From Nocardia jejuensis NBRC 103114 (GTDB lineage: Bacteria; Actinomycetota; Actinomycetes; Mycobacteriales; Mycobacteriaceae), in the NCBI RefSeq assembly GCF_001613145.1, contig NZ_BDBU01000001.1, positions 1 to 64,000 of the forward strand: a DNA stretch of 64,000 bases, in the 5' to 3' direction. Positions 1-64,000 of this stretch are shown one piece after another. A model generated the notes under the pieces. It was not told where the DNA came from. It saw nothing but the letters and a program-made list of their open reading frames with translations, and made no database searches. The position numbers were made by a program, and so were the translations under genes. Within the stretch, counting starts at the first letter, position 1; each line of letters begins with the position of its first letter.

Positions 1-150
1 CGCGGCGGTGCGATCGTGGACCTCGGCCGCCAGCGCGGCCGCACCCGGGTCCCGGACCGCGACGCCACCGGCGGTATCGCGACCGGCGCGGAGCCCGGCC
101 CCTGCCGCGTCGGGCGAGGTCGGGTCGGGAGGGCCGAGTTCGGTTGTCAC
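1..150 (-). CDS. N-terminal part of an unidentified protein, cut by the window edge
   Basis: A minus-strand frame opens with GTG at 150 and stays open for 50 codons to the edge of the window. The translation starts MTTELGPPDP and is rich in Ala, Gly and Asp, ending near LAAEVHDRTAA. GC is high at third positions, as in real genes here. It is divergent from the pyrimidine-degradation cluster that starts at 273, so a regulator or a further enzyme of that pathway would be plausible, but no motif identifies it. The first 35 or so residues look disordered. The start is uncertain because no strong ribosome binding site precedes it. Confidence 0.45.
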   Translation of the reverse strand, partial: MTTELGPPDPTSPDAAGAGLRAGRDTAGGVAVRDPGAAALAAEVHDRTAA

Positions 151-211
151 CGTTCGATTCTGCGATGGCCGCTGGAGCGCAACCAGCATCGCCCCCAGGA
201 TTTACGATTGC

Positions 212-222
212 GAAACTGTTTC
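212..222. promoter_or_regulatory. Palindrome in divergent promoter region (candidate operator)
   Basis: GAAACTGTTTC is a perfect 11-nt inverted repeat in the 122-bp gap between the divergent partial gene and the amidohydrolase gene. An AT-richer stretch with TTTGTAACACAA follows at 229-240, and a possible -10 TATTAC lies at 262-267, just before the ATG at 273. GAAAC/GTAAC elements recall actinobacterial GlnR sites, but the spacing does not fit that consensus, so the regulator is unassigned. Confidence 0.25.
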
Positions 223-272
223 CGCCGATTTGTAACACAAGGTGATGCGTATCGGGTGCAGTATTACAAAGC

Positions 273-1109
273 ATGGCAATCGTTCGAGCTGCGCTGGTCC
301 AGACGAACTGGACCGGCGACAAAGAGTCCATGATCACAGCGCACGAGGACTACGCCCGGCAGGCCGCCGCGGCGGGCGCCAAGGTGATCTGCTTCCAGGA
401 GTTGTTCTACGGGCCGTACTTCTGCCAGGTGCAGGACGCCGCGTTCTACGACTACGCCGAATCGGTGCCCGGCCCCACCGTCGACCGGTTCGCGGCGCTG
501 GCTCGGGAACTCGGCCTGGTGATGGTGCTGCCGGTCTACGAGCAGGAAATGCCCGGCATGCTCTACAACACCGCCGCGGTCATCGATGCAGACGGCACCT
601 ACCTCGGCAAGTACCGCAAACACCACATCCCGCACATCAACGGCTTCTGGGAGAAGTTCTACTTCCGGCCGGGCAATCTGGGCTGGCCGGTGTTCGACAC
701 CGCGGTCGGGCGGATCGGCGTGTACATCTGCTACGACCGGCACTTCCCCGAGGGCTGGCGGGCGCTGGGCCTGGCCGGCGCGGAGATCGTGTTCAACCCC
801 TCGGCGACCTCGCGCGGATTGTCCAACTATCTGTGGAAGCTCGAACAGCCCGCCTCCGCGGTGGCCAACGAGTACTACGTCGGTGCGATCAACCGGGTCG
901 GCATCGAGGAGTACGGCGACGACGATTTCTACGGCACCAGCTACTTCGTCGATCCGGAGGGCAAGTTCGTCGGCGAGGTCGCCTCGGACACCGGTCCGGA
1001 ACTCGTCGTGCGCGATCTGGACATGGACCTGATCAAGGTGGTGCGCGACCGCTGGGCGTTCTATCGAGACCGCCGTCCGGACGCGTACGGCCCGCTGGTG
1101 AACCCGTGA
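273..1109 (+). CDS. Nitrilase-superfamily N-carbamoyl-beta-alanine amidohydrolase (beta-ureidopropionase)
   Basis: This 278-residue enzyme should hydrolyse N-carbamoyl-beta-alanine (or the beta-aminoisobutyrate homologue) to the amino acid, CO2 and ammonia, the last step of reductive pyrimidine breakdown in the cytoplasm. The nitrilase triad is visible: Glu43 in FQELFYGPYF, Lys116 in KYRKHHIP and Cys153 in YICYDRHFPEGWR. The FYGPYFCQ and HFPEGWRALG stretches are typical of the beta-ureidopropionase branch rather than generic amidases. It is first in a cluster; the dihydropyrimidinase gene begins 10 nt after its stop, so the two products would act in sequence. The ATG at 273 has no clear ribosome binding site and follows a -10-like TATTAC by 5 nt, so the mRNA may be leaderless. 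An N-carbamoyl-D-amino-acid hydrolase is the main alternative. Confidence 0.9.
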   Translation: MAIVRAALVQTNWTGDKESMITAHEDYARQAAAAGAKVICFQELFYGPYFCQVQDAAFYDYAESVPGPTVDRFAALARELGLVMVLPVYEQEMPGMLYNTAAVIDADGTYLGKYRKHHIPHINGFWEKFYFRPGNLGWPVFDTAVGRIGVYICYDRHFPEGWRALGLAGAEIVFNPSATSRGLSNYLWKLEQPASAVANEYYVGAINRVGIEEYGDDDFYGTSYFVDPEGKFVGEVASDTGPELVVRDLDMDLIKVVRDRWAFYRDRRPDAYGPLVNP

Positions 1110-1119
1110 GGACGCGGTC

Positions 1120-2541
1120 ATGACTCGTACCTTCATCCATGGCGGAACCGTGGTGTCCGCCACCGGTTCTCAACTTCTGGACGTGCTCATCGACGGGGAG
1201 ACCATCGCCGCGGTGTTGCGGCCGGGCACCACCGCGCTGGGCTCGGACCTGGCCGCGACGGCGGACGTCGTCATCGACGCCACCGGGCGATACGTGATTC
1301 CCGGCGGTGTGGATCCGCACACCCACATGCAGATGCCCTTCGGCGGCACCGAGGCCTCGGACACCTTCGAGACCGGCACCCGCGCCGCGGCCTGGGGCGG
1401 CACGACGACCATCGTCGACTTCGCCATCCAGAAGCCGGGGGAGCGGGTGCAGGACACCCAGGCGCTGTGGCATGCCAAGGCACAGGGCAAGTGCGCGATC
1501 GACTACGGATTCCACCAGATCGTCGGCGACGTCAACGACGAATCCCTGAAGGGGATGGCGGAATCGGTGTCGGAGGGCGTCACCAGTTTCAAGTTGTTCA
1601 TGGCGTATCCCGGCGTCTTCTACTCCGACGACGGGCAGATCCTGCGCGCCATGCAGCGAGCCGGTGATCTCGGTGCGCTGCTGATGATGCACGCGGAGAA
1701 CGGCATCGCCATCGACGTGCTGGTGGAGCAGTCGATCGCTCGCGGGGACACCGCGCCCTACTTCCACGGCACTTCTCGCCCATGGCAATTGGAGGAGGAG
1801 GCCACCCACCGCGCCATCATGCTGGCGCAGGTGACGGGAGCGCCGCTGTACGTGGTGCACGTCTCGGCCAAGCAGGCCCTGGAGCAGATCGCCACCGCGC
1901 GCGGACGGGGACAGAACGTCTTCGGCGAGACCTGCCCGCAGTACCTGTACCTCTCGCTCGAAGAACAGTTGGGCGCACCGGGTTTCGAGGGCGCCAAGTG
2001 GGTGTGCTCGACCCCGCTGCGATCCCGGGAGGAAGGCCATCAGGACGAGCTGTGGCGGTACATCCGCACCGGCGACGTCACCAGCGTCGCGACGGACCAC
2101 TGCCCCTTCTGTATGAAGGGCCAGAAGGACATGGGCGTCGGGGATTTCAGCAAGATCCCCAACGGCATCGGCGGGGTCGAGCACCGCATGGACCTGATGT
2201 TCCAGGGTGTCGTGGACGGCCGCATCTCGCTCGAGAAATGGGTCGAGGTCTGCTGCACCGCCCCCGCCCGGATGTTCGGCATGTACCCGCGCAAGGGCGT
2301 GATCAGCCCCGGTGCGGACGCGGACGTGGTGATCTACGACCCCCGCGGGCACACCAGCATCGGGTTGGGCAAGACGCATCACATGAACATGGACTACTCG
2401 GCGTACGAGGGGTTCGAGATCGGCGGGCACGTGGACACCGTGCTCTCGCGCGGCCGGGTGATCGTGAACGACGGGCAGTACCTCGGCAACGCCGGGCACG
2501 GCCGATTCATTCGCCGCGCCCTGTCGCAGAACCTGATCTGA
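1120..2541 (+). CDS. hydA: Dihydropyrimidinase / D-hydantoinase
   Basis: A 473-residue cyclic amidohydrolase that opens dihydrouracil, dihydrothymine or 5-substituted hydantoins to N-carbamoyl products. Metal-site motifs are complete: GGVDPHTHMQMPF (about residues 61-73), the carboxylatable lysine in SFKLFMAYPG (about 151-160), HAENG (about 192-196), HVSAKQAL and the catalytic region ATDHCPF. Length and the NGIGGVEHRM substrate-loop motif fit dihydropyrimidinase. GAGGA precedes the ATG. It lies between its product-using amidohydrolase upstream and an F420-type oxidoreductase downstream, all co-directional with short gaps, so one operon is likely. Allantoinase is less likely given the neighbours. 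Confidence 0.93.
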   Translation: MTRTFIHGGTVVSATGSQLLDVLIDGETIAAVLRPGTTALGSDLAATADVVIDATGRYVIPGGVDPHTHMQMPFGGTEASDTFETGTRAAAWGGTTTIVDFAIQKPGERVQDTQALWHAKAQGKCAIDYGFHQIVGDVNDESLKGMAESVSEGVTSFKLFMAYPGVFYSDDGQILRAMQRAGDLGALLMMHAENGIAIDVLVEQSIARGDTAPYFHGTSRPWQLEEEATHRAIMLAQVTGAPLYVVHVSAKQALEQIATARGRGQNVFGETCPQYLYLSLEEQLGAPGFEGAKWVCSTPLRSREEGHQDELWRYIRTGDVTSVATDHCPFCMKGQKDMGVGDFSKIPNGIGGVEHRMDLMFQGVVDGRISLEKWVEVCCTAPARMFGMYPRKGVISPGADADVVIYDPRGHTSIGLGKTHHMNMDYSAYEGFEIGGHVDTVLSRGRVIVNDGQYLGNAGHGRFIRRALSQNLI

Positions 2542-2578
2542 TCCCGCCCGACCCCTCTAGCGAAACGGAGAGTGCCGC

Positions 2579-3616
2579 ATGGATATCGGCGTGGTGCTGC
2601 AATGCACGCCTCCCGCATCACGCGTGGTCGAACTGGCGAGACTGGCCGAGACACACGGGTTTTCGCATGTGTGGACGTTCGACTCGCACCTGCTGTGGCA
2701 GGAGCCGTACGTCATCTACAGCCAGATCCTTTCCACGACCCGCAGAGTCGTGGTCGGGCCGATGGTCACCAACCCCTCCACTCGCGACTGGACGGTGACC
2801 GCGTCGACCTTCGCCACCCTCAACGACATGTTCGGCAACCGCACCATCTGCGGTATCGGCCGGGGTGATTCGGCCGTGCGCACCCTGGGCGGGCGGCCCG
2901 CGAATCTGGCGACGCTGCGCGAATCCGTCGGCGTCATCCGGGAACTGGGCAACGGGCGCAGTGCGAGGGTCGGGGACACGACGGTGCGGTTTCCCTGGGC
3001 GTCGGCGTCCCGGCTGCCGGTGTGGGTGGCCGGATACGGTCCACGCGCACTGGATCTCACCGGTGAGGTGGCCGACGGTTTCATCCTGCAACTGGCCGAT
3101 CCCGATATCGCCGCGTGGACCATCGCCCGGGTCCGGGCCGCTGCCGAACGGGCCGGGCGCGATCCGAAGGACGTGACCATCTGTGTCGCGGCCCCGGCCT
3201 ACATCACCGACGGCACGGACGCCGGGTTGACGCACGCCCGCGAACAGTGCCGGTGGTTCGGCGGCATGGTCGGCAACCACGTCGCGGACATCGTCGCCAA
3301 ATACGGTGCCGACAGCGATGTTCCGCCGGCCTTGACCGAGTACATCGCGGGCCGTCAGGGCTACGACTACAACCAGCACGGACGCGCCGGGAACACGCAC
3401 GCGGATTTCGTGCCCGACGCCATCGTGGACCGCTTCTGCCTGCTCGGCACGCCGCAGGAGCACCTGGCCCGGCTGCACGAACTCGAAGCGCTCGGCGTCG
3501 ACCAGTTCGCGGTCTACCTGCAACACGACGCCAAGACCTCCACCCTCGAGGCCTACGGCGAATCGGTGCTCCCGCACCTGGGCCGACCGGTCACGGCCAC
3601 GGAGAGTGCGTCGTGA
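2579..3616 (+). CDS. Luciferase-like (LLM class) F420-dependent oxidoreductase of the hydantoinase cluster
   Basis: A 345-residue TIM-barrel flavin/F420 oxidoreductase of the bacterial luciferase superfamily. Supporting features are the N-terminal MDIGVVLQCTPPASRVVELARLAETHGF strand-helix, FDSHLLWQEPYVI, the GIGRGDSAVRTLGG loop and the internal VWVAGYGPRALDLTGEVADG repeat. Such genes accompany dihydropyrimidinase and nitrilase genes in other actinobacteria (the family I recall as CPS_4043-like F420 oxidoreductases). In this pathway it could catalyse a redox step before or after ring opening, for example dihydropyrimidine formation, but this is inference; no classical PreA/PreT dihydropyrimidine dehydrogenase is in the window. 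GGAG lies 9 nt before the ATG. A 160-nt gap with no recognised feature follows before the transporter genes. Confidence 0.85.
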   Translation: MDIGVVLQCTPPASRVVELARLAETHGFSHVWTFDSHLLWQEPYVIYSQILSTTRRVVVGPMVTNPSTRDWTVTASTFATLNDMFGNRTICGIGRGDSAVRTLGGRPANLATLRESVGVIRELGNGRSARVGDTTVRFPWASASRLPVWVAGYGPRALDLTGEVADGFILQLADPDIAAWTIARVRAAAERAGRDPKDVTICVAAPAYITDGTDAGLTHAREQCRWFGGMVGNHVADIVAKYGADSDVPPALTEYIAGRQGYDYNQHGRAGNTHADFVPDAIVDRFCLLGTPQEHLARLHELEALGVDQFAVYLQHDAKTSTLEAYGESVLPHLGRPVTATESAS

Positions 3617-3776
3617 GAGCACATGTGGCGAACCGGGGCGCCGTCCTCGCGCGCGAGCGGATCGTGCACGCGAGAACCGTTCCGGCCCAGCCTGTCGGGA
3701 CGAACGTCCCGGCGGCCGAGCGGACCTCGCGTCGAACCGGCGAGTGGCAAGCGGTGAGATCGGGGACGAGAGCACG

Positions 3777-4724
3777 ATGACAGCAGATCTGGCGCGCCCG
3801 GCTCCGATCCAGGAGCCGGGCGCGAATTCTCCGTTGCGCGAACCGGATTCGATGCTCGCCCGGGCCTTCGACTTCGGCCTGCGCGGGCGGTCGATGCTCT
3901 ATCCGATGGCGGCCTTCGGGCTGGTGCTGCTGGCGTGGGAGCTGGTGAAGTGGCTGGTGCCCGCGAACGGGGTGAGCATCGGCGAGCAGCGAATCCTGCC
4001 GCGCACCACCGACGGTGCGCTCCCGCACGTCTGGGCGGTGATCGCCGTGCTCGGGGACAAGGACGGCAAGACGACCGTCGGCGCGACCCTGGTGCGCACC
4101 GCCGGATTCACGCTCGGATCGGCCTTGCTCGCACTGGTTCTCGGGACCGTGGTCGGCATCGGGCTCGCCGTGCTCATGCAGCGGTTCGCCTGGGTGGAGC
4201 GGGGCCTGCTGCCGTATGTGATCGTGTCGCAGACGATTCCGCTCATCGCGCTCGCCCCGCTGGTCGCGGGCTGGGGCGGGAAGATCCATATCGCCGGGCA
4301 GCCGTGGCGGCCGTGGATGAGCATCGTGGTGATCGCGGCGTACCTGGTGTTCTTCCCGGTCGCGATCGGCATGCTGCGCGGGCTGCAGTCACCGGCCGAG
4401 GCGTCGGTGGAACTGCTGCACAGCTGTGCCGCCGGGTGGTGGGCGACGCTGGTGCATCTGAGGCTGCCCGCCTCGGTGCCCCATCTGCTGCCCGCGCTGC
4501 GCCTGGGTGCGGCCGCGGCGGTGATCGGGTCGGTGGTCGCCGAGATCTCCACGGGCACAGCCGGTGGCATCGGCCGCCAGATCATCGTGTTCTCCCAGCA
4601 GTCCACCGGCAATGCCGCGCGTCTCTACGCGGCGGTGCTCGCGGCGGCCCTGCTCGGCGTGGTGCTGACCACCCTGGTCGGCCTGGTCGAGTTCGCCCTG
4701 CGCCGCTACAACCGTCAGTCCTGA
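3777..4724 (+). CDS. ABC transporter permease (NMT1/TauC-type importer), first subunit
   Basis: A 315-residue inner-membrane permease of the BPD_transp_1 type. The N-terminal 45 residues are cytoplasmic and are followed by six or so hydrophobic segments. An EAA-like loop (residues about 195-225, containing GLQSPAEASVELLHS and LRLPASVPHLLPALRLG) contacts the ATPase. The ATG at 3777 is chosen because the open frame upstream overlaps the preceding stop and encodes only Arg-rich, non-conserved sequence. It has an unusual periplasmic insertion between the first two membrane segments (SIGEQRILPRTTDGALPHVW and following). It is the first of four genes for one importer; the ATPase gene starts 12 nt downstream. 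Confidence 0.88.
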   Translation: MTADLARPAPIQEPGANSPLREPDSMLARAFDFGLRGRSMLYPMAAFGLVLLAWELVKWLVPANGVSIGEQRILPRTTDGALPHVWAVIAVLGDKDGKTTVGATLVRTAGFTLGSALLALVLGTVVGIGLAVLMQRFAWVERGLLPYVIVSQTIPLIALAPLVAGWGGKIHIAGQPWRPWMSIVVIAAYLVFFPVAIGMLRGLQSPAEASVELLHSCAAGWWATLVHLRLPASVPHLLPALRLGAAAAVIGSVVAEISTGTAGGIGRQIIVFSQQSTGNAARLYAAVLAAALLGVVLTTLVGLVEFALRRYNRQS

Positions 4725-4736
4725 AGGAGATACCCG

Positions 4737-5621
4737 TTGAGCGTCGAGAGACCCACCACCGACGACCCCGCGAAGGCGCATGACGCGGCCCGTCCCGGCG
4801 ACACGGGCGAGGTCGGCTCCGGCGACCCGACCCCTCTCGGCGACGCCGGCACGGCAAGGATGAGCTCCTCCGATACAGCGCGGGTCGACGCCGGCGACCC
4901 GCCCGCGGCCCGGCTCGGTGACGAGGCGAAATCACACGATGGGGCTACGGCAGCGGCGTCCGGTGATGCTGGGACGCACGCTGATTCGGTTCCGGCTGTC
5001 GAACTGCGACAGGTCGGCAAGATCTATGCGTCCGGGGCGGTGACCGCGCTCGAGGACATCACGCTCACCGTCGGGGCCGGGGAGTTCGTATCGCTCATCG
5101 GTCCGTCCGGGTGCGGCAAGTCCACCTTGCTGCGCGTGATCGCGGATCTGGCGGAGCCCACCTCGGGAACCGTTGTGGTGCAGGGCAAGACCGCACGCCG
5201 GGCGCGGCTGGACCAGGACTACGGGATCGCGTTCCAGCAGGCCGGACTGCTGGACTGGCGCACGGTGCAGGAGAACGTGGAACTACCGCTGCAACTGCAC
5301 GGCGTGGGCAAGCGCGAACGGCGGGCGCGCAGTGCGGAACTGCTCGGGATGACCGGGCTCACCGATTTCGCGCTCCGCTATCCGGCGGAACTGTCCGGGG
5401 GCATGCAGCAGCGCGTCGCCATCGCCCGCGCGCTCGCCCGCAAACCACCGCTGCTGCTCATGGACGAGCCGTTCGGCGCCCTGGACGAGATGACCCGCGA
5501 GCGCATGCAGGGCGAGCTGTTGCGCATCGCCGAGGAGACCGGCGCCGCAGTGGTTTTCGTGACCCACTCGATTCCCGAGGCGGTGTTCCTGTCCGACCGC
5601 GTGGTGGTCATGTCCCCGTGA
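4737..5621 (+). CDS. ABC importer ATP-binding protein, shortened by an in-frame TGA
   Basis: The ATPase of the importer, read here as 294 residues. All catalytic motifs are present: Walker A GPSGCGKST (about 121-129), Q-loop AFQQAG, signature LSGGMQQR (about 218-225), Walker B LLLMDEPFGALDE (about 238-250) and the switch His in VTHS (about 277). The TTG start has a strong ribosome binding site, AAGGAG, 8 nt upstream. Two features are odd. The first 85 residues are a low-complexity Asp/Ala/Gly-rich tail not usual in SsuB/TauB-type proteins. The frame stops at TGA 5619-5621 exactly where the family continues with Arg-Pro-Gly-Arg-Ile, and the same frame stays open to a TGA at 5811 that overlaps the next gene. 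The ATPase core survives, so a shortened protein may still work, but a nonsense mutation, readthrough or sequencing error must be considered. Confidence 0.85.
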   Translation: MSVERPTTDDPAKAHDAARPGDTGEVGSGDPTPLGDAGTARMSSSDTARVDAGDPPAARLGDEAKSHDGATAAASGDAGTHADSVPAVELRQVGKIYASGAVTALEDITLTVGAGEFVSLIGPSGCGKSTLLRVIADLAEPTSGTVVVQGKTARRARLDQDYGIAFQQAGLLDWRTVQENVELPLQLHGVGKRERRARSAELLGMTGLTDFALRYPAELSGGMQQRVAIARALARKPPLLLMDEPFGALDEMTRERMQGELLRIAEETGAAVVFVTHSIPEAVFLSDRVVVMSP

Positions 5622-5813
5622 CCCGGCCGGATCACCGCCATCCTGGCCACCGGCGACTGGGGCCGCGACCTCGACGGTGACGTGCGTTCCAGTGACGCGT
5701 TCTTCGCCGCGGTCGCGGCAGTGCGCGCGGCCCTGCACGACGGGCATTACGGCAGTGGCGCGGAATCGACCGGTGCGTCCGCCCAGCGCACCGGCGGACG
5801 GGATATGCGATGA
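5622..5813 (+). pseudogene. Detached C-terminal part of the ABC ATPase (63 codons after an in-frame TGA)
   Basis: After the TGA at 5619-5621 the same frame reads PGRITAILATGDWGRDLDGD and onward for 63 codons to TGA 5811-5813. PGRI directly after VVMSP is the normal continuation of nitrate/sulfonate-type ABC ATPases (VVMSPRPGRI), so one CGA to TGA change explains the break. The end overlaps the next permease start by 4 nt (ATGA), the coupling expected for the intact gene and seen at the next junction as well. Confidence 0.8.
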
Positions 5814-6583
5814 CGCGGGTGCTCACAACCTGGTTGCCGCCCATGGTTTTCGGCGTCGTGCTGCTGGGCCTGTGGCAGGTGCTGACGGTCGCGGCGGGTG
5901 TTCCCGCGTTCCTGCTGCCGTCACCGTCGGCGATCGCGGACGCGTTCGCGACGAACCTGGACGCGATCGTCAAGGCGGCCACGGCGACCGGCGTCAACGC
6001 CCTCGTCGGTCTGCTCTGCGGCGCGATCCTCGGCATCGCCGCCGCCGTGCTCGCCGTGCGCTTCCGGGTGGCGGACGGGCTGTTGGGCGCGCTGGCGGCC
6101 GGTGCGGCGGCGGTGCCCATCGTCGCGCTCGCCCCGCTGCTGAATTCCATGTACTCCACCACCACCGACACCCCGCGCCGGCTGGTCGCCACCATCGTGG
6201 TGTTCTTCCCCGTATTCGTCAGCACCGCGAAGGGTTTGCGTCAGGTACCGCAGGTGCAGGCCGACCTCATGACCGCCTACGCCGCCACCGGCTGGCAGGT
6301 CACCCGCACCGTCCGCCTGCCCGCCGCGCTGCCGTACCTGTTCACCGGCCTGCGCATCGCGGCTCCCGGCGCGGTGATCGCGGCCATCATCGCCGAGTAC
6401 TTCGGCGGCCTGCAACACGGTCTGGGCAGCCGGATCACCTCCGCGGCAGCCAATACCGCCTATCCGCGCGCGTGGGCCTTCGTCACCGCCGCCATGATCC
6501 TCGGCCTGCTCTTCCTGGCCGCCGTGCTGTTCCTCGAACAGCTGACCCGACGACCCCGCATCACCCTCTGGAGATCGAAATGA
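5810..6583 (+). CDS. ABC transporter permease, second subunit
   Basis: A 257-residue permease of the SsuC/TauC/ThiX type with an N-terminal membrane segment (VFGVVLLGLWQVLTVAAGVP), a PAFLLPSPSAIADAF motif and an EAA-type loop around GLRQVPQVQADLMTAYAATGWQVTRTVRLPAALPYLFTGLRIAAPGAVIAAIIAEYFGG. With the first permease it would form a heterodimeric membrane channel; NMT1-type importers with two different permeases are known for pyrimidine and riboflavin-type cargo. Its ATG overlaps the original stop of the ATPase by 4 nt, and its own stop overlaps the substrate-binding protein start in the same way. If ribosomes stop at the premature TGA 190 nt upstream, translational coupling to this gene may be weakened. 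Confidence 0.9.
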   Translation: MTRVLTTWLPPMVFGVVLLGLWQVLTVAAGVPAFLLPSPSAIADAFATNLDAIVKAATATGVNALVGLLCGAILGIAAAVLAVRFRVADGLLGALAAGAAAVPIVALAPLLNSMYSTTTDTPRRLVATIVVFFPVFVSTAKGLRQVPQVQADLMTAYAATGWQVTRTVRLPAALPYLFTGLRIAAPGAVIAAIIAEYFGGLQHGLGSRITSAAANTAYPRAWAFVTAAMILGLLFLAAVLFLEQLTRRPRITLWRSK

Positions 6584-7722
6584 GAAGTACCGCACACAAA
6601 TACCGATTCCGCGCCTGTCTCGCGGTGGCAGCACTGGGCCTGGCCGCGCTGACCGGGTGCAGCACCTCCGACAGCACCACCACCGCCGACGGCCTGACCA
6701 AGGTGAAGTTGCAGCTGCAGTGGTTCAAGCAGGGCCAGTTCGCCGGATACCTCGCGGCCGTCGATCAGGGCTTCTACAAGGAGCAGGGCCTGGACGTCGA
6801 AATCCTGGACGGCGGAACCGATATCGTGCCGCAGACGGTCTTGGCTCAGGGTCAGGCCGACTACGCCATCGCCTGGGTGCCCAAGGCGCTCGCGTCGCGG
6901 GAGGCCGGGGCCGGTATCACCGACGTGGCGCAGATCTTCGCGCGGTCGGGTACCAAGCAGGTGGCGTTCAAGTCCGCCGGGATCAACGGTCCCGCAGATC
7001 TGCGCGGCAAGAAGGTCGGGAACTGGGGATACGGCAATGAATTCGAACTCTTCGCGGGCATGGGCAAGGTCGGCATCGATCCGGCCAGGGATGTGAAACT
7101 CGTTCAGCAGCAGTTCGATATGAACGCGTTCCTGGCCCACGATATCGACGCCGCACAGGCCATGTCCTACAACGAGTACGCGCAGCTGCTCGAGACCCGG
7201 AATCCGGCGACGGGAAAGCTCTACACCGCAGACGATTTCACCACCATCGACTGGAACGACCAGAACGTGGCGATGCTCCAGGACGCGATCTGGGCCAATA
7301 CCTCGAAACTGAAGGATTCCGGCTACGCCGACCGGACGGTGAAGTTCATCGCCGCCTCGCTCAAAGGCTGGGCGTTCTGCCGCGACAATGTCGACAAGTG
7401 CCGCGATATCACCGTCGCCGCGGGCTCCACTCTCGGAGCGAGTCACCAGCAATGGCAGATCACCGAGGTGAACAAGCTGATCTGGCCCTCGCCCAACGGA
7501 ATCGGGCTGATGGACGGAGCGGCGTGGGATCGCACCGTCGCCATCGCCAAGACCACCAAGAACGCCGACGGCGCGACCGTGCTCACCAAGGATCCGGACG
7601 CGGAGGCGTACACCACCGAATACGCCGCCAAGGCGCTGGATCTGCTGAAATCCCAGGGCGTCGATGTCACCGGAACCGGCTATGCGCCAGTGCCGGTCAC
7701 GCTTTCCGAGGGCGGAAAGTAG
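6580..7722 (+). CDS. NMT1/THI5-like substrate-binding lipoprotein of the ABC importer
   Basis: A 380-residue exported binding protein. The N-terminus has a positive end, a hydrophobic core and a lipobox LAALTGC at about residues 21-27, so it should be lipid-anchored outside the membrane. The mature part begins with KLQLQWFKQGQFAGYLAAVDQGFYKEQGLDV, a hallmark of the NMT1/THI5 (pyrimidine-precursor) binding family, followed by the GADYAI and NGPADLRGKKVG motifs. The ATG at 6580 overlaps the preceding permease by 4 nt. Association with dihydropyrimidinase and beta-ureidopropionase genes suggests uptake of uracil, thymine, a hydantoin or a ring-opened derivative; the cargo is inferred from context only. 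Confidence 0.9.
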   Translation: MRSTAHKYRFRACLAVAALGLAALTGCSTSDSTTTADGLTKVKLQLQWFKQGQFAGYLAAVDQGFYKEQGLDVEILDGGTDIVPQTVLAQGQADYAIAWVPKALASREAGAGITDVAQIFARSGTKQVAFKSAGINGPADLRGKKVGNWGYGNEFELFAGMGKVGIDPARDVKLVQQQFDMNAFLAHDIDAAQAMSYNEYAQLLETRNPATGKLYTADDFTTIDWNDQNVAMLQDAIWANTSKLKDSGYADRTVKFIAASLKGWAFCRDNVDKCRDITVAAGSTLGASHQQWQITEVNKLIWPSPNGIGLMDGAAWDRTVAIAKTTKNADGATVLTKDPDAEAYTTEYAAKALDLLKSQGVDVTGTGYAPVPVTLSEGGK

Positions 7723-7798
7723 TCGCGCAGCCGAGCGCCGGGTAAACGCTTGCACACCTTCGGCCCGGCGCCGCGTCGGCGCTGTTAGGGTCGCGTTT

Positions 7799-8479
7799 AT
7801 GAAGGTAGAGCTGCGGCACAACCCCTCGTCGACCATTGCCCGCTGCTTTCTCGCCGGCGGTGAGCCGATGCGCGTGGAGAGCGGTGCCATGGTCGCCCAT
7901 TCGGCGGGAGTCACCCTGGCGGCCAAAGCCGAAGGCGGCATCATCGCCGGACTGAAGCGTTCGATGCTGGCGGGCGAATCGTTCTTCGTGTCCACGTTCA
8001 CCGCTCCCGCGCAGGGCGGTTGGGTGGATGTGGCCCCCGCCCTCCCCGGCGACATGCTGTCCCTGCCGATCTCGCCGGATCGGCCGTACTTCATCAGTCG
8101 CGGCGGCTGGATCGCCAATTCGCACGCGGTGACGGTCGAGGCGAAATGGGGTGGCCTGTCGAATCTGTTCGGCGGCGAGGGCGGATTCGGCCTGCGCGCG
8201 CACGGGGACGGCGATGTGGTGCTGGGCGTCTTCGGCGCGATCGACGTGATCGACCTGGCTCCGGGCGAGCCGGTGACCATCGATACCGGACACGTGGTCG
8301 CATACGACCTGGCTATGAATTTCACGATCCGCCGGGCGGTTTCGGGTCGTTCGCTGCAATCGCTCAAGTCGGGCGAGGGTTTCGTGTTCGACTTCACCGG
8401 ACCAGGCCGGGTGCTGCTGCAGACTCGTAATCCGGGGGCTTTCGCCGCGTGGGCCGGTTCGGTAGCCTCCTCGGGATAG
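7799..8479 (+). CDS. TIGR00266/AIM24 family protein
   Basis: A 226-residue beta-rich protein of the AIM24 (TIGR00266) family, recognised from KVELRHNPSSTIARCFLAGGEPMRVESGAM, the Gly-rich middle and the end GPGRVLLQTRNPGAFAAW. The family has a TRAP-like beta-helix fold; its biochemical role in bacteria is not established. There is no signal peptide or membrane segment, so it is probably cytoplasmic. A -10 box TAGGGT (7786-7791) ends 7 nt before the ATG, which indicates a leaderless mRNA and supports this start. It follows the transporter operon by 76 nt but appears to have its own promoter. Confidence 0.85.
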   Translation: MKVELRHNPSSTIARCFLAGGEPMRVESGAMVAHSAGVTLAAKAEGGIIAGLKRSMLAGESFFVSTFTAPAQGGWVDVAPALPGDMLSLPISPDRPYFISRGGWIANSHAVTVEAKWGGLSNLFGGEGGFGLRAHGDGDVVLGVFGAIDVIDLAPGEPVTIDTGHVVAYDLAMNFTIRRAVSGRSLQSLKSGEGFVFDFTGPGRVLLQTRNPGAFAAWAGSVASSG

Positions 8480-8654
8480 TGCGTGACATGGAACACAGTC
8501 CCGGTCAGTGGGCATAACCACAGTTGGAACACGTTCTATCCGGGATTCTGTGTCGGCCCGGTGGAAACTTTTTCTCCGAAAAGCGCCCCCGCGCGAATGT
8601 GAGTCGTGCATGCTTCACATGAACGACATGTCGTTGAACGATGAGGAGAAGTAC

Positions 8655-8741
8655 ATGTCCGGATCCGCAGCAGATTTGATCTCTGAAATCCTGATCAAGA
8701 CCATTCAGGGCTTGTTCACCGGCACCGCCGGCGGTCAGTAA
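8655..8741 (+). CDS. Small amphipathic peptide of 28 residues, function unknown
   Basis: The sequence codes for a 28-residue peptide that begins MSGSAADLISEILIKTIQGL and ends in GTAGGQ. GAGGAGAA lies 5 nt before the ATG, a very strong ribosome binding site, and a strong terminator hairpin starts 18 nt after the stop, so this short frame looks like the only gene of its transcript. Residues 4-20 can form an amphipathic helix with Ile/Leu/Phe on one face. In-frame ATGs at 8610, 8619 and 8628 would add a charged leader (MSLNDEEKY) but are poorly placed relative to ribosome binding sites. It might be a secreted or membrane-active peptide or a pore-forming helix; nothing proves this. Confidence 0.55.
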   Translation: MSGSAADLISEILIKTIQGLFTGTAGGQ

Positions 8742-8758
8742 GAGTTTCGAAGACCGGC

Positions 8759-8788
8759 AGCCCCTCGATCGCGCGGGATCGAGGGGCT
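8759..8788 (+). terminator. Rho-independent terminator after the small peptide gene
   Basis: AGCCCCTCGATC (8759-8770) pairs perfectly with GATCGAGGGGCT (8777-8788) around a 6-nt loop, giving a 12-bp stem, followed by GTTCTGTGTCTC, which is T-rich for this genome. It closes the short transcript with the 28-residue frame and also lies 66 nt before the convergent end of the Nudix gene. Confidence 0.8.
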
Positions 8789-8853
8789 GTTCTGTGTCTC
8801 GGGCAAGACGGTCTCGGGCAGGGCGGTCTCGCTCGGGAAAACCACCGCACGGC

Positions 8854-9372
8854 TCAGCGCAGCATGTCCGGAACCAGTTCGCGGGTGTCGGGCACGAAAG
8901 GCCACTCCGGATCCGCCAGGTGGGCGCGCAGTTCGTCGTCGGTCCACCACCAACCGTCGGCGATCTCCTCGGGCTGATGCCGGATCGGGCCGTCATAGCG
9001 CAATTCGTAGGCGAACAGATGGCAGCGCATCGGGCGCCCCTCCCACTCTCCGTCCCAGGACGCACCCGCCAGCGGAAGCGGACCGTCCTGCCCGGGCGCG
9101 ATCTCGATGCCGAGCTCCTCGGCCAGTTCGCGGGTGGCCGCCTCGGCCGGATCCTCGCCGGGGGCGAGCACGCCGCCCGCCAGGCAATCGTGCATACCGG
9201 CGAACACCGCCTTGGTATCGGTGCGCCTGTGCACGTAGAGGCGAGAGGCGTCACGCGAGCGCACCAGCACTCCCGCCGCCGCGTGCCAGATGCCCCGCGC
9301 GTACACCACCGCGCGTTCCTCCGCGCCGATCTGCCGACCGGACCGGTCGTACACCGCGATCAACTCCGACAT
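8854..9372 (-). CDS. Nudix hydrolase
   Basis: A 172-residue protein with a full Nudix box, GGVLAPGEDPAEAATRELAEEL plus GI (about residues 86-109), matching GX5EX7REUXEEXGU, so it should hydrolyse a nucleoside diphosphate linked to another group using Mg2+. The layout (DRSGRQIGAEERAVVYARGIWHAAAGVLV, then RLYVHRRTDTK) resembles the YfcD/isopentenyl-diphosphate-isomerase-like branch of small Nudix enzymes; the substrate is unknown. The start at 9372 is preceded by AAGGAG with good spacing; a longer frame upstream encodes Arg/Gly-rich sequence and is not preferred. It stands alone between convergent and divergent neighbours. Confidence 0.88.
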   Translation of the reverse strand: MSELIAVYDRSGRQIGAEERAVVYARGIWHAAAGVLVRSRDASRLYVHRRTDTKAVFAGMHDCLAGGVLAPGEDPAEAATRELAEELGIEIAPGQDGPLPLAGASWDGEWEGRPMRCHLFAYELRYDGPIRHQPEEIADGWWWTDDELRAHLADPEWPFVPDTRELVPDMLR

Positions 9373-9517
9373 GCGCTGCGCTCCTTCTCGCGCCGCCACG
9401 CGACCCGGCGGACCTTGTCTGCACCCTAGGCGATGGCCCACACGGGTTGCGGGGTCGGCGTAGCCTCACAGGGACGCAATCGCTTTCACACAGCAACGCC
9501 GTCGAAGAGGACGAACC

Positions 9518-9898
9518 ATGCCGCTGCCGCAGACGCTGGCCAGGATCAACCGCCGGATCACCAATCCGGCTCTCGGCGTAATGGCCCGGGTCGCACCGGG
9601 ATTCGGCATCGTGGTGCACGCCGGGCGCAAGTCCGGGCGGGTCTACCGCTCCCCGGTCATGGTGTTCGAACGCGACGGCGGCTACCGCATCGCCCTGACC
9701 TACGGCCCGGACGTGGACTGGCTGAAGAACATTCGCGCCGCGGGCACCTTCGCCTTCGAGCACCGCGGCCGCACCATCACCCTCACCGAACCGGTGGTGA
9801 CACGGGACTCCACGGCCGCCTGGGCTCCGATCGGGGTTCGGCAGGTGCTGAACGGATTGTCGGTGGAGTACTACGTGCAGGCCCGCGAGGCCGTCTGA
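9518..9898 (+). CDS. Nitroreductase/deazaflavin (F420)-dependent oxidoreductase family protein (DUF385, Ddn-like)
   Basis: A 126-residue split-barrel protein of the Ddn/DUF385 family. The family motifs are HAGRKSGRVYRSPVMVF and the later WLKNIRAAG. Such proteins in mycobacteria and nocardiae bind F420 (Ddn, Rv3547) or stay membrane-associated and reduce quinones; this one is at the short end of the family (Ddn is about 150 residues). The ATG is preceded by GAGGA with 5-nt spacing. It is monocistronic. A second DUF385 gene lies at 27894-28349. Confidence 0.85.
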   Translation: MPLPQTLARINRRITNPALGVMARVAPGFGIVVHAGRKSGRVYRSPVMVFERDGGYRIALTYGPDVDWLKNIRAAGTFAFEHRGRTITLTEPVVTRDSTAAWAPIGVRQVLNGLSVEYYVQAREAV

Positions 9899-10008
9899 GC
9901 CCCGAGGGCACTCGGCTCGGCACACTCACATCGGGTGCCGGGTGAATCCCACATCCGCGGCGGGGCCTCCCGTCGGCGGTGGTGCCGGCTTGCGCGGTGG
10001 TGTTTCGG

Positions 10009-10040
10009 TTGACGGCGTGGCTTGCGGGACGCTGTAGATT
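10009..10040 (+). promoter_or_regulatory. Predicted sigma-A-type promoter for the GT39 gene
   Basis: TTGACG (10009-10014) and TGTAGA/TAGATT (10033-10040) are spaced 18-20 nt. This predicts a transcript start near 10047 and a leader of about 38 nt, so the TTG at 10022 inside the promoter is unlikely to be the start codon. Confidence 0.4.
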
Positions 10041-10084
10041 CGCCAGTGTCCGGAGCATTACCCGCCCCCGTGCAGGAGCGCGCG

Positions 10085-11638
10085 TTGACCGATGTGAGGG
10101 ATCTATCGGGTATGCCCCGTCCGACGGGGCGTCATGCCAAGGTCGAGGAACGTCCGGCCATGTCGTGGCGGGCCGTGGCGGCGGTCGCGATTCCGGCTGC
10201 TGTGGTGTTGCTGCTCTCGGCAACGCGCTACGGATACTTCGGTGACGAGCTGTATTTCCTGGCGGCCGGTCGGCGCCCGTCGTGGGGTTACGCCGATCAG
10301 GGGCCGGTGCTGCCGCTGCTGTCGCGGCTGATGGACACCCTCGCCCCCGGGTCGTTCTTCGTCCTGCGGCTGCCCTCGGTGATCCTGACGGTGCTCGCGA
10401 TCGTGTTGTGCGCCATGCTCGCTCACGAATTCGGCGGCGGGCGCTGGGCCCAGGCGCTGGCGGCGGTGGGCTACGCGACGTCGCCGTTCCTGCTGCTGCA
10501 GGGCACCATGCTCACCACCAACGCCGTCGACACCGCGCTGTGGGTGATCATCACCTGGCTGGTGGTGCGCTGGGTGCGGGTGCGGGAGGATCGGCTGCTG
10601 CTGGCCGCGGCGCTGGTCACCGCCCTCGACATGCAGGTGAAATGGCTGATCCCGTTCTTCTGGATCGCGGTCGTGATCAGCACGCTCGCGTTCGGGCCCC
10701 GTGAGCTGGTGCGGCGTCCGCTGCTGTGGCTGGGTGGGGCGATCGTGGTGGTCGCGACCGTGCCGGAACTGATCTGGCAGGCCCACCACGACTGGCCGCA
10801 GCTGGAGATGGGCCGGGTCATCGGCGCGGAGCAGGACATCCTGGGCGGACGGCTGCAATTCGTGCCGATGTCCATCAGCCTCGCCGGATTCCTGGGCGCA
10901 CTGCTGCTGATGTGGGGGCTGTGGTCGCTGCTGGTGTGGGATGTGTTGCGGCCCTACCGTTTTCTCGGGCTGACGCTGATCCTGCTGTACGCGGCGTTCC
11001 TGATCACCGGCGGGCGGATCTACTACGCCGCGGGGATGTACGCGGTCATGATCGCGGCCGGTGCGGTGGGAGTGGTGAGCACGGCCGAACGGCTGATGCC
11101 GGGATGGCGGCGGGCGCTGATCGGGTGCACGGTGGCGCTGGCCCTGGCCGCGGCGGTGTTCGTCCTGTTCTCCACGCCGTGGCGCTCGGCCGAGGACATC
11201 CACCCGCCCGCGGACGACGCCGAGGCCGCCATCAATATCGGTGTGTACGGGTCGATGGGCTGGCACGAGCTCGCCGACGAGGTGACGCGCGCCTACGACG
11301 CGCTCACCCCGCAGGAGCGCGAGCACGCGGTGATCATCACCGATACCTATTGGCAGGCAAGCGCTCTGGACCAGCTCGGCCGCGACCGGCTACCGCCGCT
11401 CTACAGCCCGAGTCGCGGTTTCGGATACTTCGGCACTCCGCCCGACGACGCGTCGGTGGTGCTGGCCGTCGGCGGATACGAGGCGGTGCTGCGCACCCAG
11501 TTCGAGCACGTGGATCCGGTCGGCAAGATCGACACCCGGCTCGGCTTCCCGGGCAATACCCAGGACGTCGTGATCTGGAAGTGCACCGGACTCCGGAAGC
11601 CGTGGGCGCAGGTCTGGCCGAACTGGATGCACCTCTAG
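10085..11638 (+). CDS. GT39-family (ArnT/PMT-like) polytopic membrane glycosyltransferase
   Basis: A 517-residue membrane protein with about ten hydrophobic segments and a C-terminal extracytoplasmic domain. The first loop carries YGYFGDELYFLAAGRRPSWGYADQGP, the acidic motif (here DEL) typical of GT-C glycosyltransferases that use polyprenyl-phosphate sugars, and FFVLRLPSVILTVLAIVL follows as in the glycosyltransferase 39/ArnT group. It should move a sugar from a lipid carrier onto a cell-envelope or protein acceptor outside the membrane; the acceptor is unknown. The TTG at 10085 is preferred because AGGAG precedes it and it lies downstream of a promoter. The 3' end shares CTAG with the convergent ABC1 kinase stop, an exact 4-nt overlap. 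Confidence 0.85.
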   Translation: MTDVRDLSGMPRPTGRHAKVEERPAMSWRAVAAVAIPAAVVLLLSATRYGYFGDELYFLAAGRRPSWGYADQGPVLPLLSRLMDTLAPGSFFVLRLPSVILTVLAIVLCAMLAHEFGGGRWAQALAAVGYATSPFLLLQGTMLTTNAVDTALWVIITWLVVRWVRVREDRLLLAAALVTALDMQVKWLIPFFWIAVVISTLAFGPRELVRRPLLWLGGAIVVVATVPELIWQAHHDWPQLEMGRVIGAEQDILGGRLQFVPMSISLAGFLGALLLMWGLWSLLVWDVLRPYRFLGLTLILLYAAFLITGGRIYYAAGMYAVMIAAGAVGVVSTAERLMPGWRRALIGCTVALALAAAVFVLFSTPWRSAEDIHPPADDAEAAINIGVYGSMGWHELADEVTRAYDALTPQEREHAVIITDTYWQASALDQLGRDRLPPLYSPSRGFGYFGTPPDDASVVLAVGGYEAVLRTQFEHVDPVGKIDTRLGFPGNTQDVVIWKCTGLRKPWAQVWPNWMHL

Positions 11639-13113
11639 CGACGTCGCAGGGGAGTGACCGTCGCGAATCCAGGAGTGGCGGTCGCGAACGGCTCGGCCTC
11701 GGCGCGCACCGCGCCCGCGAGCCCCTCGCCGAGGTGGAACCGCTGCACGGCCGCCGCGAGTTCGGGCTGGTGCACCAGCAATTCGTCGCGCACCGCGCCC
11801 TGGGTGCCGAGCTGGCACAGCACCCCGGCCGCGGCCAGAATGGTCCGCCCGATCGGGGTGTACTCGGGCCGGGTGGTGAGCTGACGGCTGACATTCGTCA
11901 GCCGCGGCGCGGTCACTCGCAGCACCTGCTTGCGCAGCCACGGGGTGGTCAGGTGGAAGGTGTGCTGGGTGAACAGCGTGCGGATCGGCTCGATCAGGGC
12001 ATCGAAGGCCTCGATGTCGAAATCCCGGTCCGAGTGGACGAATTCGTGTTTGCGCAGAGCCGCTTCGAGTTGGTCGCGGTCGCCGTTGAGTCCCGCGTCG
12101 CCGAGATCGCCGGCCACGGTGGTGAAGCCCGCCGGGACCGGTGAGCACGCGCCGTAGTCGACGATGCCGAGCCGTCCGTCGCGCATGATCCGGATGTTTC
12201 CGGGGTGCGGATCGGTGTAGAGCAGGCCGGTGCGGTCGAAGCTCGACATCAGGAATCGAATCAGCAGCAGACCGACCCGGCTGCGCTCGGCCGGATCGCC
12301 GGAATCGATGACGCGCTGCAGCGGAATCCCGTCGAGCCACTCGCTCACCAGGACATCGCCCTGCTGGTGCACCACGGCCGGGACCACGAAATCCGGGTCG
12401 TCGGCGTACGCGACGGCGAAGGCGCGCTGGGTCTCGGCCTCTTTTTCGTAGTCGAGCTCGTCGTCGATGAGATTCGCGAACGCCTCGGCGACCGCGCGCG
12501 CGTCGGCGTCGGGCATGAACACCGTCGCCAGCGGGGCGAGGCGGCGGATCTGGGCGAGATCGGATCGGACCGATTCGCGAGCGCCCGGATACATGAGCTT
12601 GACCGCGACCGATCGCCCGTCGGCCCATCGCGCCCGGTGCACCTGACCGACCGAGGCGGCGGCGGTGGCACGCGGATCGAAATCGAGGAACAGTTCGCGC
12701 CAGTCCGGTCCCAGGCTCGCGGCCATCGCCTTGTCGACGGCGGCCGGAAGCATGGCGGGCGTCGAATCCTGGAGTTGGCTCAGCGCGGCCTGGTACGGCG
12801 CGCCGAGCTCCGGCGGCAGCGCGAGCTCGTACAGCGCGAGCATCTGGCCGATCTTGGTGGCGCAGCCTTTGAGCTCACCGAGCACCTCGAACATGTGCTG
12901 CGCGGTGCGCGCCTGGATATCGAGCTCCACCTGCCGCGCCGGCTGCCCCATCGCCCGCCTGCGGACTCCACCGGCACGCCGGGCCGCGTAGGCGACGGGC
13001 AGCGCCGCGATCTTGGCATTTCGCAGCGTCGTGCTGGTGGGCGGCTGGCCATCCATGGCGGGCGTGGCCCGGCGGCGCAGTCGTCGGAATCCACCCTGGC
13101 GCGGTTCGGGCAT
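11635..13113 (-). CDS. ABC1/UbiB-family atypical kinase
   Basis: A 492-residue member of the ABC1/ADCK/UbiB family. Diagnostic motifs are present: KxGQ (KIGQMLALYELALPPEL, about residues 87-103), the Ala-rich nucleotide loop ATAAASVGQVHRARWADGRSVAVKL, DPHPGNIRI (catalytic loop) and DYGACSP (DFG equivalent). Family members act as small-molecule-linked ATPases, often with isoprenoid quinone synthesis or lipid homeostasis; actinobacteria carry several of unknown target. GGAGG lies 6 nt before the ATG. The 3' end abuts the GT39 gene on the other strand. No C-terminal membrane helices are obvious, unlike E. coli UbiB. Confidence 0.88.
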   Translation of the reverse strand: MPEPRQGGFRRLRRRATPAMDGQPPTSTTLRNAKIAALPVAYAARRAGGVRRRAMGQPARQVELDIQARTAQHMFEVLGELKGCATKIGQMLALYELALPPELGAPYQAALSQLQDSTPAMLPAAVDKAMAASLGPDWRELFLDFDPRATAAASVGQVHRARWADGRSVAVKLMYPGARESVRSDLAQIRRLAPLATVFMPDADARAVAEAFANLIDDELDYEKEAETQRAFAVAYADDPDFVVPAVVHQQGDVLVSEWLDGIPLQRVIDSGDPAERSRVGLLLIRFLMSSFDRTGLLYTDPHPGNIRIMRDGRLGIVDYGACSPVPAGFTTVAGDLGDAGLNGDRDQLEAALRKHEFVHSDRDFDIEAFDALIEPIRTLFTQHTFHLTTPWLRKQVLRVTAPRLTNVSRQLTTRPEYTPIGRTILAAAGVLCQLGTQGAVRDELLVHQPELAAAVQRFHLGEGLAGAVRAEAEPFATATPGFATVTPLRRR

Positions 13114-13257
13114 AGGGACCTCCGAGAATCGAGTGTCTCAGTTTGTCATGTAGTCGATCTCCATGGATAGCCGCGAATGCACAGGATTCGGACGATGGGG
13201 AAGTGTAAAGGACCAACCGGGGGCGACTACCGGGCGAGCGGGCCCCTGGACCACAGA

Positions 13258-13270
13258 TTGTCTGAGGCAA
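13258..13270. repeat. Near-palindrome TTGTCTGAGGCAA, copy 1 (candidate operator)
   Basis: This differs by one base from the perfect palindrome TTGTCTGAGACAA at 13589-13601. The two copies bracket the 54-codon gene at 13316-13480. Apart from that gene and these elements, the 586-bp stretch 13114-13699 shows no other gene. Confidence 0.45.
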
Positions 13271-13315
13271 ACTTCGACCCTGCGCCGAGTCGCACGCCCG
13301 GCCGGGTCGGGGCGG

Positions 13316-13480
13316 TCAGCGGGCCAGGCTCGTTCTGGCGGCGGCGAAGCGCAGGAGGCTGGGTGGGGTGAGGCGGGTGGCGTAGTAGGCGGCCCAGGCT
13401 TCGGGGGTGACCGGGACGACGGCTCGATTGTGTTGCACCGCATGCAGGACGGGGTCCTGGGAATCGGTTCGCGGCGACAC
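13316..13480 (-). CDS. Small conserved-looking protein of 54 residues, function unknown
   Basis: A minus-strand frame runs from GTG at 13480 to TGA at 13316. GGAGGT lies 8 nt before the GTG, an ideal ribosome binding site. The product is VSPRTDSQDPVLHAVQHNRA followed by a tail with VTPEAWAAYYATRLTPPSLLRF; it is soluble, with Trp/Tyr-rich helical character and no membrane segment. Third codon positions are strongly GC-biased, which supports coding. It lies between two copies of a TTGTCTGAGACAA palindrome and next to the ABC1 kinase gene, with no evidence of co-transcription. I do not recognise the family. Confidence 0.5.
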   Translation of the reverse strand: MSPRTDSQDPVLHAVQHNRAVVPVTPEAWAAYYATRLTPPSLLRFAAARTSLAR

Positions 13481-13588
13481 TGCTGCTGACCTCCATGCGT
13501 CGTTCCGAGTGCCCGGCGATACTCGCCGGAGACGTTCGGACCACTCGGTGCCTCCAGCGTGGTCCGCGCGAGAGCCGCTGGCAACGAG

Positions 13589-13601
13589 TTGTCTGAGACA
13601 A
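13589..13601. promoter_or_regulatory. Perfect palindrome TTGTCTGAGACAA, copy 2 (candidate operator)
   Basis: A 13-nt perfect inverted repeat (TTGTCT-G-AGACAA) about 110 nt upstream of the 54-codon minus-strand gene, followed by AT-rich TAAAT. With its near-copy at 13258-13270 it is the best operator candidate in this gap. Confidence 0.4.
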
Positions 13602-13698
13602 TAAATCGCGTCGGGTCAACCCGGAACTCCGCGGACGTGAAAAGAGGGAGGCTGGCGGCGGCGACCGGCCATGCTCCCTCTCGTCCCGGCCCCCCGGG

Positions 13699-15747
13699 TC
13701 AGTGGGTGTACGCGCCGGCGGGCGCCAGCGGAACCACCAGGCTCGACGGCCAGGTCGCATTGCGCTGGAGCTGCTGGGAGGTGCCGATCAGCTTCGGCAG
13801 ATCCGTGGGAATCGGGATCGTGGAGGGGAAGGTGCCGGTGGTGATCCGCAGCCGCAGCGCGTGGCCGGGCTCGAGCCGGTAGAACGTCGGGCGCAGCTTG
13901 ATCTCCATCTTCACGACGTCACCGGGGGTCAGCGGCTGCTCGGTCTCCTTGCTGACGATGTGCTCGGGCCCGTAGACCGTGCCGTCCGCCGACCGCCAGG
14001 TCTTGTCCTCGTCGAGGGTGCGCTGACTCGCCAATTGCGAACCGCCCGTGATGTTCACGACCGAGCCGTCGGGCGCGACATCGTCCAGCCACGCCTGGAA
14101 CGCCGCGTCGGTGCCGGTCGAGGAGGCGTACAGGCTGACGCTGGAGGGCCCGGCCAGCACGGTCGGCTCACTCACCGGATCCATCGTGTATTTCTGCCCG
14201 GCGGTCGGTTCCTGCACCCATTCGGTGCACGGGTTGTAGGCGTTGAACACCCGGAACACGAAGTCCAGCAGACCGCCGGTGTACTGCGCGAGCGTCTGAC
14301 GGTTGCAGATGTTGTCGATGCCGGTGTAGTCGAGCCGATCCGAGCCCTCGGTCGCGGCCGGCTTCCGCGCGACCAGCCGGTCGCCGTCGAACCAGCGTTC
14401 GGTGATGCCCGCGCGATCGAACGGGTATCGCGTCGTATCGGCCGCGTGATTGTTCGCGTCGATGACGTGCAGGGTGGAGTCGGTGTTCTCCACACCGTTC
14501 CGAATGTCCTTGAGCCACCGGTCGAACCACGCGAGAATGATCTGATCGGTATCGAGGCGCGAGCCGGGCCCCACCCCGATGCCCACGTGATACCAAGGGC
14601 CCATGAGCAATTGGTAGCGCCCGTCGCCCTTCTGATCCGCCGCCATCGGCGCGAACTGATCACGCCCGGCCGAAAGGTTCTGCAGCTGCGAGTAATTGCG
14701 CAGCGGCCCCTCCTGATACAGATCCCACAGGCCGCCGACCTGGTACATGGCGATGCCCTTGTCGACCAGGTTCTTCATATCGGTCTCGAAGCGCCGGTCC
14801 TGCCACCAGGCGCTGTCGTACGCCAGCGGGCCACCGGCGTAGCCCTCGAGCAGCAGTTTGACCGGGCTGTCGTCGGCGATCACGGCCTGGAGGTGATCCA
14901 CCAGCGAGGTCACGAAGGTCTGCGGCGACACCACCGCGGTCAGGAACGGTCCCATCAGGCTCAGATACGGGACCAGGAAGCAGATGGCGGTGAGCAGCAG
15001 TGGGCTCATCAGGCCGTCGTGATTGAGCACCTCGTTGAAGATGTTGTTCGGCATCGCGATCGGCACGATCGCCTTCAGCGGTGAATCCGGCCCGACCGCC
15101 TCGGCGGTGCGCATGGCGTCCAGCGCCGGGAACGAATACCCGAACATGCCGACTTTGCCGTTGGAGCCCGGCAGTTTCGCGGCCCAGTCCACCAGTTCGA
15201 CGCCGTCCGCACCGTCCTGTGTGGACGCGGGATTCCACGCCCCCGTGGACCCTCCGGTGCCGCGCACGTCCGCGATCACCTCGATGTAGCCGTGCCGCAC
15301 CAGCATGTCCTGCGCGCTGGTGGCCTGATTGATCACGCGCCGAACATCTTTGAGCTGATCGGGCAGCTGGATGTGCAGATCGTCGATCACGCCGGTGATG
15401 GCCGCGGTCAGCGCGCTGGTGACCGCGCCGTAGGTGGTGAAATTGACGACCACCGGGAAGTCGCCGGCCGCCCGCTGACCGGTCGCCGGATCGGTCGGGT
15501 ATCTGACCTCGGCCTGCAACTGCGTGCCGTCCGAGAGCGGAACCACATGTCCCAGTTCGTAACCGATGCCGTACTGCGCGGGCGTCGGCTGATAGTCGGC
15601 GGGCAGGCCGAAGTTCGCCGGAGCGCTCGGCACCGGCCCGGCGGACGGCACGGCGCCGGCGGGGGAGACGCTCGACAGGGCCAGTGCCACGACGGTCAGG
15701 CCCGCGGTGGCGAGCGGCGCGAGACGGCAACGGCTCGGCCTGGACAT
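13699..15747 (-). CDS. Secreted CocE/NonD-type (peptidase S15) alpha/beta hydrolase
   Basis: A 682-residue exported hydrolase. The N-terminus (MSRPSRCRLAPLATAGLTVV and following, ending ...SPAGAVPSA) is a Sec signal peptide. The S15 alpha/beta-hydrolase core shows the nucleophile elbow GYSFPALDA (Ser205), the GPWYHVGIG region expected to hold the catalytic His, and the C-terminal beta-jelly-roll domain of X-Pro dipeptidyl-peptidase/cocaine-esterase proteins (PGDVVKMEIKLRPTFYRLEPGHALRLRIT). The physiological substrate could be an ester, a beta-lactam amide or an X-Pro peptide; the sequence does not decide. A TTG at 15756, 9 nt upstream, has AGAGG at better distance and may be the real start. 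The gene is monocistronic and divergent from nothing; it lies 230 nt downstream of the PucR gene. Confidence 0.85.
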   Translation of the reverse strand: MSRPSRCRLAPLATAGLTVVALALSSVSPAGAVPSAGPVPSAPANFGLPADYQPTPAQYGIGYELGHVVPLSDGTQLQAEVRYPTDPATGQRAAGDFPVVVNFTTYGAVTSALTAAITGVIDDLHIQLPDQLKDVRRVINQATSAQDMLVRHGYIEVIADVRGTGGSTGAWNPASTQDGADGVELVDWAAKLPGSNGKVGMFGYSFPALDAMRTAEAVGPDSPLKAIVPIAMPNNIFNEVLNHDGLMSPLLLTAICFLVPYLSLMGPFLTAVVSPQTFVTSLVDHLQAVIADDSPVKLLLEGYAGGPLAYDSAWWQDRRFETDMKNLVDKGIAMYQVGGLWDLYQEGPLRNYSQLQNLSAGRDQFAPMAADQKGDGRYQLLMGPWYHVGIGVGPGSRLDTDQIILAWFDRWLKDIRNGVENTDSTLHVIDANNHAADTTRYPFDRAGITERWFDGDRLVARKPAATEGSDRLDYTGIDNICNRQTLAQYTGGLLDFVFRVFNAYNPCTEWVQEPTAGQKYTMDPVSEPTVLAGPSSVSLYASSTGTDAAFQAWLDDVAPDGSVVNITGGSQLASQRTLDEDKTWRSADGTVYGPEHIVSKETEQPLTPGDVVKMEIKLRPTFYRLEPGHALRLRITTGTFPSTIPIPTDLPKLIGTSQQLQRNATWPSSLVVPLAPAGAYTH

Positions 15748-15977
15748 GATTCTCAACGATCTACCTCTGCGGATGGTGGGAAGGCCGCACACGGATGACC
15801 GCCGCGCGACCTCATCGTCGATGATCAGCACACCGCACCGTCGCGGGACGCCGCTACCGGCAATCGCCTAGACAATGCGGGTGCTCGATTGTGCACGTGA
15901 CCAAACCGCGGTCGGTGGCATGCGCTGTGGCCGCTCGCGTTCACGGGTGGGTGTTCGGATCGCGGGTGCGATGCGGA

Positions 15978-17183
15978 TCAGGGTGCGAAGGAAGCGTTTT
16001 CGAGACGCCGGGCGATCCGGGCGGCCGAGAGCGTCATGGCATCGGTGGGGCGATGCGGATCGAGTCCGGTCAACTCGTGTACCCGCGCCAGTCGATAGGT
16101 GACCGTATTGCGGTGGATGTTCAGCAGGCGCGCGGTCGCCAGTTGATTGAAACCGGTGTCCACGAACACTTCCAAGGTTTCCCCCAGCAGCGGCTGCGCG
16201 TCCAGGGGAGCCAGGACCGCGGCCAGTCCGGTGCGTGCGGAACCACCGGCCGCGACCGTGTACTCGAACATCAGGTCCGAGCGGCGGCAGACCAGGTGCG
16301 GGCGATCGAGGCAGCGGCCCAGTTCGGCCAGCATCCGGGCCTCGGCGAACACGTCCGGAACCTCCCCGCGCGTGGCCGCGATCGAGACGCCGACCCAGAA
16401 CGGCGCGGGTGCGGGCGTGCGCTGGGCTGCCGGTTGTGCAGGTTGCCCGGGCAGGCGTGCGGCGAGCGCGGCGATGGTCGCGGTTCCGTCGTCGCCCGCG
16501 TGCAGCGGTAGCAGCGCGGTCCAGCCGCCGCTGTCCAGCCGCAGGAAGACTCCCGGAATCGCCTCGATCCGATGGCGCAGTTCGCTGGTGTCCGTGCCCG
16601 GGCGGGTGGCGCCGGTGCCGAGCCGGAACACCGCGATGAGGAAGGCGTGCGGCACCGCGATGGCCGGTTCGTCGGCCCATTCGATCGGATCTCCGCCGGT
16701 GAGCAGCGCGTCCGCGATGGCCCGGCGGCGCTCGAGCAGTTCCCAGCGTGGATCGTGAATGCGCTGCACGCAGGCCGTCGCGATCCGTGTGGTCAGCAGG
16801 GTCACATACTGCAGCAGGGGCAGCGCCGCGTCGGTGAGCAGCGCCCGTTCGGCCTCACCGGCTGCGTCCCGGATATGACACCAGATGTATTCGGCCCCGC
16901 TCCGGTAGCGCTCGAGCACCCCTTCGAGCGACTCCCCGTCGCGAACCCGGCCCACCGCGATCTCGACCACCTCGCGGGTGTCGTCCTCGGTGGGAATCGT
17001 TCCACTGCGCAGGAAATCGAAGAACAGGTCCACGTTGATCTTGGATCCGCGTTCGAATCCGCCGATCACCAGTGGTTGCGGAAGGTTCCGATAGGGCGGC
17101 AGCGTGGCCGGGAATTCCTCCCGCGCCACCACCGCGCGCCGATACAGCTCCTCCAGCGCACGATCCCGGGTTCGCGGTTGCAT
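15978..17183 (-). CDS. PucR/CdaR-type transcriptional regulator
   Basis: A 401-residue regulator. The C-terminal 60 residues are the PucR helix-turn-helix (LEVFVDTGFNQLATARLLNIHRNTVTYRLARVHELTGLDPHRPTDAMTLSAARIA). The middle has the GGDEF-related/CdaR-like fold, and the first 170 residues are helical, as in RsbR/PucR N-terminal sensory regions. The family senses small metabolites and activates catabolic genes. AGGAG precedes the ATG. It sits 13 nt downstream of the FadD gene on the same strand, so they may be co-transcribed and the regulator may control lipid activation; this is inference. Confidence 0.88.
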   Translation of the reverse strand: MQPRTRDRALEELYRRAVVAREEFPATLPPYRNLPQPLVIGGFERGSKINVDLFFDFLRSGTIPTEDDTREVVEIAVGRVRDGESLEGVLERYRSGAEYIWCHIRDAAGEAERALLTDAALPLLQYVTLLTTRIATACVQRIHDPRWELLERRRAIADALLTGGDPIEWADEPAIAVPHAFLIAVFRLGTGATRPGTDTSELRHRIEAIPGVFLRLDSGGWTALLPLHAGDDGTATIAALAARLPGQPAQPAAQRTPAPAPFWVGVSIAATRGEVPDVFAEARMLAELGRCLDRPHLVCRRSDLMFEYTVAAGGSARTGLAAVLAPLDAQPLLGETLEVFVDTGFNQLATARLLNIHRNTVTYRLARVHELTGLDPHRPTDAMTLSAARIARRLENASFAP

Positions 17184-17196
17184 GGGTGCTCTCCTA

Positions 17197-18999
17197 CTAC
17201 GCGTACAGCGAGTCGATAGTAGCCGCGTAGGCGGTAGCTATCGGTTTGCGCCTCAGTTTTCCGGTCGCGGTGAGGCACTCGCTGCCCGGCGTCCACACAT
17301 CCGGCAGCACGATGAACTTCTTGATCTGCTCGACGCGGGAGAGCTTGGCATTGGCCGCGTCGATGCCCTCCTGAACGTTCGCCAGCACCGCCGGATCCTT
17401 GGCCAGCGCGGCGATGCTCCGGTCCGAGAGCTGGTGGCGCTCGGCGAAGGCGGCGACCAGATCGGGATCCAGGCAGATCAGGGCGGTGTTGTAGGACTTG
17501 GCCTCACCGATCGCCACCACGATGCCCGCGAGCGGGGTGCACTCGGTGATGGTGTTCTCGATATTGGTGGGCGACATGTTCTTTCCCGCCGCGTTGATGA
17601 TGAGTTCCTTCTTGCGATCCACGATCTTCAAGAAGCCCTCGGCGTCGATCTCGCCGACATCGCCGGTGTGCAACCAGCCGTCGGGATCCACGGTCTCGGC
17701 GGTCTTGTCGGGGGCATTGCGGTAGCCGCGCATGACCATCTTGCCGCGCACCAGCACCTCACCGTCCTCGGCGATACGGATCTCCGCGCCGGGCAGCACA
17801 GTGCCGACGGTGCCGATCTTCACCCGGCCCGGGCGGCCGACGGTCGCGCCCGCGGTGCACTCGGTCATGCCGTAGCCCTCGCACAGCGGCAGCCCCAGGC
17901 CCAGGAAGAACTCGTGGGTGTCGCGCGGGATGGGCGCTGCTCCGGACACGGCGACCCGGACCTTGTCCAGGCCGAGACGTTCCCGGATCGTCCGCAGGAC
18001 AAGGCGATCGGCCAGCCGGTGCTGGATCGAATCCGCCACGCTCAGCGCCCGGCCGTCGGATTCGGCGCGGGCGCGCTTGCGGCCCACCCGGATCGCCCAA
18101 TCGACCAGGGCACGGCGCGCGGCGCTCGGCTCGGCGGCGAAGCGCTCGTCCAGTGCCGCTTTGACTTTCACCCATACGCGCGGAACGCCGAGGAACACCG
18201 TCGGATGCACCTCGGCCAGGGCCTGCGCCACGATCTTCAGATCCGAGACGGTGGTGATCTGCGCGCCCGTGATCATGGACAGGTAGTGCGCGAACCAGCG
18301 ATTGGCCGCGTGCGCGTCCGGCAGGTACGAGACCACCTTGTCCTCGGGGCCGCTGCTGCCGAATTCCTCGATGACCCGGGCATTCTCGATGAAATTGGTG
18401 TGCGTGAGCTCCACGCCCTTGGGCGGTCCGGTGGTGCCGGAGGTGTACACGATGGTCAGCAGGTTCTCGGGATCCACTGCGCGCCAGGCGGTGTCGAAAT
18501 CGAAATCCGGATTCGGCGCGGCCTCGACGGACGCCAGCGTGCGCGTCCCCTCGGGTCCGTCGTCGACGCAGATCACGTGATCGACCGTGACGCCCTGGGC
18601 CGCGGCCTTCTCCACCGCGGCCAATACCTGCGGAGCGAACTGACTCTCACAGATCATCACCTTGTTACCGGCATTGCCGAACTGATAGGCCAGCAGGTCC
18701 ACCGGATTGGTGTTGTACACCGAGAACGGCGTCGCGCCGGTGTGCAGGACGGCGGTGTCGCAGAGGTGGAACTCGGGCCGGTTGGTCATCATCAGCGCCA
18801 CCGTGTCGCCGGGCCCCACGCCCAGCGCGGACAACCCCGCGGCGATCGACCGGACCCGGTCGCCGTACTCGCGCCAGGTGATCGCGACGGACCCGCCGAG
18901 CGTGCGCAGCGCGACCTCGTGGGGATACCGCGCCACATTGGCCTGGAACGCCTCGCACAGCGTACGGGGGGCCGCCCCCGCTACCGATGATGAACTCAC
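17197..18999 (-). CDS. Long-chain fatty acid-CoA ligase (FadD-type AMP-forming synthetase)
   Basis: A 600-residue acyl-activating enzyme. Motifs in order are the P-loop YTSGTTGPPKGV (about residues 188-199), the A-motif GYGMTEC, the adenylate-binding GWLHTGDVG and the hinge IVDRKKELIINAAGKNMSPTNIE; the catalytic Lys near the C-terminus is in TATGKLRRKP. Length and motif spelling match the long-chain FadD11/FadD15-like group of mycobacteria. It converts a fatty acid, CoA and ATP to acyl-CoA for degradation or lipid synthesis. The GTG start has AGGTAGGT just upstream; a 10-codon minus-strand frame (MVVSTSASQR) ends 4 nt before it and is part of a repeated sequence (19006-19038). Confidence 0.92.
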   Translation of the reverse strand: MSSSSVAGAAPRTLCEAFQANVARYPHEVALRTLGGSVAITWREYGDRVRSIAAGLSALGVGPGDTVALMMTNRPEFHLCDTAVLHTGATPFSVYNTNPVDLLAYQFGNAGNKVMICESQFAPQVLAAVEKAAAQGVTVDHVICVDDGPEGTRTLASVEAAPNPDFDFDTAWRAVDPENLLTIVYTSGTTGPPKGVELTHTNFIENARVIEEFGSSGPEDKVVSYLPDAHAANRWFAHYLSMITGAQITTVSDLKIVAQALAEVHPTVFLGVPRVWVKVKAALDERFAAEPSAARRALVDWAIRVGRKRARAESDGRALSVADSIQHRLADRLVLRTIRERLGLDKVRVAVSGAAPIPRDTHEFFLGLGLPLCEGYGMTECTAGATVGRPGRVKIGTVGTVLPGAEIRIAEDGEVLVRGKMVMRGYRNAPDKTAETVDPDGWLHTGDVGEIDAEGFLKIVDRKKELIINAAGKNMSPTNIENTITECTPLAGIVVAIGEAKSYNTALICLDPDLVAAFAERHQLSDRSIAALAKDPAVLANVQEGIDAANAKLSRVEQIKKFIVLPDVWTPGSECLTATGKLRRKPIATAYAATIDSLYA

Positions 19000-19005
19000 G
19001 ACCTA

Positions 19006-19038
19006 CCTCTGGCTCGCTGATGTCGAGACCACCATGGG
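19006..19038. repeat. 33-nt dispersed repeat, copy 1 (directly upstream of fadD)
   Basis: This 33-nt segment (CCTCTGGCTCGCTGATG..., ending CCATGGG) matches 22517-22549 at 30 of 33 positions in the same orientation. On the minus strand it encodes the start MVVSTSASQR and includes the fadD ribosome binding region. The remaining 200 nt up to 19238 hold no gene. Confidence 0.65.
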
Positions 19039-19238
19039 CCCCGTGTTCCATACAGCAGACCGCACAAAGACGGTTCGAGACCATTGGCAATAACGAAGAC
19101 CTGAGCAGATCGGTTTGTGCAAAGTGCCTAAAGGGGTGTCGCGCCGGACGAGCGCACGGTCCACATCCTGTGGCAGGACTCGGCACGGTGTCAACGCGCA
19201 CGCGGATCCCGAGTGGAGTAGTCCACCACCGGCGAGGC

Positions 19239-19514
19239 CTAGCCCGCGCTCGGCGGATTCGACATCGTGGACTTTCGTCCCCAGACGAACCAGGCCAGCG
19301 GCCCCACGAGCGGAAACGCCAACATGGCCAGAACCCATACGGCCTTTCCGCCGGATGCGTAGTTTCCGGAGCGAAGCACGCTCACCACGCCCGCTAAGAA
19401 CAGCACGGCTCCCGCCAGCGCGAACGCGAGGGCGATCACCACGACAACCACGCTCCCGGTCGTGTCACCCGTGTCGGCCAGCGTCGAACCGGAGGCGAGA
19501 GTCAAGGTCGTCAT
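19239..19514 (-). CDS. Small membrane protein with phospholipase D-nuclease N-terminal (PLDc_N)-like domain
   Basis: A 91-residue protein with two membrane segments (VVVVVIALAFALAGAVLFLAG and WVLAMLAFPLVGPLAWFVWG) separated by a short RSGNYASGGK loop. The second segment with VGPLAWFVWGRK is the PLDc_N signature found alone in many actinobacterial short proteins; function is unknown. The ATG at 19514 is supported by a -10 box TACTGT (minus strand, 19521-19526) ending 6 nt before it, which indicates a leaderless transcript. Confidence 0.75.
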   Translation of the reverse strand: MTTLTLASGSTLADTGDTTGSVVVVVIALAFALAGAVLFLAGVVSVLRSGNYASGGKAVWVLAMLAFPLVGPLAWFVWGRKSTMSNPPSAG

Positions 19515-19787
19515 GTCTCGACAGTAGGCGCACCCCGGTGTTTCCTCGGCGAGCAACAGCCCTCGATCGGCGCCATCGCGTCGAGGTCATGAATTCGCCT
19601 GGTCCGGTACTGCTGCCCCCTCGGGGTCTGGATCTGTGCGGACTTGCCGAACCGCTGACAACCCGGCACGAAATATGTTCACTTCTATCGTCACCGACTT
19701 CTGTTGCCTACCTGTGCATTTCGGGGTGCCCGGGCATGGTTCGAGCGATGCCACGCGGTGCGGTCGCTGAGCCCTTATGATCGCGAC

Positions 19788-20660
19788 ATGGGGAGTCCGA
19801 GTGTTGGTCGAAGCTCTGGGGGTGCGGTGCGGCGGTCGGTGGTCCTGGGTGGGGGCGGTGTCATCGGCGGGGCGTGGATGGTGGGGTTGGCCGCGCAATT
19901 GCGCCGTCGTGGAATCGATTTGGGCGCGGCCGACTCGATGGTGGGAACATCGGCCGGAGCGGTTGTCGGTGCGTCGCTACTGGTCGGTCGGGATCTGGAC
20001 TCGTTCGCCGACAGTCCCGCACCCCCGGGTAGCCCGGAACCGCCGCCGGTGGTCGTGAGGCGCGAACTGATCGGCGTGGCGTTCGGGGCACTGTTCGATC
20101 GGACGGCGGATCGTGACGTGGCGGCCCGCAAGGTGGGTCGCTTCACGGTGACCGAGGAGCCCGCGTGTCCCGCGCACATCGCACCGATGGTGTGGTTGGT
20201 CGGCAACGACTGGCCGGGCACCGGGCTGCGGATCGTCGCGGTGGACGCGGTCAGCGGTCAGCGCCAGGTCTGGGACCGCGACGCCGGTGTGCCCTTGGCG
20301 ACCGCCGTGACCGCGAGCCGTTCCTTCCCGGGCGCGTTCCCACCGGTCGTCGTCGCGGACCGCCATTACATCGACGGCGGCTTCTGGTCGCCGACCAACG
20401 CCGACCTCGTCCCGGACTCGGACTTCGTTCTGGTCATCGAACCGATGGCGAACAGATTTCCGGCCGAGCAGGTCGATGCCGAACTCGCCACCGTCGCGAC
20501 CGATACCGTCGTGCGATTCGGCCCCGACCCCGCCACGATCGACGTCTTCAAGACGTTCGCCACGGATCCGGACGTGCTCACGCACTGGCCGAGAGCGTTC
20601 CAAGCGGGTATTCGCCAGGCAGACGACCTGGCGCGGCAATTGATCGACGCGGGCTGGTAG
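19788..20660 (+). CDS. Patatin-like phospholipase / lipid acyl hydrolase
   Basis: A 290-residue patatin-family hydrolase. The oxyanion-hole stretch SVVLGGGGVIGGAWMVGL (about residues 17-34), the nucleophile elbow GTSAG (about 51-55) and the catalytic-dyad Asp in IDGGFWSPTNADL (about 198-210) are all present, so it should be active on phospholipid or other acyl esters. There is no signal peptide, so it is likely cytoplasmic or membrane-peripheral. A very good -10 TATGAT (19776-19781) ends 6 nt before the ATG, fixing the start and indicating a leaderless mRNA. It is convergent with the DUF6585-like gene; the 194 nt between them may hold a coding remnant. Confidence 0.88.
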   Translation: MGSPSVGRSSGGAVRRSVVLGGGGVIGGAWMVGLAAQLRRRGIDLGAADSMVGTSAGAVVGASLLVGRDLDSFADSPAPPGSPEPPPVVVRRELIGVAFGALFDRTADRDVAARKVGRFTVTEEPACPAHIAPMVWLVGNDWPGTGLRIVAVDAVSGQRQVWDRDAGVPLATAVTASRSFPGAFPPVVVADRHYIDGGFWSPTNADLVPDSDFVLVIEPMANRFPAEQVDAELATVATDTVVRFGPDPATIDVFKTFATDPDVLTHWPRAFQAGIRQADDLARQLIDAGW

Positions 20661-20854
20661 TCGCGGAAGCTCCGCTGCCGACCCGATTCCGGCGACCGAG
20701 ATCCAGCTTTGGACCGGTACGGCTCGACCGTGGCCGACGGCTCTTCGACGAACTCCCCGCCGACCACATCGAACTCGAACCGATCCGCGCGCTCGAGGCG
20801 GCCGAACCGCCGGGAATGGTGACGTTCCGCTGTCTGCCCCGGTACGGATGCATG

Positions 20855-22393
20855 TCAGGGTGCGGTGAGCTCCGCGAGGGCGAACTGGGCGTACGCGCCG
20901 TCCACATCGAGAGTTCCGCCACCGAATACATCCTCGAGGTGGGCTCGCGTGACCGATTGTTCGGCGGCGGCCGACAGCAGCCGCGAGACCGCTTGTCGGA
21001 CAAGGTCACCGGGTCGATGGTCGACGAGACCGGTGACGACCTCGGAGACGGTGGCGTCGGTCCAGACGCCGGGGATCGCGTTCGCCAGCAGCGGGGCGTC
21101 CAGAGACCGACTGCGATACCAGTGGCCGCCGTCCCACCAATAGCAGAAGTTCAGGCGACCGTCGTGGGTTCGGGTGTTCAGGACGGAATTCGTAATCCAA
21201 TCCGGGACACCGGTCAATGCTTCGGTCGGCCCGTGATCGACTGTGCCACCGGAGAATACGACGCGCTCGCGCGGTAGTCGCCGCAGCGTGGATCCGCTTC
21301 CGGTCGCACCTTCGAAGGTCGCGGTGGTGCCGGACGCGATGCGCGGGCCGACCTCCGAGCGAACGGCGACCAATGTCGCTGCGAGCGTTGCCCATCGAGA
21401 CCACACCACCGGCGGGGCGGGAAACTCGCCGTCAGCGAGTACGGGCTGCGCGGGAGTGACAGGCGCGGGAGTGACAGGCACGGGCGGCGCGGGTATCTGG
21501 GGAGCGACGGGCGCGGGCCGCGCGGAGGTTCGGGACGCGACCGGCGTGGGCGCCGCCGAGGTCTGAGCAGTGACAGGCACGAGCGGCGCGGATACCGGGG
21601 GAGCGGCCGGTGCGGGAGGAGGAGTCGGCGGCGCAGTGCTGACGGGAGCCGGAACGGGCGCGCGGTCCGATGTGCCACCCGCCGAGGCACTTTCGGGATT
21701 CCGCACCGGTGCGGCGACTCGGCCTTGTTTGAGAGCCCTTGCGACAGTGAGGAACAGCGTGGATTCCGGTACCTTCGCGACCGGCACCATCGCGTACGGC
21801 CACAGTCGCCGTCCCTTGTTGACCACGATGTATCCGTCGCTCACTTCGAGCTCCCCGACCTCGGGCCACCGCAACGTGCCTTTCGGCGTGTGGATCGCAC
21901 GGGCGTCGAGGCGAATGGGCCCGAACGTCAACACATCTCCACGCGCAATCGCGCGCAGCGACGATTCGATCTGCCGATGCCAGATGGGTTGGATGCTTTC
22001 CCGCAGATACATCGCGTAGCGGGTGTCGTTGTGCTGAGCGTCGGCGAAACTGTGTGCGGGATCGCGGTAGCGATCCTCGAACGAGACGAAACCCCCGTGC
22101 TGATTGCGCAGAACTATCCGGAAGGTCGTGCCGTTGTATGCCCGGTTGGTGCTGTGATTCACCCACGTCTGCTCGACCGTGTCGAACTGTTCCCAGCGCA
22201 TCGCGAACAGCGGCTGCCCGACCATCTTTCGCACCAGCCCGTGCTCGTAGGCATATACGCGATTCCCCACATCGCTGGTCTTGATCAGGCCTTGCTTACG
22301 GGCGACGATGAACATGTCGTTCAGCAGCCCCAAGCGGTGCTCTTGGGCCGCCTGCGCTACCTCGGACGGCACAGGCTCGGACAGACGCGACAA
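20855..22393 (-). CDS. Large two-domain protein: DUF6585-like N-terminal domain, Pro/Ala linker, unknown C-terminal domain
   Basis: A 512-residue protein in three parts. Residues 1-235 include YAYEHGLVRKMVGQPLFAMRWEQ, a GTTFRIVLRNQHGG beta unit and two 30-residue halves consistent with a DUF6585/PH-like module (resemblance noted, not proven). Residues about 245-330 are a Pro/Ala/Val linker of PAP/PVPV repeats. The last 180 residues form an unrecognised domain rich in Trp, with NFCYWWDGGHWYRSRSLDAPLLAN and a helical end. There is no signal peptide. The TTG start follows GGGAGGGG. The linker suggests a sensor or effector joined to a second binding module. The gene stands alone between convergent neighbours, and a dispersed 33-nt repeat lies 124 nt upstream. 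Confidence 0.75.
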   Translation of the reverse strand: MSRLSEPVPSEVAQAAQEHRLGLLNDMFIVARKQGLIKTSDVGNRVYAYEHGLVRKMVGQPLFAMRWEQFDTVEQTWVNHSTNRAYNGTTFRIVLRNQHGGFVSFEDRYRDPAHSFADAQHNDTRYAMYLRESIQPIWHRQIESSLRAIARGDVLTFGPIRLDARAIHTPKGTLRWPEVGELEVSDGYIVVNKGRRLWPYAMVPVAKVPESTLFLTVARALKQGRVAAPVRNPESASAGGTSDRAPVPAPVSTAPPTPPPAPAAPPVSAPLVPVTAQTSAAPTPVASRTSARPAPVAPQIPAPPVPVTPAPVTPAQPVLADGEFPAPPVVWSRWATLAATLVAVRSEVGPRIASGTTATFEGATGSGSTLRRLPRERVVFSGGTVDHGPTEALTGVPDWITNSVLNTRTHDGRLNFCYWWDGGHWYRSRSLDAPLLANAIPGVWTDATVSEVVTGLVDHRPGDLVRQAVSRLLSAAAEQSVTRAHLEDVFGGGTLDVDGAYAQFALAELTAP

Positions 22394-22516
22394 AGGGTCC
22401 CCTCCCTCGATGATGCGTCCGATTGTAGGGACACGGATCGTTCGCGCCGTTCCGAGTGCACCGAGAGAGCCGAGCGATAGGGGTGGGCGAATTCATGCCC
22501 TTCGCGGCAGCCCTGG

Positions 22517-22549
22517 CCTCTGGCTCGCTGATGCCGAGGCCCCCATGGG
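22517..22549. repeat. 33-nt dispersed repeat, copy 2
   Basis: Matches 19006-19038 at 30 of 33 positions. On the minus strand it opens a 17-codon frame (MGASASASQRPGLPRRA) instead of the 10-codon one of copy 1. It sits in the 169-nt gap between the DUF6585-like gene and the small gene at 22563-22772. Confidence 0.65.
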
Positions 22550-22562
22550 TCCGGATCCGGGT

Positions 22563-22772
22563 CTAGCCGCCGGCCTTGCGGTTGGACCAGATGCGCTGGG
22601 CCTGCTCGTTGCTGGTCCGGTTGCTCACCTTCGGGTTGCCGAAACTGTGCTGCTTGGCCTTGCCTTTGCCCTTGGCGGCCCGGCGTTCGGCGCGGTTGGC
22701 GAACTGTGGCTCGTCGGTCGAGGCCTCGGCCTGGTCGTCGGCGGGAGTGGACGACTCGGTGGTATCGGACAT
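22563..22772 (-). CDS. Small basic conserved actinobacterial protein (69 residues), function unknown
   Basis: A 69-residue highly charged protein. The first 25 residues are acidic and low-complexity; the rest has NRAERRAAKGKGKAK and QRIWSNRKAGG, a pattern I know from short proteins of mycobacteria and nocardiae annotated as hypothetical. It may bind nucleic acid, but this is a guess. The ATG is 6 nt downstream of a -10 TAGCGT (minus strand, 22779-22784), so it is probably leaderless. Confidence 0.7.
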   Translation of the reverse strand: MSDTTESSTPADDQAEASTDEPQFANRAERRAAKGKGKAKQHSFGNPKVSNRTSNEQAQRIWSNRKAGG

Positions 22773-22792
22773 TGCCGAACGCTAGCACGCGC

Positions 22793-22821
22793 CGCGCCCC
22801 AGCTCGGCGAGCTGGGGCGCG
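22793..22821 (-). terminator. Terminator hairpin downstream of the guanidinium exporter gene
   Basis: CGCGCCCCAGCTC (22793-22805) pairs without mismatch with GAGCTGGGGCGCG (22809-22821), a 13-bp stem with a 3-nt loop, 15 nt past the exporter stop. The T-run is missing, as is common in high-GC actinobacteria. Confidence 0.6.
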
Positions 22822-22835
22822 GGCGACGCGCAGAT

Positions 22836-23150
22836 CTAGTGTGCGAGTTTCAATCCGACGACCGCGCCGATCAATACGACGATCAGCCCGAGACGCAGCG
22901 GAGAGGCCGCCTCGGTTCCGGTGACCATCGCGTAGAGAACGGTCAGCGCCGCGCCGATCCCCACCCACACCGCGTAGGCCGTGCCCGTGGGCAGGGTGCG
23001 CATGGCGTAGGCGAGACCGGCCATCGACGCGAACAACGCGAGCCCGAAGACCACCGTGGCGGGGAGTTTGGTGAAACCTTCCGAACGGCCCAGTGCCGTC
23101 GCCCAGACCGCTTCCATGATTCCGGAGAGAACCAATACCAACCAAGCCAT
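22836..23150 (-). CDS. gdx: SMR-family guanidinium exporter (Gdx/SugE-type)
   Basis: A 104-residue four-helix SMR transporter, MAWLVLVLSGIMEAVWATAL with the essential membrane Glu13, then LPTGTAYAVWVGIGA in helix 3 and GLIVVLIGAVVGLKLAH at the end. The GTAYAVWVGIGA and LRLGLIVVLIGAVVGLKL patterns fit SugE/Gdx (guanidinium/proton antiport) better than EmrE. Gdx works as a dual-topology dimer in the inner membrane. The gene is preceded by a guanidine-III riboswitch (23167-23210), which is strong functional evidence that it exports guanidinium. AGAGG lies 10 nt before the ATG. The gene is monocistronic and ends at a terminator hairpin. Confidence 0.92.
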   Translation of the reverse strand: MAWLVLVLSGIMEAVWATALGRSEGFTKLPATVVFGLALFASMAGLAYAMRTLPTGTAYAVWVGIGAALTVLYAMVTGTEAASPLRLGLIVVLIGAVVGLKLAH

Positions 23151-23166
23151 GACGAGATACCTCTTT

Positions 23167-23210
23167 CGGTACCGTCTTGTCGCTGTCCGGGTACGGTTTC
23201 GATCGTCCGG
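23167..23210 (-). promoter_or_regulatory. Guanidine-III riboswitch
   Basis: On the minus strand this segment begins CCGGACGATCGAAACCGTAC and continues CCGGACAGCGACAAGACGGT. It shares CCGGACGA, CCGTACCCGG, CAGxGACAAGACGG and the ACCGT/ACGGT stem with the guanidine-III aptamer as I recall it from Thermobifida/Thermobispora-type sequences. CCGG/CCGG and ACCGT/ACGGT pairs can form the pseudoknot. It ends 17 nt before the gdx start, next to the AGAGG ribosome binding site, so guanidine binding most likely frees translation of the exporter. Confidence 0.85.
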
Positions 23211-23347
23211 CGGGCCGATGTGTCGGCTGCTCTCCCAGGATAGCAAATCTTCAGCATTCGGTCTGCCGTGGGTCGGGGTGCCGTTGTTCACCCCGAGGGA
23301 CGTCGCCACCGGGTGCACCCGGAGCAGATCCGAGCGCGGCAGGTCGA

Positions 23348-23944
23348 TCAGGAGACTCGTTCGAGCTTGCGCTGCCGGCGCAGCCGTCGCCGCAGGATGT
23401 ATCGGCGGATACGGCTCGCGAGGAAGTAGACCAGTAGCAGTCCCGAGATCAGAAGTGTTGCGGCACACACGGATGCGAGCACCGGATGGAAGATCGCGAG
23501 CGTGACGATGCCCGCCACCGCGCCGTCCTCCGCCAGACTCATGACGATATTGCTCGCGGGCTCGGGTGAGGTGTTGATCGCCATGCGCGTGCCCGCCTTC
23601 ACCAGATGGCTTGCCAGCGCGGTGGTTCCGCCCACCGCGCCCGCCGCCAGTTGGGGGAGCGAGCCGTCCTGATCGGCCAGCAGCGCCGCCACCACCGCGC
23701 CCGAGGCGGGCCGCACCACGGTGTGCATCGCGTCCCAGAACGAGTCGAGATACGGAATCTTGTCCGCCACCGCCTCGATCAGGAACAGCACCGCCGCGGC
23801 GATCAGCACATCGGTGCGTTGCAGGGCCGGGGGGACGTCATCGGAAATACCGGTCACACCGAACAGGCCGAGAAGCAGAACAACCGCGTACGCATTGACC
23901 CCGCTCGCCCAGCCCGCCGTGAAGATCAGGGGCAGTGCAGTCAC
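23348..23944 (-). CDS. DUF4126 polytopic membrane protein
   Basis: A 198-residue membrane protein of the DUF4126 family with about five hydrophobic segments (GWASGVNAYAVVLLLGLFGVTG; VLIAAAVLFLIEAVADKIPYLDSFWDAMHTVVRPASGAVVAALL). Function is unknown. The highly basic C-terminus (RIRRYILRRRLRRQRKLERVS) lies inside by the positive-inside rule. The GTG start is preceded at 6 nt by the -10 TACGAT (minus strand, 23951-23956), so it is leaderless. It is divergent from the first helical-repeat gene. Confidence 0.8.
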   Translation of the reverse strand: MTALPLIFTAGWASGVNAYAVVLLLGLFGVTGISDDVPPALQRTDVLIAAAVLFLIEAVADKIPYLDSFWDAMHTVVRPASGAVVAALLADQDGSLPQLAAGAVGGTTALASHLVKAGTRMAINTSPEPASNIVMSLAEDGAVAGIVTLAIFHPVLASVCAATLLISGLLLVYFLASRIRRYILRRRLRRQRKLERVS

Positions 23945-24049
23945 GCCGACATCGTATGTGGCGGTACCGACGTGGTTCTCCGCTCGCGCTTGGCGGGGTC
24001 GTCGAGTTCTGCCCTAGGATCGGCCATTCGAGCCTTGGGAGGGGACACG

Positions 24050-25369
24050 ATGAGTAGCGATGAGTTCGTCGCGGTGATGCAGGACTCGACTCGATTGCTG
24101 CAGAACGGGCGTGCGGGGGAGGCGCTGGCACTGTTGAGCGCGTACGACGACGCGCTGCTCACCCAACCGGAGCCGCGCGACTACGGCTGGATCGTGTTCT
24201 ACCGCTTCCGGGCCGCGTTCCTGTCCGGGGATTTCGCACAGGCGCTGCGGCTGGCCGAGAACGGTCCCGCGCGCTTCGAAGCCGATGTTCCGGCCGAGAA
24301 CGCCGGCCACATGTTCTCCATGGCCATCGAGGCGGCCACCGAATCGAACCGCGCGGATTCGGCGGTGCGGATGGCGAATCGATGCCTGGAACTGCGCCGG
24401 GCACAAGGACAGCAGGGCGAGACGCTGATGGCGGCCATGACCGCCGGAACCCTGCTCGGGCGGATCGGCAGATTCGATCTCGCGCGCCCCTTCACCCGGA
24501 TACTGATCGAGGAGTCCGCGGCCTCACCCGCCTTCGACCGATTCCGGGCCTTCGGATATCGCCAACTGTGCGAGGCGGTGTCGGATCGTCCCGACCCGGA
24601 ACTGCTGGACACCCTGCTCGCGGGCCGAGAGTGGTTGCGCGCCAGCGATGATGACGATGCCCGCGTGGCCCTGGCCTTCATCGAGAGCTCACCGGCACTG
24701 CGGGAGCGGGCCGAACGGATCGATACACCCGGCGTGCGGTTCGCCGCCGGAGCCGACCCGAAAGCCGTTGCGGCGCCGGCGCATCCGCCGAGCGAACAGT
24801 GCGCGTCCGGTGAGCGGGCCGATGAACTGCTGGCCGCGGGACAGGCCGCGCAGGCGGTGGCCGCCTACGAGGCACTGATCGAGCAGACGGGGCGCACGGG
24901 CCGTCCGGACCTGTTCGTCCTCGGCAAATCGGTACTGGGACTGCTGCACGCGCTGCTCTTCGCGGGCCGGACCCGGGACGCGCACGCGGTGTGGACCGGC
25001 GAGGGCGGACTGCCCGGCCTCGGCATACTCGCGATCGAGCAGGGACAGCTCTCGCTGCACGATCTGATCGGATACCGCCTGTTCGAGGCCTACATGCACG
25101 GAATGTCCACCGGCGACCGGGAATCCGCGGTCGCGGCCGTGGACAAGATCATGGGCAGTTGCCTCGACTACGCGTTCCAGCACGAACCGCAGGTCGCGGC
25201 CGCCATGGTGAACAACTGGCGGCGGCATCTGACCGAGGTGTTCGACGACGCCCCGCCCCCGCACGTGTTCGCGGGCGTGCAGGCCGCGGAGCAGCGGCTC
25301 GGCCACCCCGTGCCATCGGGTCCGCTGTACTGGTCCAGGCCCTCGCGCTGGGTCATCGACTGGCTGTAA
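24050..25369 (+). CDS. Helical-repeat (TPR-like) protein, paralogue 1, function unknown
   Basis: A 439-residue protein made of helix pairs. Residues 1-235 have TPR-like spacing (ALALLSAYDDALLTQPEPRDYGW; YRFRAAFLSGDFAQALRLAENG), then a short linker, and residues 270-439 hold more helices. It is clearly related to the protein encoded at 25970-27322: shared blocks are DYGW, YRFRAAF, DRCLELRR/DRCIELRR, GKSVLGLL, STGDR and the terminal RWVIDWL/RWVVDWL. No enzyme motif is seen, so a scaffold or sensor role is plausible. GGGAGGGG lies 6 nt before the ATG. An NTF2-like gene separates the two copies; the three together look like an operon-sized accessory unit. Confidence 0.75.
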   Translation: MSSDEFVAVMQDSTRLLQNGRAGEALALLSAYDDALLTQPEPRDYGWIVFYRFRAAFLSGDFAQALRLAENGPARFEADVPAENAGHMFSMAIEAATESNRADSAVRMANRCLELRRAQGQQGETLMAAMTAGTLLGRIGRFDLARPFTRILIEESAASPAFDRFRAFGYRQLCEAVSDRPDPELLDTLLAGREWLRASDDDDARVALAFIESSPALRERAERIDTPGVRFAAGADPKAVAAPAHPPSEQCASGERADELLAAGQAAQAVAAYEALIEQTGRTGRPDLFVLGKSVLGLLHALLFAGRTRDAHAVWTGEGGLPGLGILAIEQGQLSLHDLIGYRLFEAYMHGMSTGDRESAVAAVDKIMGSCLDYAFQHEPQVAAAMVNNWRRHLTEVFDDAPPPHVFAGVQAAEQRLGHPVPSGPLYWSRPSRWVIDWL

Positions 25370-25433
25370 CCCCTCGCGGGGCATTACCCGACGCGTAATC
25401 GACTCTGCGCACCTGCTCGAACATGCTTGGTGC

Positions 25434-25793
25434 ATGAGCGAATACGAGAACATCGCACAGCGATACATCGACACCTGGAACGAGCAGGACGCGGGCAAGC
25501 GCAAGGCGCTGATCGACGAGTTGTACACCGCCCAGGTCTCGTTCACCGATCCACTGGTGCAGCTGACCGGACCCGAGGCCGTCGATCAGATGGTCGCCGG
25601 CGCGCAGGAACAGTTCGCCGGACTGCGATTCGGGCTCGGTCCGGTGGACGGTCACCACGACGTCGCCAGGTTCACCTGGACCCTCGGCGCACCCGGTGCG
25701 GACGAGCCGCTGGTGATCGGTTTCGACGTGATCACCCTCCAAGACAATCGCATCAGCCGAGTTCAGGGCTTTTTGGACAAGGTCCCGGGCTGA
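25434..25793 (+). CDS. SnoaL/NTF2-like small protein
   Basis: A 119-residue protein with an NTF2-like cone fold: N-terminal helices (MSEYENIAQRYIDTWNEQDAGKRKALIDELY), the motif YTAQVSFTDPLVQLTGPEAVDQM and beta strands ending in DNRISRVQGFLDKVPG. SnoaL-type members are isomerases, cyclases or ligand pockets; no catalytic Asp-His pair is clear here. It is placed between two paralogous helical-repeat genes, 64 nt after the first and 176 nt before the second. Confidence 0.8.
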   Translation: MSEYENIAQRYIDTWNEQDAGKRKALIDELYTAQVSFTDPLVQLTGPEAVDQMVAGAQEQFAGLRFGLGPVDGHHDVARFTWTLGAPGADEPLVIGFDVITLQDNRISRVQGFLDKVPG

Positions 25794-25969
25794 TCCGAGT
25801 TGCGGGCGGCTGCCTTGTTGCTGTCGAATAAGATTGCGGCGCAAGGTGGTCGGCCGTGCGGGGTGGGTCATAGGGCGGGATTTCAAACTATGACGTTGCC
25901 CTCACTGCGCCCGCGACTCGTGCGGTGCGCCATACGATCCGGGCTGATTTTGCGGGAAGGCGAAAAGCC

Positions 25970-27322
25970 ATGGATCGAAATGCGTTCGTCGAAGTGATGA
26001 ACGAGGCGAGCGGGATGTTGGAGGCCGGCCAGGCGGACGACGCCCTGGCCCGGTTGACGGCGTTCGACGATGGGCTACTCGAGGCGCCTGATCCGAAGGA
26101 CTACGGCTGGGTGGTGTCCTATCGCTTCCGGGCCGCTTTCGCCGCCGGTGATTTCGAACAGGCTCTGCACATCGCCGAGCGCGGGCCCGCCCGCTTTCCC
26201 GCCGACATCCCACCCGGCACGCTCTCGACGATGTACTCCATGGGCGTGGAGGCGGCCACCCAGCTCGACCGCGCCGAGAGTGCGGTCACCATGGCCGATC
26301 GCTGCATCGAACTGCGGCGCGGGCACGGCGATCACGGCGAGGTGCTGATGGCCGCCATGACCGCGGCCACCCTGCTCGGGGACATCGATCGGCACGATCT
26401 GGCCAGCCGGTACGCCCAACTGCTGGTGGTCGAGGGGGAGGGGCACGACGAGTACCGGGGCTACGGCTATTACGCGCTGTGCGCCGCCATCGAGAACGGC
26501 GTCGGTGACCATCTGATCGACACGCTGCGGGCGGGCCGGGAGTGGCTGGTCGCGCACGACAACGAATTCGCTCGCGTCGCACTGGAGTATCTCGACGATT
26601 CCCCCGCCGTCGGGAATCCGGCCGCCTCACCGGTACTGGCGGTCTCGGCCGGAGCGGCGACCGAATTGCTGCGGATCGGCGATCCGATCCCCGTCCCCGC
26701 GCCCGCTCCCGCGCCCGATCTGCCCGGGCCGCAGCAGCCGCCCGCCGAACAGATCGCCGGGGGTGAGACCGCGGACGCCCTGCTGGACGCCCAGCGTCCC
26801 GGGATCGCGGCCGCCGCCTATCGCGCGCTCGCCGAGGACGCCGTCGCCACCGGCAAACCCGATCCGCTGATCATGGGCAAATCCGTGCTCGGACTGCTCA
26901 TGGCGCTCATCTTCGACAACCGTGTGGGCGAAGCGCATTCGGTGTGGATCGACGAGCAGGGACCCACCTATCTCGGCATCTGGTCACTGGAGAACGGTCA
27001 GACCTCGGTCCACGACGCCATCGCCTACAACCTGGTCGCGGCCTTCCTGCACTCGCTCAGCACCGGCGACCGCAACGCCTCCAATCACGCCGTCGATTCC
27101 CTGATGGGCCGCAGCCTGGACTGGGCCTACGAGCACGACCCCCAGGCCGTCCCGCCCATGCTCAACACCTGGCGGCGCCACCTGCACGAGATCCACGAGG
27201 GCGACCCCACCCCCGAATACCTCTGGAACTTCGAACAGGCCGCCCAACGCTGGAACGGCCCCATCCCCGACGGCGGCCTCTACTGGATGCGCCCCTACCG
27301 CTGGGTCGTGGACTGGCTCTGA
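25970..27322 (+). CDS. Helical-repeat (TPR-like) protein, paralogue 2, function unknown
   Basis: A 450-residue paralogue of the protein at 24050-25369, with the same order of motifs: DPKDYGWVVSYRFRAAF, DRCIELRRGHGDHGEVLMAAMTAATLLG, GKSVLGLLMALIF and the terminal YRWVVDWL. The linker (about 245-275) is Pro/Ala rich (PVPAPAPAPDLPGPQQPPAEQ), longer than in paralogue 1. Both lack a signal peptide. The ATG at 25970 has GGAAGG 10 nt upstream; an in-frame GTG start further upstream is possible but encodes a less conserved Arg-rich segment. The arsC-like gene begins 14 nt after its stop with its own promoter. Confidence 0.75.
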   Translation: MDRNAFVEVMNEASGMLEAGQADDALARLTAFDDGLLEAPDPKDYGWVVSYRFRAAFAAGDFEQALHIAERGPARFPADIPPGTLSTMYSMGVEAATQLDRAESAVTMADRCIELRRGHGDHGEVLMAAMTAATLLGDIDRHDLASRYAQLLVVEGEGHDEYRGYGYYALCAAIENGVGDHLIDTLRAGREWLVAHDNEFARVALEYLDDSPAVGNPAASPVLAVSAGAATELLRIGDPIPVPAPAPAPDLPGPQQPPAEQIAGGETADALLDAQRPGIAAAAYRALAEDAVATGKPDPLIMGKSVLGLLMALIFDNRVGEAHSVWIDEQGPTYLGIWSLENGQTSVHDAIAYNLVAAFLHSLSTGDRNASNHAVDSLMGRSLDWAYEHDPQAVPPMLNTWRRHLHEIHEGDPTPEYLWNFEQAAQRWNGPIPDGGLYWMRPYRWVVDWL

Positions 27323-27336
27323 TTTAGGCTGCGGCC

Positions 27337-27705
27337 ATGGTATCGGAACCGATCGAGATCTGGCACAACCCCAAGTGCTCGAAGAGCCGTACGGCCAAAT
27401 CGGTGCTGGACGAGGGCGGCGCCGACTACGTCGAACGCCGCTACCTCGACAACCCGCCGTCCGTGGCCGAAATCCGGGCCGCGCTGGGCAAACTCGGGCT
27501 GGAGCCGTGGGATATCACCCGGACCACGGAGGCCGAGGCGAAGGAACTGGGTGTGGCGGCGTGGGGTCGCACCGCCGCCGAGCGTGATCGCTGGATCGAG
27601 GCGCTCGCGACCCATCCGCGACTCATCCAGCGGCCCATCGTGTTCACCGCCGACGGTCGCGCGTTCGTGGCCCGCAGCGATGACGCGCTCGACGAACTGC
27701 GCTGA
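27337..27705 (+). CDS. arsC: ArsC/Spx-family arsenate reductase-like protein
   Basis: A 122-residue thioredoxin-fold protein of the ArsC/YffB/Spx family. IEIWHNPKCSKSRTAKSVL has the reactive Cys14 and the helix that follows; the conserved Arg in HPRLIQRPIVF completes the arsenate-reductase active site. It may reduce arsenate using glutaredoxin- or mycoredoxin-type electron donors; no other ars gene is nearby, so the physiological substrate may differ. A -10 TAGGCT (27325-27330) ends 6 nt before the ATG, so it has a leaderless transcript despite lying just behind the upstream gene. Confidence 0.85.
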   Translation: MVSEPIEIWHNPKCSKSRTAKSVLDEGGADYVERRYLDNPPSVAEIRAALGKLGLEPWDITRTTEAEAKELGVAAWGRTAAERDRWIEALATHPRLIQRPIVFTADGRAFVARSDDALDELR

Positions 27706-27893
27706 GCGGAACACACATCGTGTGATGCCGCTGGTCTCGGTGAGATCGTCGCCCGGTGCCCGGTGTGACAGAGCAGCGGACCCGGTGACCACCGTTGTTC
27801 TGGCTGAGCCGCGAAAGCCGTGACGGTGGCGATCGAATCGTGAATCGCGTGCCGGACCGTGCTGAATCGGATTCCGGCCGCACGCGATTCGGT

Positions 27894-28349
27894 TCATCGG
27901 AGGGCGAAGACCGGGAAACCGGGTGCGATATCGGTCAATTGGGCATCGGTGGCGTTCTTGTCCACGCCCTCGAAGAAGCGGCCGACCTCCCAGCCCCAGC
28001 GCGCCAGGTATTCGCGCAGCACGGGCACTTTGTCGGCGTCGGGGAGTTCGGTGGCGGTGAAGGTCTCGGATCTGCGGCCCAGGCGCAGTTCGCCGACCCC
28101 GGCCACGCGCAGGTTCTTGACCCACTGGGTGTGCCCGCGCGGTGCGACCAGGTAGCGGCGGCCGTCGTCGGTGGTCAGAACATTGACCATGGTGGTGCGC
28201 CATTCACCGCTCGTACGCCCGCGCACCGCCAGCAAACGTGACCCGGCGACGCTGATTCCGAGCTTGGGCAGCATGTTGAAGATCCGGTTCATGATCGGAT
28301 CCAGGCCGGAGGGGCCGATGTAGCGGTTGGCGGCGGTCTTGGCGTCCAT
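27894..28349 (-). CDS. DUF385/Ddn-like nitroreductase-family deazaflavin-dependent protein
   Basis: A 151-residue F420/flavin split-barrel protein: RLLAVRGRTSGEWRTTMVNVL, DGRRYLVAPRGHTQWVKNLRVAG and a C-terminal helix DKVPVLREYLARWGWEVGRFF. It resembles Ddn-like proteins that reduce quinones or nitro compounds with F420H2. Divergent to a TetR regulator, with two copies of an AGAGC-N3-GCTCT palindrome in the shared promoter region and a TTGACA -35 (minus strand, 28421-28426) overlapping the distal copy, so expression is probably repressed until the TetR protein binds its ligand. Confidence 0.85.
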   Translation of the reverse strand: MDAKTAANRYIGPSGLDPIMNRIFNMLPKLGISVAGSRLLAVRGRTSGEWRTTMVNVLTTDDGRRYLVAPRGHTQWVKNLRVAGVGELRLGRRSETFTATELPDADKVPVLREYLARWGWEVGRFFEGVDKNATDAQLTDIAPGFPVFALR

Positions 28350-28371
28350 GGCGACTTCCTTCGATCTCTGC

Positions 28372-28438
28372 GAGAGCGGTGCTCTCTGATGTGATCAGTG
28401 TGCGCGAACCGTCGACACCTTGTCAAGAGCAGTGCTCT
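28372..28438. promoter_or_regulatory. Paired TetR operators between the DUF385 gene and its divergent regulator
   Basis: Site 1 at 28372-28386 is GAGAGCGGTGCTCTC, a perfect 15-nt palindrome with a 3-nt centre. Site 2 at 28426-28438 is AGAGCAGTGCTCT, a perfect 13-nt palindrome. They share AGAGCRGTGCTCT. Site 2 abuts the -35 TTGACA of the minus-strand gene; site 1 lies between its expected transcript start and start codon, 22 nt before the ATG. The TetR gene starts 40 nt to the right of site 2. Autoregulation and repression of the DUF385 gene are the natural reading. Confidence 0.8.
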
Positions 28439-28478
28439 CGAATTAGTTCACCGATCCGATGCGTGGCACACTGGTCGG

Positions 28479-29192
28479 ATGAACGCTCCTCACCAGGCCC
28501 GGACGAACGCGCCTCGCACGGCACGCGAGCGCGCCCGTGCGGAGATCACCCGCGAGATCACCGACGCCGCCCGCCGCCAACTGGCCGAATCGGGCGCGCC
28601 CGCCCTGTCGCTGCGCGCCATCGCGCGTGAGCTGGGCATGGTCTCCTCCGCGCTGTACCGCTACTTCCCGAGCCGGGACGACCTGCTCACCGCCCTCATC
28701 ATCGAGGCCTACGACGCCCTCGGTCACGACGTCGAACACGCCGTCGCCGGCGCGCCCACCCCTCGCGCCCGATGGCGCGCGGTCGCGAACGCGGTCCGCG
28801 ACTGGGCGACCGCCCGCCCGCACGAATACGCCCTCGTCTACGGCTCCCCGGTCCCCGGCTATCAGGCCCCCGAAGCCACCATCGCCCACGCCTCCCGAAT
28901 CCCCGTGGCCGCCTTCGGCATAGTCCGGGCAGCGTGGGAATCCGGGTCTCTGACAATCCCCGAGGACGCCCTGTCCCCGGACCTGTCCGCCCAATCCACC
29001 GCCATCGCAGCCCAATTGGCCCCCGGCCTCCCTGCCCCCACCGTGGCCCGCCTGGTCGTGGCCTGGACCCAACTGTTCGGCGCGGTGACCTTCGAACTCT
29101 TCGGCCAGCTGAAGAACAGCATGGACCCCGCCGACCCCTTCTTCGCCTACTCCGTCGAGGTCATGGCAGATTTCATCGGCCTCACCGAGTGA
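28479..29192 (+). CDS. TetR-family transcriptional regulator
   Basis: A 237-residue TetR regulator: the DNA-binding domain is ARAEITREITDAARRQLAESGAPALSLRAIARELGMVSSALYRYF with the recognition helix SSALYRYFPSRDDLL (about residues 54-68), followed by a ligand domain that fits TetR_C_13-like proteins (WATARPHEYALVYGSPVPGYQAP). It is divergent from the DUF385 gene and is expected to bind the AGAGCRGTGCTCT sites between them. The ATG at 28479 is preferred over longer frames that would cover operator 2. The ligand is unknown; a nitro- or quinone-type compound would suit its target. Confidence 0.9.
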   Translation: MNAPHQARTNAPRTARERARAEITREITDAARRQLAESGAPALSLRAIARELGMVSSALYRYFPSRDDLLTALIIEAYDALGHDVEHAVAGAPTPRARWRAVANAVRDWATARPHEYALVYGSPVPGYQAPEATIAHASRIPVAAFGIVRAAWESGSLTIPEDALSPDLSAQSTAIAAQLAPGLPAPTVARLVVAWTQLFGAVTFELFGQLKNSMDPADPFFAYSVEVMADFIGLTE

Positions 29193-29335
29193 GCGATAGG
29201 GGCGCCCGGCCGTGTGCCCTGCACCGCATAGGTATTGCGATCCGGCAGATACATGGGTGACCGAGTGGCTCGAGGTTGCCGGGGCGGACCGGCTTCCTCG
29301 AGGACATCGGGCGGGGGCCGTGGTGGATGGGAGGG

Positions 29336-29683
29336 TCAGAGGGGGAAGGGTGGGGTGCCGACGCCGACTATGCGCAGGTTGCCCCAGGGGTCGCGTTCCT
29401 GGAGGGTGGCGGGGGTGGGGGTGCCGCCGGGGAGGGTGAGGAAGACCTGGCCTCGGCCGGGGTCGGGGAGTTCGATGCCGTCGGCGGCGGAAAGCCTTCC
29501 GTGCCAATGGAAATTGCCGTCGATCGGGTCCAGATAGCCGTTGAGTGCCACGGTGACCGGGATTTCCGCTCCGGGTGCGTCGAGCAGTCCTGGGCCCGAG
29601 AACTCCGGGGCGGGTTCGGGTTCGGAGAGGTCGTCGGGACTTTTCCACTCGCGGTGGGCGCGCCTGCGGCGCAGGCGGATCAC
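29336..29683 (-). CDS. DUF4873 domain protein
   Basis: A 115-residue protein that matches the DUF4873 pattern by ALNGYLDPIDGNFHWHGRL and GQVFLTLPGGTPTPATLQERDPWGNLRIVGVGTPPF. In mycobacteria such a domain occurs alone or fused to flavin monooxygenases; no activity is known. Its ATG overlaps the stop of the AurF-like gene by 4 nt, so the two are co-translated and probably work together. Confidence 0.8.
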   Translation of the reverse strand: MIRLRRRRAHREWKSPDDLSEPEPAPEFSGPGLLDAPGAEIPVTVALNGYLDPIDGNFHWHGRLSAADGIELPDPGRGQVFLTLPGGTPTPATLQERDPWGNLRIVGVGTPPFPL

Positions 29684-30588
29684 AGCAGGCCCCGGCGTCG
29701 CCAGATGCGCTTGCCGATCGGGCCGATCAAGCCCTGTTTGTCCAGGAACGCACCGAGATTCGCCGCGCCCGCCCCGAGTGTGCGCTGGGCGTGCGGATTC
29801 TCGCGGGCGACGTGTCGGAGCGCGCGCGGATCATCCAGGCCCGCGCGAACGTACATGTGCCAGTTGGTCATCAGATGTACGAACAGCGGAGCGGCAACGG
29901 CCACACACAGTTTCGTGTACGCCAGCTCGGCGTGGGACATGGTCGGGGTGCGCCGGGCCAGCGCGTCGCGGGCGAAGCCGATGTGGCGGGCCTCCTCGGT
30001 GACGTGAATACGCATGGCGCGCGCGACGACCGGCTGCAGTTCCGGGTCGTCCAGGGTGCGGCGCTGGATGGCGTCGAAGATCTCCTCGCCGACCAGTGCG
30101 CCGACCCAGACCATGGACCCGCGCAGGAAAAGCTGCAGCGAGCTGATCACCAGGCGTTCGTAGCGGTTGGGCCAGTACGGCCGCGCCTCGATGCGATCGA
30201 GCAGCTTGCCGAACATCATCATGTGCCGGCATTCGTCGCCCATCTCGGTGAGCGTGTAGTGCGAGTGCCGCGAGGTGGGATCGCCGTTCATCAACTCGCG
30301 CAGCAGCAGGCGGTTGAGCAGGTTCTCGAACCAGATGCCGACCGAGAGCACATTCGCCAGTTCCTGGCGCGAGAGTTCGCGGCGCTGTTGCGGCGCCATG
30401 GCTTCCCACTGCGGGGTGCCGAAGAGTGAGATCACCTCGGGCGGGAGGAAGAGTTTGTCGGGATCGAGCGGGGCGTTCCAGTCGATATCCACGACCGGGT
30501 CGTAGGACTTCTTCGCCGAGCCGGTCAGTAGACGTTGGGCGAAGGATTCGCGGGGGAGTAGTGCGGCATCCACGGCGTCGTTGCGCAT
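29680..30588 (-). CDS. AurF-type diiron N-oxygenase / hydroxylase
   Basis: A 302-residue non-haem diiron protein of the AurF family. Metal-ligand motifs are GDECRHMMMFGKLLD (ECxxH-like, about residues 117-131), EEIFDAIQ in the middle and TEEARHIGFARD (EExxH, about 197-208), in the ferritin-like order. AurF-type enzymes oxidise aryl amines to nitro compounds; many actinobacterial members of this group are of unknown substrate or act in lipid or natural-product modification. RBS and start are normal. Divergent to a TetR regulator across a gap with direct repeats (30604-30643), and translationally coupled to the DUF4873 gene. Confidence 0.85.
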   Translation of the reverse strand: MRNDAVDAALLPRESFAQRLLTGSAKKSYDPVVDIDWNAPLDPDKLFLPPEVISLFGTPQWEAMAPQQRRELSRQELANVLSVGIWFENLLNRLLLRELMNGDPTSRHSHYTLTEMGDECRHMMMFGKLLDRIEARPYWPNRYERLVISSLQLFLRGSMVWVGALVGEEIFDAIQRRTLDDPELQPVVARAMRIHVTEEARHIGFARDALARRTPTMSHAELAYTKLCVAVAAPLFVHLMTNWHMYVRAGLDDPRALRHVARENPHAQRTLGAGAANLGAFLDKQGLIGPIGKRIWRRRGLL

Positions 30589-30603
30589 GGCGGCTCCTGA
30601 CTC

Positions 30604-30643
30604 GATTAGTGCTACAAGCTGTTACACTCAGATTAGTGGTACA
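30604..30643. promoter_or_regulatory. Direct repeats (GATTAGTGSTACA) in the AurF/TetR divergent promoter
   Basis: GATTAGTGCTACA (30604-30616) recurs at 30631-30643 with one change (S is C or G), 27 nt apart. The first copy also opens an imperfect palindrome AGTG-N2-ACA-N3-TGT-N2-CACT (30608-30628). They sit 16 nt upstream of the aurF-like start and 40 nt upstream of the TetR gene and are likely TetR binding sites. Confidence 0.6.
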
Positions 30644-30682
30644 CACTGTATCGGTCAATGGTCGAGTGGGTATCGTGAGGCG

Positions 30683-31399
30683 GTGACCGGAATCAGTACT
30701 GGCAAACCCACAGCGACGGCAGACGGCCGCAGCACGCGCTGGAACGGTCACAAGGCGCGCCGTCGCGCCGACATGCTCGACGCCGCGCTCGCGGTCATCG
30801 AGGAGCACGGCACCGACATCTCGGTACGCCAGATCGCCGATCGGCTCGAGGTCCCGCGCCCGGTGGTGTACCGGCACTTCGCCGGTCGCACCGACCTCGA
30901 CGACCAGATCCGCCGCCACATTCTGGAATCGCTACTGGCCGAACTGCTTCCGCGCCTGCGCCCGGACGGCACCGTGCGCGATGCGGTGCGCGGTGCGGTC
31001 GGCACCTATGTCGGCTGGGTCGAACGCCACCCGAATCTGCACCGCTTCCTCACCGCCGCCGAACCTCCCGGTGAATCCTCCGGCGCGCTGGCCGGCGCCC
31101 GCGATCGCATCGGCGGGCAGCTGGCCGATCTGTTCGCCGACACCCTCGCGCGCTTCGGCCTGGACCGCAATCGCGCCCGCCCCATGGCCTTCGGCACGGT
31201 CGGGTTCGTCGACGGCGTGGTGAACAGCTGGCGCGCGGACCCGCGCACCACCCTGACCAGCGATCAGGTCGAGGGCATTCTCACCGAATCGGTGCTGGCT
31301 CTGCTCGAGGGCAATGCCCGCAGCCTGGACGTGCCGCTGACCCGGGACACCGTGGTCGGGGAACTCATGTCACAGGTGGAAGCCGCACGGGCGCAATGA
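30683..31399 (+). CDS. TetR-family transcriptional regulator of the AurF-like operon
   Basis: A 238-residue TetR regulator. After a low-complexity 25-residue start, the DNA-binding domain reads RRADMLDAALAVIEEHGTDISVRQIADRLEVPRPVVYRHFAGRTDL (about residues 27-71), followed by an all-helical ligand domain. The GTG at 30683 has GAGG just upstream and clears the repeat region; an upstream ATG frame would begin inside the operators. It most likely represses the AurF-DUF4873 pair and itself. Confidence 0.88.
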   Translation: MTGISTGKPTATADGRSTRWNGHKARRRADMLDAALAVIEEHGTDISVRQIADRLEVPRPVVYRHFAGRTDLDDQIRRHILESLLAELLPRLRPDGTVRDAVRGAVGTYVGWVERHPNLHRFLTAAEPPGESSGALAGARDRIGGQLADLFADTLARFGLDRNRARPMAFGTVGFVDGVVNSWRADPRTTLTSDQVEGILTESVLALLEGNARSLDVPLTRDTVVGELMSQVEAARAQ

Positions 31400-31406
31400 G
31401 TTCGGC

Positions 31407-32669
31407 TCAGCCGCGCGCGGTGATCGCCCGATAGCTGCTGTTCCACAACCATTCCACCGGCCCGCGCTCGAACCGCCGCAACCACAGGTGCGCGACGCTC
31501 AGCATGAGCGCGCACACGATCACGTACACCCCGATCGTGAACGGCACCCGCGAGTTCGGCGAGAACAGTTGCGCCAGACCCAGTCCCCAGCCGTAGCAGA
31601 TCGCGCCCGCCACCAGATTCTGAAGGATGTAGCAGCTCAACGCCATTCGCCCCACCTCCGTGAAGCGCCGGGCCACGAAACCCGGGGTCCGCCCGCTCGC
31701 GTACGCCTGGGCGACCAGCCCGAGAATGCCCAGCGCCACGATCGGCGCGAGCCCGTACCGGGTGAACAGCAGGAAATCGCCGTCGATCGTGCCCAGGATC
31801 AGATCCAGCGGCGCGGCCACCGCGAAGCCGACGACCATGAGCCGCTTGCGAATTCGCTCCCCGTCGGCGTCGAAGACACCCGCTCGGTACAGTCGCGCCC
31901 CCAGCAGGAACAGCGCGATGGACATCGGGAAGATGAAGAGCGGCTCGAGCCGGAACAGCAGCAGATGATCCCAGCGGAAGACCACCAGATCCCAGAACGA
32001 CCCGTCCGCATAGGGATTGGGGTCCAGCGGATCGGCGGCGCGCGCACCGTCCCGTGTCGACGGGTCGGCGACGAGCATGCCGAGCGCGATCACCGTGAGC
32101 ATCGCCACATGCACGCTCGCCGCGATGATCAGCCAGCGCCGTTGCGCCCGCGGGCTCCTGGCCAGGACGAAGGCCACCACCAGCCCGGTGACGGCGTACC
32201 CCATCAGCACGTCGAACTCCGCGACCAGGAAGAAATTGATCACGCCGTCCACGAACAGCAGCGCCGCACGCCACGGATACGATCCCGGCCACGCCCGCCC
32301 GCCGCGCGCCGCCGAGCGCTGCTGAATGGCAAGCCCGATCCCGAACATGATCGTCAGCAAACCCAGGAACTTGCCCTGCGCCAGCTGCTGCAGGACACGC
32401 TCGGCCCACAGCCACGCCCCCGACGGCAGATCCGAGCGCTCCACGTAGCCGACCAGCCCGGCGCTGTCGGTGAAGATCCAGATATTCGTGCCCAGCGTGC
32501 CCAGGATGGCGATCCCGCGCAGCACGTCCAGCGCGGGCAATCGCGACGAACGAGACTCGGCGGGAACGGGTTTCGATCCGGTCACGACCTCGTCCCGGCC
32601 GCCGGTATCCATCCCGGGAGACGGGACCCCGGCACTCGCCGGAACGATACGGTGCGCGGGTTCGACCAT
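31407..32669 (-). CDS. DUF418 polytopic membrane protein
   Basis: A membrane protein of about 420 residues with the DUF418 C-terminal signature ([26 protein letters not shown] and [18 protein letters not shown]). The N-terminal half has [20 protein letters not shown], as in other family members, and about eight to ten membrane helices in all. Function is unknown; some relatives are suggested acyl or membrane transfer proteins. The exact start is uncertain: ATGs at 32669 and 32678 are possible and longer frames overlap dop. A second DUF418 gene is at 62092-63294. Confidence 0.78.
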
Positions 32670-32826
32670 GCGCGACATTCTTCCGTTCGGGCAGGTCCGC
32701 GCGGATCGCCCGGGAGGACCATCACGGGTACGCCGCGCGGATGACCCGCCCCCGACAACACCCCCGCACGGCCACGTAAACCCCGGGCGCGCCCGATACG
32801 CGGCAACGTCGCCTAGGCTCGACGGC

Positions 32827-34326
32827 ATGCAGCGCATCATCGGAATCGAGGTCGAGTACGGGATTTCGACGCCTTCGGAGCCGTCGGCCAACCCGATTCT
32901 CACATCCACCCAGGCGGTGCTCGCCTATGCCGCGGCCGAGGGCGTGCCGCGCGCCAAGCGAACCCGGTGGGATTACGAGGTGGAATCGCCGTTACGCGAC
33001 GCGCGAGGGTTCGATCTCGGCAGGCTCAACGGGCCCGCCCCGGTGATCGACGCCGACGAGGTCGGCGCCGCCAACATGATCCTGACCAACGGGGCCCGGC
33101 TCTACGTCGACCACGCGCATCCGGAGTACTCCGCGCCCGAGGTCACCGACCCGCTGGACGCGGTCATCTGGGACAAGGCCGGCGAACGCGTCATGGAGGC
33201 CGCGGGCCGCTATGCCTCCAGCGTGCCGGGCGCACCGCGAATGCAGCTGTACAAGAACAACGTCGACGGCAAGGGCGCCTCCTACGGCACCCACGAGAAC
33301 TATCTGATGAGCCGCGATACGCCGTTCAACCAGATCATCGTCGGTCTCACCCCGTTCTTCGCCTCACGTCAGGTCATCTGCGGCTCGGGCCGCGTCGGCA
33401 TCGGCCAGTCCGGGGACACCGCCGGGTTCCAGCTCTCGCAGCGCTCGGACTACATCGAGGTCGAGGTCGGCCTGGAGACCACGCTCAAGCGCGGCATCAT
33501 CAACACCCGTGACGAACCCCACGCGGACGCGGACAAGTATCGCCGCCTGCACGTCATCATCGGCGACGCCAACCTCGCCGAATGGTCCACCTACCTCAAG
33601 GTCGGCACCACCGCCCTGGTGCTGGACCTGATCGAGGCCGGTGAGGACCTCTCGGATCTGCAGCTGGCCCGCCCGGTCACCGCCGTGCACACCATCAGCC
33701 ACGATCCGACCCTGCGCGCCACCGTCGCGCTGGCCGACGGCCGCGAGCTGACCGGCCTTGCGCTGCAACGGATCTACCTCGACCGCGTCGAGAAGTTCAT
33801 GTCCCGCACCGGAAACGACGACGCCCGCGTGCAGGACGTCATCGACAAGTGGGCGCACGTGCTGGATCTGCTCGAGCGCGACCCGATGGAATGCGCCGAC
33901 CTGCTGGACTGGTGCGCCAAACTGCGCCTGCTGGAAGGTATGCGCAACCGTGAGGGCCTCACCTGGGCCGCGCCCAAACTGCACCTGATGGACCTGCAGT
34001 ACTCCGATGTGCGCCTGGACAAGGGCCTGTACAACCGCCTGGTGGCCCGCGGCTCCATGCAGCGTCTGGTCACCGAGCAGCAGGTCGTGGACGCGATGAC
34101 CAACCCGCCCACCGACACCCGCGCCTACTTCCGCGGGGAGTGCCTGCGCCGCTTCGGCGCGGACATCGCCGCGGCCAGCTGGGACTCGGTGATCTTCGAT
34201 CTGGGCGGCGACTCCCTGGTCCGGATTCCGACCCTGGAGCCCCGGCGCGGCACCAAGTCACACGTGGGCGCGCTCCTGGACGGAGTCACCACCGCGGCCG
34301 AACTGGTGCGTCAGCTGACCCACTAG
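32827..34326 (+). CDS. dop: Pup deamidase/depupylase Dop
   Basis: A 499-residue carboxylate-amine ligase-like enzyme that converts the C-terminal Gln of Pup to Glu and removes Pup from substrates. The start [14 protein letters not shown] holds the Mg-ATP Glu residues, Asp95 in [15 protein letters not shown] is the catalytic Asp, and the extra segment after the first strand (residues about 33-75) distinguishes Dop from PafA. It heads the proteasome locus, 216 nt before pup. A -10 TAGGCT (32814-32819) ends 7 nt before the ATG, so the mRNA is leaderless. A hairpin terminator follows 23 nt after the stop, so pup has its own promoter. Confidence 0.97.
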
Positions 34327-34348
34327 GGGGTCGCAACGATCATTCGAC

Positions 34349-34378
34349 AGTGGGCCCGGCGCTTGCCGCGGGCCCACT
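34349..34378 (+). terminator. Terminator hairpin between dop and pup
   Basis: AGTGGGCCCG (34349-34358) pairs with CGGGCCCACT (34369-34378), a 10-bp perfect stem with a 10-nt loop, followed by CTCGT. It separates dop from the pup-prcBA transcript, which probably begins near the -10-like TACTGT at 34473-34478. Confidence 0.6.
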
Positions 34379-34542
34379 CTCGTATGCCCGGACCCGCGCG
34401 TATGCCAGGCTGCCGGGAGGTCGCGGCGAGGCGTCATTGCGGTTAATCCGGCATGTTCACCCCTGCGCTGGGTACTGTTGGGTGCACGAGCATCGGGTCT
34501 AGTCCGGTGCTCGCCGATGATCACAGAGGGAGGTCGGCTGCT

Positions 34543-34737
34543 ATGGCACAAGAGCAGACCAAGCGCGCCGGTGGTGGCGACGAGGACGAGGGGACCGAGG
34601 CCGCCGGTGCGGCAGGGCAGGAGCGACGCGAGAAACTCGCCGAGGAGACCGACGACCTGCTCGACGAGATCGACGACGTCCTCGAGGAGAACGCGGAAGA
34701 CTTCGTCCGCGCGTACGTGCAGAAGGGCGGCCAGTGA
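34543..34737 (+). CDS. pup: Prokaryotic ubiquitin-like protein Pup
   Basis: A 64-residue, mostly disordered and acidic modifier ending in GGQ, so deamidation by Dop is needed before PafA can attach it to lysines. The C-terminal helix ([20 protein letters not shown]) is the docking segment for the Mpa/ARC ATPase and Dop. GGAGG lies 9 nt before the ATG. The stop overlaps the prcB GTG by 4 nt, coupling the tag and the protease. Confidence 0.98.
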
Positions 34738-35585
34738 CCCCAGGTGACCCCTTGCGGCTCCAGACGGGGTTCGCCCTCTCCTCCTTCTCGGAATACCTGC
34801 GGATGTACGCACCGGAACTGTTGCCCGGCAACGGTTTCGGTGCGGGCGTCGCACCCGCTTCCAGCGGGTCGCCGGATATCGCCCCGCACGGCACCACCAT
34901 CGTCGCGGTCAGCTACCGCGGCGGCGTGCTGATCGCGGGCGATCGCCGGGCCACCATGGGCAACCTGCTGGCCAGCCGCGATATGGACAAGGTGTACATC
35001 ACCGACACCTTCTCGGCGGCCGGCATCGCGGGCACCGCGGGTATGGCCATCGAGATGATCCGCCTGTTCGCGGTGGAGCTCGAGTATTACGAGAAGATCG
35101 AGGGTGTTCCCCTCACCTTCGACGGCAAGGCGAACAAGCTCTCGAAGATGGTGCGCGACAACCTCCCCGCGGCCCTGCAGGGCCTGGCGGTGGTGCCGCT
35201 GCTGGTCGGTTTCGACCCCGCCCAGCAGGACCCGGACAAGGCCGGGCGCATCGTGTCCTACGACGTGGTCGGCGGGCGCAGCGAGGAACGGTTCGGCTAC
35301 ACGGCCGTCGGTTCCGGTTCGCTGTTCGCCAAGTCGTCCCTGAAGAAGACGCACCGGCGCGGCATCGATCAGGATCGCGCGCTGGCCATCGCGATCGAGG
35401 CGCTGTTCGACGCGGCCGACGACGACACCGCCACCGGCGGCCCCGACACCCTGCGGGGCATCTACCCGACGGCGATCGTCATCGATTCCGAAGGCTCCGT
35501 GGAGGTGTCGGAGGAACGGCTGTCCGAGATCACCCGCGGCGTGGTGGCCGCGCGGACGGCAGAAGAGGGGAGCGCCTCAGCATGA
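34734..35585 (+). CDS. prcB: 20S proteasome beta subunit PrcB
   Basis: A 283-residue precursor. The propeptide (residues 1-53) is removed before the active-site Thr54 in [13 protein letters not shown], and the GxxxxGDRRAT and [17 protein letters not shown] motifs of proteasome beta follow. It forms the two inner heptameric rings of the 20S particle that degrades pupylated proteins. Its start overlaps pup and its stop overlaps the prcA ATG, so all three are co-translated. Confidence 0.97.
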
Positions 35586-36355
35586 CACTGCCGTATTACG
35601 CGTCGGCCGAACAGATCATGCGCGACAAGACCGAGCTCGCGCGCAAGGGCATCGCCCGCGGGCGCTCGGTCATCGTGCTGACCTACGACAAGGGTGTGGT
35701 GTTCGTCGCCGAGAACCCTTCGGCCACATTGCACAAGGTGAGTGAGCTGTACGACCGGGTGGGGTTTGCCGCGGTCGGCAAGTACAACGAGTTCGAAAGC
35801 CTGCGCCGCGGTGGCATTCTGCAGGCGGATCTGCGTGGGTACCAGTTCGACCGGCGGGATGTCACCGGCCGATTCCTGGCCAACCTGTACGCGCAGAGCC
35901 TCGGCACCATCTTCACCGATCAGCTCAAGCCGTTCGAGGTGGAGATCTGTGTCGCCGAGGTCGGTTTCCCGGGTGCGGAACCGAACTCGGTGCTCTACCG
36001 GATCAACTTCGACGGATCCATCGTCGATGAACGGGAATTCGTGGTGATGGGCGGCAACACCGAGCCGATCGTCACCGCGCTCAAGGATTCCTACCAGCCG
36101 GGCATGGATCTGCGCACCGCCGTCACGGTCGCGATGGCGGCGCTGCAGAAGGCCGTTCCCGAGGGCGAGAAGGACAAGCGGACCGTGGGGGTGTCGTCGC
36201 TGGAAGTGGCGACCCTCGAACAGTCCCGCCCCCGCCGCGCCTTCCGCCGCATCGCCGGTGCGGCGCTGTCGGAACTGGTGACCGGCACGACCCCGACCGC
36301 CACAGCGGCGGCCGAGGCCGACAAGCCGGGCTCGGGAGACCCCTCCCAGGCGTAA
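35582..36355 (+). CDS. prcA: 20S proteasome alpha subunit PrcA
   Basis: A 257-residue alpha subunit. The N-terminal gate helix is [29 protein letters not shown], and [15 protein letters not shown] is typical of the alpha family. The C-terminal 30 residues are Thr/Ala/Pro-rich and disordered. It forms the outer rings that gate substrate entry. A terminator hairpin follows 13 nt after the stop. Confidence 0.97.
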
Positions 36356-36367
36356 GCACATTCGACG

Positions 36368-36400
36368 AATCCCCGGTCGTGCCATGCGCGGCCGGGGATT
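36368..36400 (+). terminator. Terminator hairpin after prcA
   Basis: AATCCCCGG (36368-36376) pairs with CCGGGGATT (36392-36400), a 9-bp stem with a 15-nt loop that can itself pair (GTCGT...GCGC), 13 nt past the prcA stop. Confidence 0.6.
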
Positions 36401-36427
36401 TCGCGTCCGACGGAAAGCGTGTGCTCA

Positions 36428-36477
36428 TTTGCACTCGGGTAGCCCGAGTGTTTGCACTCGGAACAGCAGAGTGCAAA
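36428..36477. repeat. Cluster of TTTGCACTC repeats between prcA and pafA
   Basis: TTTGCACTC occurs at 36428-36436 and 36451-36459 and inverted as GAGTGCAAA at 36469-36477. In between, CACTCGGG (36432-36439) and CCCGAGTG (36443-36450) form an 8-bp palindrome with a 3-nt centre. Such nested inverted repeats suggest an operator cluster or a structured RNA upstream of pafA, about 130 nt before its start. Confidence 0.6.
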
Positions 36478-36606
36478 GGGGACTTGCTTTTTGGCAGGTG
36501 ACGCGCCGTGCAGCGTTGCATCCCGTGCTAAATCGTTGCCAAGACGTTTGCATCGGCTGTCCGACAGCACCCTTATCGGGCACTACATCGCTGTAATGTC
36601 GATAGT

Positions 36607-37965
36607 GTGCAGCGACGAATCATGGGGATCGAAACCGAATTCGGGGTGACGTGCACCTTCCACGGTCACCGTCGGTTGAGTCCTGACGAGGTGGCCCGGT
36701 ACCTTTTCCGCCGGGTGGTTTCCTGGGGCCGTAGTTCGAACGTGTTCCTCCGCAATGGCGCCCGGCTCTACCTCGATGTCGGTTCCCATCCGGAATACGC
36801 GACGGCCGAGTGCGACAGCCTGGTGCAGCTGGTCACTCACGATCGCGCGGGTGAGCGGGTCCTGGAGGACCTGTTGATCGACGCCGAGCAGAGACTGGCC
36901 GAAGAGGGGATCGGCGGTGATATCTACCTCTTCAAGAACAACACGGACTCCGCCGGAAACTCCTACGGCTGCCACGAGAATTTCCTCGTGGTGCGCGCCG
37001 GGGAGTTCTCCCGAATTTCCGATGTGCTGCTGCCCTTCCTGGTGACCCGCCAGCTCATCTGCGGCGCCGGCAAGGTGCTGCAGACGCCCAAGGCGGCCAC
37101 GTTCTGCCTCTCGCAGCGCGCGGAGCACATCTGGGAGGGTGTGTCCTCGGCCACCACGCGTTCGCGGCCGATCATCAACACGCGTGACGAGCCGCATGCC
37201 GACGCCGAGAAGTACCGGCGTCTGCACGTGATCGTCGGCGACTCCAACATGGCCGAGTCCACCACCATGCTCAAGGTGGGCACCGCGTCCCTGGTGCTGG
37301 AGATGATCGAGGCGGGCGTCTCGTTCCGAGACTTCGCTCTGGACAACCCGATTCGCGCGATCCGCGAGGTCTCGCACGATCTCACCGGACGCCGTCCGGT
37401 GCGGCTCGCGGGCGGCCGTCAGGCCAGTGCGCTCGACATCCAGCGCGAGTACTACGCCCGCGCGGTCGAGCACCTCAACAACCGCGATCGCGACCCGCAG
37501 GTCGACGCCGTGGTGGATCTGTGGGGCCGCACCCTGGACGCGGTCGAAGCGCAGGACTTCGCCAAGGTCGACACCGAGATCGACTGGGTGATCAAGCGCA
37601 AGCTGTTCCAGCGCTACCAGGACCGCTACAGCATGGAGCTGTCCGATCCCAAGATCGCCCAGCTGGATCTGGCCTACCACGACATCAAGCGCGGGCGCGG
37701 GGTCTTCGACCTGCTCGCCCGCAAGGGTCTGGCCAAGCGGATCACCGAGGACGAGGCGGTCGACGCCGCGGTCACCACGCCGCCGCAGACCACCCGGGCC
37801 AAGCTGCGCGGTGATTTCATCACCGCCGCGCAGGAGGCCGGGCGCGACTTCACGGTCGACTGGGTGCACCTGAAGCTGAACGACCAGGCCCAGCGCACCG
37901 TGCTGTGCAAAGACCCGTTCCGTTCCGTCGACGAACGAGTGGATCGCCTGATCGCCTCGATGTAG
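36607..37965 (+). CDS. pafA: Pup ligase PafA
   Basis: A 452-residue ligase that joins the deamidated Pup Glu to substrate lysines with [17 protein letters not shown] carries the Mg-ATP Glu residues, [17 protein letters not shown] holds the catalytic Asp57, and [17 protein letters not shown] is a further active-site strand. It lacks the Dop-specific insertion. The GTG start is 7 nt after a -10 TAATGT (36594-36599), so the mRNA is leaderless. It lies after a repeat-rich promoter region and ends before a strong terminator hairpin. Confidence 0.97.
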
Positions 37966-37979
37966 ACGCACCAGCGCCG

Positions 37980-38011
37980 ACGGGCCGTGAACCTCCGGGT
38001 TCACGGCCCGT
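37980..38011 (+). terminator. Strong terminator hairpin after pafA
   Basis: ACGGGCCGTGAACC (37980-37993) pairs perfectly with GGTTCACGGCCCGT (37998-38011), a 14-bp stem with a 4-nt loop, 14 nt past the pafA stop. It isolates pafA from pafBC. Confidence 0.75.
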
Positions 38012-38091
38012 TCCGCGTCCCGTTTCGCCACGCGGTGAAATAGACACTGCCGCCAGCGCGCTCGCTCGCCGCGCCTATTACTCTCTATCGG

Positions 38092-39084
38092 GTGGCGATA
38101 TCCAAGGTCGAGCGGTTGATGAATCTGGTTATCGCGCTGCTGTCGACCCGCCAATTCCTGACCGCGGAACGTATCCGCGACAGCGTCGCCGGGTACGAGG
38201 ATTCCGCGAGCGACGAGGCGTTCAGCCGAATGTTCGAGCGGGACAAGAACGAGCTGCGCGACCTGGGCATACCCCTGGAAATCGGTCCGGTGAGCAGGCT
38301 TTCGGGCGTCGAGGGCTACCGGATCAATCGGGACGCGTACGAGCTACCCGATATCGATCTGACCAGCGCGGAGTCCGCCGCCGTCGCGGTGGCGGTGCAA
38401 TTGTGGGAGTCCCCGGAACTGGCCGCGGCCGCGGAGGGCGGTCTGCTCAAGCTGCGCGCGGCGGGCATCCACGTCGAGCCCGACACCGCTGTCTCGGCGG
38501 TGCCCGCGGTGCCGGCGCGCACCCGCGGTTCCGAACCCGTGCTGGGCAAGCTGCTCGCGGCCATCGACGCCGGGCGGGCGGTGCGCTTCCAGCATCGGCA
38601 GTCGCACGGTGAGCCGGTCGAGCGTGATGTGAACCCGTGGGGTGTGGTCACCCATCACGGCCGCTGGTACCTGGTCGGGCACGACAATGCCCGCAATGCG
38701 ACCCGAACCTTCCGGATCTCGCGGATCGGCGCGGACGTCACCGCGTACGGCCCGTCGAACGTGGTGCACAAACCCGAGGACGTCGATATCCGCGAGCTGG
38801 TCGCGCAGGTCACCGGCCAGGCGCCCATCACCGGTTCGGCCACGGTCTGGGTGGCCGACGGTCGAGGCCAGGAGATCCGCCGGCTCGGCGCGCTCATGGA
38901 GCAGCGCACGGTCGCCGGTCGTCCCGGTGCGATCGTGGAGGTGCCGATCCGCTCGCGCGACTGGCTCGCGCGGCTCATCACCGGACTGGGAGCCGATGCG
39001 CTGGTGCTGGCCCCACCGGAGTTGCGGGACAATGTGATCGCCCGGCTCGAGTCGGTTCTGAAGCGTACGGAGGTGTCGGCGTGA
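38092..39084 (+). CDS. pafB: WYL-domain transcriptional regulator PafB
   Basis: A 330-residue regulator: the N-terminal winged helix (VERLMNLVIALLSTRQFLTAERIRDSVAGY), then the WYL domain at about 155-230 (FQHRQSHGEPVERDVNPWGVVTHHGRWYLVGHD) and a WCX tail. With PafC it forms the activator of the RecA-independent DNA-damage response in mycobacteria. The GTG start is 7 nt after -10 TACTCT (38079-38084), so the mRNA is leaderless. Its stop overlaps the pafC start by 4 nt. Confidence 0.93.
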   Translation: MAISKVERLMNLVIALLSTRQFLTAERIRDSVAGYEDSASDEAFSRMFERDKNELRDLGIPLEIGPVSRLSGVEGYRINRDAYELPDIDLTSAESAAVAVAVQLWESPELAAAAEGGLLKLRAAGIHVEPDTAVSAVPAVPARTRGSEPVLGKLLAAIDAGRAVRFQHRQSHGEPVERDVNPWGVVTHHGRWYLVGHDNARNATRTFRISRIGADVTAYGPSNVVHKPEDVDIRELVAQVTGQAPITGSATVWVADGRGQEIRRLGALMEQRTVAGRPGAIVEVPIRSRDWLARLITGLGADALVLAPPELRDNVIARLESVLKRTEVSA

Positions 39085-40199
39085 GCGACGGGGACGAAGG
39101 CGCCCGGAACAACGCGGGCTCTCGCGAGCGCCGTGGCGCGCAGAGCGCGACCGCGCGCGCGTCCGATGGACGCCGGTCGAGTGCCGCGGCGGCCGGGAGC
39201 CGGTTGTCGGTGCGGCTGGCGCGACTGCTGAACATGGTGCCGTACTTCCAGGCCAACCCGGGTATCAGCGCCGCGGAGGCCGCGTCCGAACTGGGCGTGA
39301 CCACCAAACAGCTGATGACCGACCTGAATCAGCTCTGGATGTGCGGTCTGCCCGGCTACGGCCCCGGCGATCTGATCGATCTGTCGTTCTCCGAGGAGAG
39401 CATCGAGGTCACCTTCTCCGCCGGTATCGATCGCCCGCTGCGGCTCACCTCGCTCGAGGCCACGGCCCTGCTGGTGGCGCTGCGCTCGATCGCGGATCTG
39501 CCCGGCATGGTCGATCCCAGCGCCGCGCACTCGGCCATCGCCAAGTTCGAATCCGCCATCGCCGGACGGGTGTTCCAGGGTCCGGTACTGCCGGTGCCGG
39601 TACAGGCGCCCGCGGTGGCGACGGTCCGCTCGGCACTCGAGCACGAGCACGCCCTGCACCTGGTCTACTACTCCGCCAGCCGTGACGTGGTATCCGCCCG
39701 GACGGTCGATCCGATTCGAATCATGCTGGTGGACAACAACAGCTACCTGCAGGCGTGGTGCCGCCGGTCCGAGGGCGTGCGCCTGTTCCGCCTCGACCGC
39801 ATCGAGGAGGCCACCGAACTCGACGAGCCCGCTCGCCCGCCGCTGGACGCCACCGACGAGACCACCGCCCTGGACCTGTTCGTCGACGATCCGGCGGTTC
39901 CGCTGGCGCGCTTGCTGATTCACCCCGATTTCGCCTGGGTGCTCGAGCAGTACCCGATGCACCGCGTCACCGTGCACGCCGACGGCGGAATCGAGGCGAC
40001 CATGCGGTTCGCCACGCTGGACTGGATGGCGCGCCTGCTGCTCGGTTTCGGCGCGGCGGTCACCGTGCTGGGCCCGCCGGAGCTGGTCACCGCGGTCCGG
40101 GATCGCTCGGGTGCGGCTCTGAACGCGTATTCGGCTCTGGCGCAAGACGATTCACAGGCGCTCACACCCAGCGGCCTGGAGGGGGTAGGTCCGGCTTGA
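39081..40199 (+). CDS. pafC: WYL-domain transcriptional regulator PafC
   Basis: A 372-residue partner of PafB. An Arg/Ser-rich 40-residue N-terminus precedes the winged helix (RLARLLNMVPYFQANPGISAAEAASELGV), and the WYL-type domain is at about 190-270 (HLVYYSASRDVVSARTVDPIRIMLVDNNSYLQAWCRRSEGVRLFRLDRI). The heterodimer is thought to sense single-stranded DNA at damage. GGAGG lies before the GTG; the stop overlaps the downstream TTG start. Confidence 0.93.
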   Translation: MSDGDEGARNNAGSRERRGAQSATARASDGRRSSAAAAGSRLSVRLARLLNMVPYFQANPGISAAEAASELGVTTKQLMTDLNQLWMCGLPGYGPGDLIDLSFSEESIEVTFSAGIDRPLRLTSLEATALLVALRSIADLPGMVDPSAAHSAIAKFESAIAGRVFQGPVLPVPVQAPAVATVRSALEHEHALHLVYYSASRDVVSARTVDPIRIMLVDNNSYLQAWCRRSEGVRLFRLDRIEEATELDEPARPPLDATDETTALDLFVDDPAVPLARLLIHPDFAWVLEQYPMHRVTVHADGGIEATMRFATLDWMARLLLGFGAAVTVLGPPELVTAVRDRSGAALNAYSALAQDDSQALTPSGLEGVGPA

Positions 40200-41224
40200 C
40201 CGTTCCCTTGTCCACGGCCCAGCGGGTGATGGTGCTCGGCGCCGGCAGCATCGGTGTCTTCGTCGGCGGCAAGCTGGCGGCGGCGGGCGCCGAGGTCACC
40301 TTCGTCGGCCGCCCGCGGATGCTCGGTGAACTCGAGGCACACGGCCTGCGCCTGACCGACCTGGACGGCGGCGACGAGCGAGTCGATCCCACCGCATTCC
40401 ATACCGCCACCGAACCCTCGGACGCGGCGGATCTGGTGCTGATCTGCGTGAAATCAGCCGATACCGCCAGCGCCGCCCACCAGCTCTCGAAGCTGCTGAA
40501 GCCCGGCACGGTGGTGATCAGCCTGCAGAACGGCATCGGCAACGACGCGGTGATCCGGGAGATCCTGCCGACGTGCGTGGTGCTGGCCGGAATGGTCATG
40601 TTCAACGTCGTGCACAACCAGGACGGCCGGTTCCATCGCGGCACCGCCGGCGGCGTCGCGATCGCCGATGACGCGGTGCTCAATCGGTTCGCGCCGGTGC
40701 TGAGCAAATCCGGGCTCGGCGTGAAGCGCTACGCGGACCTGCTGCCCATCCAGTGGGCGAAACTGCTGCTGAACCTCAACAATCCCATCAATGCCCTGTC
40801 CGGCCGCCCGCTGCGCGAGGAGTTGGGCAACCGCGATTACCGTCGCTGCCTGGCCCTGGCCCAGCAGGAGGCGGTGACGGCCATGGCCAAGGCGCGCATT
40901 CGCCCGGCCCGGCTCACCGCGTTGCCGCCGGAGGTGATGGTGCGCCTGCTCACTGTGCCGGACGGACTGTTCCGCCGGGTCGCGGGCAAGGTGCTGGCTA
41001 TCGATCCGGTGGCGCGTTCCTCGATGGCCGATGACCTCGCGGCCGGGCGCAAGACCGAAATAGCCTGGCTGTGCGGTGAAATCGTGAGTCTCGGCGCTAT
41101 GGTCGGATTGCCGACCCCGGTGAACCGGCGGCTGATCGAACTCGTGAACGCCGCGGAGAACGGTGACAAACGCACCTGGTCCGGCGCCGAACTGCTCACC
41201 GAGCTGCGGAACGCGGCAGGGTAG
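40196..41224 (+). CDS. 2-dehydropantoate 2-reductase-family (ketopantoate reductase, PanE-like) enzyme
   Basis: A 342-residue NADPH-dependent oxidoreductase. RVMVLGAGSIGVFVGGKLAAAGAEVTFVGRP (about residues 10-40) is the Rossmann nucleotide site; NNPINALSGRPLREEL and the GRKTEIAWLCGEIVSLGAMVGLPTPVNRRLIELV helix carry the ketopantoate-reductase catalytic Lys/Asn/Glu type residues. It may serve CoA biosynthesis, though the family also contains other reductases. The TTG start overlaps pafC by 4 nt and follows GGAGGGGG. It is inserted between pafC and tatA, and is co-transcribed with both. Confidence 0.85.
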   Translation: MTVPLSTAQRVMVLGAGSIGVFVGGKLAAAGAEVTFVGRPRMLGELEAHGLRLTDLDGGDERVDPTAFHTATEPSDAADLVLICVKSADTASAAHQLSKLLKPGTVVISLQNGIGNDAVIREILPTCVVLAGMVMFNVVHNQDGRFHRGTAGGVAIADDAVLNRFAPVLSKSGLGVKRYADLLPIQWAKLLLNLNNPINALSGRPLREELGNRDYRRCLALAQQEAVTAMAKARIRPARLTALPPEVMVRLLTVPDGLFRRVAGKVLAIDPVARSSMADDLAAGRKTEIAWLCGEIVSLGAMVGLPTPVNRRLIELVNAAENGDKRTWSGAELLTELRNAAG

Positions 41225-41255
41225 CATCGAGGCACCACAATATTGGAGGAAGTCG

Positions 41256-41531
41256 ATGGGTTCACTGAGCGCGACGCACTGGATCATCATTGCGCTGCTG
41301 TTCCTGGTCCTGTTCGGAGCCAAGCGGCTTCCGGACACCGCCCGGGGTCTCGGACGCTCGCTGCGTATTTTCAAGAGCGAGATGAACGAGATGCACAACG
41401 ACGGAGACAAGGCCGCCCCCGCCGCGCAGGCTCCTGCCGCGCAGCCCGCCGCCACACCCGAGCTCCCCGCCGCGCAGCCGGTCGCCGCTGACCCTGTACA
41501 GCCGGCGAAGTCCGACCTGAACAAGGCGTAA
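41256..41531 (+). CDS. tatA: Sec-independent (Tat) translocase subunit TatA
   Basis: A 91-residue protein with one N-terminal membrane helix (SATHWIIIALLFLVLFGAKRLPDTARGLGRSLRIF), the FGAKRLP hinge and an amphipathic helix, then a Pro/Ala-rich tail. It forms the translocation pore for folded proteins. TTGGAGGA lies 6 nt before the ATG. tatC follows after 92 nt; tatB is not here, as usual in actinobacteria. Confidence 0.96.
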   Translation: MGSLSATHWIIIALLFLVLFGAKRLPDTARGLGRSLRIFKSEMNEMHNDGDKAAPAAQAPAAQPAATPELPAAQPVAADPVQPAKSDLNKA

Positions 41532-41623
41532 TCGCTACACGTTCGTTCCCGGGATGAGCGGATTCGTCCCGGGATGAGTCTTGTCCAGGTCCGGCGCCAG
41601 GCGATCAGCGAGGCAATACAGTC

Positions 41624-42613
41624 ATGCGCATTCCGTTCGACCCCCGGCGCAGTCGGCGTAGAACGAATCCCGACGGCACCATGTCGTTGGTCGATCATCT
41701 CGCGGAGCTGCGCAAACGGCTGCTCATCGCGATCGCGGCGATCGCGCTCACCACGCTGCTGGGCTTCTTCTGGTACACCGATTCCTTCTTCGGCATCTCG
41801 AGCCTCGGCGATGTGCTGACCGGACCGTATTGCGAGCTGCCCGCCTCCGCGCGCGCGAATCTGAGCCCCGACGGGGCGTGTCGATTGCTGGCGACCGCGC
41901 CGTTCGAGCAGTTCATGCTGCGTCTGAAGGTCGCGGTGACCGCGGGCGTGGTGATGGCGTGCCCGATCTGGCTCTATCAGATCTGGGCGTTCATCACCCC
42001 GGGTCTGTACGCCAAGGAGCGCAAGTACGCGATCTCGTTCGTCACTTCCGGTGCGGTGCTCTTCGTGACCGGTGCGGTGCTGGCCTACTGGGTGGTCGCG
42101 CACGCGCTGAGCTTCCTGATGACGATCGGCAACAACGTCCAGATCACCGCGCTCAGCGGTTCGCAATACTTCAGCTTCATCATTCAGCTGCTGATCATCT
42201 TCGGGGTGAGCTTCGAAACTCCTTTGCTGATCGTGGGATTGAACTTCCTGGGCGTGCTCACCTACGAGCGCCTGGTGAAGTGGCGGCGCGGCCTGATCTT
42301 CGGCCTGTTCGTGTTCGCCGCGGTGGTCACCCCGCAGGATCCGATCTCGATGCTGGCGCTGGCGCTGGCGCTGACCGTGCTGTTCGAGGTCGCGGTGCAG
42401 ATCGCGCGGATCAACGACAAGCGCAAGGCGCGCAATGCGCAGGCCTGGAACAACCTGTCCGACGACGAGGCCTCCCCGCTCGCGGACGCACCCGGTTCGG
42501 TGGGCACGGCCGATCCGGTCGAACGGCCCGAACCGGTCGGCGCGAGTGCGCCGGTCACGGCGACACCGGAAAAAACCACCCGAGCCGTGTCGGATTACTC
42601 CGATACCCTCTGA
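41624..42613 (+). CDS. tatC: Tat translocase subunit TatC
   Basis: A 329-residue membrane protein with six helices. [16 protein letters not shown], the conserved [20 protein letters not shown], and the [18 protein letters not shown] and [14 protein letters not shown] segments are classical TatC. It recognises twin-arginine signals and gates TatA. The C-terminal 70 residues are polar and disordered. The helY gene begins 3 nt after the stop. Exported proteins here (ceramidase, cholesterol oxidase) have twin-arginine-like starts and may depend on it. Confidence 0.97.
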
Positions 42614-42616
42614 CAT

Positions 42617-45307
42617 GTGACATCAAGGTCGCTTACTGGCGAACTGGCGGCATTCTCCGCCGAGTTGAAATTCGAGCTCGATCCGTTCCAGCTGGAGTCG
42701 TGCGTGGCGCTCGAGGGCGGGCACAGTGTGCTCGTCTGCGCGCCCACCGGCGCCGGTAAAACCGTGGTCGGCGAGTTCGCGGTGCATCTGGCATTGGCCT
42801 CGGGCGGTAAATGCTTCTACACGACGCCCATCAAGGCGCTGTCGAACCAGAAGTTCGCCGACCTCACCGCCCGGTACGGGCGTGAGCGGGTCGGGCTGCT
42901 GACCGGGGATCAGTCGATCAACCCGAACGCCTCGGTCGTGGTGATGACCACCGAGGTGCTGCGGAACATGCTGTACGCGGGTTCCGATGCGCTGCACGGG
43001 CTTTCGTACGTGGTCATGGACGAGGTGCACTACCTCGCCGACCGGTTCCGCGGCGCGGTGTGGGAGGAGGTCATCCTGCATCTGCCGCCGGAGGTGCGCC
43101 TGGCGAGCCTCTCGGCCACGGTCAGCAACGCCGAGGAGTTCGGCGCGTGGATGGAGACCGTGCGCGGCGACACCGCGGTGATCGTGGACGAAGTGCGCCC
43201 GATTCCGCTCTCGCAGCACGTCATGGTCGGTCGGCGGATGTTCGATCTGTTCGATTCCAAGTCCAGCGATCAGCGGGTGGTCGTGGACCAGGACCTGGTG
43301 CGATATATCAAGCATCGCGAGACCCAGGATCGGATGGACGGCTTCGGCGTGCCGGGGCGGCGCGGCGGACCGCGCCGCAATTTCCGCCCGACCCCGCGCC
43401 CGGAGATGATCTCCCGGCTCGACGAGGCGGGCCTGCTGCCGGCCATCACCTTCATCTTCAGCCGGGCCGGCTGCGACGGCGCGCTCGCGCAGTGCGTGCG
43501 CTCGCGCCTGGATCTCTCGCGCGAGCAGGATCGCGCGCAGGTCGACGAGATCATCGAGCGGCACACCGGTGATCTGCCGCGCAGCGACCTCGAGGTGCTG
43601 GGCTACTGGGAATGGCGCGAGGCGCTGCACCGCGGGTTCGCGGCGCATCACGCCGGCATGCTGCCCGCGTTCCGGCACACCGTCGAGGATCTGTTCGTGC
43701 GCGGGCTGGTGCGAGCCGTATTCGCCACCGAGACACTGGCTCTGGGCATCAACATGCCCGCGCGCACGGTCGTGCTCGAACGGCTGGTGAAGTTCAACGG
43801 CGAGACCCACGCCGAGCTCACCCCGGGTGAGTACACCCAGCTCACCGGCCGAGCCGGGCGGCGCGGCATCGACGTCGAGGGTCACGCGGTGGTCATGTGG
43901 CAGCCCGAGGTGGACACCAGCGCGGTCGCCGGTCTGGCCTCCACGCGCACCTATCCGCTGCGCAGTTCGTTCCGGCCGGGCTACAACATGTCGATCAATC
44001 TCGTCGATCGAATGGGCGCGGTCGATTCGCGGGCACTGCTGGAGCGCTCCTTCGCCCAGTTCCAGGCGGACCGCTCGGTGGTGGGCCTGGTCCGCGGGAT
44101 CGAGCGCAACGAATCCCAGCTGCGCAAGCTGCGCTCCCAGCTGGGTGACGACGATTTCCTCGAGTACTTCCAACTGCGCGAACGCATTCGGGAGCGGGAA
44201 CGGAGTCTGGAGCGGCAGGGCCGTTCGGACCGCCGGTCCGAGGCGGTGGCCGCGCTGATCGCGCTGCGGCGCGGGGATGTGGTGGCGATCCCGTCGGGTC
44301 GCAGGCAGGGTTTGGCCGTCATCCTGGAACCCGATGCGACACCGGGTGATCCGCGTCCGCTGGTGCTCACCGAGGACAAGTGGGCCGGGCGGGTCTCCGC
44401 GGCTGACTTCCCGACGCCCGCGCACTCGCTGGGTCATCTGCGCCTGCCTCGGCACGTGGATCACCGCACCGCACGGGTGCGCAAGGATCTGGCGTCCTCG
44501 CTGCGCAACATCGGCATCACGCCGCCGGGCCGCGGACGGCGCGGACCGCGGGCCAAGGCCGCGGACGATCGCGAATTGCAGACGCTGCGTACCGCTTTGC
44601 GCAATCATCCCGCGCATGCGCGGCGGGATCGGGAACAGTTGGCGCGCGTCGGTGAACGCTACAACCGGGTGGAACGCGAAACCGAGTCCATGCGTGAGCA
44701 GGTGGCGGCGACCACCAACTCGCTGGCGCGGACCTTCGATCGGATTCTGGCGCTGCTGGCCGAGCGCGGCTATGTCGCCGACGGTGAGGTGACCGCGGAC
44801 GGCCGTCGTCTGGCCCGCATCTACGCCGAAACCGATCTGGTGGTGGCCGAGAGTCTGCGTCAGGGGTTGTGGCGTGGACTGGGTCCGGCCGAACTGGCCG
44901 CGGCGGTGTCGATCCTGGTGTTCGAATCACGCCAGGAGGGCGGCTATCTCGGCGCGTCGGGGCCGACGGAGCCGATTCGCCGGGCGGTGGACGCCACCAT
45001 CGGCGTGTGGGCGCAGTTGCGCACCGACGAATCGCGCCATCGGCTCCCACCCACCCGCGAACCGGACCTGGGTTTCCTGTCCGGCATGTACACCTGGGCG
45101 CGCGGCGACGACCTCGCCGATGCCCTGCTCGCCAGTGGTGATCGCGGAAACTCGCTGTCCGCGGGCGATTTCGTGCGCTGGTGCCGTCAGGTGATCGACC
45201 TGCTGGACCAGATTCACAACACCGCGGACGACACCGAGGTGGCTGCCACCGCGTCCAAGGCGGTCCGCGCGATCCGACGGGGTGTCGTGGCGGTGGACGC
45301 GGCATAG
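42617..45307 (+). CDS. helY: Ski2-like DExH-box RNA helicase HelY
   Basis: An 896-residue helicase: Walker A APTGAGKT (about 42-49), DEVH box in VVMDEVHYL (about 130-138), motif III SLSATVSNAEE, motif VI TGRAGRRGID, then a Ski2/Mtr4-type C-terminal region with long helices. A PGRRGGPRRNF loop (about 245-255) is a probable RNA-contacting insertion. The family acts on RNA with ATP, probably with RNases. A -10 TACCCT (42604-42609) ends 7 nt before the GTG, so a leaderless internal promoter may exist inside the tatC end. Confidence 0.95.
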   Translation: MTSRSLTGELAAFSAELKFELDPFQLESCVALEGGHSVLVCAPTGAGKTVVGEFAVHLALASGGKCFYTTPIKALSNQKFADLTARYGRERVGLLTGDQSINPNASVVVMTTEVLRNMLYAGSDALHGLSYVVMDEVHYLADRFRGAVWEEVILHLPPEVRLASLSATVSNAEEFGAWMETVRGDTAVIVDEVRPIPLSQHVMVGRRMFDLFDSKSSDQRVVVDQDLVRYIKHRETQDRMDGFGVPGRRGGPRRNFRPTPRPEMISRLDEAGLLPAITFIFSRAGCDGALAQCVRSRLDLSREQDRAQVDEIIERHTGDLPRSDLEVLGYWEWREALHRGFAAHHAGMLPAFRHTVEDLFVRGLVRAVFATETLALGINMPARTVVLERLVKFNGETHAELTPGEYTQLTGRAGRRGIDVEGHAVVMWQPEVDTSAVAGLASTRTYPLRSSFRPGYNMSINLVDRMGAVDSRALLERSFAQFQADRSVVGLVRGIERNESQLRKLRSQLGDDDFLEYFQLRERIRERERSLERQGRSDRRSEAVAALIALRRGDVVAIPSGRRQGLAVILEPDATPGDPRPLVLTEDKWAGRVSAADFPTPAHSLGHLRLPRHVDHRTARVRKDLASSLRNIGITPPGRGRRGPRAKAADDRELQTLRTALRNHPAHARRDREQLARVGERYNRVERETESMREQVAATTNSLARTFDRILALLAERGYVADGEVTADGRRLARIYAETDLVVAESLRQGLWRGLGPAELAAAVSILVFESRQEGGYLGASGPTEPIRRAVDATIGVWAQLRTDESRHRLPPTREPDLGFLSGMYTWARGDDLADALLASGDRGNSLSAGDFVRWCRQVIDLLDQIHNTADDTEVAATASKAVRAIRRGVVAVDAA

Positions 45308-45436
45308 CAGAAGTGACTGTGCTTGTATTCAGTGAGCATGCTTTGATTCTTTGACACCGACCGCAGTGGGTTCACGAGCGTGCACCTGCTCGGGGGGCTA
45401 GCGTGTGTAGGACGGATTGCGAGTGGAGGCAAGCAA

Positions 45437-46198
45437 ATGAGCGGCCCGTACGGACCGAACGACGCCCCTGGAGCAGGGGATGGGCGCAACGATCCGACGC
45501 AGCATTGGGGCGGCGGTCAGCCCGCGCCCGGCAGCGCCGATCCGACTCAGCAGTGGGGTGGGCAGCAGCCCGGCCAGCAGGCCGGCCAGTGGAACGACCC
45601 CACTCAGCAGCAACAGCCGCCGCAGCAGTGGGGGCAGAGCCAGCCGCAGCAGCCGCAGCAGAATTGGGGCCAGAGTCAGCCGCAGTGGCCGCAGCCGGGT
45701 CAGCCCCAGCCGGGCCAGCCGCAGCCGGGTCAGCCCGAATGGGGCCAGCAGCCGCAGACCGGTCAGCAGCCGTGGGGGCAGCAGAGCCAGCCGCAGTGGC
45801 AGCAGCCGGGTCAGACCGGTCCGCAGGACTGGAATCAGCAGGGCCAGCCGCAGCCGGGTCAGCCCTGGCCCGGGCAGCCGGCTCCCAAGAAGAAGACCGG
45901 CCTGATCATCGGTCTCGCGATCGGCGCGGTGGTCGTGATCGGCGCGATCATCGCCGGCGTGGTCTTCCTGACCGCCAAGGATCAACTGGACGACAAGTCG
46001 GTCGCGACCGGTGTCCAGAAGGTGCTCAAGGATTCCTACGGCATCGAGGATGTCCAGGACGTGAGCTGCCCGTCGGGCCAGAAGGTCGAGGTCGACAAGA
46101 CCTTCGACTGCACCCTCAAGGTGGGTGGCGAGGCCAAGAAGGTCACCATCAAGATCACCAAGGATGACGGGACCTACGAGGTCGGTCGCCCCAGCTAG
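45437..46198 (+). CDS. DUF4333 membrane-anchored protein with Gln/Pro-rich N-terminus
   Basis: A 253-residue protein. Residues 1-150 are repeats of the type QPQPGQP and PQQWGQ, typical of a flexible cytoplasmic tail, then one membrane helix (GLIIGLAIGAVVVIGAIIAGVVFLT) and an extracytoplasmic DUF4333 domain (KVLKDSYGIEDVQDVSCPSGQKVEVDKTFDCTLKVGGEAKKVTIKITKDDGTYEVG) with two Cys that can pair. Function is unknown. GGAGG lies 8 nt before the ATG. Corresponds in position to the membrane protein that follows helY in mycobacteria. Confidence 0.85.
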   Translation: MSGPYGPNDAPGAGDGRNDPTQHWGGGQPAPGSADPTQQWGGQQPGQQAGQWNDPTQQQQPPQQWGQSQPQQPQQNWGQSQPQWPQPGQPQPGQPQPGQPEWGQQPQTGQQPWGQQSQPQWQQPGQTGPQDWNQQGQPQPGQPWPGQPAPKKKTGLIIGLAIGAVVVIGAIIAGVVFLTAKDQLDDKSVATGVQKVLKDSYGIEDVQDVSCPSGQKVEVDKTFDCTLKVGGEAKKVTIKITKDDGTYEVGRPS

Positions 46199-46274
46199 GC
46201 GACGTCCGCATCGAACATCGGATGGGCGTCCGCACACGGCGAGCGCCCGCTCCGTTCTCTTTTCGGGGGAAGCG

Positions 46275-46724
46275 ATGTCGAAGAATACTGCCCGCCGGAC
46301 GATCTGGGCTCTGGCGGCCACCACGCTGTTTCTCACCGCGGGCTGCTCGCAGTCCACCACCGGTGCGGCGGAATCGAATTCGGTGAAGCCCGCCACCACG
46401 ACCGCCGCGTCCCCACCGGCGCCCGTCGTGAACGACTGTGTCGCGAACAATCCGGTCGTGAAGCCCGCCCGCATGCTGCTGGCCTGCGGCGACGGCGGCC
46501 TGAGCGTCCAGAACATCACCTGGACCAGTTGGGGCCCCGACACCGCCGAGGGCGACGGGACCCAGTTCCGCCGCGTCTGCGTGCCCAACTGCGCCTCCGG
46601 CTCGGAAAAACAAGCCCCGACGCACATCACGCTGCGCACGCTGGTCGGCAACTACTTCACCGAGGCCGCGATCACGGACCCGGAGGGCAAGCCCGAAACC
46701 TGGCCCGTCGGTCCGCGGCGCTGA
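46275..46724 (+). CDS. Secreted lipoprotein, function unknown
   Basis: A 149-residue lipoprotein: Sec signal (ALAATTLFLTAGC) with a lipobox LTAGC, a Ser/Thr/Pro-rich linker and a small domain with NDCVANNPVVKPARMLLACGDGGL and VCVPNCASGS (four Cys). I do not recognise the family. GGGGGAA lies 5 nt before the ATG. It is 76 nt downstream of the DUF4333 gene and may be in its transcript. Confidence 0.8.
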   Translation: MSKNTARRTIWALAATTLFLTAGCSQSTTGAAESNSVKPATTTAASPPAPVVNDCVANNPVVKPARMLLACGDGGLSVQNITWTSWGPDTAEGDGTQFRRVCVPNCASGSEKQAPTHITLRTLVGNYFTEAAITDPEGKPETWPVGPRR

Positions 46725-46730
46725 GCGCCC

Positions 46731-47717
46731 TCAGCGCTTGGACATGGCCGACAGCAGCCGTTTGACCGGGCTTTCGGCGTTGTAGGCCACCGCGAGTTCG
46801 GCCAGCCGGTCCGGGTCCGCCGGGGTACGGGGGAGCACGTCGGAACCGGACAGGTCCACCTCGGCATCCTGGACGACCCGCACGACCGGAGCCGCGGCCT
46901 TCAGATAGTCCTCGGCGGCAACGAGTTTGGCGCGCATGCCCTTGGCCATATCGGAATCGGGATCGGCGGCGGCCGCGCGCAGCGCCTCGACCGAGCCGAA
47001 CTTGCTGATCAGCTGGGCGGCGGATTTGTCGCCGATGCCCGCGACGCCGGGCAGGCCGTCGGAGGCGTCCCCGCGCAGAGCGGCCATATCGGCGTAGGCG
47101 GGGCCCGCGTTCTCTTCCGGCACACCGTATTTGGCGGACACCTCGGCCGGTCCCCAGAGTTCGGCCTTGGACAGACCGCGCCCGACGTAGAACACCTGCA
47201 CGCGCGGCGCGGGGGTGTCGCGCACCAGCTGCAGCAGGTCGCGATCCCCGCTCACGACGATGACCTCGTCGGTGCACTCGCGAGTGGCGAGGGTGCCGAT
47301 CACGTCGTCGGCCTCGAGCCCGACCGCGCCGGCGGTGGCGATTCCGGCCGCGGCGAGCACCTCCATGATCATGTCGACCTGCGGGGTGAGGGTGTCGGGC
47401 ACCTCCTCGGCCTCGACCTCGGTGGCGGCCCGGTCGCCCGTGGGTGCGGCGTCGACGGTTTCCGCGACCCGGTGCGCCTTGTACGAGGGGATCAGATCGA
47501 CCCGGAACTGCGGGCGCCAATCCAGATCCAGGCACACCACGAGCCGACTGGGGGAGTGCTGCTTGGTCAGCGCCGCGACCATGTCGGTGAAGCCGCGCAG
47601 CGCGTTCACCGGACGCCCGTCGGGCGCGGTGATCTTCTCCGGAATGGCGTAGAAGGCGCGGAACCAGAGACTGGCTCCGTCGAGCAGCAGCAGCGGACCG
47701 GCGGCAGGGGTGCTCAT
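46731..47717 (-). CDS. 5'-3' exonuclease (PolA-type N-terminal exonuclease fold)
   Basis: A 328-residue single-domain flap nuclease of the PIN/FEN type. The N-terminal [18 protein letters not shown], the acidic [34 protein letters not shown] and the helix-hairpin-helix [22 protein letters not shown] are all present, supplying the metal-ligand carboxylates. It matches the stand-alone exonuclease of mycobacteria (Rv2090), which is distinct from PolA. It acts in repair or Okazaki-fragment processing. Confidence 0.93.
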
Positions 47718-47841
47718 GACCCGTGACGGTACCGGGAACCGCCGACAGGATGTCGGATAGGCCCGCCGTCGAACCTGGCCGAGGGGGAATCCGGCCCGGT
47801 TCGGTGGAAGGCGATATGTCCGAACGGGTAGCGTCGGAGCA

Positions 47842-48969
47842 ATGAGCTCTCATGACGAGTCACGGTTCGCGGCGGAGGTCTACGGGGCCCGGTTGGAGCG
47901 GGCGGCGGAGTTGGCGCGCACTTCGCATCTGGACGCGCTGCTCATCACTCCCGGCCCCGACCTGCGGTATCTCATCGGTTCCCGGGCGCAATCGTTCGAG
48001 CGGCTGACCTGCCTGGTGATCCCGGCGAGCGGTGAGACGCCCTCGGTGGTGATCCCGAAGATGGAGCTGGCCTCGCTGAAGGAGTCCGCGGCGGGCGAAC
48101 TCGGTCTGGCCGTGCAGGATTGGGTCGACGGCGTCGATCCGTACCGGATCGTGAAGTCCGTGCTCAACGCCGGCGCGCGCACCGCCGTCGACGACGCAAT
48201 GCCCGCCCTGCACCTGCTGCCCATCGCCGAGCAGTTCGGCACGGTGCCGGTCTCGGCCACCCCGGTGCTGCGCCAGTTGCGAATGTTCAAGGACGCCAGC
48301 GAGATCGACGCGCTGCGCCGAGCCGGAGCCGCCATCGACCGGGTGCACGCGCGCATGGGCGAGTGGTTGCGCGCCGGGCGCACCGAGGCCGAGGTGGCGG
48401 CCGACATCTCCGCCGCGATCATCGAAGAGGGCCACACCGCAGCGGCTTTCGTCATCGTGGGCAGCGGCCCGCACGGCGCGGACCCGCACCACGAGGTGTC
48501 CCAGCGTGTCATCCAGGACGGTGACGTGGTGGTCGTGGACATCGGCGGACCCGTCGAGCCCGGCTACTACTCCGATTCCACCCGCACCTACGTGCTGGGC
48601 GATCCGGACGAGGAGATCGCCGCGCAGTTCGCGGAACTCGAACGGGCACAAGCGGCTTCGGTCGCGGCCGTGCGTCCGGGCGTGACCGCGCAGTCCGTCG
48701 ACGCGGCCGGTCGCGACGTGCTCACCGCCGCCGGGATCGGTCAGTACTTCGTGCACCGCACCGGCCACGGCATCGGCCTGTCCGTGCACGAGGAGCCGTA
48801 CATCGTTGCGGGAAACGACCTGATTCTCGAGGCCGGTATGGCCTTCAGCATCGAACCCGGCGTGTACTTCCCCGGTTACTGGGGTGCGCGCATCGAGGAC
48901 ATCGTCGTGGTCACCGAGGACGGCTGCGAGTCCATGAACAAGCGCCCCCACGGCTTGACCCGGTTGTAG
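47842..48969 (+). CDS. pepE: Xaa-Pro peptidase / M24 aminopeptidase PepE
   Basis: A 375-residue M24 metallopeptidase. Metal ligands lie in [19 protein letters not shown] (Asp, Asp), [12 protein letters not shown] (His), FSIEPGVY (Glu) and [10 protein letters not shown] (Glu), all in order; the N-terminal creatinase-like domain spans residues 1-150. It cleaves the N-terminal residue before a proline in the cytosol. The neighbour on the other strand is the exonuclease, as in mycobacteria. Confidence 0.93.
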
Positions 48970-49045
48970 CGGAGTAGCCGGTCGCGCCGCTCGCACGGCC
49001 GCGTGCCGGAATCCGGTTCGCGCATCGCCTGATACCGCCGCAGAG

Positions 49046-50200
49046 TCATGCGCGCGTGAAAGTGGCCGTGTAGCTCCAGAAGTCCCGGATCCACGGATCC
49101 GGGACGGGGCTGTCCATGCCGACCTGGGTCAGCAGGATCGCGATCGATCCGGTGGAGGGCACGATGTGCGCGGAGGTTCCGGTGCCGCCGACCCAGCCGT
49201 AGCGGCCGGGGATGTTCCAGGGCTCGAGCGTGGCGATGTCGACCGATCCGCCGCATCCCCAGCCCTGGCCTTCCAGGAACAGCTCGCCCAAGGCGCGGCT
49301 CTCGGGTGTGGTGTGGTCGGTGGTCATCAGCGTCACCGACTCCGGCGACAGCACCGCACGCTGGTTCTCCGCGACTCCGTCCGCGAGCAGCATGCGCGCG
49401 AATCGCAGCCAGTCCCCGGCGGTTCCGGTCAGCCCGCCCGAGCCGAGTGGGAACGCCGGCGGGGTGCTCCACTGCCCGTCGGGTGCGTCGGCGAGTTCGA
49501 GACCGTGCTCGCCGTGCCGGTAGTAGCTGGTGAAGCGGTGCCGCTGGGCGGCGGGCACGGTGAAGGCGGTATCGACCATGCCCAGCGGTTCGAAGAGGCG
49601 CTCGGCCAGGAAATCCGGGAGCGAACTGCCCGAAGCGCGCGCGATCAGCACGCCCTGCACCGCGGAACAGGTGTCGTACAGCCAGGTCGTGCCCGGTTGT
49701 CCGAGCAGCGGAACCCGCCCGAGCGCGGCCATCCATTCGTCCGGCGGCGGGAAGCTCTGCGGTTCGCGGCCGTCCCGCTGGACCTCGAACAGCGGTTGCG
49801 CGGCGGGCAGCGTGAAATCGGAGGCGAACCCGAATCCGGCCTGGGAGGTGAGCAGATCGAACACCGTGATCGGGCGGTCGGCGGGGACGACATCGTCGAT
49901 CGGGCCGGCGGGTGTGCGTACGACGAGTGGATTCGCGAGTTCGGGCAGCAGGTCGTCGACCGGGTCGTGGAGTCCGAGCCGGCCGTCCTGGACCAGCAGC
50001 AGCAGTGCCGCGGCGGTGATCGGCTTGGTGAGGGAGGCGATCCGGAAGATCGAATCGGGGGTCATCGGATGGGTGCCGTCGGAGTGTGCGGACCCGGCCG
50101 CGGCGATTTCGATCCGGTCGTGGTCCGCGACCAGCGCGACCGCACCCGGCAGCGCGCCGCTGTCGATGTGAGATTCCAGGACGTGCTGAAGCGCGGTCAT
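49046..50200 (-). CDS. Serine hydrolase of the beta-lactamase class C/EstB family
   Basis: A 384-residue alpha/beta hydrolase-like serine enzyme of the penicillin-binding-protein/class C fold. SLTK (residues about 56-59) supplies the SxxK nucleophile, Tyr in WLYDTCSAVQG the YxN/S element, and GWVGGTGT replaces the usual KTG. There is no signal peptide, so it is likely cytoplasmic. These enzymes are usually esterases with little activity on beta-lactams. Confidence 0.87.
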   Translation of the reverse strand: MTALQHVLESHIDSGALPGAVALVADHDRIEIAAAGSAHSDGTHPMTPDSIFRIASLTKPITAAALLLLVQDGRLGLHDPVDDLLPELANPLVVRTPAGPIDDVVPADRPITVFDLLTSQAGFGFASDFTLPAAQPLFEVQRDGREPQSFPPPDEWMAALGRVPLLGQPGTTWLYDTCSAVQGVLIARASGSSLPDFLAERLFEPLGMVDTAFTVPAAQRHRFTSYYRHGEHGLELADAPDGQWSTPPAFPLGSGGLTGTAGDWLRFARMLLADGVAENQRAVLSPESVTLMTTDHTTPESRALGELFLEGQGWGCGGSVDIATLEPWNIPGRYGWVGGTGTSAHIVPSTGSIAILLTQVGMDSPVPDPWIRDFWSYTATFTRA

Positions 50201-50338
50201 ACCCTCTACCTTCTCTCCGAGAATCGATTCGGGAGGGTAGACGGTGCGAGCGGCCGAAACTGATCAGGTCGTGCCGGTATCACCCGGTGAGGTGCGTCCG
50301 GGGTCCCGACCCGAGGCTCACTCGACGTTCGAGCGGTG

Positions 50339-50686
50339 TCAGGCGGTGCGGCGCAGGCCCGCGAGCATGCGCTTGATGTCGGCCGCGGAGACCGAGTAGT
50401 CCTGATCTTCCTCGGCGATGCCCTCGTCCACCCAGCTGCGGATGAGCGAGGCCAGATCGGTGCCGCGGTCGGCCGCGATCTCCTCGGCTCGGCGGCGCTG
50501 GCGCACGGTGAGCCGGACGGTGGTCACCACGAGGGTGTCGTCCGCGGTCTCGCGCACGGCGATTCGGGACGGCAGTACGGCGTCGGCGTCCAGGGTGTCG
50601 CCGAAGACCAGTTCTCCCGCGGCGGCGGCAGCGGCGAGGTCCTCCGCGTCCGCGAGCCCACGGAAGTCGTTGTCTTTCGTGCTCAT
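50339..50686 (-). CDS. Ribbon-helix-helix antitoxin-like protein (BrnA/CopG-like)
   Basis: A 115-residue protein with a C-terminal region VRLTVRQRRRAEEIAADRGTDLASLIRSWVDEGI, the ribbon-helix-helix pattern of antitoxins and CopG-type repressors. Residues 1-45 are acidic. The ATG overlaps the stop of the toxin-like gene by 4 nt, in toxin-then-antitoxin order as in BrnTA. It likely binds the toxin and autorepresses the operon promoter at 50968-50990. Confidence 0.75.
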   Translation of the reverse strand: MSTKDNDFRGLADAEDLAAAAAAGELVFGDTLDADAVLPSRIAVRETADDTLVVTTVRLTVRQRRRAEEIAADRGTDLASLIRSWVDEGIAEEDQDYSVSAADIKRMLAGLRRTA

Positions 50687-50961
50687 TGGTTCGCCTCCCA
50701 TTCTTCGAAAGCGGTCACCTGGTTGGCTGTCATCGGCGCGGCGTGCACGATCTGGTGATCGAACCCGCCCAGTGGTCGCAGGACCACCAGGATCGGTGTG
50801 CCGTCCAGGGTGCGCGTCCACACCGCCAGTCCGGGGGCACCCGTTTTGGTGGAGACCGACTGCACCCAGCGCCGTCGCGTATCGGAAAGCGCTCCGATCA
50901 CCGCTTCAGCCGTCAAACCGTCATTCAGGTTGGTTGCCGATGACAACCATTCGTAACCCAT
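50683..50961 (-). CDS. BrnT-like toxin
   Basis: A 92-residue protein with the layout of small RelE/BrnT-type ribonuclease toxins: VIGALSDTRRRWVQSVSTKTGAPGLAVWTRTLDGTPILVVLRPLGGFDHQIVHAAPMTANQVTAFEEWEANQ, where the strand ILVVLRP, the HAAPMTANQ end and the C-terminal helix resemble BrnT. The match is by shape, not by strong identity. A -10 TATTCT (minus strand, 50968-50973) lies 6 nt before the ATG with GTGACA 17 nt upstream, so the pair has a leaderless promoter. Confidence 0.65.
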   Translation of the reverse strand: MGYEWLSSATNLNDGLTAEAVIGALSDTRRRWVQSVSTKTGAPGLAVWTRTLDGTPILVVLRPLGGFDHQIVHAAPMTANQVTAFEEWEANQ

Positions 50962-51025
50962 TCTTAGAGAATACAGAGAGCATCTCCGCATGTCACCGCC
51001 CCGCCGCAATGTTCCCTCGACGGGG

Positions 51026-51448
51026 TCAGTGGGCGGTCGCGCTCGGCTTGAGGGTGCCGCTGCACAGCACTCGCCGCACGGTGATGGCGATGACCACGCG
51101 GGTCGGGTTCTCGCGCGGCTCGCGGTACCGGCCGGCGTAGCGGACCTCGGCCTCGGTGACCGAGACCGGGTCCTGAAGAATCGTGGCGGGCCCCTCGAGC
51201 GTGAGCCAGCGCGGGCCCTCGACCTGGCTGACGGCGGCGTATCCGGAGCGCCGCACGTTGGCGACCTTGACCGAACCCCCGTCGGTGATGATCCGGGCGA
51301 TCCCCGCCTCGGCATCCCAGGTGAACCCGACCGCGACGACATGCGGGGTGCCGTCGGCGCGCAGAGTGGACAGCGTGGCGAGATGACGATCGGTCACGAA
51401 TTGGGCCGCGGCGGGAGACAGCACGGGACTCGTCGAGGTACTCGGCAT
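51026..51448 (-). CDS. PPOX-class F420-dependent oxidoreductase (Rv2074-like biliverdin reductase family)
   Basis: A 140-residue split-barrel protein: FVTDRHLATLSTLRADGTPHVVAVGFTWD, then VKVANVRRSGYAAVSQVEGPRWLTLEGPATI and the EVRYAGRYREPRENPTRVVIAITVRRVL stretch of FDOR-B enzymes. The closest function I know is the F420-dependent biliverdin reductase of mycobacteria. -10 TATCGT (minus strand, 51456-51461) ends 7 nt before the ATG. It is divergent from the SDR gene and, in mycobacteria, keeps the same company (Rv2073c and cobL). Confidence 0.88.
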   Translation of the reverse strand: MPSTSTSPVLSPAAAQFVTDRHLATLSTLRADGTPHVVAVGFTWDAEAGIARIITDGGSVKVANVRRSGYAAVSQVEGPRWLTLEGPATILQDPVSVTEAEVRYAGRYREPRENPTRVVIAITVRRVLCSGTLKPSATAH

Positions 51449-51492
51449 GATCTCGACGATAGCGATCGGGTGTGGATGGCAGACTGTCGGCC

Positions 51493-52254
51493 ATGGCATT
51501 CGGATCGCGGGACGTCGATGCAGGCGTCGTGCTCTTGCTCGGCGGACGCAGTGAGATCGGACTCGAGGTGGCGCGCAGGCTCTCGCCCGGCCGGGTGGTG
51601 ATCCTGGCCGCGCGCCGCAGCGAGGAACTGCGGGAACAGCGGCGAGAACTCGGGCAGGCTGGCGCCGCCGAGGTGCACTGCGTGGAATTCGACGCCGACG
51701 ATCTGACGAGCCACGCCCCGTTACTGGACAAGATCATCGCCGAGCACGGGCGGATCGGCGTCGCGGTGCTGGCGTTCGGCATACTCGGGGATCAGGCTCT
51801 CGCGGAAGAGGATCCGGCGCACGCGGTCGCGGTGGTGCAGACCGACTTCGTGGCGCAGGTCAATGTGCTCACCACCCTGTCGAATCTCTTTCGCGCACAG
51901 GGCGATGGACAGATCGTGGTCTTCAGCTCCATCGCGGGCGTGCGTGTGCGGCGCGCCAACTACGTCTACGGCGCGGCCAAGGCCGGCCTGGACGGCTTCA
52001 CCTCCGGATTGCAGGATGCCTTGCACGGCAGCGGAGTTCACCTGCTGCTGGTGCGTTCGGGCTTCGTCATCGGCCGCATGACCGCGGGCATGAAGCCCGC
52101 ACCCCTGGCCAGCACCCCCGACCAGGTCGCCGACGGCGTGATCGCGGGCCTGTACCGCCGCGCCGAGATCGTCGTGGTGCCGCGCCGCCTGCGCCTGGTG
52201 TTCACCGCCATGCGCTACACCCCTCGCGCGATCTGGCGCAAAGCGCCGCGATGA
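51493..52254 (+). CDS. Short-chain dehydrogenase/reductase (DprE2-like)
   Basis: A 253-residue Rossmann-fold enzyme. LLLGGRSEIGLEVARRL is the cofactor motif (GGRSEIG replaces TGxxxGxG), VLAFGILGDQ the mid-domain block, SSIAG the catalytic Ser region and YVYGAAKAG the YxxxK pair. It is closest to the DprE2-type epimerase subunit group; the partner DprE1 is not in the window. Start at ATG 51493 with -10-like CAGACT (51480-51485); a GTG at 51472 is possible. Confidence 0.85.
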   Translation: MAFGSRDVDAGVVLLLGGRSEIGLEVARRLSPGRVVILAARRSEELREQRRELGQAGAAEVHCVEFDADDLTSHAPLLDKIIAEHGRIGVAVLAFGILGDQALAEEDPAHAVAVVQTDFVAQVNVLTTLSNLFRAQGDGQIVVFSSIAGVRVRRANYVYGAAKAGLDGFTSGLQDALHGSGVHLLLVRSGFVIGRMTAGMKPAPLASTPDQVADGVIAGLYRRAEIVVVPRRLRLVFTAMRYTPRAIWRKAPR

Positions 52255-52318
52255 ACGAGCGTCGCGCAGCATCACTCCCGCGTTCCCACGGCGAGAAGCC
52301 CGGTGCGGGAACGCTCGT
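52255..52318 (+). other. Mutually exclusive hairpins upstream of cobL
   Basis: ACGAGCGT (52255-52262) can pair with ACGCTCGT (52311-52318), or GCGTTCCC (52280-52287) with GGGAACGC (52307-52314). The two pairings share bases 52311-52314, so they exclude each other. There is no B12 box. The gap 52255-52462 has no gene. Confidence 0.35.
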
Positions 52319-52462
52319 GGGCGGAACCGTCGCGTTGTGGGGCGAGCCGAACCGCGGGGTGATCGACGAGGTGAGGTGCGGAGCGCGCGGTGACTCGGCC
52401 TCGGTGGCGAGTGGCGGCGTGGTTCTCGCGACCTCGTGGTGTGGAACGGGACGGGGCAGGTG

Positions 52463-53716
52463 ATGGCGCCGCAGCCGCACGAATACCGTTGGGCCGGGGC
52501 GCATCCGATCGCCGTGGTGGGGATCGGAGCGGACGGCTGGGACGGGTTGGGTGGTTCGGCGCGGCGCGAGATCGCGGCGGCGGAGGTGCTGTTCGGGTCC
52601 GATCGCCAACTCGCGCTGATTCCGGACGGCGCCGGTGCGGCTCACCGGGTGGTGTGGCCCTCGCCCCTGGTCCCGGCGCTGCCCGGACTGCTCGATGGTG
52701 CCGCTGGACGACGGCTGTGCGTGCTCGCCAGCGGTGATCCGATGTTCTTCGGGATCGGCGTGACCCTGACTCGCCTGGTGGGATCGGCTGCGCTGCGGGT
52801 GATTCCGCAGCCGTCGTCGGCCTCGCTGGCGTGCGCCCGGCTCGGGTGGGCGCTGGCCGAGACCCCCGTGGTGAGCGCGGTGGGCCGCCGCCTCGAGACG
52901 GTGCTGCCCGAACTGGCCGACAGGCGACGGATTCTGGTGCTCAGCTCCGACGAGCACACGCCGTCGCAACTGGCGGACCTGCTGGCCCGCAACGGTTTCG
53001 GCGCGTCCACGCTCACCGTGCTGGAACAACTCGGTGGCCCGGACGAGCGGATCGAGGTGGCGGTGGCGGCCGGATGGGACCGTCCGCCGGGCGATCCGCT
53101 GAACATCCTCGCCCTCGAATGCGTCGCGGATCCGCACGCCCCGAGGCTCACCCGGCTCCCCGGTCTGCCCGATGCCGTCTACGGCGGCGACGGTCAGCTC
53201 ACCAAGTCCGAGGTTCGCACCCTCACCGTGGCCGCCCTCGCCCCCGCTCCGGGTGAATTGCTGTGGGACGTCGGCGGCGGCTCGGGCACCATCGCCATCG
53301 AATGGTGCCGCACCCAGTCCAGCTGCCGCGCAGTCACTTTCGAACGCCTCGAAAGTCGCCGCAAGCAGATCGCGGAGAACGCCGCGGCCCTGGGCGTTCC
53401 CCGGGTCGAGGTCCGTGCGGGCGCTCCCGAATCCTTCGGCGATCTTCCCGCCCCCGATGCGATCTTCCTCGGCGGCGGCCTCACCCAGGACGGCATGTTC
53501 GAGTCCTGCTGGCAGCGCCTGCGCCCGGGCGGTCGCCTGGTCGCGAACGCGGTGACCGCCGAATCGGAAGCCCTGCTCACCACCCTCGCCGCCCGCTACG
53601 GCGGCACCCAGCGCCGCGTCCAGATCTACCGCGCCGAACCTCTCGGCGGCTTCACCTCCTGGCGTCCGCAACTCCCGGTCACCCAGTGGTCGGTGATCAA
53701 GGGGGCAGCCGAGTAG
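52463..53716 (+). CDS. cobL: Precorrin-6Y C5,15-methyltransferase (decarboxylating) CobL
   Basis: A 417-residue fusion of the CbiE-type tetrapyrrole methylase (residues 1-210, with VVGIGADGWDGL at the start and LASGDPMFFGIGVTL) and the CbiT-type AdoMet domain (DVGGGSGTIAIEW at about 268-280, NAAALGVPRVEVRAG). It methylates C5 and C15 and decarboxylates precorrin-6Y in the aerobic cobalamin pathway. ATG at 52463 is preceded by a GTG (52460) and a weak GGGG ribosome binding site. The cobM and cobK genes that follow it in mycobacteria are absent here. Confidence 0.93.
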   Translation: MAPQPHEYRWAGAHPIAVVGIGADGWDGLGGSARREIAAAEVLFGSDRQLALIPDGAGAAHRVVWPSPLVPALPGLLDGAAGRRLCVLASGDPMFFGIGVTLTRLVGSAALRVIPQPSSASLACARLGWALAETPVVSAVGRRLETVLPELADRRRILVLSSDEHTPSQLADLLARNGFGASTLTVLEQLGGPDERIEVAVAAGWDRPPGDPLNILALECVADPHAPRLTRLPGLPDAVYGGDGQLTKSEVRTLTVAALAPAPGELLWDVGGGSGTIAIEWCRTQSSCRAVTFERLESRRKQIAENAAALGVPRVEVRAGAPESFGDLPAPDAIFLGGGLTQDGMFESCWQRLRPGGRLVANAVTAESEALLTTLAARYGGTQRRVQIYRAEPLGGFTSWRPQLPVTQWSVIKGAAE

Positions 53717-53925
53717 AGATCGCGGGCGGTGGCTCGGGCCATGCCGAATCGACCGGGGTCGACCGAGTGACGCGATCTCTCACCGTGGAACTACCGGCAG
53801 GAAAGTGCGCCGGATCGTCGGCGCGGTTCGGTGGCATTTTCCCCGCGTGGCGCGCTGGTGTGCCGTAGGTTCCGGCGGTTGCGGCGCATACACTTCCGGC
53901 GAGTTTTGCCGCTCGGGTAGTCAAA

Positions 53926-53939
53926 TGGTCAATTGACCA
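53926..53939. promoter_or_regulatory. 14-bp palindrome TGGTCAATTGACCA (candidate GntR-type operator) upstream of the ceramidase gene
   Basis: A perfect palindrome in an AT-rich patch of the 318-bp gap 53717-54034, which holds no gene. TTGACC inside it could be the -35 of the ceramidase promoter. The spelling TGGTC-N4-GACCA resembles operators of FadR/FCD-type GntR proteins. The rest of the gap shows no other feature. Confidence 0.5.
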
Positions 53940-54034
53940 ATACGCTTCGCTGATCACCGAACGCGTCCGCGAGCGCTCGAGCCGCTCGCGGCCGTCGCGG
54001 TCGACCCGGTGTCCAAGGATCGAAGGAGCATGTG

Positions 54035-56104
54035 GTGGCGTTTTCTCGGCGATCGATGCTGGTCGGCAGTGCGGGCGTGGCGCTGGCGGGAGGCGTCGCC
54101 GCGGCGGCATCGGCTGTGGCGCAACCGCTGCGGCGCGAGGCGGACGGACAGGACTACCTGGTCGGCGCGGGCATCGCCGACTGCACCGGCGCGGTCGCCG
54201 GTCAGGGCATGATGGGCTACTCCGAACTCGACCAGGTCGCCTCCGGACTGCTCATGCGCACCTGGGCGCGCGCCTACATCATCGTGGACCGGGTCACCGG
54301 CGATCGGGTCGCGTTCGTGACCGCCGATATCGCGTGCCTGTTCCAGTCCGTGCATCTGGCGGTGCTGGCGCGGCTGGCCCAGCGCTTCGGTGATCTGTAC
54401 ACCGAGCGCAACGTCAATCTCAACGCCACCCACAATCACAATTCCTGCGGCGGCACCGCGCGCGAATACGCGTACTCGCTGGCCGCCAGCGGTTTTCAGC
54501 AGAACTCGCACGATGCCGAGGTCGACGGCATCGTCAATGCCATTGCCGCCGCGCACGATCGGCTCGCTCCGGGCAGTCTCCTGTTGGGTCGCGGTGAACT
54601 GCACGACGCCAGCGCCAACCGCTCCCGGGTGGCATACGATCTGAACCCGCCCGAGGACAAGGCCGCCTTCCCGGACACCGCCATCGACCCGATGCTGACC
54701 GTGCTGCGACTTCGCCAGGGCGGCAAGGACATCGGCGCGATCACCTGGTTCGCCACCCACGGCACCTCGCTGACCGACCACAACACCCTCATCGCCGCGG
54801 ACAACAAGGGCTACGCCAGCTACCGCTGGGAACACGACGAGATGGGCGTGCGCTACCTCGACGGTCAGCCCGGCTTCGTGGCGGCCTTCGCGCAGACCAA
54901 CGCCGGTGACATGACGCCGAACCTGAACATCAGCCCCTGGTATCCGTCGGGGCCGACCGAGGACAACCGGCTCAACTGCTCTCTCATCGCCGAGCGCCAA
55001 TTCCTGGCGGCGCGTACGGCTTTCGGCTCGGCGCAGGCCATGCGCAGCGGCGGCGTGGACGCGGTGGTGCACTACGTGAACATGGGCGATGTCGCCATCG
55101 ACGGCGCGTACACCCCCGACGGCAAGCCCGCGCGCACCGCACCGGCCATGATGGGCGCCGCCGCCGCGGCCACCAGTTCCGAGGACAACTGGAAGACCCA
55201 GCTGCCGTTCCTGCAGGAGGGCGACACCAATCCCCTGGTGGCCGCCCTCGGCGGACTCGACGCGCCGATCGAGCAGTGGATGCGAGATGCGCAGTCGCCC
55301 AAGCTGATCGTCGCCCCGCTCGGCATCCTGCCGCCGCGACCGTGGGCGCCGCTGACCGTGGCGATCCAGATCATGCGCCTGGGAGATCTGGTGCTTGCCT
55401 CGGGACCGGCCGAATACACCATCGTGTCGGGTCTGCGGATCCGGCGCGTGGTCGCCCGCGCGCTCGGGGTGCCCGTGGAGAACGTACTGCTGCAGGGATA
55501 CGCGAACGGCTACAACGGCTACGTCACCACGCCGGAAGAGTATGTCTCGCAACAGTACGAGGGCGGTGAGACCCTGTACGGCCGCTGGACGCTCTCGGCG
55601 TACATGCAGGAATTCGACCGCCTCGCCAAGGCGCTGGCCGCCCGCATCGACCTGGGTCGTGGACCCGCCCCGCTGGACTGGACCTCGGGTCTGCAGCCGA
55701 ACCTGCTGGCCGGCGTCCCCGCCGACGTTCCCGCCGCCGGGCACGCCTTCGGGGACGTGATCACCGCGCCCGATGCGGCCTACGCGTCCGGCGCGACCGC
55801 GGCGGTGGAGTTCGCGGGTGCGCACCCGAACAACGATCTGCACACCGGCGGAACCTATTTCGAGGTGCAGCGCGCGTCGGGCTCGGCGTGGAGCCGGGTC
55901 TTCGACGACAACGACTGGTGCACCGAACTGCACTGGTCCCGCCCCGACGGTCAGGACGCCGCCTCGATCATCCGCATCCAGTGGACGATCCCCGAAGGCA
56001 CTGCATCGGGTCGTTACCGCATCGAGTACACCGGTGACAGCCGCGACGCCGGGGGAGCGCTCTCGCGCTTCACGGGCACCTCCCCGGAGTTCACCGTCGG
56101 CTGA
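54035..56104 (+). CDS. Neutral/alkaline ceramidase, exported, with Thr at the usual nucleophile Ser
   Basis: A 689-residue exported amidase of the neutral-ceramidase family (ceramide to sphingosine and fatty acid). The N-terminal SRRSMLVGSAGVALAGGVAA resembles a twin-arginine or Sec signal. Zn ligands are in NATHNHNSCG (His pair) and WFATHGTSL, with YANGYNGYVTTPEEY near the C-terminal. The family nucleophile motif GDVSPN reads GDMTPN here, so Thr294 replaces the Ser. The C-terminal 120 residues form the beta domain. Two adjacent GTG codons (54032, 54035) follow AAGGAG; the second has the better spacing. It is convergent with the cholesterol oxidase gene. Confidence 0.88.
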   Translation: MAFSRRSMLVGSAGVALAGGVAAAASAVAQPLRREADGQDYLVGAGIADCTGAVAGQGMMGYSELDQVASGLLMRTWARAYIIVDRVTGDRVAFVTADIACLFQSVHLAVLARLAQRFGDLYTERNVNLNATHNHNSCGGTAREYAYSLAASGFQQNSHDAEVDGIVNAIAAAHDRLAPGSLLLGRGELHDASANRSRVAYDLNPPEDKAAFPDTAIDPMLTVLRLRQGGKDIGAITWFATHGTSLTDHNTLIAADNKGYASYRWEHDEMGVRYLDGQPGFVAAFAQTNAGDMTPNLNISPWYPSGPTEDNRLNCSLIAERQFLAARTAFGSAQAMRSGGVDAVVHYVNMGDVAIDGAYTPDGKPARTAPAMMGAAAAATSSEDNWKTQLPFLQEGDTNPLVAALGGLDAPIEQWMRDAQSPKLIVAPLGILPPRPWAPLTVAIQIMRLGDLVLASGPAEYTIVSGLRIRRVVARALGVPVENVLLQGYANGYNGYVTTPEEYVSQQYEGGETLYGRWTLSAYMQEFDRLAKALAARIDLGRGPAPLDWTSGLQPNLLAGVPADVPAAGHAFGDVITAPDAAYASGATAAVEFAGAHPNNDLHTGGTYFEVQRASGSAWSRVFDDNDWCTELHWSRPDGQDAASIIRIQWTIPEGTASGRYRIEYTGDSRDAGGALSRFTGTSPEFTVG

Positions 56105-56117
56105 TCCCGGCGGCCGG

Positions 56118-57854
56118 TCATCGGCGCAGCAGCGTGTCGAGGAAGTCGTTGGAGAAGACGCGGTGCGGGTCGTACCGCTCGAACAGGGACACCGCGGTGT
56201 CCCACGAGTTTCCGGCGGGCAGACCGTCTCGATACCGGGCGGGGACGACCTCCCCGACCACCACGGGATCGGCCCAGGCGGCGGTGTCGCTGTACCCCCA
56301 GCCCTTCGACCACTCCGGGCGCAACTCGGCATACTCGCCGGAGTAGTTGGCCAGCACCCACTTCTCGGTCTCGCGGTAGAAGCGATCGCTGTGGGGCGTT
56401 CCGGGAATGGTGAGAATGTCCAGCCAGATCGCCACATCCCAGTCGGCGTGATCGGTGCGCGGCCGAATGGCCGACAGCGTCGGGGCGACCGCGCCGTCGA
56501 TGCCCACATCCTCGGGGTCGTCGAGGCCGGTCACCCGAATCTCCAAGGGCCCGTTCATCGGGTACGCGCCCTGGGCCGCGTAGCGCGCGAGGGAATCGCG
56601 GAAGTAGACGTAGAACTCGTTGACCACCCGCTGCACGTCGGCCCGCCGGGTGAGGATGGCGTATCCGTTGGCGGTGACCTTGAGCGTGGTGGGCCGCACG
56701 TACAGCAGCGTGTTCTTGGACCAGCCCCAGATATCGCGAGTCCCGGTGGCGTCCAAGCCCATATCGACCATGCTCAGATGCATCCGGCACAACGCCGGGG
56801 TGAGACCGTACCCTCCGGCGGCGACCTTGCCCATCAGATCGGTGATCGGATCGGGAATGGTGTCGCAGAACGGATAGTTGAAAGGCTGCTCGACGACGGC
56901 GGCCTCGGCGGGCCGCCGCGGCGCGACGTCCCATACCTTCAGCCAGGGCGTGTCGGTGAACGGGAACCAGATCGCCTCGGCGCGCCCGGACCGATCCAGC
57001 CATGCGGTCAGCGCGTTCTCACCCGCGGAATGCCGTGGTGCGAACAGTGTTTCGGCGTCGACATCGGTGTAGCTGCGGCAGCGGACTCGCGTATTCGTCC
57101 CCACCCGTAGCGTGACCTCGGTGACGAAGGTGCGTCCCAGATTGACCAGCAGGGGAGCGATGCCCGGATCGTCGCGTCGGAATGTGCGCAGTGCGTAGAC
57201 TCCGAGCGACTCGTCCCACACCACAGCGGTCAACGACACGACCAGATTGCTGATCGACCCGAAAGTGTGTCCCGGCGTGCGGGTTTCGTCCTCGGCCGGA
57301 ACCCCGGTGCCGTGTCCGCCGATGGCGAGCACACCGCCCAGCGAGATATCGCCGGGCGCGGGCGTCGCGGTGAAGCCGTACCCCGCGCGTTCCACGATCG
57401 TCATGAGCGTCTCCATGTGCACGCCGGTCTGCGCGGTCACCGCCGCGGGTTCGCCGGGGTGCACGCTGACGGCGGTGAGATACCGGGTGGTGTCGACCAG
57501 CAGCACCCGCCGGGACTCACCTGGTCGCGCCGTCAACGGCGACCAGTTGTGGCAGTTGCCGCGTGCGCGCAGTGTCCACCCGTTGGTTCGCGCCCAGTTA
57601 GCCAGATCGACGACCTGCTGCGGCATGGTCGGCGCACATGTCCACATCTGATCGATGCGCACCTCGCCCGACCAGTTCTCGTACGCCTGCCGATACGCCT
57701 CGAGGCCCGAAGGCAGTGCGGTCAGCGCACTCTCGGCGCGGGCGGCGGGCACCCGGAACGCGGGCGTCCACCCCAGCGCGGCAAAGGCCGCAGCCCCCGC
57801 CATTCCGCCGAGCACGGCCCGGCGACCTGGCAGTACACTGTTTCCGTCGATCAC
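56118..57854 (-). CDS. Type II (VAO-fold) cholesterol oxidase, exported
   Basis: A 578-residue FAD enzyme of the vanillyl-alcohol-oxidase fold, with the cholesterol-oxidase substrate domain of the Brevibacterium BCO2 type. The N-terminus (LPGRRAVLGGMAGAAAFAALGW) is a twin-arginine-like signal. FAD-domain motifs are LRARGNCHNWSPL (His102, candidate for covalent FAD), TGVHMETLMTIVERAGYGF, and GDISLGGVLAIGGHGTG; the long substrate domain follows. It oxidises cholesterol to cholest-4-en-3-one with O2, giving H2O2. AAGGGA precedes the GTG. An IdeR-like iron box lies 108 nt upstream (57962-57980). Confidence 0.9.
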   Translation of the reverse strand: MIDGNSVLPGRRAVLGGMAGAAAFAALGWTPAFRVPAARAESALTALPSGLEAYRQAYENWSGEVRIDQMWTCAPTMPQQVVDLANWARTNGWTLRARGNCHNWSPLTARPGESRRVLLVDTTRYLTAVSVHPGEPAAVTAQTGVHMETLMTIVERAGYGFTATPAPGDISLGGVLAIGGHGTGVPAEDETRTPGHTFGSISNLVVSLTAVVWDESLGVYALRTFRRDDPGIAPLLVNLGRTFVTEVTLRVGTNTRVRCRSYTDVDAETLFAPRHSAGENALTAWLDRSGRAEAIWFPFTDTPWLKVWDVAPRRPAEAAVVEQPFNYPFCDTIPDPITDLMGKVAAGGYGLTPALCRMHLSMVDMGLDATGTRDIWGWSKNTLLYVRPTTLKVTANGYAILTRRADVQRVVNEFYVYFRDSLARYAAQGAYPMNGPLEIRVTGLDDPEDVGIDGAVAPTLSAIRPRTDHADWDVAIWLDILTIPGTPHSDRFYRETEKWVLANYSGEYAELRPEWSKGWGYSDTAAWADPVVVGEVVPARYRDGLPAGNSWDTAVSLFERYDPHRVFSNDFLDTLLRR

Positions 57855-57961
57855 GATCTTCCCTTCTTCAGCCCACGCCGCAGTGCCCGCCCGAAAAGGG
57901 CGTGGACTGTCGGCGGGACCCCAACGCAGGCCATTCCGTCCCCGATCCGCCGAAGCAATGA

Positions 57962-57980
57962 TTAGGGAAGCCTTACCTTA
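57962..57980 (-). promoter_or_regulatory. Candidate IdeR/DtxR iron box upstream of the cholesterol oxidase gene
   Basis: TTAGGGAAGCCTTACCTTA agrees with the DtxR/IdeR consensus TTAGGTTAGSCTAACCTAA at 15 of 19 positions, in a locally AT-rich gap (57855-58092). It faces the cholesterol oxidase gene on the minus strand and follows the end of the membrane operon at 58093. Iron-dependent repression of the oxidase is the simplest reading. Confidence 0.6.
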
Positions 57981-58092
57981 TGACCATGTGGGGAGAAGAA
58001 GTTGCTGTCAGGTCACCATGGGCGACGAACGCCACAGCGCACCCGCCTCCGGTATGACGGCGGGTGCACGTGGATTCGCACGAGGCGTCGAC

Positions 58093-58644
58093 TCAGGAGT
58101 GCGTCACGGCTTCACGCGTGTCCGGGCGGGTGCGCCGCCAGGCGTAGGTGAGGAAGACGATCAGGCCCAGCAGCGGAAGTGTGCTCAGCGCCCAGCTCAG
58201 ACCGAGCGGTGGCCCGGGCTGCTCGAGAACCGTCAGGTTCCGCAGTTCGCCCTCGCCGCGCCCCTGTGGACCGTCGATGGTGAACCGGAACGTCCAGTCG
58301 CCCTGCTTGTCCAAGGATCGCACGTCCAAGCCCCAGACCTCCCGCATGCGGGGGTGCCGCGACAGCGCTTCGTTGCGCCGGACCTTGCCGTTCGGCTGGA
58401 TCTGAGCGAGAGTGCCGGACTTGTCGTCGATCCCACCCTCGGCGTCGAAGGTGAAGTCCAGCGATTGCATTGCGCGCAAGGGCCATTCGCTGAATCCGAC
58501 GGTCAGGTCGTACGGCCCCGCCTGCACGTGCTCGGTGTGCACGGTGTCCACGGGCTGGTAGGCAGCCGCCGTCCCGGCGCTGACTCCCAGCAGCCCGAGT
58601 ACCGCGAGAACGGTTGCAGCGCACGACAGTAGACGCTTGATCAT
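58093..58644 (-). CDS. Exported membrane-anchored protein, last gene of a four-gene operon
   Basis: A 183-residue protein: Sec signal (LLSCAATVLAVLGLLGVSAGTAAAY), an extracytoplasmic beta domain (HVQAGPYDLTVGFSEWPLRAMQSLDFTF, DGPQGRGEGELRNLTV), and a C-terminal membrane helix (LSTLPLLGLIVFLTYAWRR). The pattern is FixH/YtkA-like but not firmly assigned. Its ATG overlaps the preceding gene by 4 nt. Confidence 0.75.
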   Translation of the reverse strand: MIKRLLSCAATVLAVLGLLGVSAGTAAAYQPVDTVHTEHVQAGPYDLTVGFSEWPLRAMQSLDFTFDAEGGIDDKSGTLAQIQPNGKVRRNEALSRHPRMREVWGLDVRSLDKQGDWTFRFTIDGPQGRGEGELRNLTVLEQPGPPLGLSWALSTLPLLGLIVFLTYAWRRTRPDTREAVTHS

Positions 58645-59762
58645 GCGCGAGCTCCCGAGGTGATCGCGGCCAGCCGCAACATGTCGCCGAAGCGCCGGCC
58701 GAGGAATCCGCCGAGCGCACCCAGGATCACCCCGGCGATGATCGTGTCGGTGACCGTGGCGCCGGGCGGCATGATCGAGCTGTAGATGATGACGTTCTGC
58801 ACGGGGGCGAATCCGGCGATGATCGCCCCGCCGAGACCGCCGGCCAGTGTCGGCAGCAGCCATTCCGGTCCGATCCGCCGCCGCACCAGCAGGTCGATCA
58901 CCAGGCCGACCGGGATCAGGCAGAACGGGATGAGCGCCGGAGTGGTCGGAATCCCCCGAAGGTGTTCGCGCACGGGCAGTCCCACGAAATCGGCGTAGGC
59001 GTGCGCGGCCCAGGGCGCGAACCACCAGAACACCCCCTGGATCACCGATGCGACGGCGGCCGTGATGGTCGCTCCGCCGCGCCGGAAGGCAGCGCCGGAG
59101 GCCAATAGCAGCACCGCCATGAACGCGGTCACCACCACGGTCCACCGGATGCTGCCGGAGCTGAGTCGCTGAACCGCCAGCGCGGTGACCGTGCTCGACG
59201 TCAGCAGATGCGCGAGGGAAACCAGCGCGCCGATATCGCCCCAGCGTTGTCCGCGCGCGGCGGCGAACACGATGACCGTGCCGACGGAGATGACGGTGCT
59301 GGACAGGAACAGCCCGATATGCGGCGGTGAGTCGATCACCGCGTCGAAGCCGTACAGGCTGTGCCACCACAGATCCCACAGCCCGTACAGCAGGAACGAG
59401 GCCGCGCCCAGCGCCGAGACCAGGTATCCGAGCGGTGCGGTGAACGCCCGGCCGAAGACCCCGATACCGGGTCCGCCGAGTTCCCGGTCCACGGTGCGGC
59501 CCGCGCGCCCGGCCGCCGAGGTGAGGAGAATGACCGCGAGACTGGTGAATCCGGCGACGGCGGCACTGGCGTAGATGAACAGGTGCGGCAGTGTGAAGAA
59601 GGTGTCCGGCCCGACATCGGCATGCCACTGGATATCCCAGGTGGAGCCGACCGCGAAGGTGAGGCTCGCGGCGAACAGGATCGAGGCGGGCAGCCAGGGT
59701 CTGACGGTGAGCGGTGCGGTGGCGGTCGCGGTCCGGCCGCGGCCACCGGCGGTGAGGTCCAT
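58641..59762 (-). CDS. Polytopic membrane protein (about ten helices), function unknown
   Basis: A 373-residue membrane protein. Helices alternate with acidic and Trp/His-rich loops, e.g. GSTWDIQWHADVGPDTFFTLPHLFIYAS and GLWDLWWHSLYGFDAVIDSPPHIGLFLSS, which place His and Asp at the membrane face and could bind metal. No transporter family is recognised. It lies between two YtkA-like exported proteins in one operon, so it may be the membrane core of a metal or ligand handling system (inference). Confidence 0.75.
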   Translation of the reverse strand: MDLTAGGRGRTATATAPLTVRPWLPASILFAASLTFAVGSTWDIQWHADVGPDTFFTLPHLFIYASAAVAGFTSLAVILLTSAAGRAGRTVDRELGGPGIGVFGRAFTAPLGYLVSALGAASFLLYGLWDLWWHSLYGFDAVIDSPPHIGLFLSSTVISVGTVIVFAAARGQRWGDIGALVSLAHLLTSSTVTALAVQRLSSGSIRWTVVVTAFMAVLLLASGAAFRRGGATITAAVASVIQGVFWWFAPWAAHAYADFVGLPVREHLRGIPTTPALIPFCLIPVGLVIDLLVRRRIGPEWLLPTLAGGLGGAIIAGFAPVQNVIIYSSIMPPGATVTDTIIAGVILGALGGFLGRRFGDMLRLAAITSGARA

Positions 59763-59806
59763 GGGGTCGTGTTTCCTTGTCTCCCGGTGTGAGTGGTGCT
59801 CTGGAC

Positions 59807-60214
59807 TCAGTTGACGCGCACCGCGAAGGTGGCGCGTCCCGTCCCCGCCGATCCTGAGAGGTTCACCGCGATCTCCCATTGCCCCGGCATGGGCAGGTTC
59901 ACGGTGGCGCGATAGTGCCCGGGGGCGTCGGTCGTCGCGACGCTCGGTGGCAGCGCGTGCCCCATCTGCGGCATGGCGGGTTCCACCGACACCTTCTCCG
60001 GTGCGACGGGACTGCCGCCCTGATCGGTGATGTCGAGTTCGACGGTGTTGTCCCCGGTGCGCGGGCTGCCGCCGGGCACCCTCAGATCGACGAGATACGG
60101 TCCGGCTGCCATGTGCTGGGCCGCTTTTCCGTCATCGCCGGGCCACACCCACCAGGCGAGCAGCGCCGCGATCAGCACGACGGCGGCCGCGAGCAGTCCC
60201 CGGCGCGCGGTCAT
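59807..60214 (-). CDS. YtkA/FixH-like exported protein
   Basis: A 135-residue protein with one N-terminal membrane helix (GLLAAAVVLIAALLAWWVW) and an outside beta domain (YLVDLRVPGGSPRTGDNTVELDITDQGG, EPAMPQMGHALPPSVATTDAPGHYRATVNLPMPGQWEIAVNL). MPQMGH is the YtkA motif and could bind copper. The ATG overlaps the preceding gene by 4 nt. Confidence 0.8.
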   Translation of the reverse strand: MTARRGLLAAAVVLIAALLAWWVWPGDDGKAAQHMAAGPYLVDLRVPGGSPRTGDNTVELDITDQGGSPVAPEKVSVEPAMPQMGHALPPSVATTDAPGHYRATVNLPMPGQWEIAVNLSGSAGTGRATFAVRVN

Positions 60215-61701
60215 CGCGGCGCCGCCGCTCGGACGTCGAGCGTGGCGGGCAGGGTCAGCACGGTGTACCCGCGTTCGGCCTGCGCCCACACCAGATAGCG
60301 GCCCGGCAGCGGAAAGGTGAAGGTGAAGGCGATATCCGGTCCATAGGCGGCGACCGTTTCGTCGGGTGCCTGCGCGCCGACCGCACGCGCGGGCAGCATG
60401 GCGTGCGCGTGCGCCCAGACGGGCGCGGTCGAGGCAGCGGTGCCGGTCGGAGCGGTGTCGGGCAGCGGCCCGACCGCGATCAGATGACCGAGCATCCCGA
60501 GCCACGGTTGCAGATCGGCGGCGCCGCCGAATTGTGCCGTGAGCGTTCCCGGTTCGCCCGCGACGAGGTCGGCGGCATTCAGTGTCCCCGCGGCCGGGGC
60601 GCCCTGCGCGGGGCCCGGCGGTTGATCCGCGGTCAGGACGCCGCTCGGCAACGCGGCGGAACTGCCCGGGGCAGAGACGTTCTCGGCCGTGACACGCAAC
60701 GAGGATCGCAGCAATTGCACCCCACCACCGCGCCGCGCCAACTCGGCCGCGACGGCGTACTCCCCGGATTGATTCAGGTCCAACCGGATTCGATACTCGC
60801 CCGGCGCGGTCCGGATCGGATGGCGATGCCAGAACGTCCCGGACGGCCCGACGATCATCAGGTGTACCAGTGCGTCGTCATTGACCAGCAGATCATCCAC
60901 GGGCCGCCCGGTCGCCGAATCGGTCAGCGACAACCGGAGCTCGGTGCCGGTGCCCGACCGTTCCGCGGACACGGCCAGATTCGCCGGCGGTCGTGAGTAA
61001 TTCGTGGTCAACGGCAGACCCAGTTCGGGATACGGATCGCCGACATTGCCGGAGGTGGGATCGAGCAGACTGCCCGCCGGTCGCGGCTGCGGAGCCTTGG
61101 ACGACAGTGTCGCCCCGGTGACCCCCACCGTCAGCGCCGCGATCATCGCGGCCACCGGGATGAGCGCGGGCCAGCTCCGCCGTGAGATCAGCGCGGTCGC
61201 CAGCGCCGCCAGCAGCAGTCCGCCCGCGGCGAAGAATCCGCCGTACGCCGCGCGCTCCCACGGTGTGACGACCTGCGCCGCAACCAGAAACGGAATGCGC
61301 GCCGTCCGTTCACCATCGGACACGCTCAGTTCCCAGGGGCCCGCGTGCTCGACCCGCAATGTCGCCGGATACGGTCCGGCGCGATCGGTGAGCTGCACGG
61401 TGGTCGACGAACTCGCCGCCGCGCGATCGGTGGGCGCGACACCGAGGGTGAGAGTGCCTACCGCCGAACCACTGTGGGTCACCACATCCACTCGCAGCGG
61501 CCCCGGCACCGGTTGCGCGCGATGCACGATCAGCGTCAACTCCCGATCACCGAGCGACTGGGCCACCATGAGATCGGCCCCACCGACCACCCCGTCGCCC
61601 AGCGCCGTCGGTGCGCCCGCGACCACCGTGACAAGGCACGCCAGCACCACTCCCAGCGCACGGAACACGACCGGCAGGCGAACGGTCAACGGGGGCAGCA
61701 C
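60211..61701 (-). CDS. Large exported protein with repeated YtkA-like beta domains, first gene of the operon
   Basis: A 496-residue protein: Sec signal (VFRALGVVLACLVTVVAGAPTALG), a beta domain, a membrane helix (GGFFAAGGLLLAALATALI) near residue 160, a second hydrophobic segment, then two beta domains with ALVHLMIVGPSGTFWHRHPI and MLGHLIAVGPL...HAHAML. The HxHP and HAHAM clusters resemble metal-binding YtkA-type domains. The GTG is 7 nt after -10 TAGCGT (minus strand, 61709-61714), so the operon has a leaderless mRNA. Confidence 0.78.
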   Translation of the reverse strand: MLPPLTVRLPVVFRALGVVLACLVTVVAGAPTALGDGVVGGADLMVAQSLGDRELTLIVHRAQPVPGPLRVDVVTHSGSAVGTLTLGVAPTDRAAASSSTTVQLTDRAGPYPATLRVEHAGPWELSVSDGERTARIPFLVAAQVVTPWERAAYGGFFAAGGLLLAALATALISRRSWPALIPVAAMIAALTVGVTGATLSSKAPQPRPAGSLLDPTSGNVGDPYPELGLPLTTNYSRPPANLAVSAERSGTGTELRLSLTDSATGRPVDDLLVNDDALVHLMIVGPSGTFWHRHPIRTAPGEYRIRLDLNQSGEYAVAAELARRGGGVQLLRSSLRVTAENVSAPGSSAALPSGVLTADQPPGPAQGAPAAGTLNAADLVAGEPGTLTAQFGGAADLQPWLGMLGHLIAVGPLPDTAPTGTAASTAPVWAHAHAMLPARAVGAQAPDETVAAYGPDIAFTFTFPLPGRYLVWAQAERGYTVLTLPATLDVRAAAPR

Positions 61702-61830
61702 GTTACCGACGCTACCGAACCTTCACCGCCCGCGAATCCCACCTGCGGGGGATACCGGTGCGGGATTCTCCGGGGTAGACCGTGATGCCCACCATCCGGG
61801 CGTCGCCCGGCGGCACACCGACATCCTCGC

Positions 61831-61857
61831 CAGGAGGAGCAGGAGGAGCAGGAGGAG
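61831..61857. repeat. Simple repeat (CAGGAGGAG)x3
   Basis: Three exact tandem copies of a 9-nt unit in the 390-bp gap 61702-62091 between the divergent YtkA operon and the DUF418 gene. The rest of the gap holds the two promoters and no gene that I can support. Confidence 0.7.
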
Positions 61858-62091
61858 CGCGGTACCCGGTGGTTTTCGCAGCGGGTCCGACGCGGCGCGA
61901 ATCACGTGGATCGCACCCTGTCCGGTGTGCGCGCGTGTGAGGCCCGGCCGAGCCCGCCTACGGACTGTGGCGCGGGAAGTCAATACGGCGCAGGTCGATC
62001 AGTCGGATCGTTCTCGTGGAGGATTCACCCCGGACCGGATAGGGCTCCCGGCCGATGCGCGGCACCCACCGAGCGCCGTAATTTTTCCGGT

Positions 62092-63294
62092 ATGTCGGAT
62101 CAGGTGGAGTCGCGACCGGTAGTGGCCGGACGGCGAATCGGAGAAGTTGACAGTCTGCGCGGGTTCGCGCTTTTCGGAATCCTGGTCACCAATGTCCTAG
62201 TGGCGACGATGCTCTTCTCCTTCACCGGCGACGATCCGCACCCGAGCTTCGACGGGGGTATCGATCGATTCGTCTACGCGCTGATGGACGCGTTCTTCCT
62301 CGGCAAGTTCTACCTGCTGTTCGCGTTCCTGTTCGGCTACTCCTTCACCCTTCAGATCGCCGCGGCACAGCGCGCCGGGGTCGGTCCCCTCCCGCGCCTG
62401 TTCCGCCGGTGCGGTGCACTGTTCCTGATCGGCCTGGCGCACGTGCTGTTCCTGTGGCTCGGTGACATCCTGACCCTCTACGCCGTGCTGTGCCTGTGGC
62501 TGATCCTGTTGCGCCGCATCCGGCCTCGCACCGCCCTCATCGCGGGCGTGGCCATGTACTTCCTGTTCGCCCTGGTGGTCTTCCTGCCCGGCGGCGACGG
62601 CGGCATCGCCGGGCTGGGTGATCTCTTCGATCTGCGGGAACTGCACACCGCCTACACCGGCGGCTTCCTGGACACGTTCCGCATTCAGCTGGAGACCGGC
62701 CCGAAGTTCATGCTCTTCACCTGGTTCGCCCAGGGCATGCCCGCGCTTGGCATGTTCCTGATCGGCACGGCCGCGGGCAAGTGGAAGTTGTTCGAGAACG
62801 ACGCCCTGCTCGAGTGCTGGATCCCGCGAGCGATGATCCTGGGATCGGTCGTGGGTCTCCCGTTCTCGCTCGCGACCCTGTTCTTCCAGACGAAGAACGG
62901 TGAGATGTCCACCTTCTGGTACGGCATGCAGGAACTGGCGAACCCCTTCATGACCCTCGCTTACGTCGCGGCAATCCTCTGGGTGGCGCGCTCGCGCTGG
63001 TCGTGGGTCACCACCGGTGCGGCCCCGGCGGGCCGCATGGCCGCCAGCAACTACATCGGGCAATCGGTGGTCCTGATGCTCGTCTACACCGGCTACGGTC
63101 TGGCGCTGGCCGACCGCATCCCCCCGGCCGCCGTCCTGGGCATCGCGCTGCTGACCTACGCAGCCCAATTGGCGATCAGCGCATGGTGGTTGCGCCGCTA
63201 CGCCTACGGCCCGGTCGAATGGCTCCTGCGCGCCGCCACCTACCGATCCATCCCGATGTGGAGCAAAACCCCTCTCCTGCAACCGAAAGCGTGA
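62092..63294 (+). CDS. DUF418 polytopic membrane protein, second copy
   Basis: A 400-residue membrane protein with the DUF418 layout: GEVDSLRGFALFGILVTNVLVATMLF at the start, GKFYLLFAFLFGYSFTLQIAAAQRAG, and the conserved end GRMAASNYIGQSVVLMLVYTGYGLAL with WWLRRYAYGPVEWLLRAATY. Function is unknown. -10 TAATTT (62079-62084) ends 7 nt before the ATG, so it is leaderless. It shares its family with 31407-32669. Confidence 0.85.
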   Translation: MSDQVESRPVVAGRRIGEVDSLRGFALFGILVTNVLVATMLFSFTGDDPHPSFDGGIDRFVYALMDAFFLGKFYLLFAFLFGYSFTLQIAAAQRAGVGPLPRLFRRCGALFLIGLAHVLFLWLGDILTLYAVLCLWLILLRRIRPRTALIAGVAMYFLFALVVFLPGGDGGIAGLGDLFDLRELHTAYTGGFLDTFRIQLETGPKFMLFTWFAQGMPALGMFLIGTAAGKWKLFENDALLECWIPRAMILGSVVGLPFSLATLFFQTKNGEMSTFWYGMQELANPFMTLAYVAAILWVARSRWSWVTTGAAPAGRMAASNYIGQSVVLMLVYTGYGLALADRIPPAAVLGIALLTYAAQLAISAWWLRRYAYGPVEWLLRAATYRSIPMWSKTPLLQPKA

Positions 63295-63307
63295 GCCGCG
63301 CGCATCG

Positions 63308-64000
63308 TCACGCCGGAGGCTCGAGCAGCCGGGTGATCAGCAGCCGGGTGAATTCGGCGGGCTCGTCGGTGAAACCGCTGTGACCGCCGGGGAATTCGAC
63401 GGCCGAGATGCCGAGCCGCCCGGCCAGTTCCCGGGCGGGGCGCGCGGGAAGGTGAGCGCCGGTCTCGGCGCCCACCGCCAGGACCAGGCGATCCCTCACG
63501 CGGGACAGGGCATCCACGTCGGGGGAGTACGAAGTGAATTGGCGCAGTTCGTGTTCCATCATGACGGGTGCGTTGGCTCGTAGACGTTCGAGCATGTCCG
63601 CGGCGCGCGGTGGGAGACCGGCGGGATCGGGCATCGGCTTCAGCGTGCCGCCGATACCTTCCAGGAAGCGCGCTCCCGCGGCTCCCAGCCCTTCGGTGCG
63701 GAACAGGGTATGGACCTCCTCGACGAAGGCTCGCTGCGCCGCGGCGTCGGGAAGGATTGCGAAACACGGGGGTTCGTGCGCGACCACTCGGTGGACGTGC
63801 TCGGGATGGCGACCGAGGAGATCGAGGCCGACGATCGCCCCGGAGCTGCCGCCGAACACATAGGCGGGCTCATCGGTGAGGTGTGCGATGAGACGGAACG
63901 CGTCCTCGCTCTGGGTCTGCACGCGCTGATCGCGGGGGTGACCTTCGTCGATGACGCTGTGGGAGTAGCCGCGCGGGTCGAGGGTGGCGACCGTGAAGCG
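63308..64000 (-). CDS. Alpha/beta hydrolase, 5' part beyond the window
   Basis: The open frame begins outside the window and ends at 63308, giving at least 230 residues. The nucleophile elbow GGSSGAIVGLDLLGRHPEHV (Ser in SSG) and the His in FPGGHSGFTDEPAEF are present; the incoming strand reads RFTVATLDPRGYSHS. It is a small-molecule ester or epoxide-type hydrolase; the substrate is unknown. A GTG at 63922 is internal to the conserved fold, so it is not the start. Confidence 0.8.
   Translation of the reverse strand, partial: RFTVATLDPRGYSHSVIDEGHPRDQRVQTQSEDAFRLIAHLTDEPAYVFGGSSGAIVGLDLLGRHPEHVHRVVAHEPPCFAILPDAAAQRAFVEEVHTLFRTEGLGAAGARFLEGIGGTLKPMPDPAGLPPRAADMLERLRANAPVMMEHELRQFTSYSPDVDALSRVRDRLVLAVGAETGAHLPARPARELAGRLGISAVEFPGGHSGFTDEPAEFTRLLITRLLEPPA

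What the first reader, a model, noticed from the sequence alone, without database searches (positions are those of the whole stretch)
22836..23210. Guanidine-III riboswitch in front of a Gdx-type guanidinium exporter
The leader carries the CCGGACGA, CCGTACCCGG and GACAAGACGG blocks of the guanidine-III aptamer and can form its two pairings; the downstream protein is Gdx/SugE-like. Together they define a guanidine detoxification unit whose transporter would often be annotated as multidrug resistance.
Basis: partly seen in the sequence, partly recalled or inferred. Interest (0 to 1): 0.7.

Follow-up and report, generated by a model that had tools for sequence, protein, structure and literature searches.

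The report
Guanidine-sensing RNA before a guanidine exporter
An RNA element of a known family, predicted to sense guanidine, lies directly in front of a gene that likely encodes a guanidine exporter in what is likely a Nocardia bacterium; the pair is an ordinary member of a known kind, with a predicted switch that would hide the ribosome-binding site.

Summary
Rfam's guanidine-III model matches window 23232-23166 (minus strand) over its full length at 49.2 bits (cut-off 36). The match ends 15 bases before the start codon of a 104-aa SMR gene (23150-22836) that scores far higher against Gdx-Clo than against EmrE and has all five Gdx-Clo binding-site residues checked. The given interval cuts off the aptamer's first 22 bases, with helix P1.

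The linkage is strong: 76 of the 80 best named relatives' loci carry the aptamer. Among 150 genomes of the genus (own included), all 85 with a gdx of at least 57% identity carry it; ten with only 47-54% relatives showed none.

What I add is the likely switch. The 3' strand of helix P2 (GACGGUACC) can instead pair with GGUAU and CGUC around the Shine-Dalgarno sequence, up to the base before AUG (-10.5 kcal/mol). The hairpin recurs in the window's group of 23 leaders with a few compensatory changes, and GUC before the start codon is strongly enriched over other genes. Guanidine would free the site by stabilising P2; this is inferred, and one computation over all 151 leaders does not support it. 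An extended -10 motif suggests the mRNA begins at the aptamer. Known kind; low to moderate interest.

The parts
23237..23245 (-). Predicted extended -10 element TGCTATCCT; predicted transcription start about 23231-23229
   Evidence: TGnnAnnnT ends between -7 and +2 of the aptamer start in 97 of 151 leaders (position profile). The two-hexamer sigma-70 scan found nothing.
23166..23232 (-). Guanidine-III riboswitch aptamer
   Evidence: RF01763, 49.2 bits, model 1-67, gathering 36
23214..23227 (-). Helix P1: GCCGA 23227-23223 with UCGGC 23218-23214
   Evidence: alignment and fold
23187..23210 (-). Pseudoknot helix: CCGG 23210-23207 with CCGG 23190-23187; ACGA at 23206-23203
   Evidence: paired in 23 of 23 leaders, one pair changed on both sides (C-G to U-A) in 4
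23171..23197 (-). Helix P2: ACCG 23197-23194 with CGGU 23174-23171
   Evidence: paired in 23 of 23 leaders, invariant in this group
23151..23176 (-). Predicted alternative hairpin over the ribosome site: GACGGUACC 23176-23168 with GGUAU 23161-23157 and CGUC 23154-23151; uses the P2 3' strand
   Evidence: -10.5 kcal/mol, z -3.53, 1 of 200 shuffles as good; group support
23160..23166 (-). Predicted Shine-Dalgarno sequence AAAGAGG, 9 bases before the ATG
   Evidence: read from sequence; best anti-Shine-Dalgarno match of the leader
22836..23150 (-). gdx: SMR-family gene, 104 aa, likely guanidinium exporter
   Evidence: PF00893, Gdx-Clo best solved relative, translation
22785..22831 (-). Very stable hairpin just after gdx, no T-run; possibly the transcript's 3' end
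   Evidence: -42.8 kcal/mol, z -5.52, 0 of 200 shuffles as good; no intrinsic terminator by the scan

Best explanation
This is a guanidine-III riboswitch aptamer in front of an SMR-family gene that is likely a guanidinium exporter (gdx), and guanidine binding is predicted to switch its translation on. Shown: the family match, its place 15 bases before the start codon, the protein family and the conserved linkage. Inferred: without guanidine, the 3' strand of P2 (GACGGUACC) would pair with GGUAU and CGUC around the Shine-Dalgarno sequence and up to the start codon, holding ribosomes off. With guanidine, P2 and the pseudoknot would form, the hairpin would lose its base, and ribosomes could start on gdx. 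The exporter, likely an antiparallel homodimer that exchanges guanidinium for protons as Gdx-Clo does, would then lower guanidine and let the switch close. The mRNA is predicted to begin at the aptamer, which could also shield it from 5'-end decay.
For: RF01763 at 49.2 bits. Gdx-Clo 71.7 bits against at most 35.1 for EmrE chains; of the genome's five SMR genes only this one has E13, W16, S42, Y59 and W62 and only this one has the aptamer. 76 of 80 named loci carry RF01763 at gathering score. All 85 genus genomes with gdx of 57% or more are among the 86 with RF01763. Hairpin -10.5 kcal/mol, z -3.53; all 23 leaders of the group pair at least two Shine-Dalgarno bases with upstream bases (15.7 expected from shuffles), mean z -2.42; inner helix paired in 95.6% of cells, two pairs with double changes; RNAalifold, given only the alignment, predicts the same hairpin. 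GUC directly before the start in 88 of 151 leaders against 18 of 547 other starts, paired with GAC of the P2 strand in 80 of 88 folds. No intrinsic terminator in the leader. The class is reported to act on translation and mRNA stability (PMC12186494, passages).
Against: Over all 151 leaders the mean openness of the Shine-Dalgarno bases does not rise when the P2 strand is blocked (0.49 to 0.47; in the group 0.29 to 0.38, in the window 0.34 to 0.50). Shuffles that keep GACGG and the Shine-Dalgarno core already pair the site in 95.7 of 151 expected, against 118 observed. Two covariation measures are not clearly beyond shuffles (196 of 500 and 21 of 500), and the outer GAC/GUC helix is paired in only 63.8% of the group's cells. 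The whole-leader fold is not unusual (z -1.66, 15 of 200). The structure counted was taken from one member's fold (L166), which favours it over slid versions. After collapsing similar leader tails only 6 of 18 representatives have GUC. No ligand or transport data; the SugE equivalog cut-off is not met.
Confidence: 0.85

Rival explanations
1. The riboswitch works mainly through mRNA stability: the ligand-bound aptamer at the extreme 5' end would block RNase E scanning, and the hairpin over the ribosome site would be of minor weight.
For: The review PMC12186494 reports that guanidine-III protects mRNA from RNase E scanning (passages). The extended -10 motif next to the aptamer predicts that the aptamer is the 5' end. 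Mean Shine-Dalgarno openness over all leaders does not change when the P2 strand is blocked.
Against: It does not explain the hairpin's recurrence in the group or the enrichment of GUC before the start codon.
Confidence: 0.25
2. The hairpin over the ribosome site is a by-product of GACGG lying close to a purine-rich, GG-bearing ribosome site, and is not selected.
For: Shuffles that keep GACGG and the Shine-Dalgarno core already give 15.7 of 23 in the group and 79.9 of 128 in the rest.
Against: Mean energy z -2.42 in the group and -1.70 over all leaders; 85.9% paired against 33.0-58.6% slid; GUC before the start in 88 of 151 against 18 of 547.
Confidence: 0.2
3. The gene exports other cations (quaternary ammonium or polyamine type), and guanidine is only the inducer.
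For: The best NCBIfam model is named for quaternary ammonium efflux, but below cut-off. Gdx-Clo also transports hydrophobic substituted guanidinyl cations (PMC7695847, passages).
Against: W16, conserved in Gdx and glycine or alanine in the Qac subtype, is present; similarity is far higher to Gdx-Clo than to EmrE.
Confidence: 0.07

Closest known systems
Guanidine-III riboswitch (ykkC-III, Rfam RF01763)
   Same: Full-length model match, P1, P2, pseudoknot, ACGA, in front of an emrE/sugE-type gene, in an actinomycete, as described for the class (PMC2864571, passages)
   Different: Belongs to a sequence group with GAUCG after the pseudoknot strand and a longer hairpin over the ribosome site; no departure in the model's most conserved blocks
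Gdx-Clo, guanidinium exporter of the SMR family (PDB 6wk5, 6wk8, 6wk9)
   Same: Aligned without gaps over residues 1-102, with E13, W16, S42, Y59 and W62
   Different: Divergent elsewhere (71.7 bits over 104 residues); transport not tested
EmrE, Qac-type SMR drug exporter
   Same: Same Pfam family; E and Y..W positions shared
   Different: Much lower similarity (at most 35.1 bits); W16 present here

Membership tests
Guanidine-III riboswitch (RF01763) | Covariance-model score at or above the gathering score | tested here: met
   49.2 against 36 bits
Guanidine-III riboswitch (RF01763) | P2 and pseudoknot helices | tested here: met
   8 of 8 pairs formed in 23 of 23 leaders of the group; one pair with a double change in 4
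Guanidine-III riboswitch (RF01763) | Conserved ACGA of the binding core | tested here: met
   23206-23203; conservation stated in PMC2864571
Guanidine-III riboswitch (RF01763) | Binds guanidine | not testable with these tools
   needs in-line probing
SMR family (PF00893) | Pfam gathering score | tested here: met
   64.7 against 23.7 bits
Gdx subtype | Binding-site residues E13, W16, S42, Y59, W62 | tested here: met
   residues from PMC7695847
Gdx subtype | Association with a guanidine riboswitch | tested here: met
   in the window; 76 of 80 named loci
Gdx subtype | Guanidinium/proton exchange | not testable with these tools
   needs a transport assay
NCBIfam SugE equivalog (NF008512, PRK11431) | Score at or above the curated cut-off | tested here: not met
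   87.5 against 126 bits; so not filed as that equivalog

The most novel reading that the evidence does not exclude
Actinobacterial guanidine-III leaders use the aptamer's own strand GACGG as a two-way latch: it closes either P2 or a stem that ends in a conserved GUC fused to the AUG, so that promoter, sensor, ribosome site and start codon form one cassette of about 100 bases with no separate expression platform.
Probability: 0.45. Interest if true: 0.4.

Novelty: new member of a known kind. Interest (0 to 1): 0.25.

Why it matters
It points to the function of a gene that would be labelled multidrug or quaternary-ammonium efflux, and it gives a testable two-state model for how guanidine-III leaders of actinomycetes could reach the ribosome site. 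The clean co-occurrence in one genus (85 of 85) separates the sensor-linked gdx from other SMR genes by sequence identity. It does not open a new class of system.

Tried and rejected
Intrinsic terminator as expression platform: none found in 22700-23400. Sigma-70 two-hexamer promoter: none found there; an extended -10 alone is the better reading. A second guanidine-III copy in the genome: none found. Pairing of the aptamer core CCGGACGA with UCGUCAUGGC at the start codon: strong in the window (-13.2 kcal/mol), but over 140 leaders only slightly better than random other starts (-5.61 against -4.84, p 0.024), so not claimed. The large plus-strand ORF over the gene (22281-23243) was taken as an antisense artefact without a test. 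P1 was not counted across the group because the alignment had it out of register.

Limits of the counts. One search used stricter filters that can lose weak aptamers; one search's list is cut, but in order of E-value and well below the hits counted here. Five without a gdx-like start were dropped (L127, L141, L151, L167, L169) and ten duplicates, leaving 151. One search shows that in three of the 151 (L006, L075, L109) the start codon was called wrongly, and L161 looks decayed; they were not removed. Start calling was faulty for part of the leaders; the numbers given come and later. The control starts were called by a simple rule (ORF of at least 150 aa, purine-rich motif upstream), so some are wrong. 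Collapsing leader tails at 75% similarity leaves 18 representatives, 6 with GUC. Two of the 38 genus labels stand for MAGs without a genus.

Literature. Sherlock and Breaker 2017 (PMC5315414) and Richards and Belasco 2021 (PMC7796952) are not held, so I cannot say whether the latch or the start site is in print. Listings of searches showed no title on it. I saw passages of PMC12186494, PMC2864571, PMC8492726, PMC7695847, PMC7266159 and PMC7736828, and of the other papers listings only.

Full report
WHAT IS THERE. On the minus strand, 23232 to 23166, the window holds a full-length match to Rfam RF01763, the guanidine-III riboswitch (49.2 bits, gathering 36, E 3.6e-7). It is the only Rfam match in the window at gathering thresholds and the only RF01763 match found in the genome of 8.65 Mb. 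The aptamer ends 15 bases before the ATG of a 104-codon ORF, 23150 to 22836. The genome is likely a Nocardia: two contigs of same-genus genomes have the exact lengths of contigs named Nocardia cyriacigeorgica and N. neocaledoniensis (29,898 and 50,143 bases).

THE APTAMER. P1 is GCCGA/UCGGC, the pseudoknot helix CCGG/CCGG, P2 ACCG/CGGU. In 23 aligned leaders of the window's group (those with GAUCG in the aptamer and GACGGUA at its 3' side) both P2 and the pseudoknot helix are paired in every sequence, and one pseudoknot pair changes on both sides (C-G to U-A) in four. The ACGA called perfectly conserved in PMC2864571 (passage) is kept in the window.

THE PROTEIN. It belongs to PF00893. Its nearest solved relative is Gdx-Clo (71.7 bits, residues 1-102 without gaps); EmrE-type chains score 35.1 bits or less. 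E13, W16, S42, W62 and Y59 of the Gdx-Clo substrate site (PMC7695847, passages) are all present. The genome has five SMR genes, and only this one has the full set. The nearest-looking other copy (L174) has E13 and W16 but A at 42 and F at 62; in Gdx-Clo S42A and W62F reduced or eliminated exchange. The NCBIfam SugE equivalog is not reached (87.5 of 126 bits), so the gene is Gdx-type by residues and context, not a member of that equivalog.

THE LINKAGE. The four without are L055, L068 (contig begins 12 bases before the gene), L071 and L074. Of 150 genomes of the genus, the window's own included, 86 have RF01763 at E up to 0.001 and 85 have it over the cut-off. All 85 genomes with a gdx of at least 57% identity (one truncated, one partial) are among the 86; the odd one is G023, whose leader L161 looks decayed. 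Ten genomes with relatives of only 47-54% identity had no RF01763 match.

THE LIKELY SWITCH. The bases from GACG to the start codon fold into a hairpin in which GACGGUACC pairs with GGUAU and CGUC and takes up part of the Shine-Dalgarno AAAGAGG (-10.5 kcal/mol, z -3.53, 1 of 200 shuffles as good). CGGU of the same strand is needed for P2, so the two states exclude each other. In the group all 23 leaders pair at least two Shine-Dalgarno bases with upstream bases (15.7 expected from shuffles that keep GACGG and the Shine-Dalgarno core), mean z -2.42; over all 151 distinct leaders the figures are 118, 95.7 and -1.70. On the MAFFT alignment the inner helix is paired in 95.6% of cells and the whole structure in 85.9%, against 33.0-58.6% when slid; two pairs show U-A to C-G changes on both sides, in three cells, the window among them. 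The structure counted was taken from one member's fold (L166), which favours it, but RNAalifold given only the alignment predicts the same hairpin. Across the 151 leaders GUC stands directly before the start codon in 88, against 18 of 547 other starts in the same 80 loci. It occurs in 39 of 76 named leaders and 27 of 38 genus labels, and GUC pairs with GAC of GACGG in the minimum-energy fold of 80 of the 88. With P2 forced in the window's leader, the mean unpaired probability of the six best Shine-Dalgarno bases rises from 0.35 to 0.72, at a cost of 3.1 kcal/mol that ligand and pseudoknot would have to pay. That program cannot form the pseudoknot, and both of its folds also pair the start codon with the aptamer core.

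AGAINST THE SWITCH MODEL. Over all 151 leaders the mean openness of the Shine-Dalgarno bases does not rise when the P2 strand is blocked (0.49 to 0.47), although the fold loses at least 3 kcal/mol in 117 of 151; in the group openness rises from 0.29 to 0.38. In many relatives an inner hairpin would remain and would have to be opened by the ribosome. Two measures of covariation are not clearly beyond shuffles (196 of 500 and 21 of 500), the outer GAC/GUC helix is paired in only 63.8% of the group's cells, and the whole-leader fold is not unusual (z -1.66, 15 of 200). Collapsing similar tails leaves 6 of 18 representatives with GUC. The model is my best reading, not a demonstration.

THE START OF THE MESSAGE. 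A motif TGnnAnnnT ends between -7 and +2 of the aptamer start in 97 of 151 leaders. In eight-base bins it is seen in 87 and 12 leaders in the two bins next to the aptamer and in at most 2 in each of the other six. In the window it is TGCTATCCT at 23245-23237, which predicts a start at about 23231-23229. The mRNA would then begin with the aptamer. This would fit the reported protection from RNase E scanning (PMC12186494, passages) but is a prediction from sequence; the two-hexamer promoter scan found nothing.

COMPARISON AND NOVELTY. The ykkC-III motif before emrE-type genes, mainly in Actinobacteria, was described in 2010 (PMC2864571), and later work is reported to show guanidine binding and to predict action on translation (PMC12186494; PMC7266159). 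This is a new member of that known kind. The primary papers on the class were not held, so I make no claim that the latch is unreported.

Noticed in passing
L176:1501-1637 minus (G000:C23:189755-189891): The window's own genome has a weak match to the guanidine-I (ykkC) family, 36.3 bits against a cut-off of 63, just upstream of an EamA-type transporter gene (L176:543-1448 minus). It keeps CUAGGGUUCCG and GGGACAAAAGCC; it may be a ykkC variant with another ligand (recalled, not tested).
   Followed up: partly
L141:280-1158 minus, with the aptamer just upstream (G042:C7:30270-30335): A guanidine-III match of 51.6 bits stands in front of a metallo-beta-lactamase-fold hydrolase gene, not gdx. Relatives of that hydrolase at 76-81% identity in four other genomes showed no complete set of aptamer motifs nearby by a simple motif scan.
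   Followed up: partly
L151, L169, L161, L127: Likely remnants: aptamer-like matches without an intact gdx start (L151, L169), a weakened aptamer and gene start (L161) and a gdx match lacking its first ten residues (L127).
   Followed up: no
L153 and L155: Two leaders of the window's group read CCGA in place of the conserved ACGA of the binding core, yet keep P2, the pseudoknot and a gdx start.
   Followed up: no
G012, G027, G058, G061, G069, G071, G093, G094, G100, G106, G115, G117, G118, G133: In 14 genomes of the genus the gdx match is followed about 10 bases later by a second SMR gene of 51-60% identity to the window's gdx, possibly a two-subunit exporter under one riboswitch.
   Followed up: no
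L013:2904-2991: The Gordonia effusa aptamer match spans 88 bases instead of about 65, with an insertion between the pseudoknot strand and GACAAGACGG.
   Followed up: no
window 22567-22770 minus: A 67-residue ORF follows gdx on the same strand; no Pfam or NCBIfam match at E 0.001.
   Followed up: no
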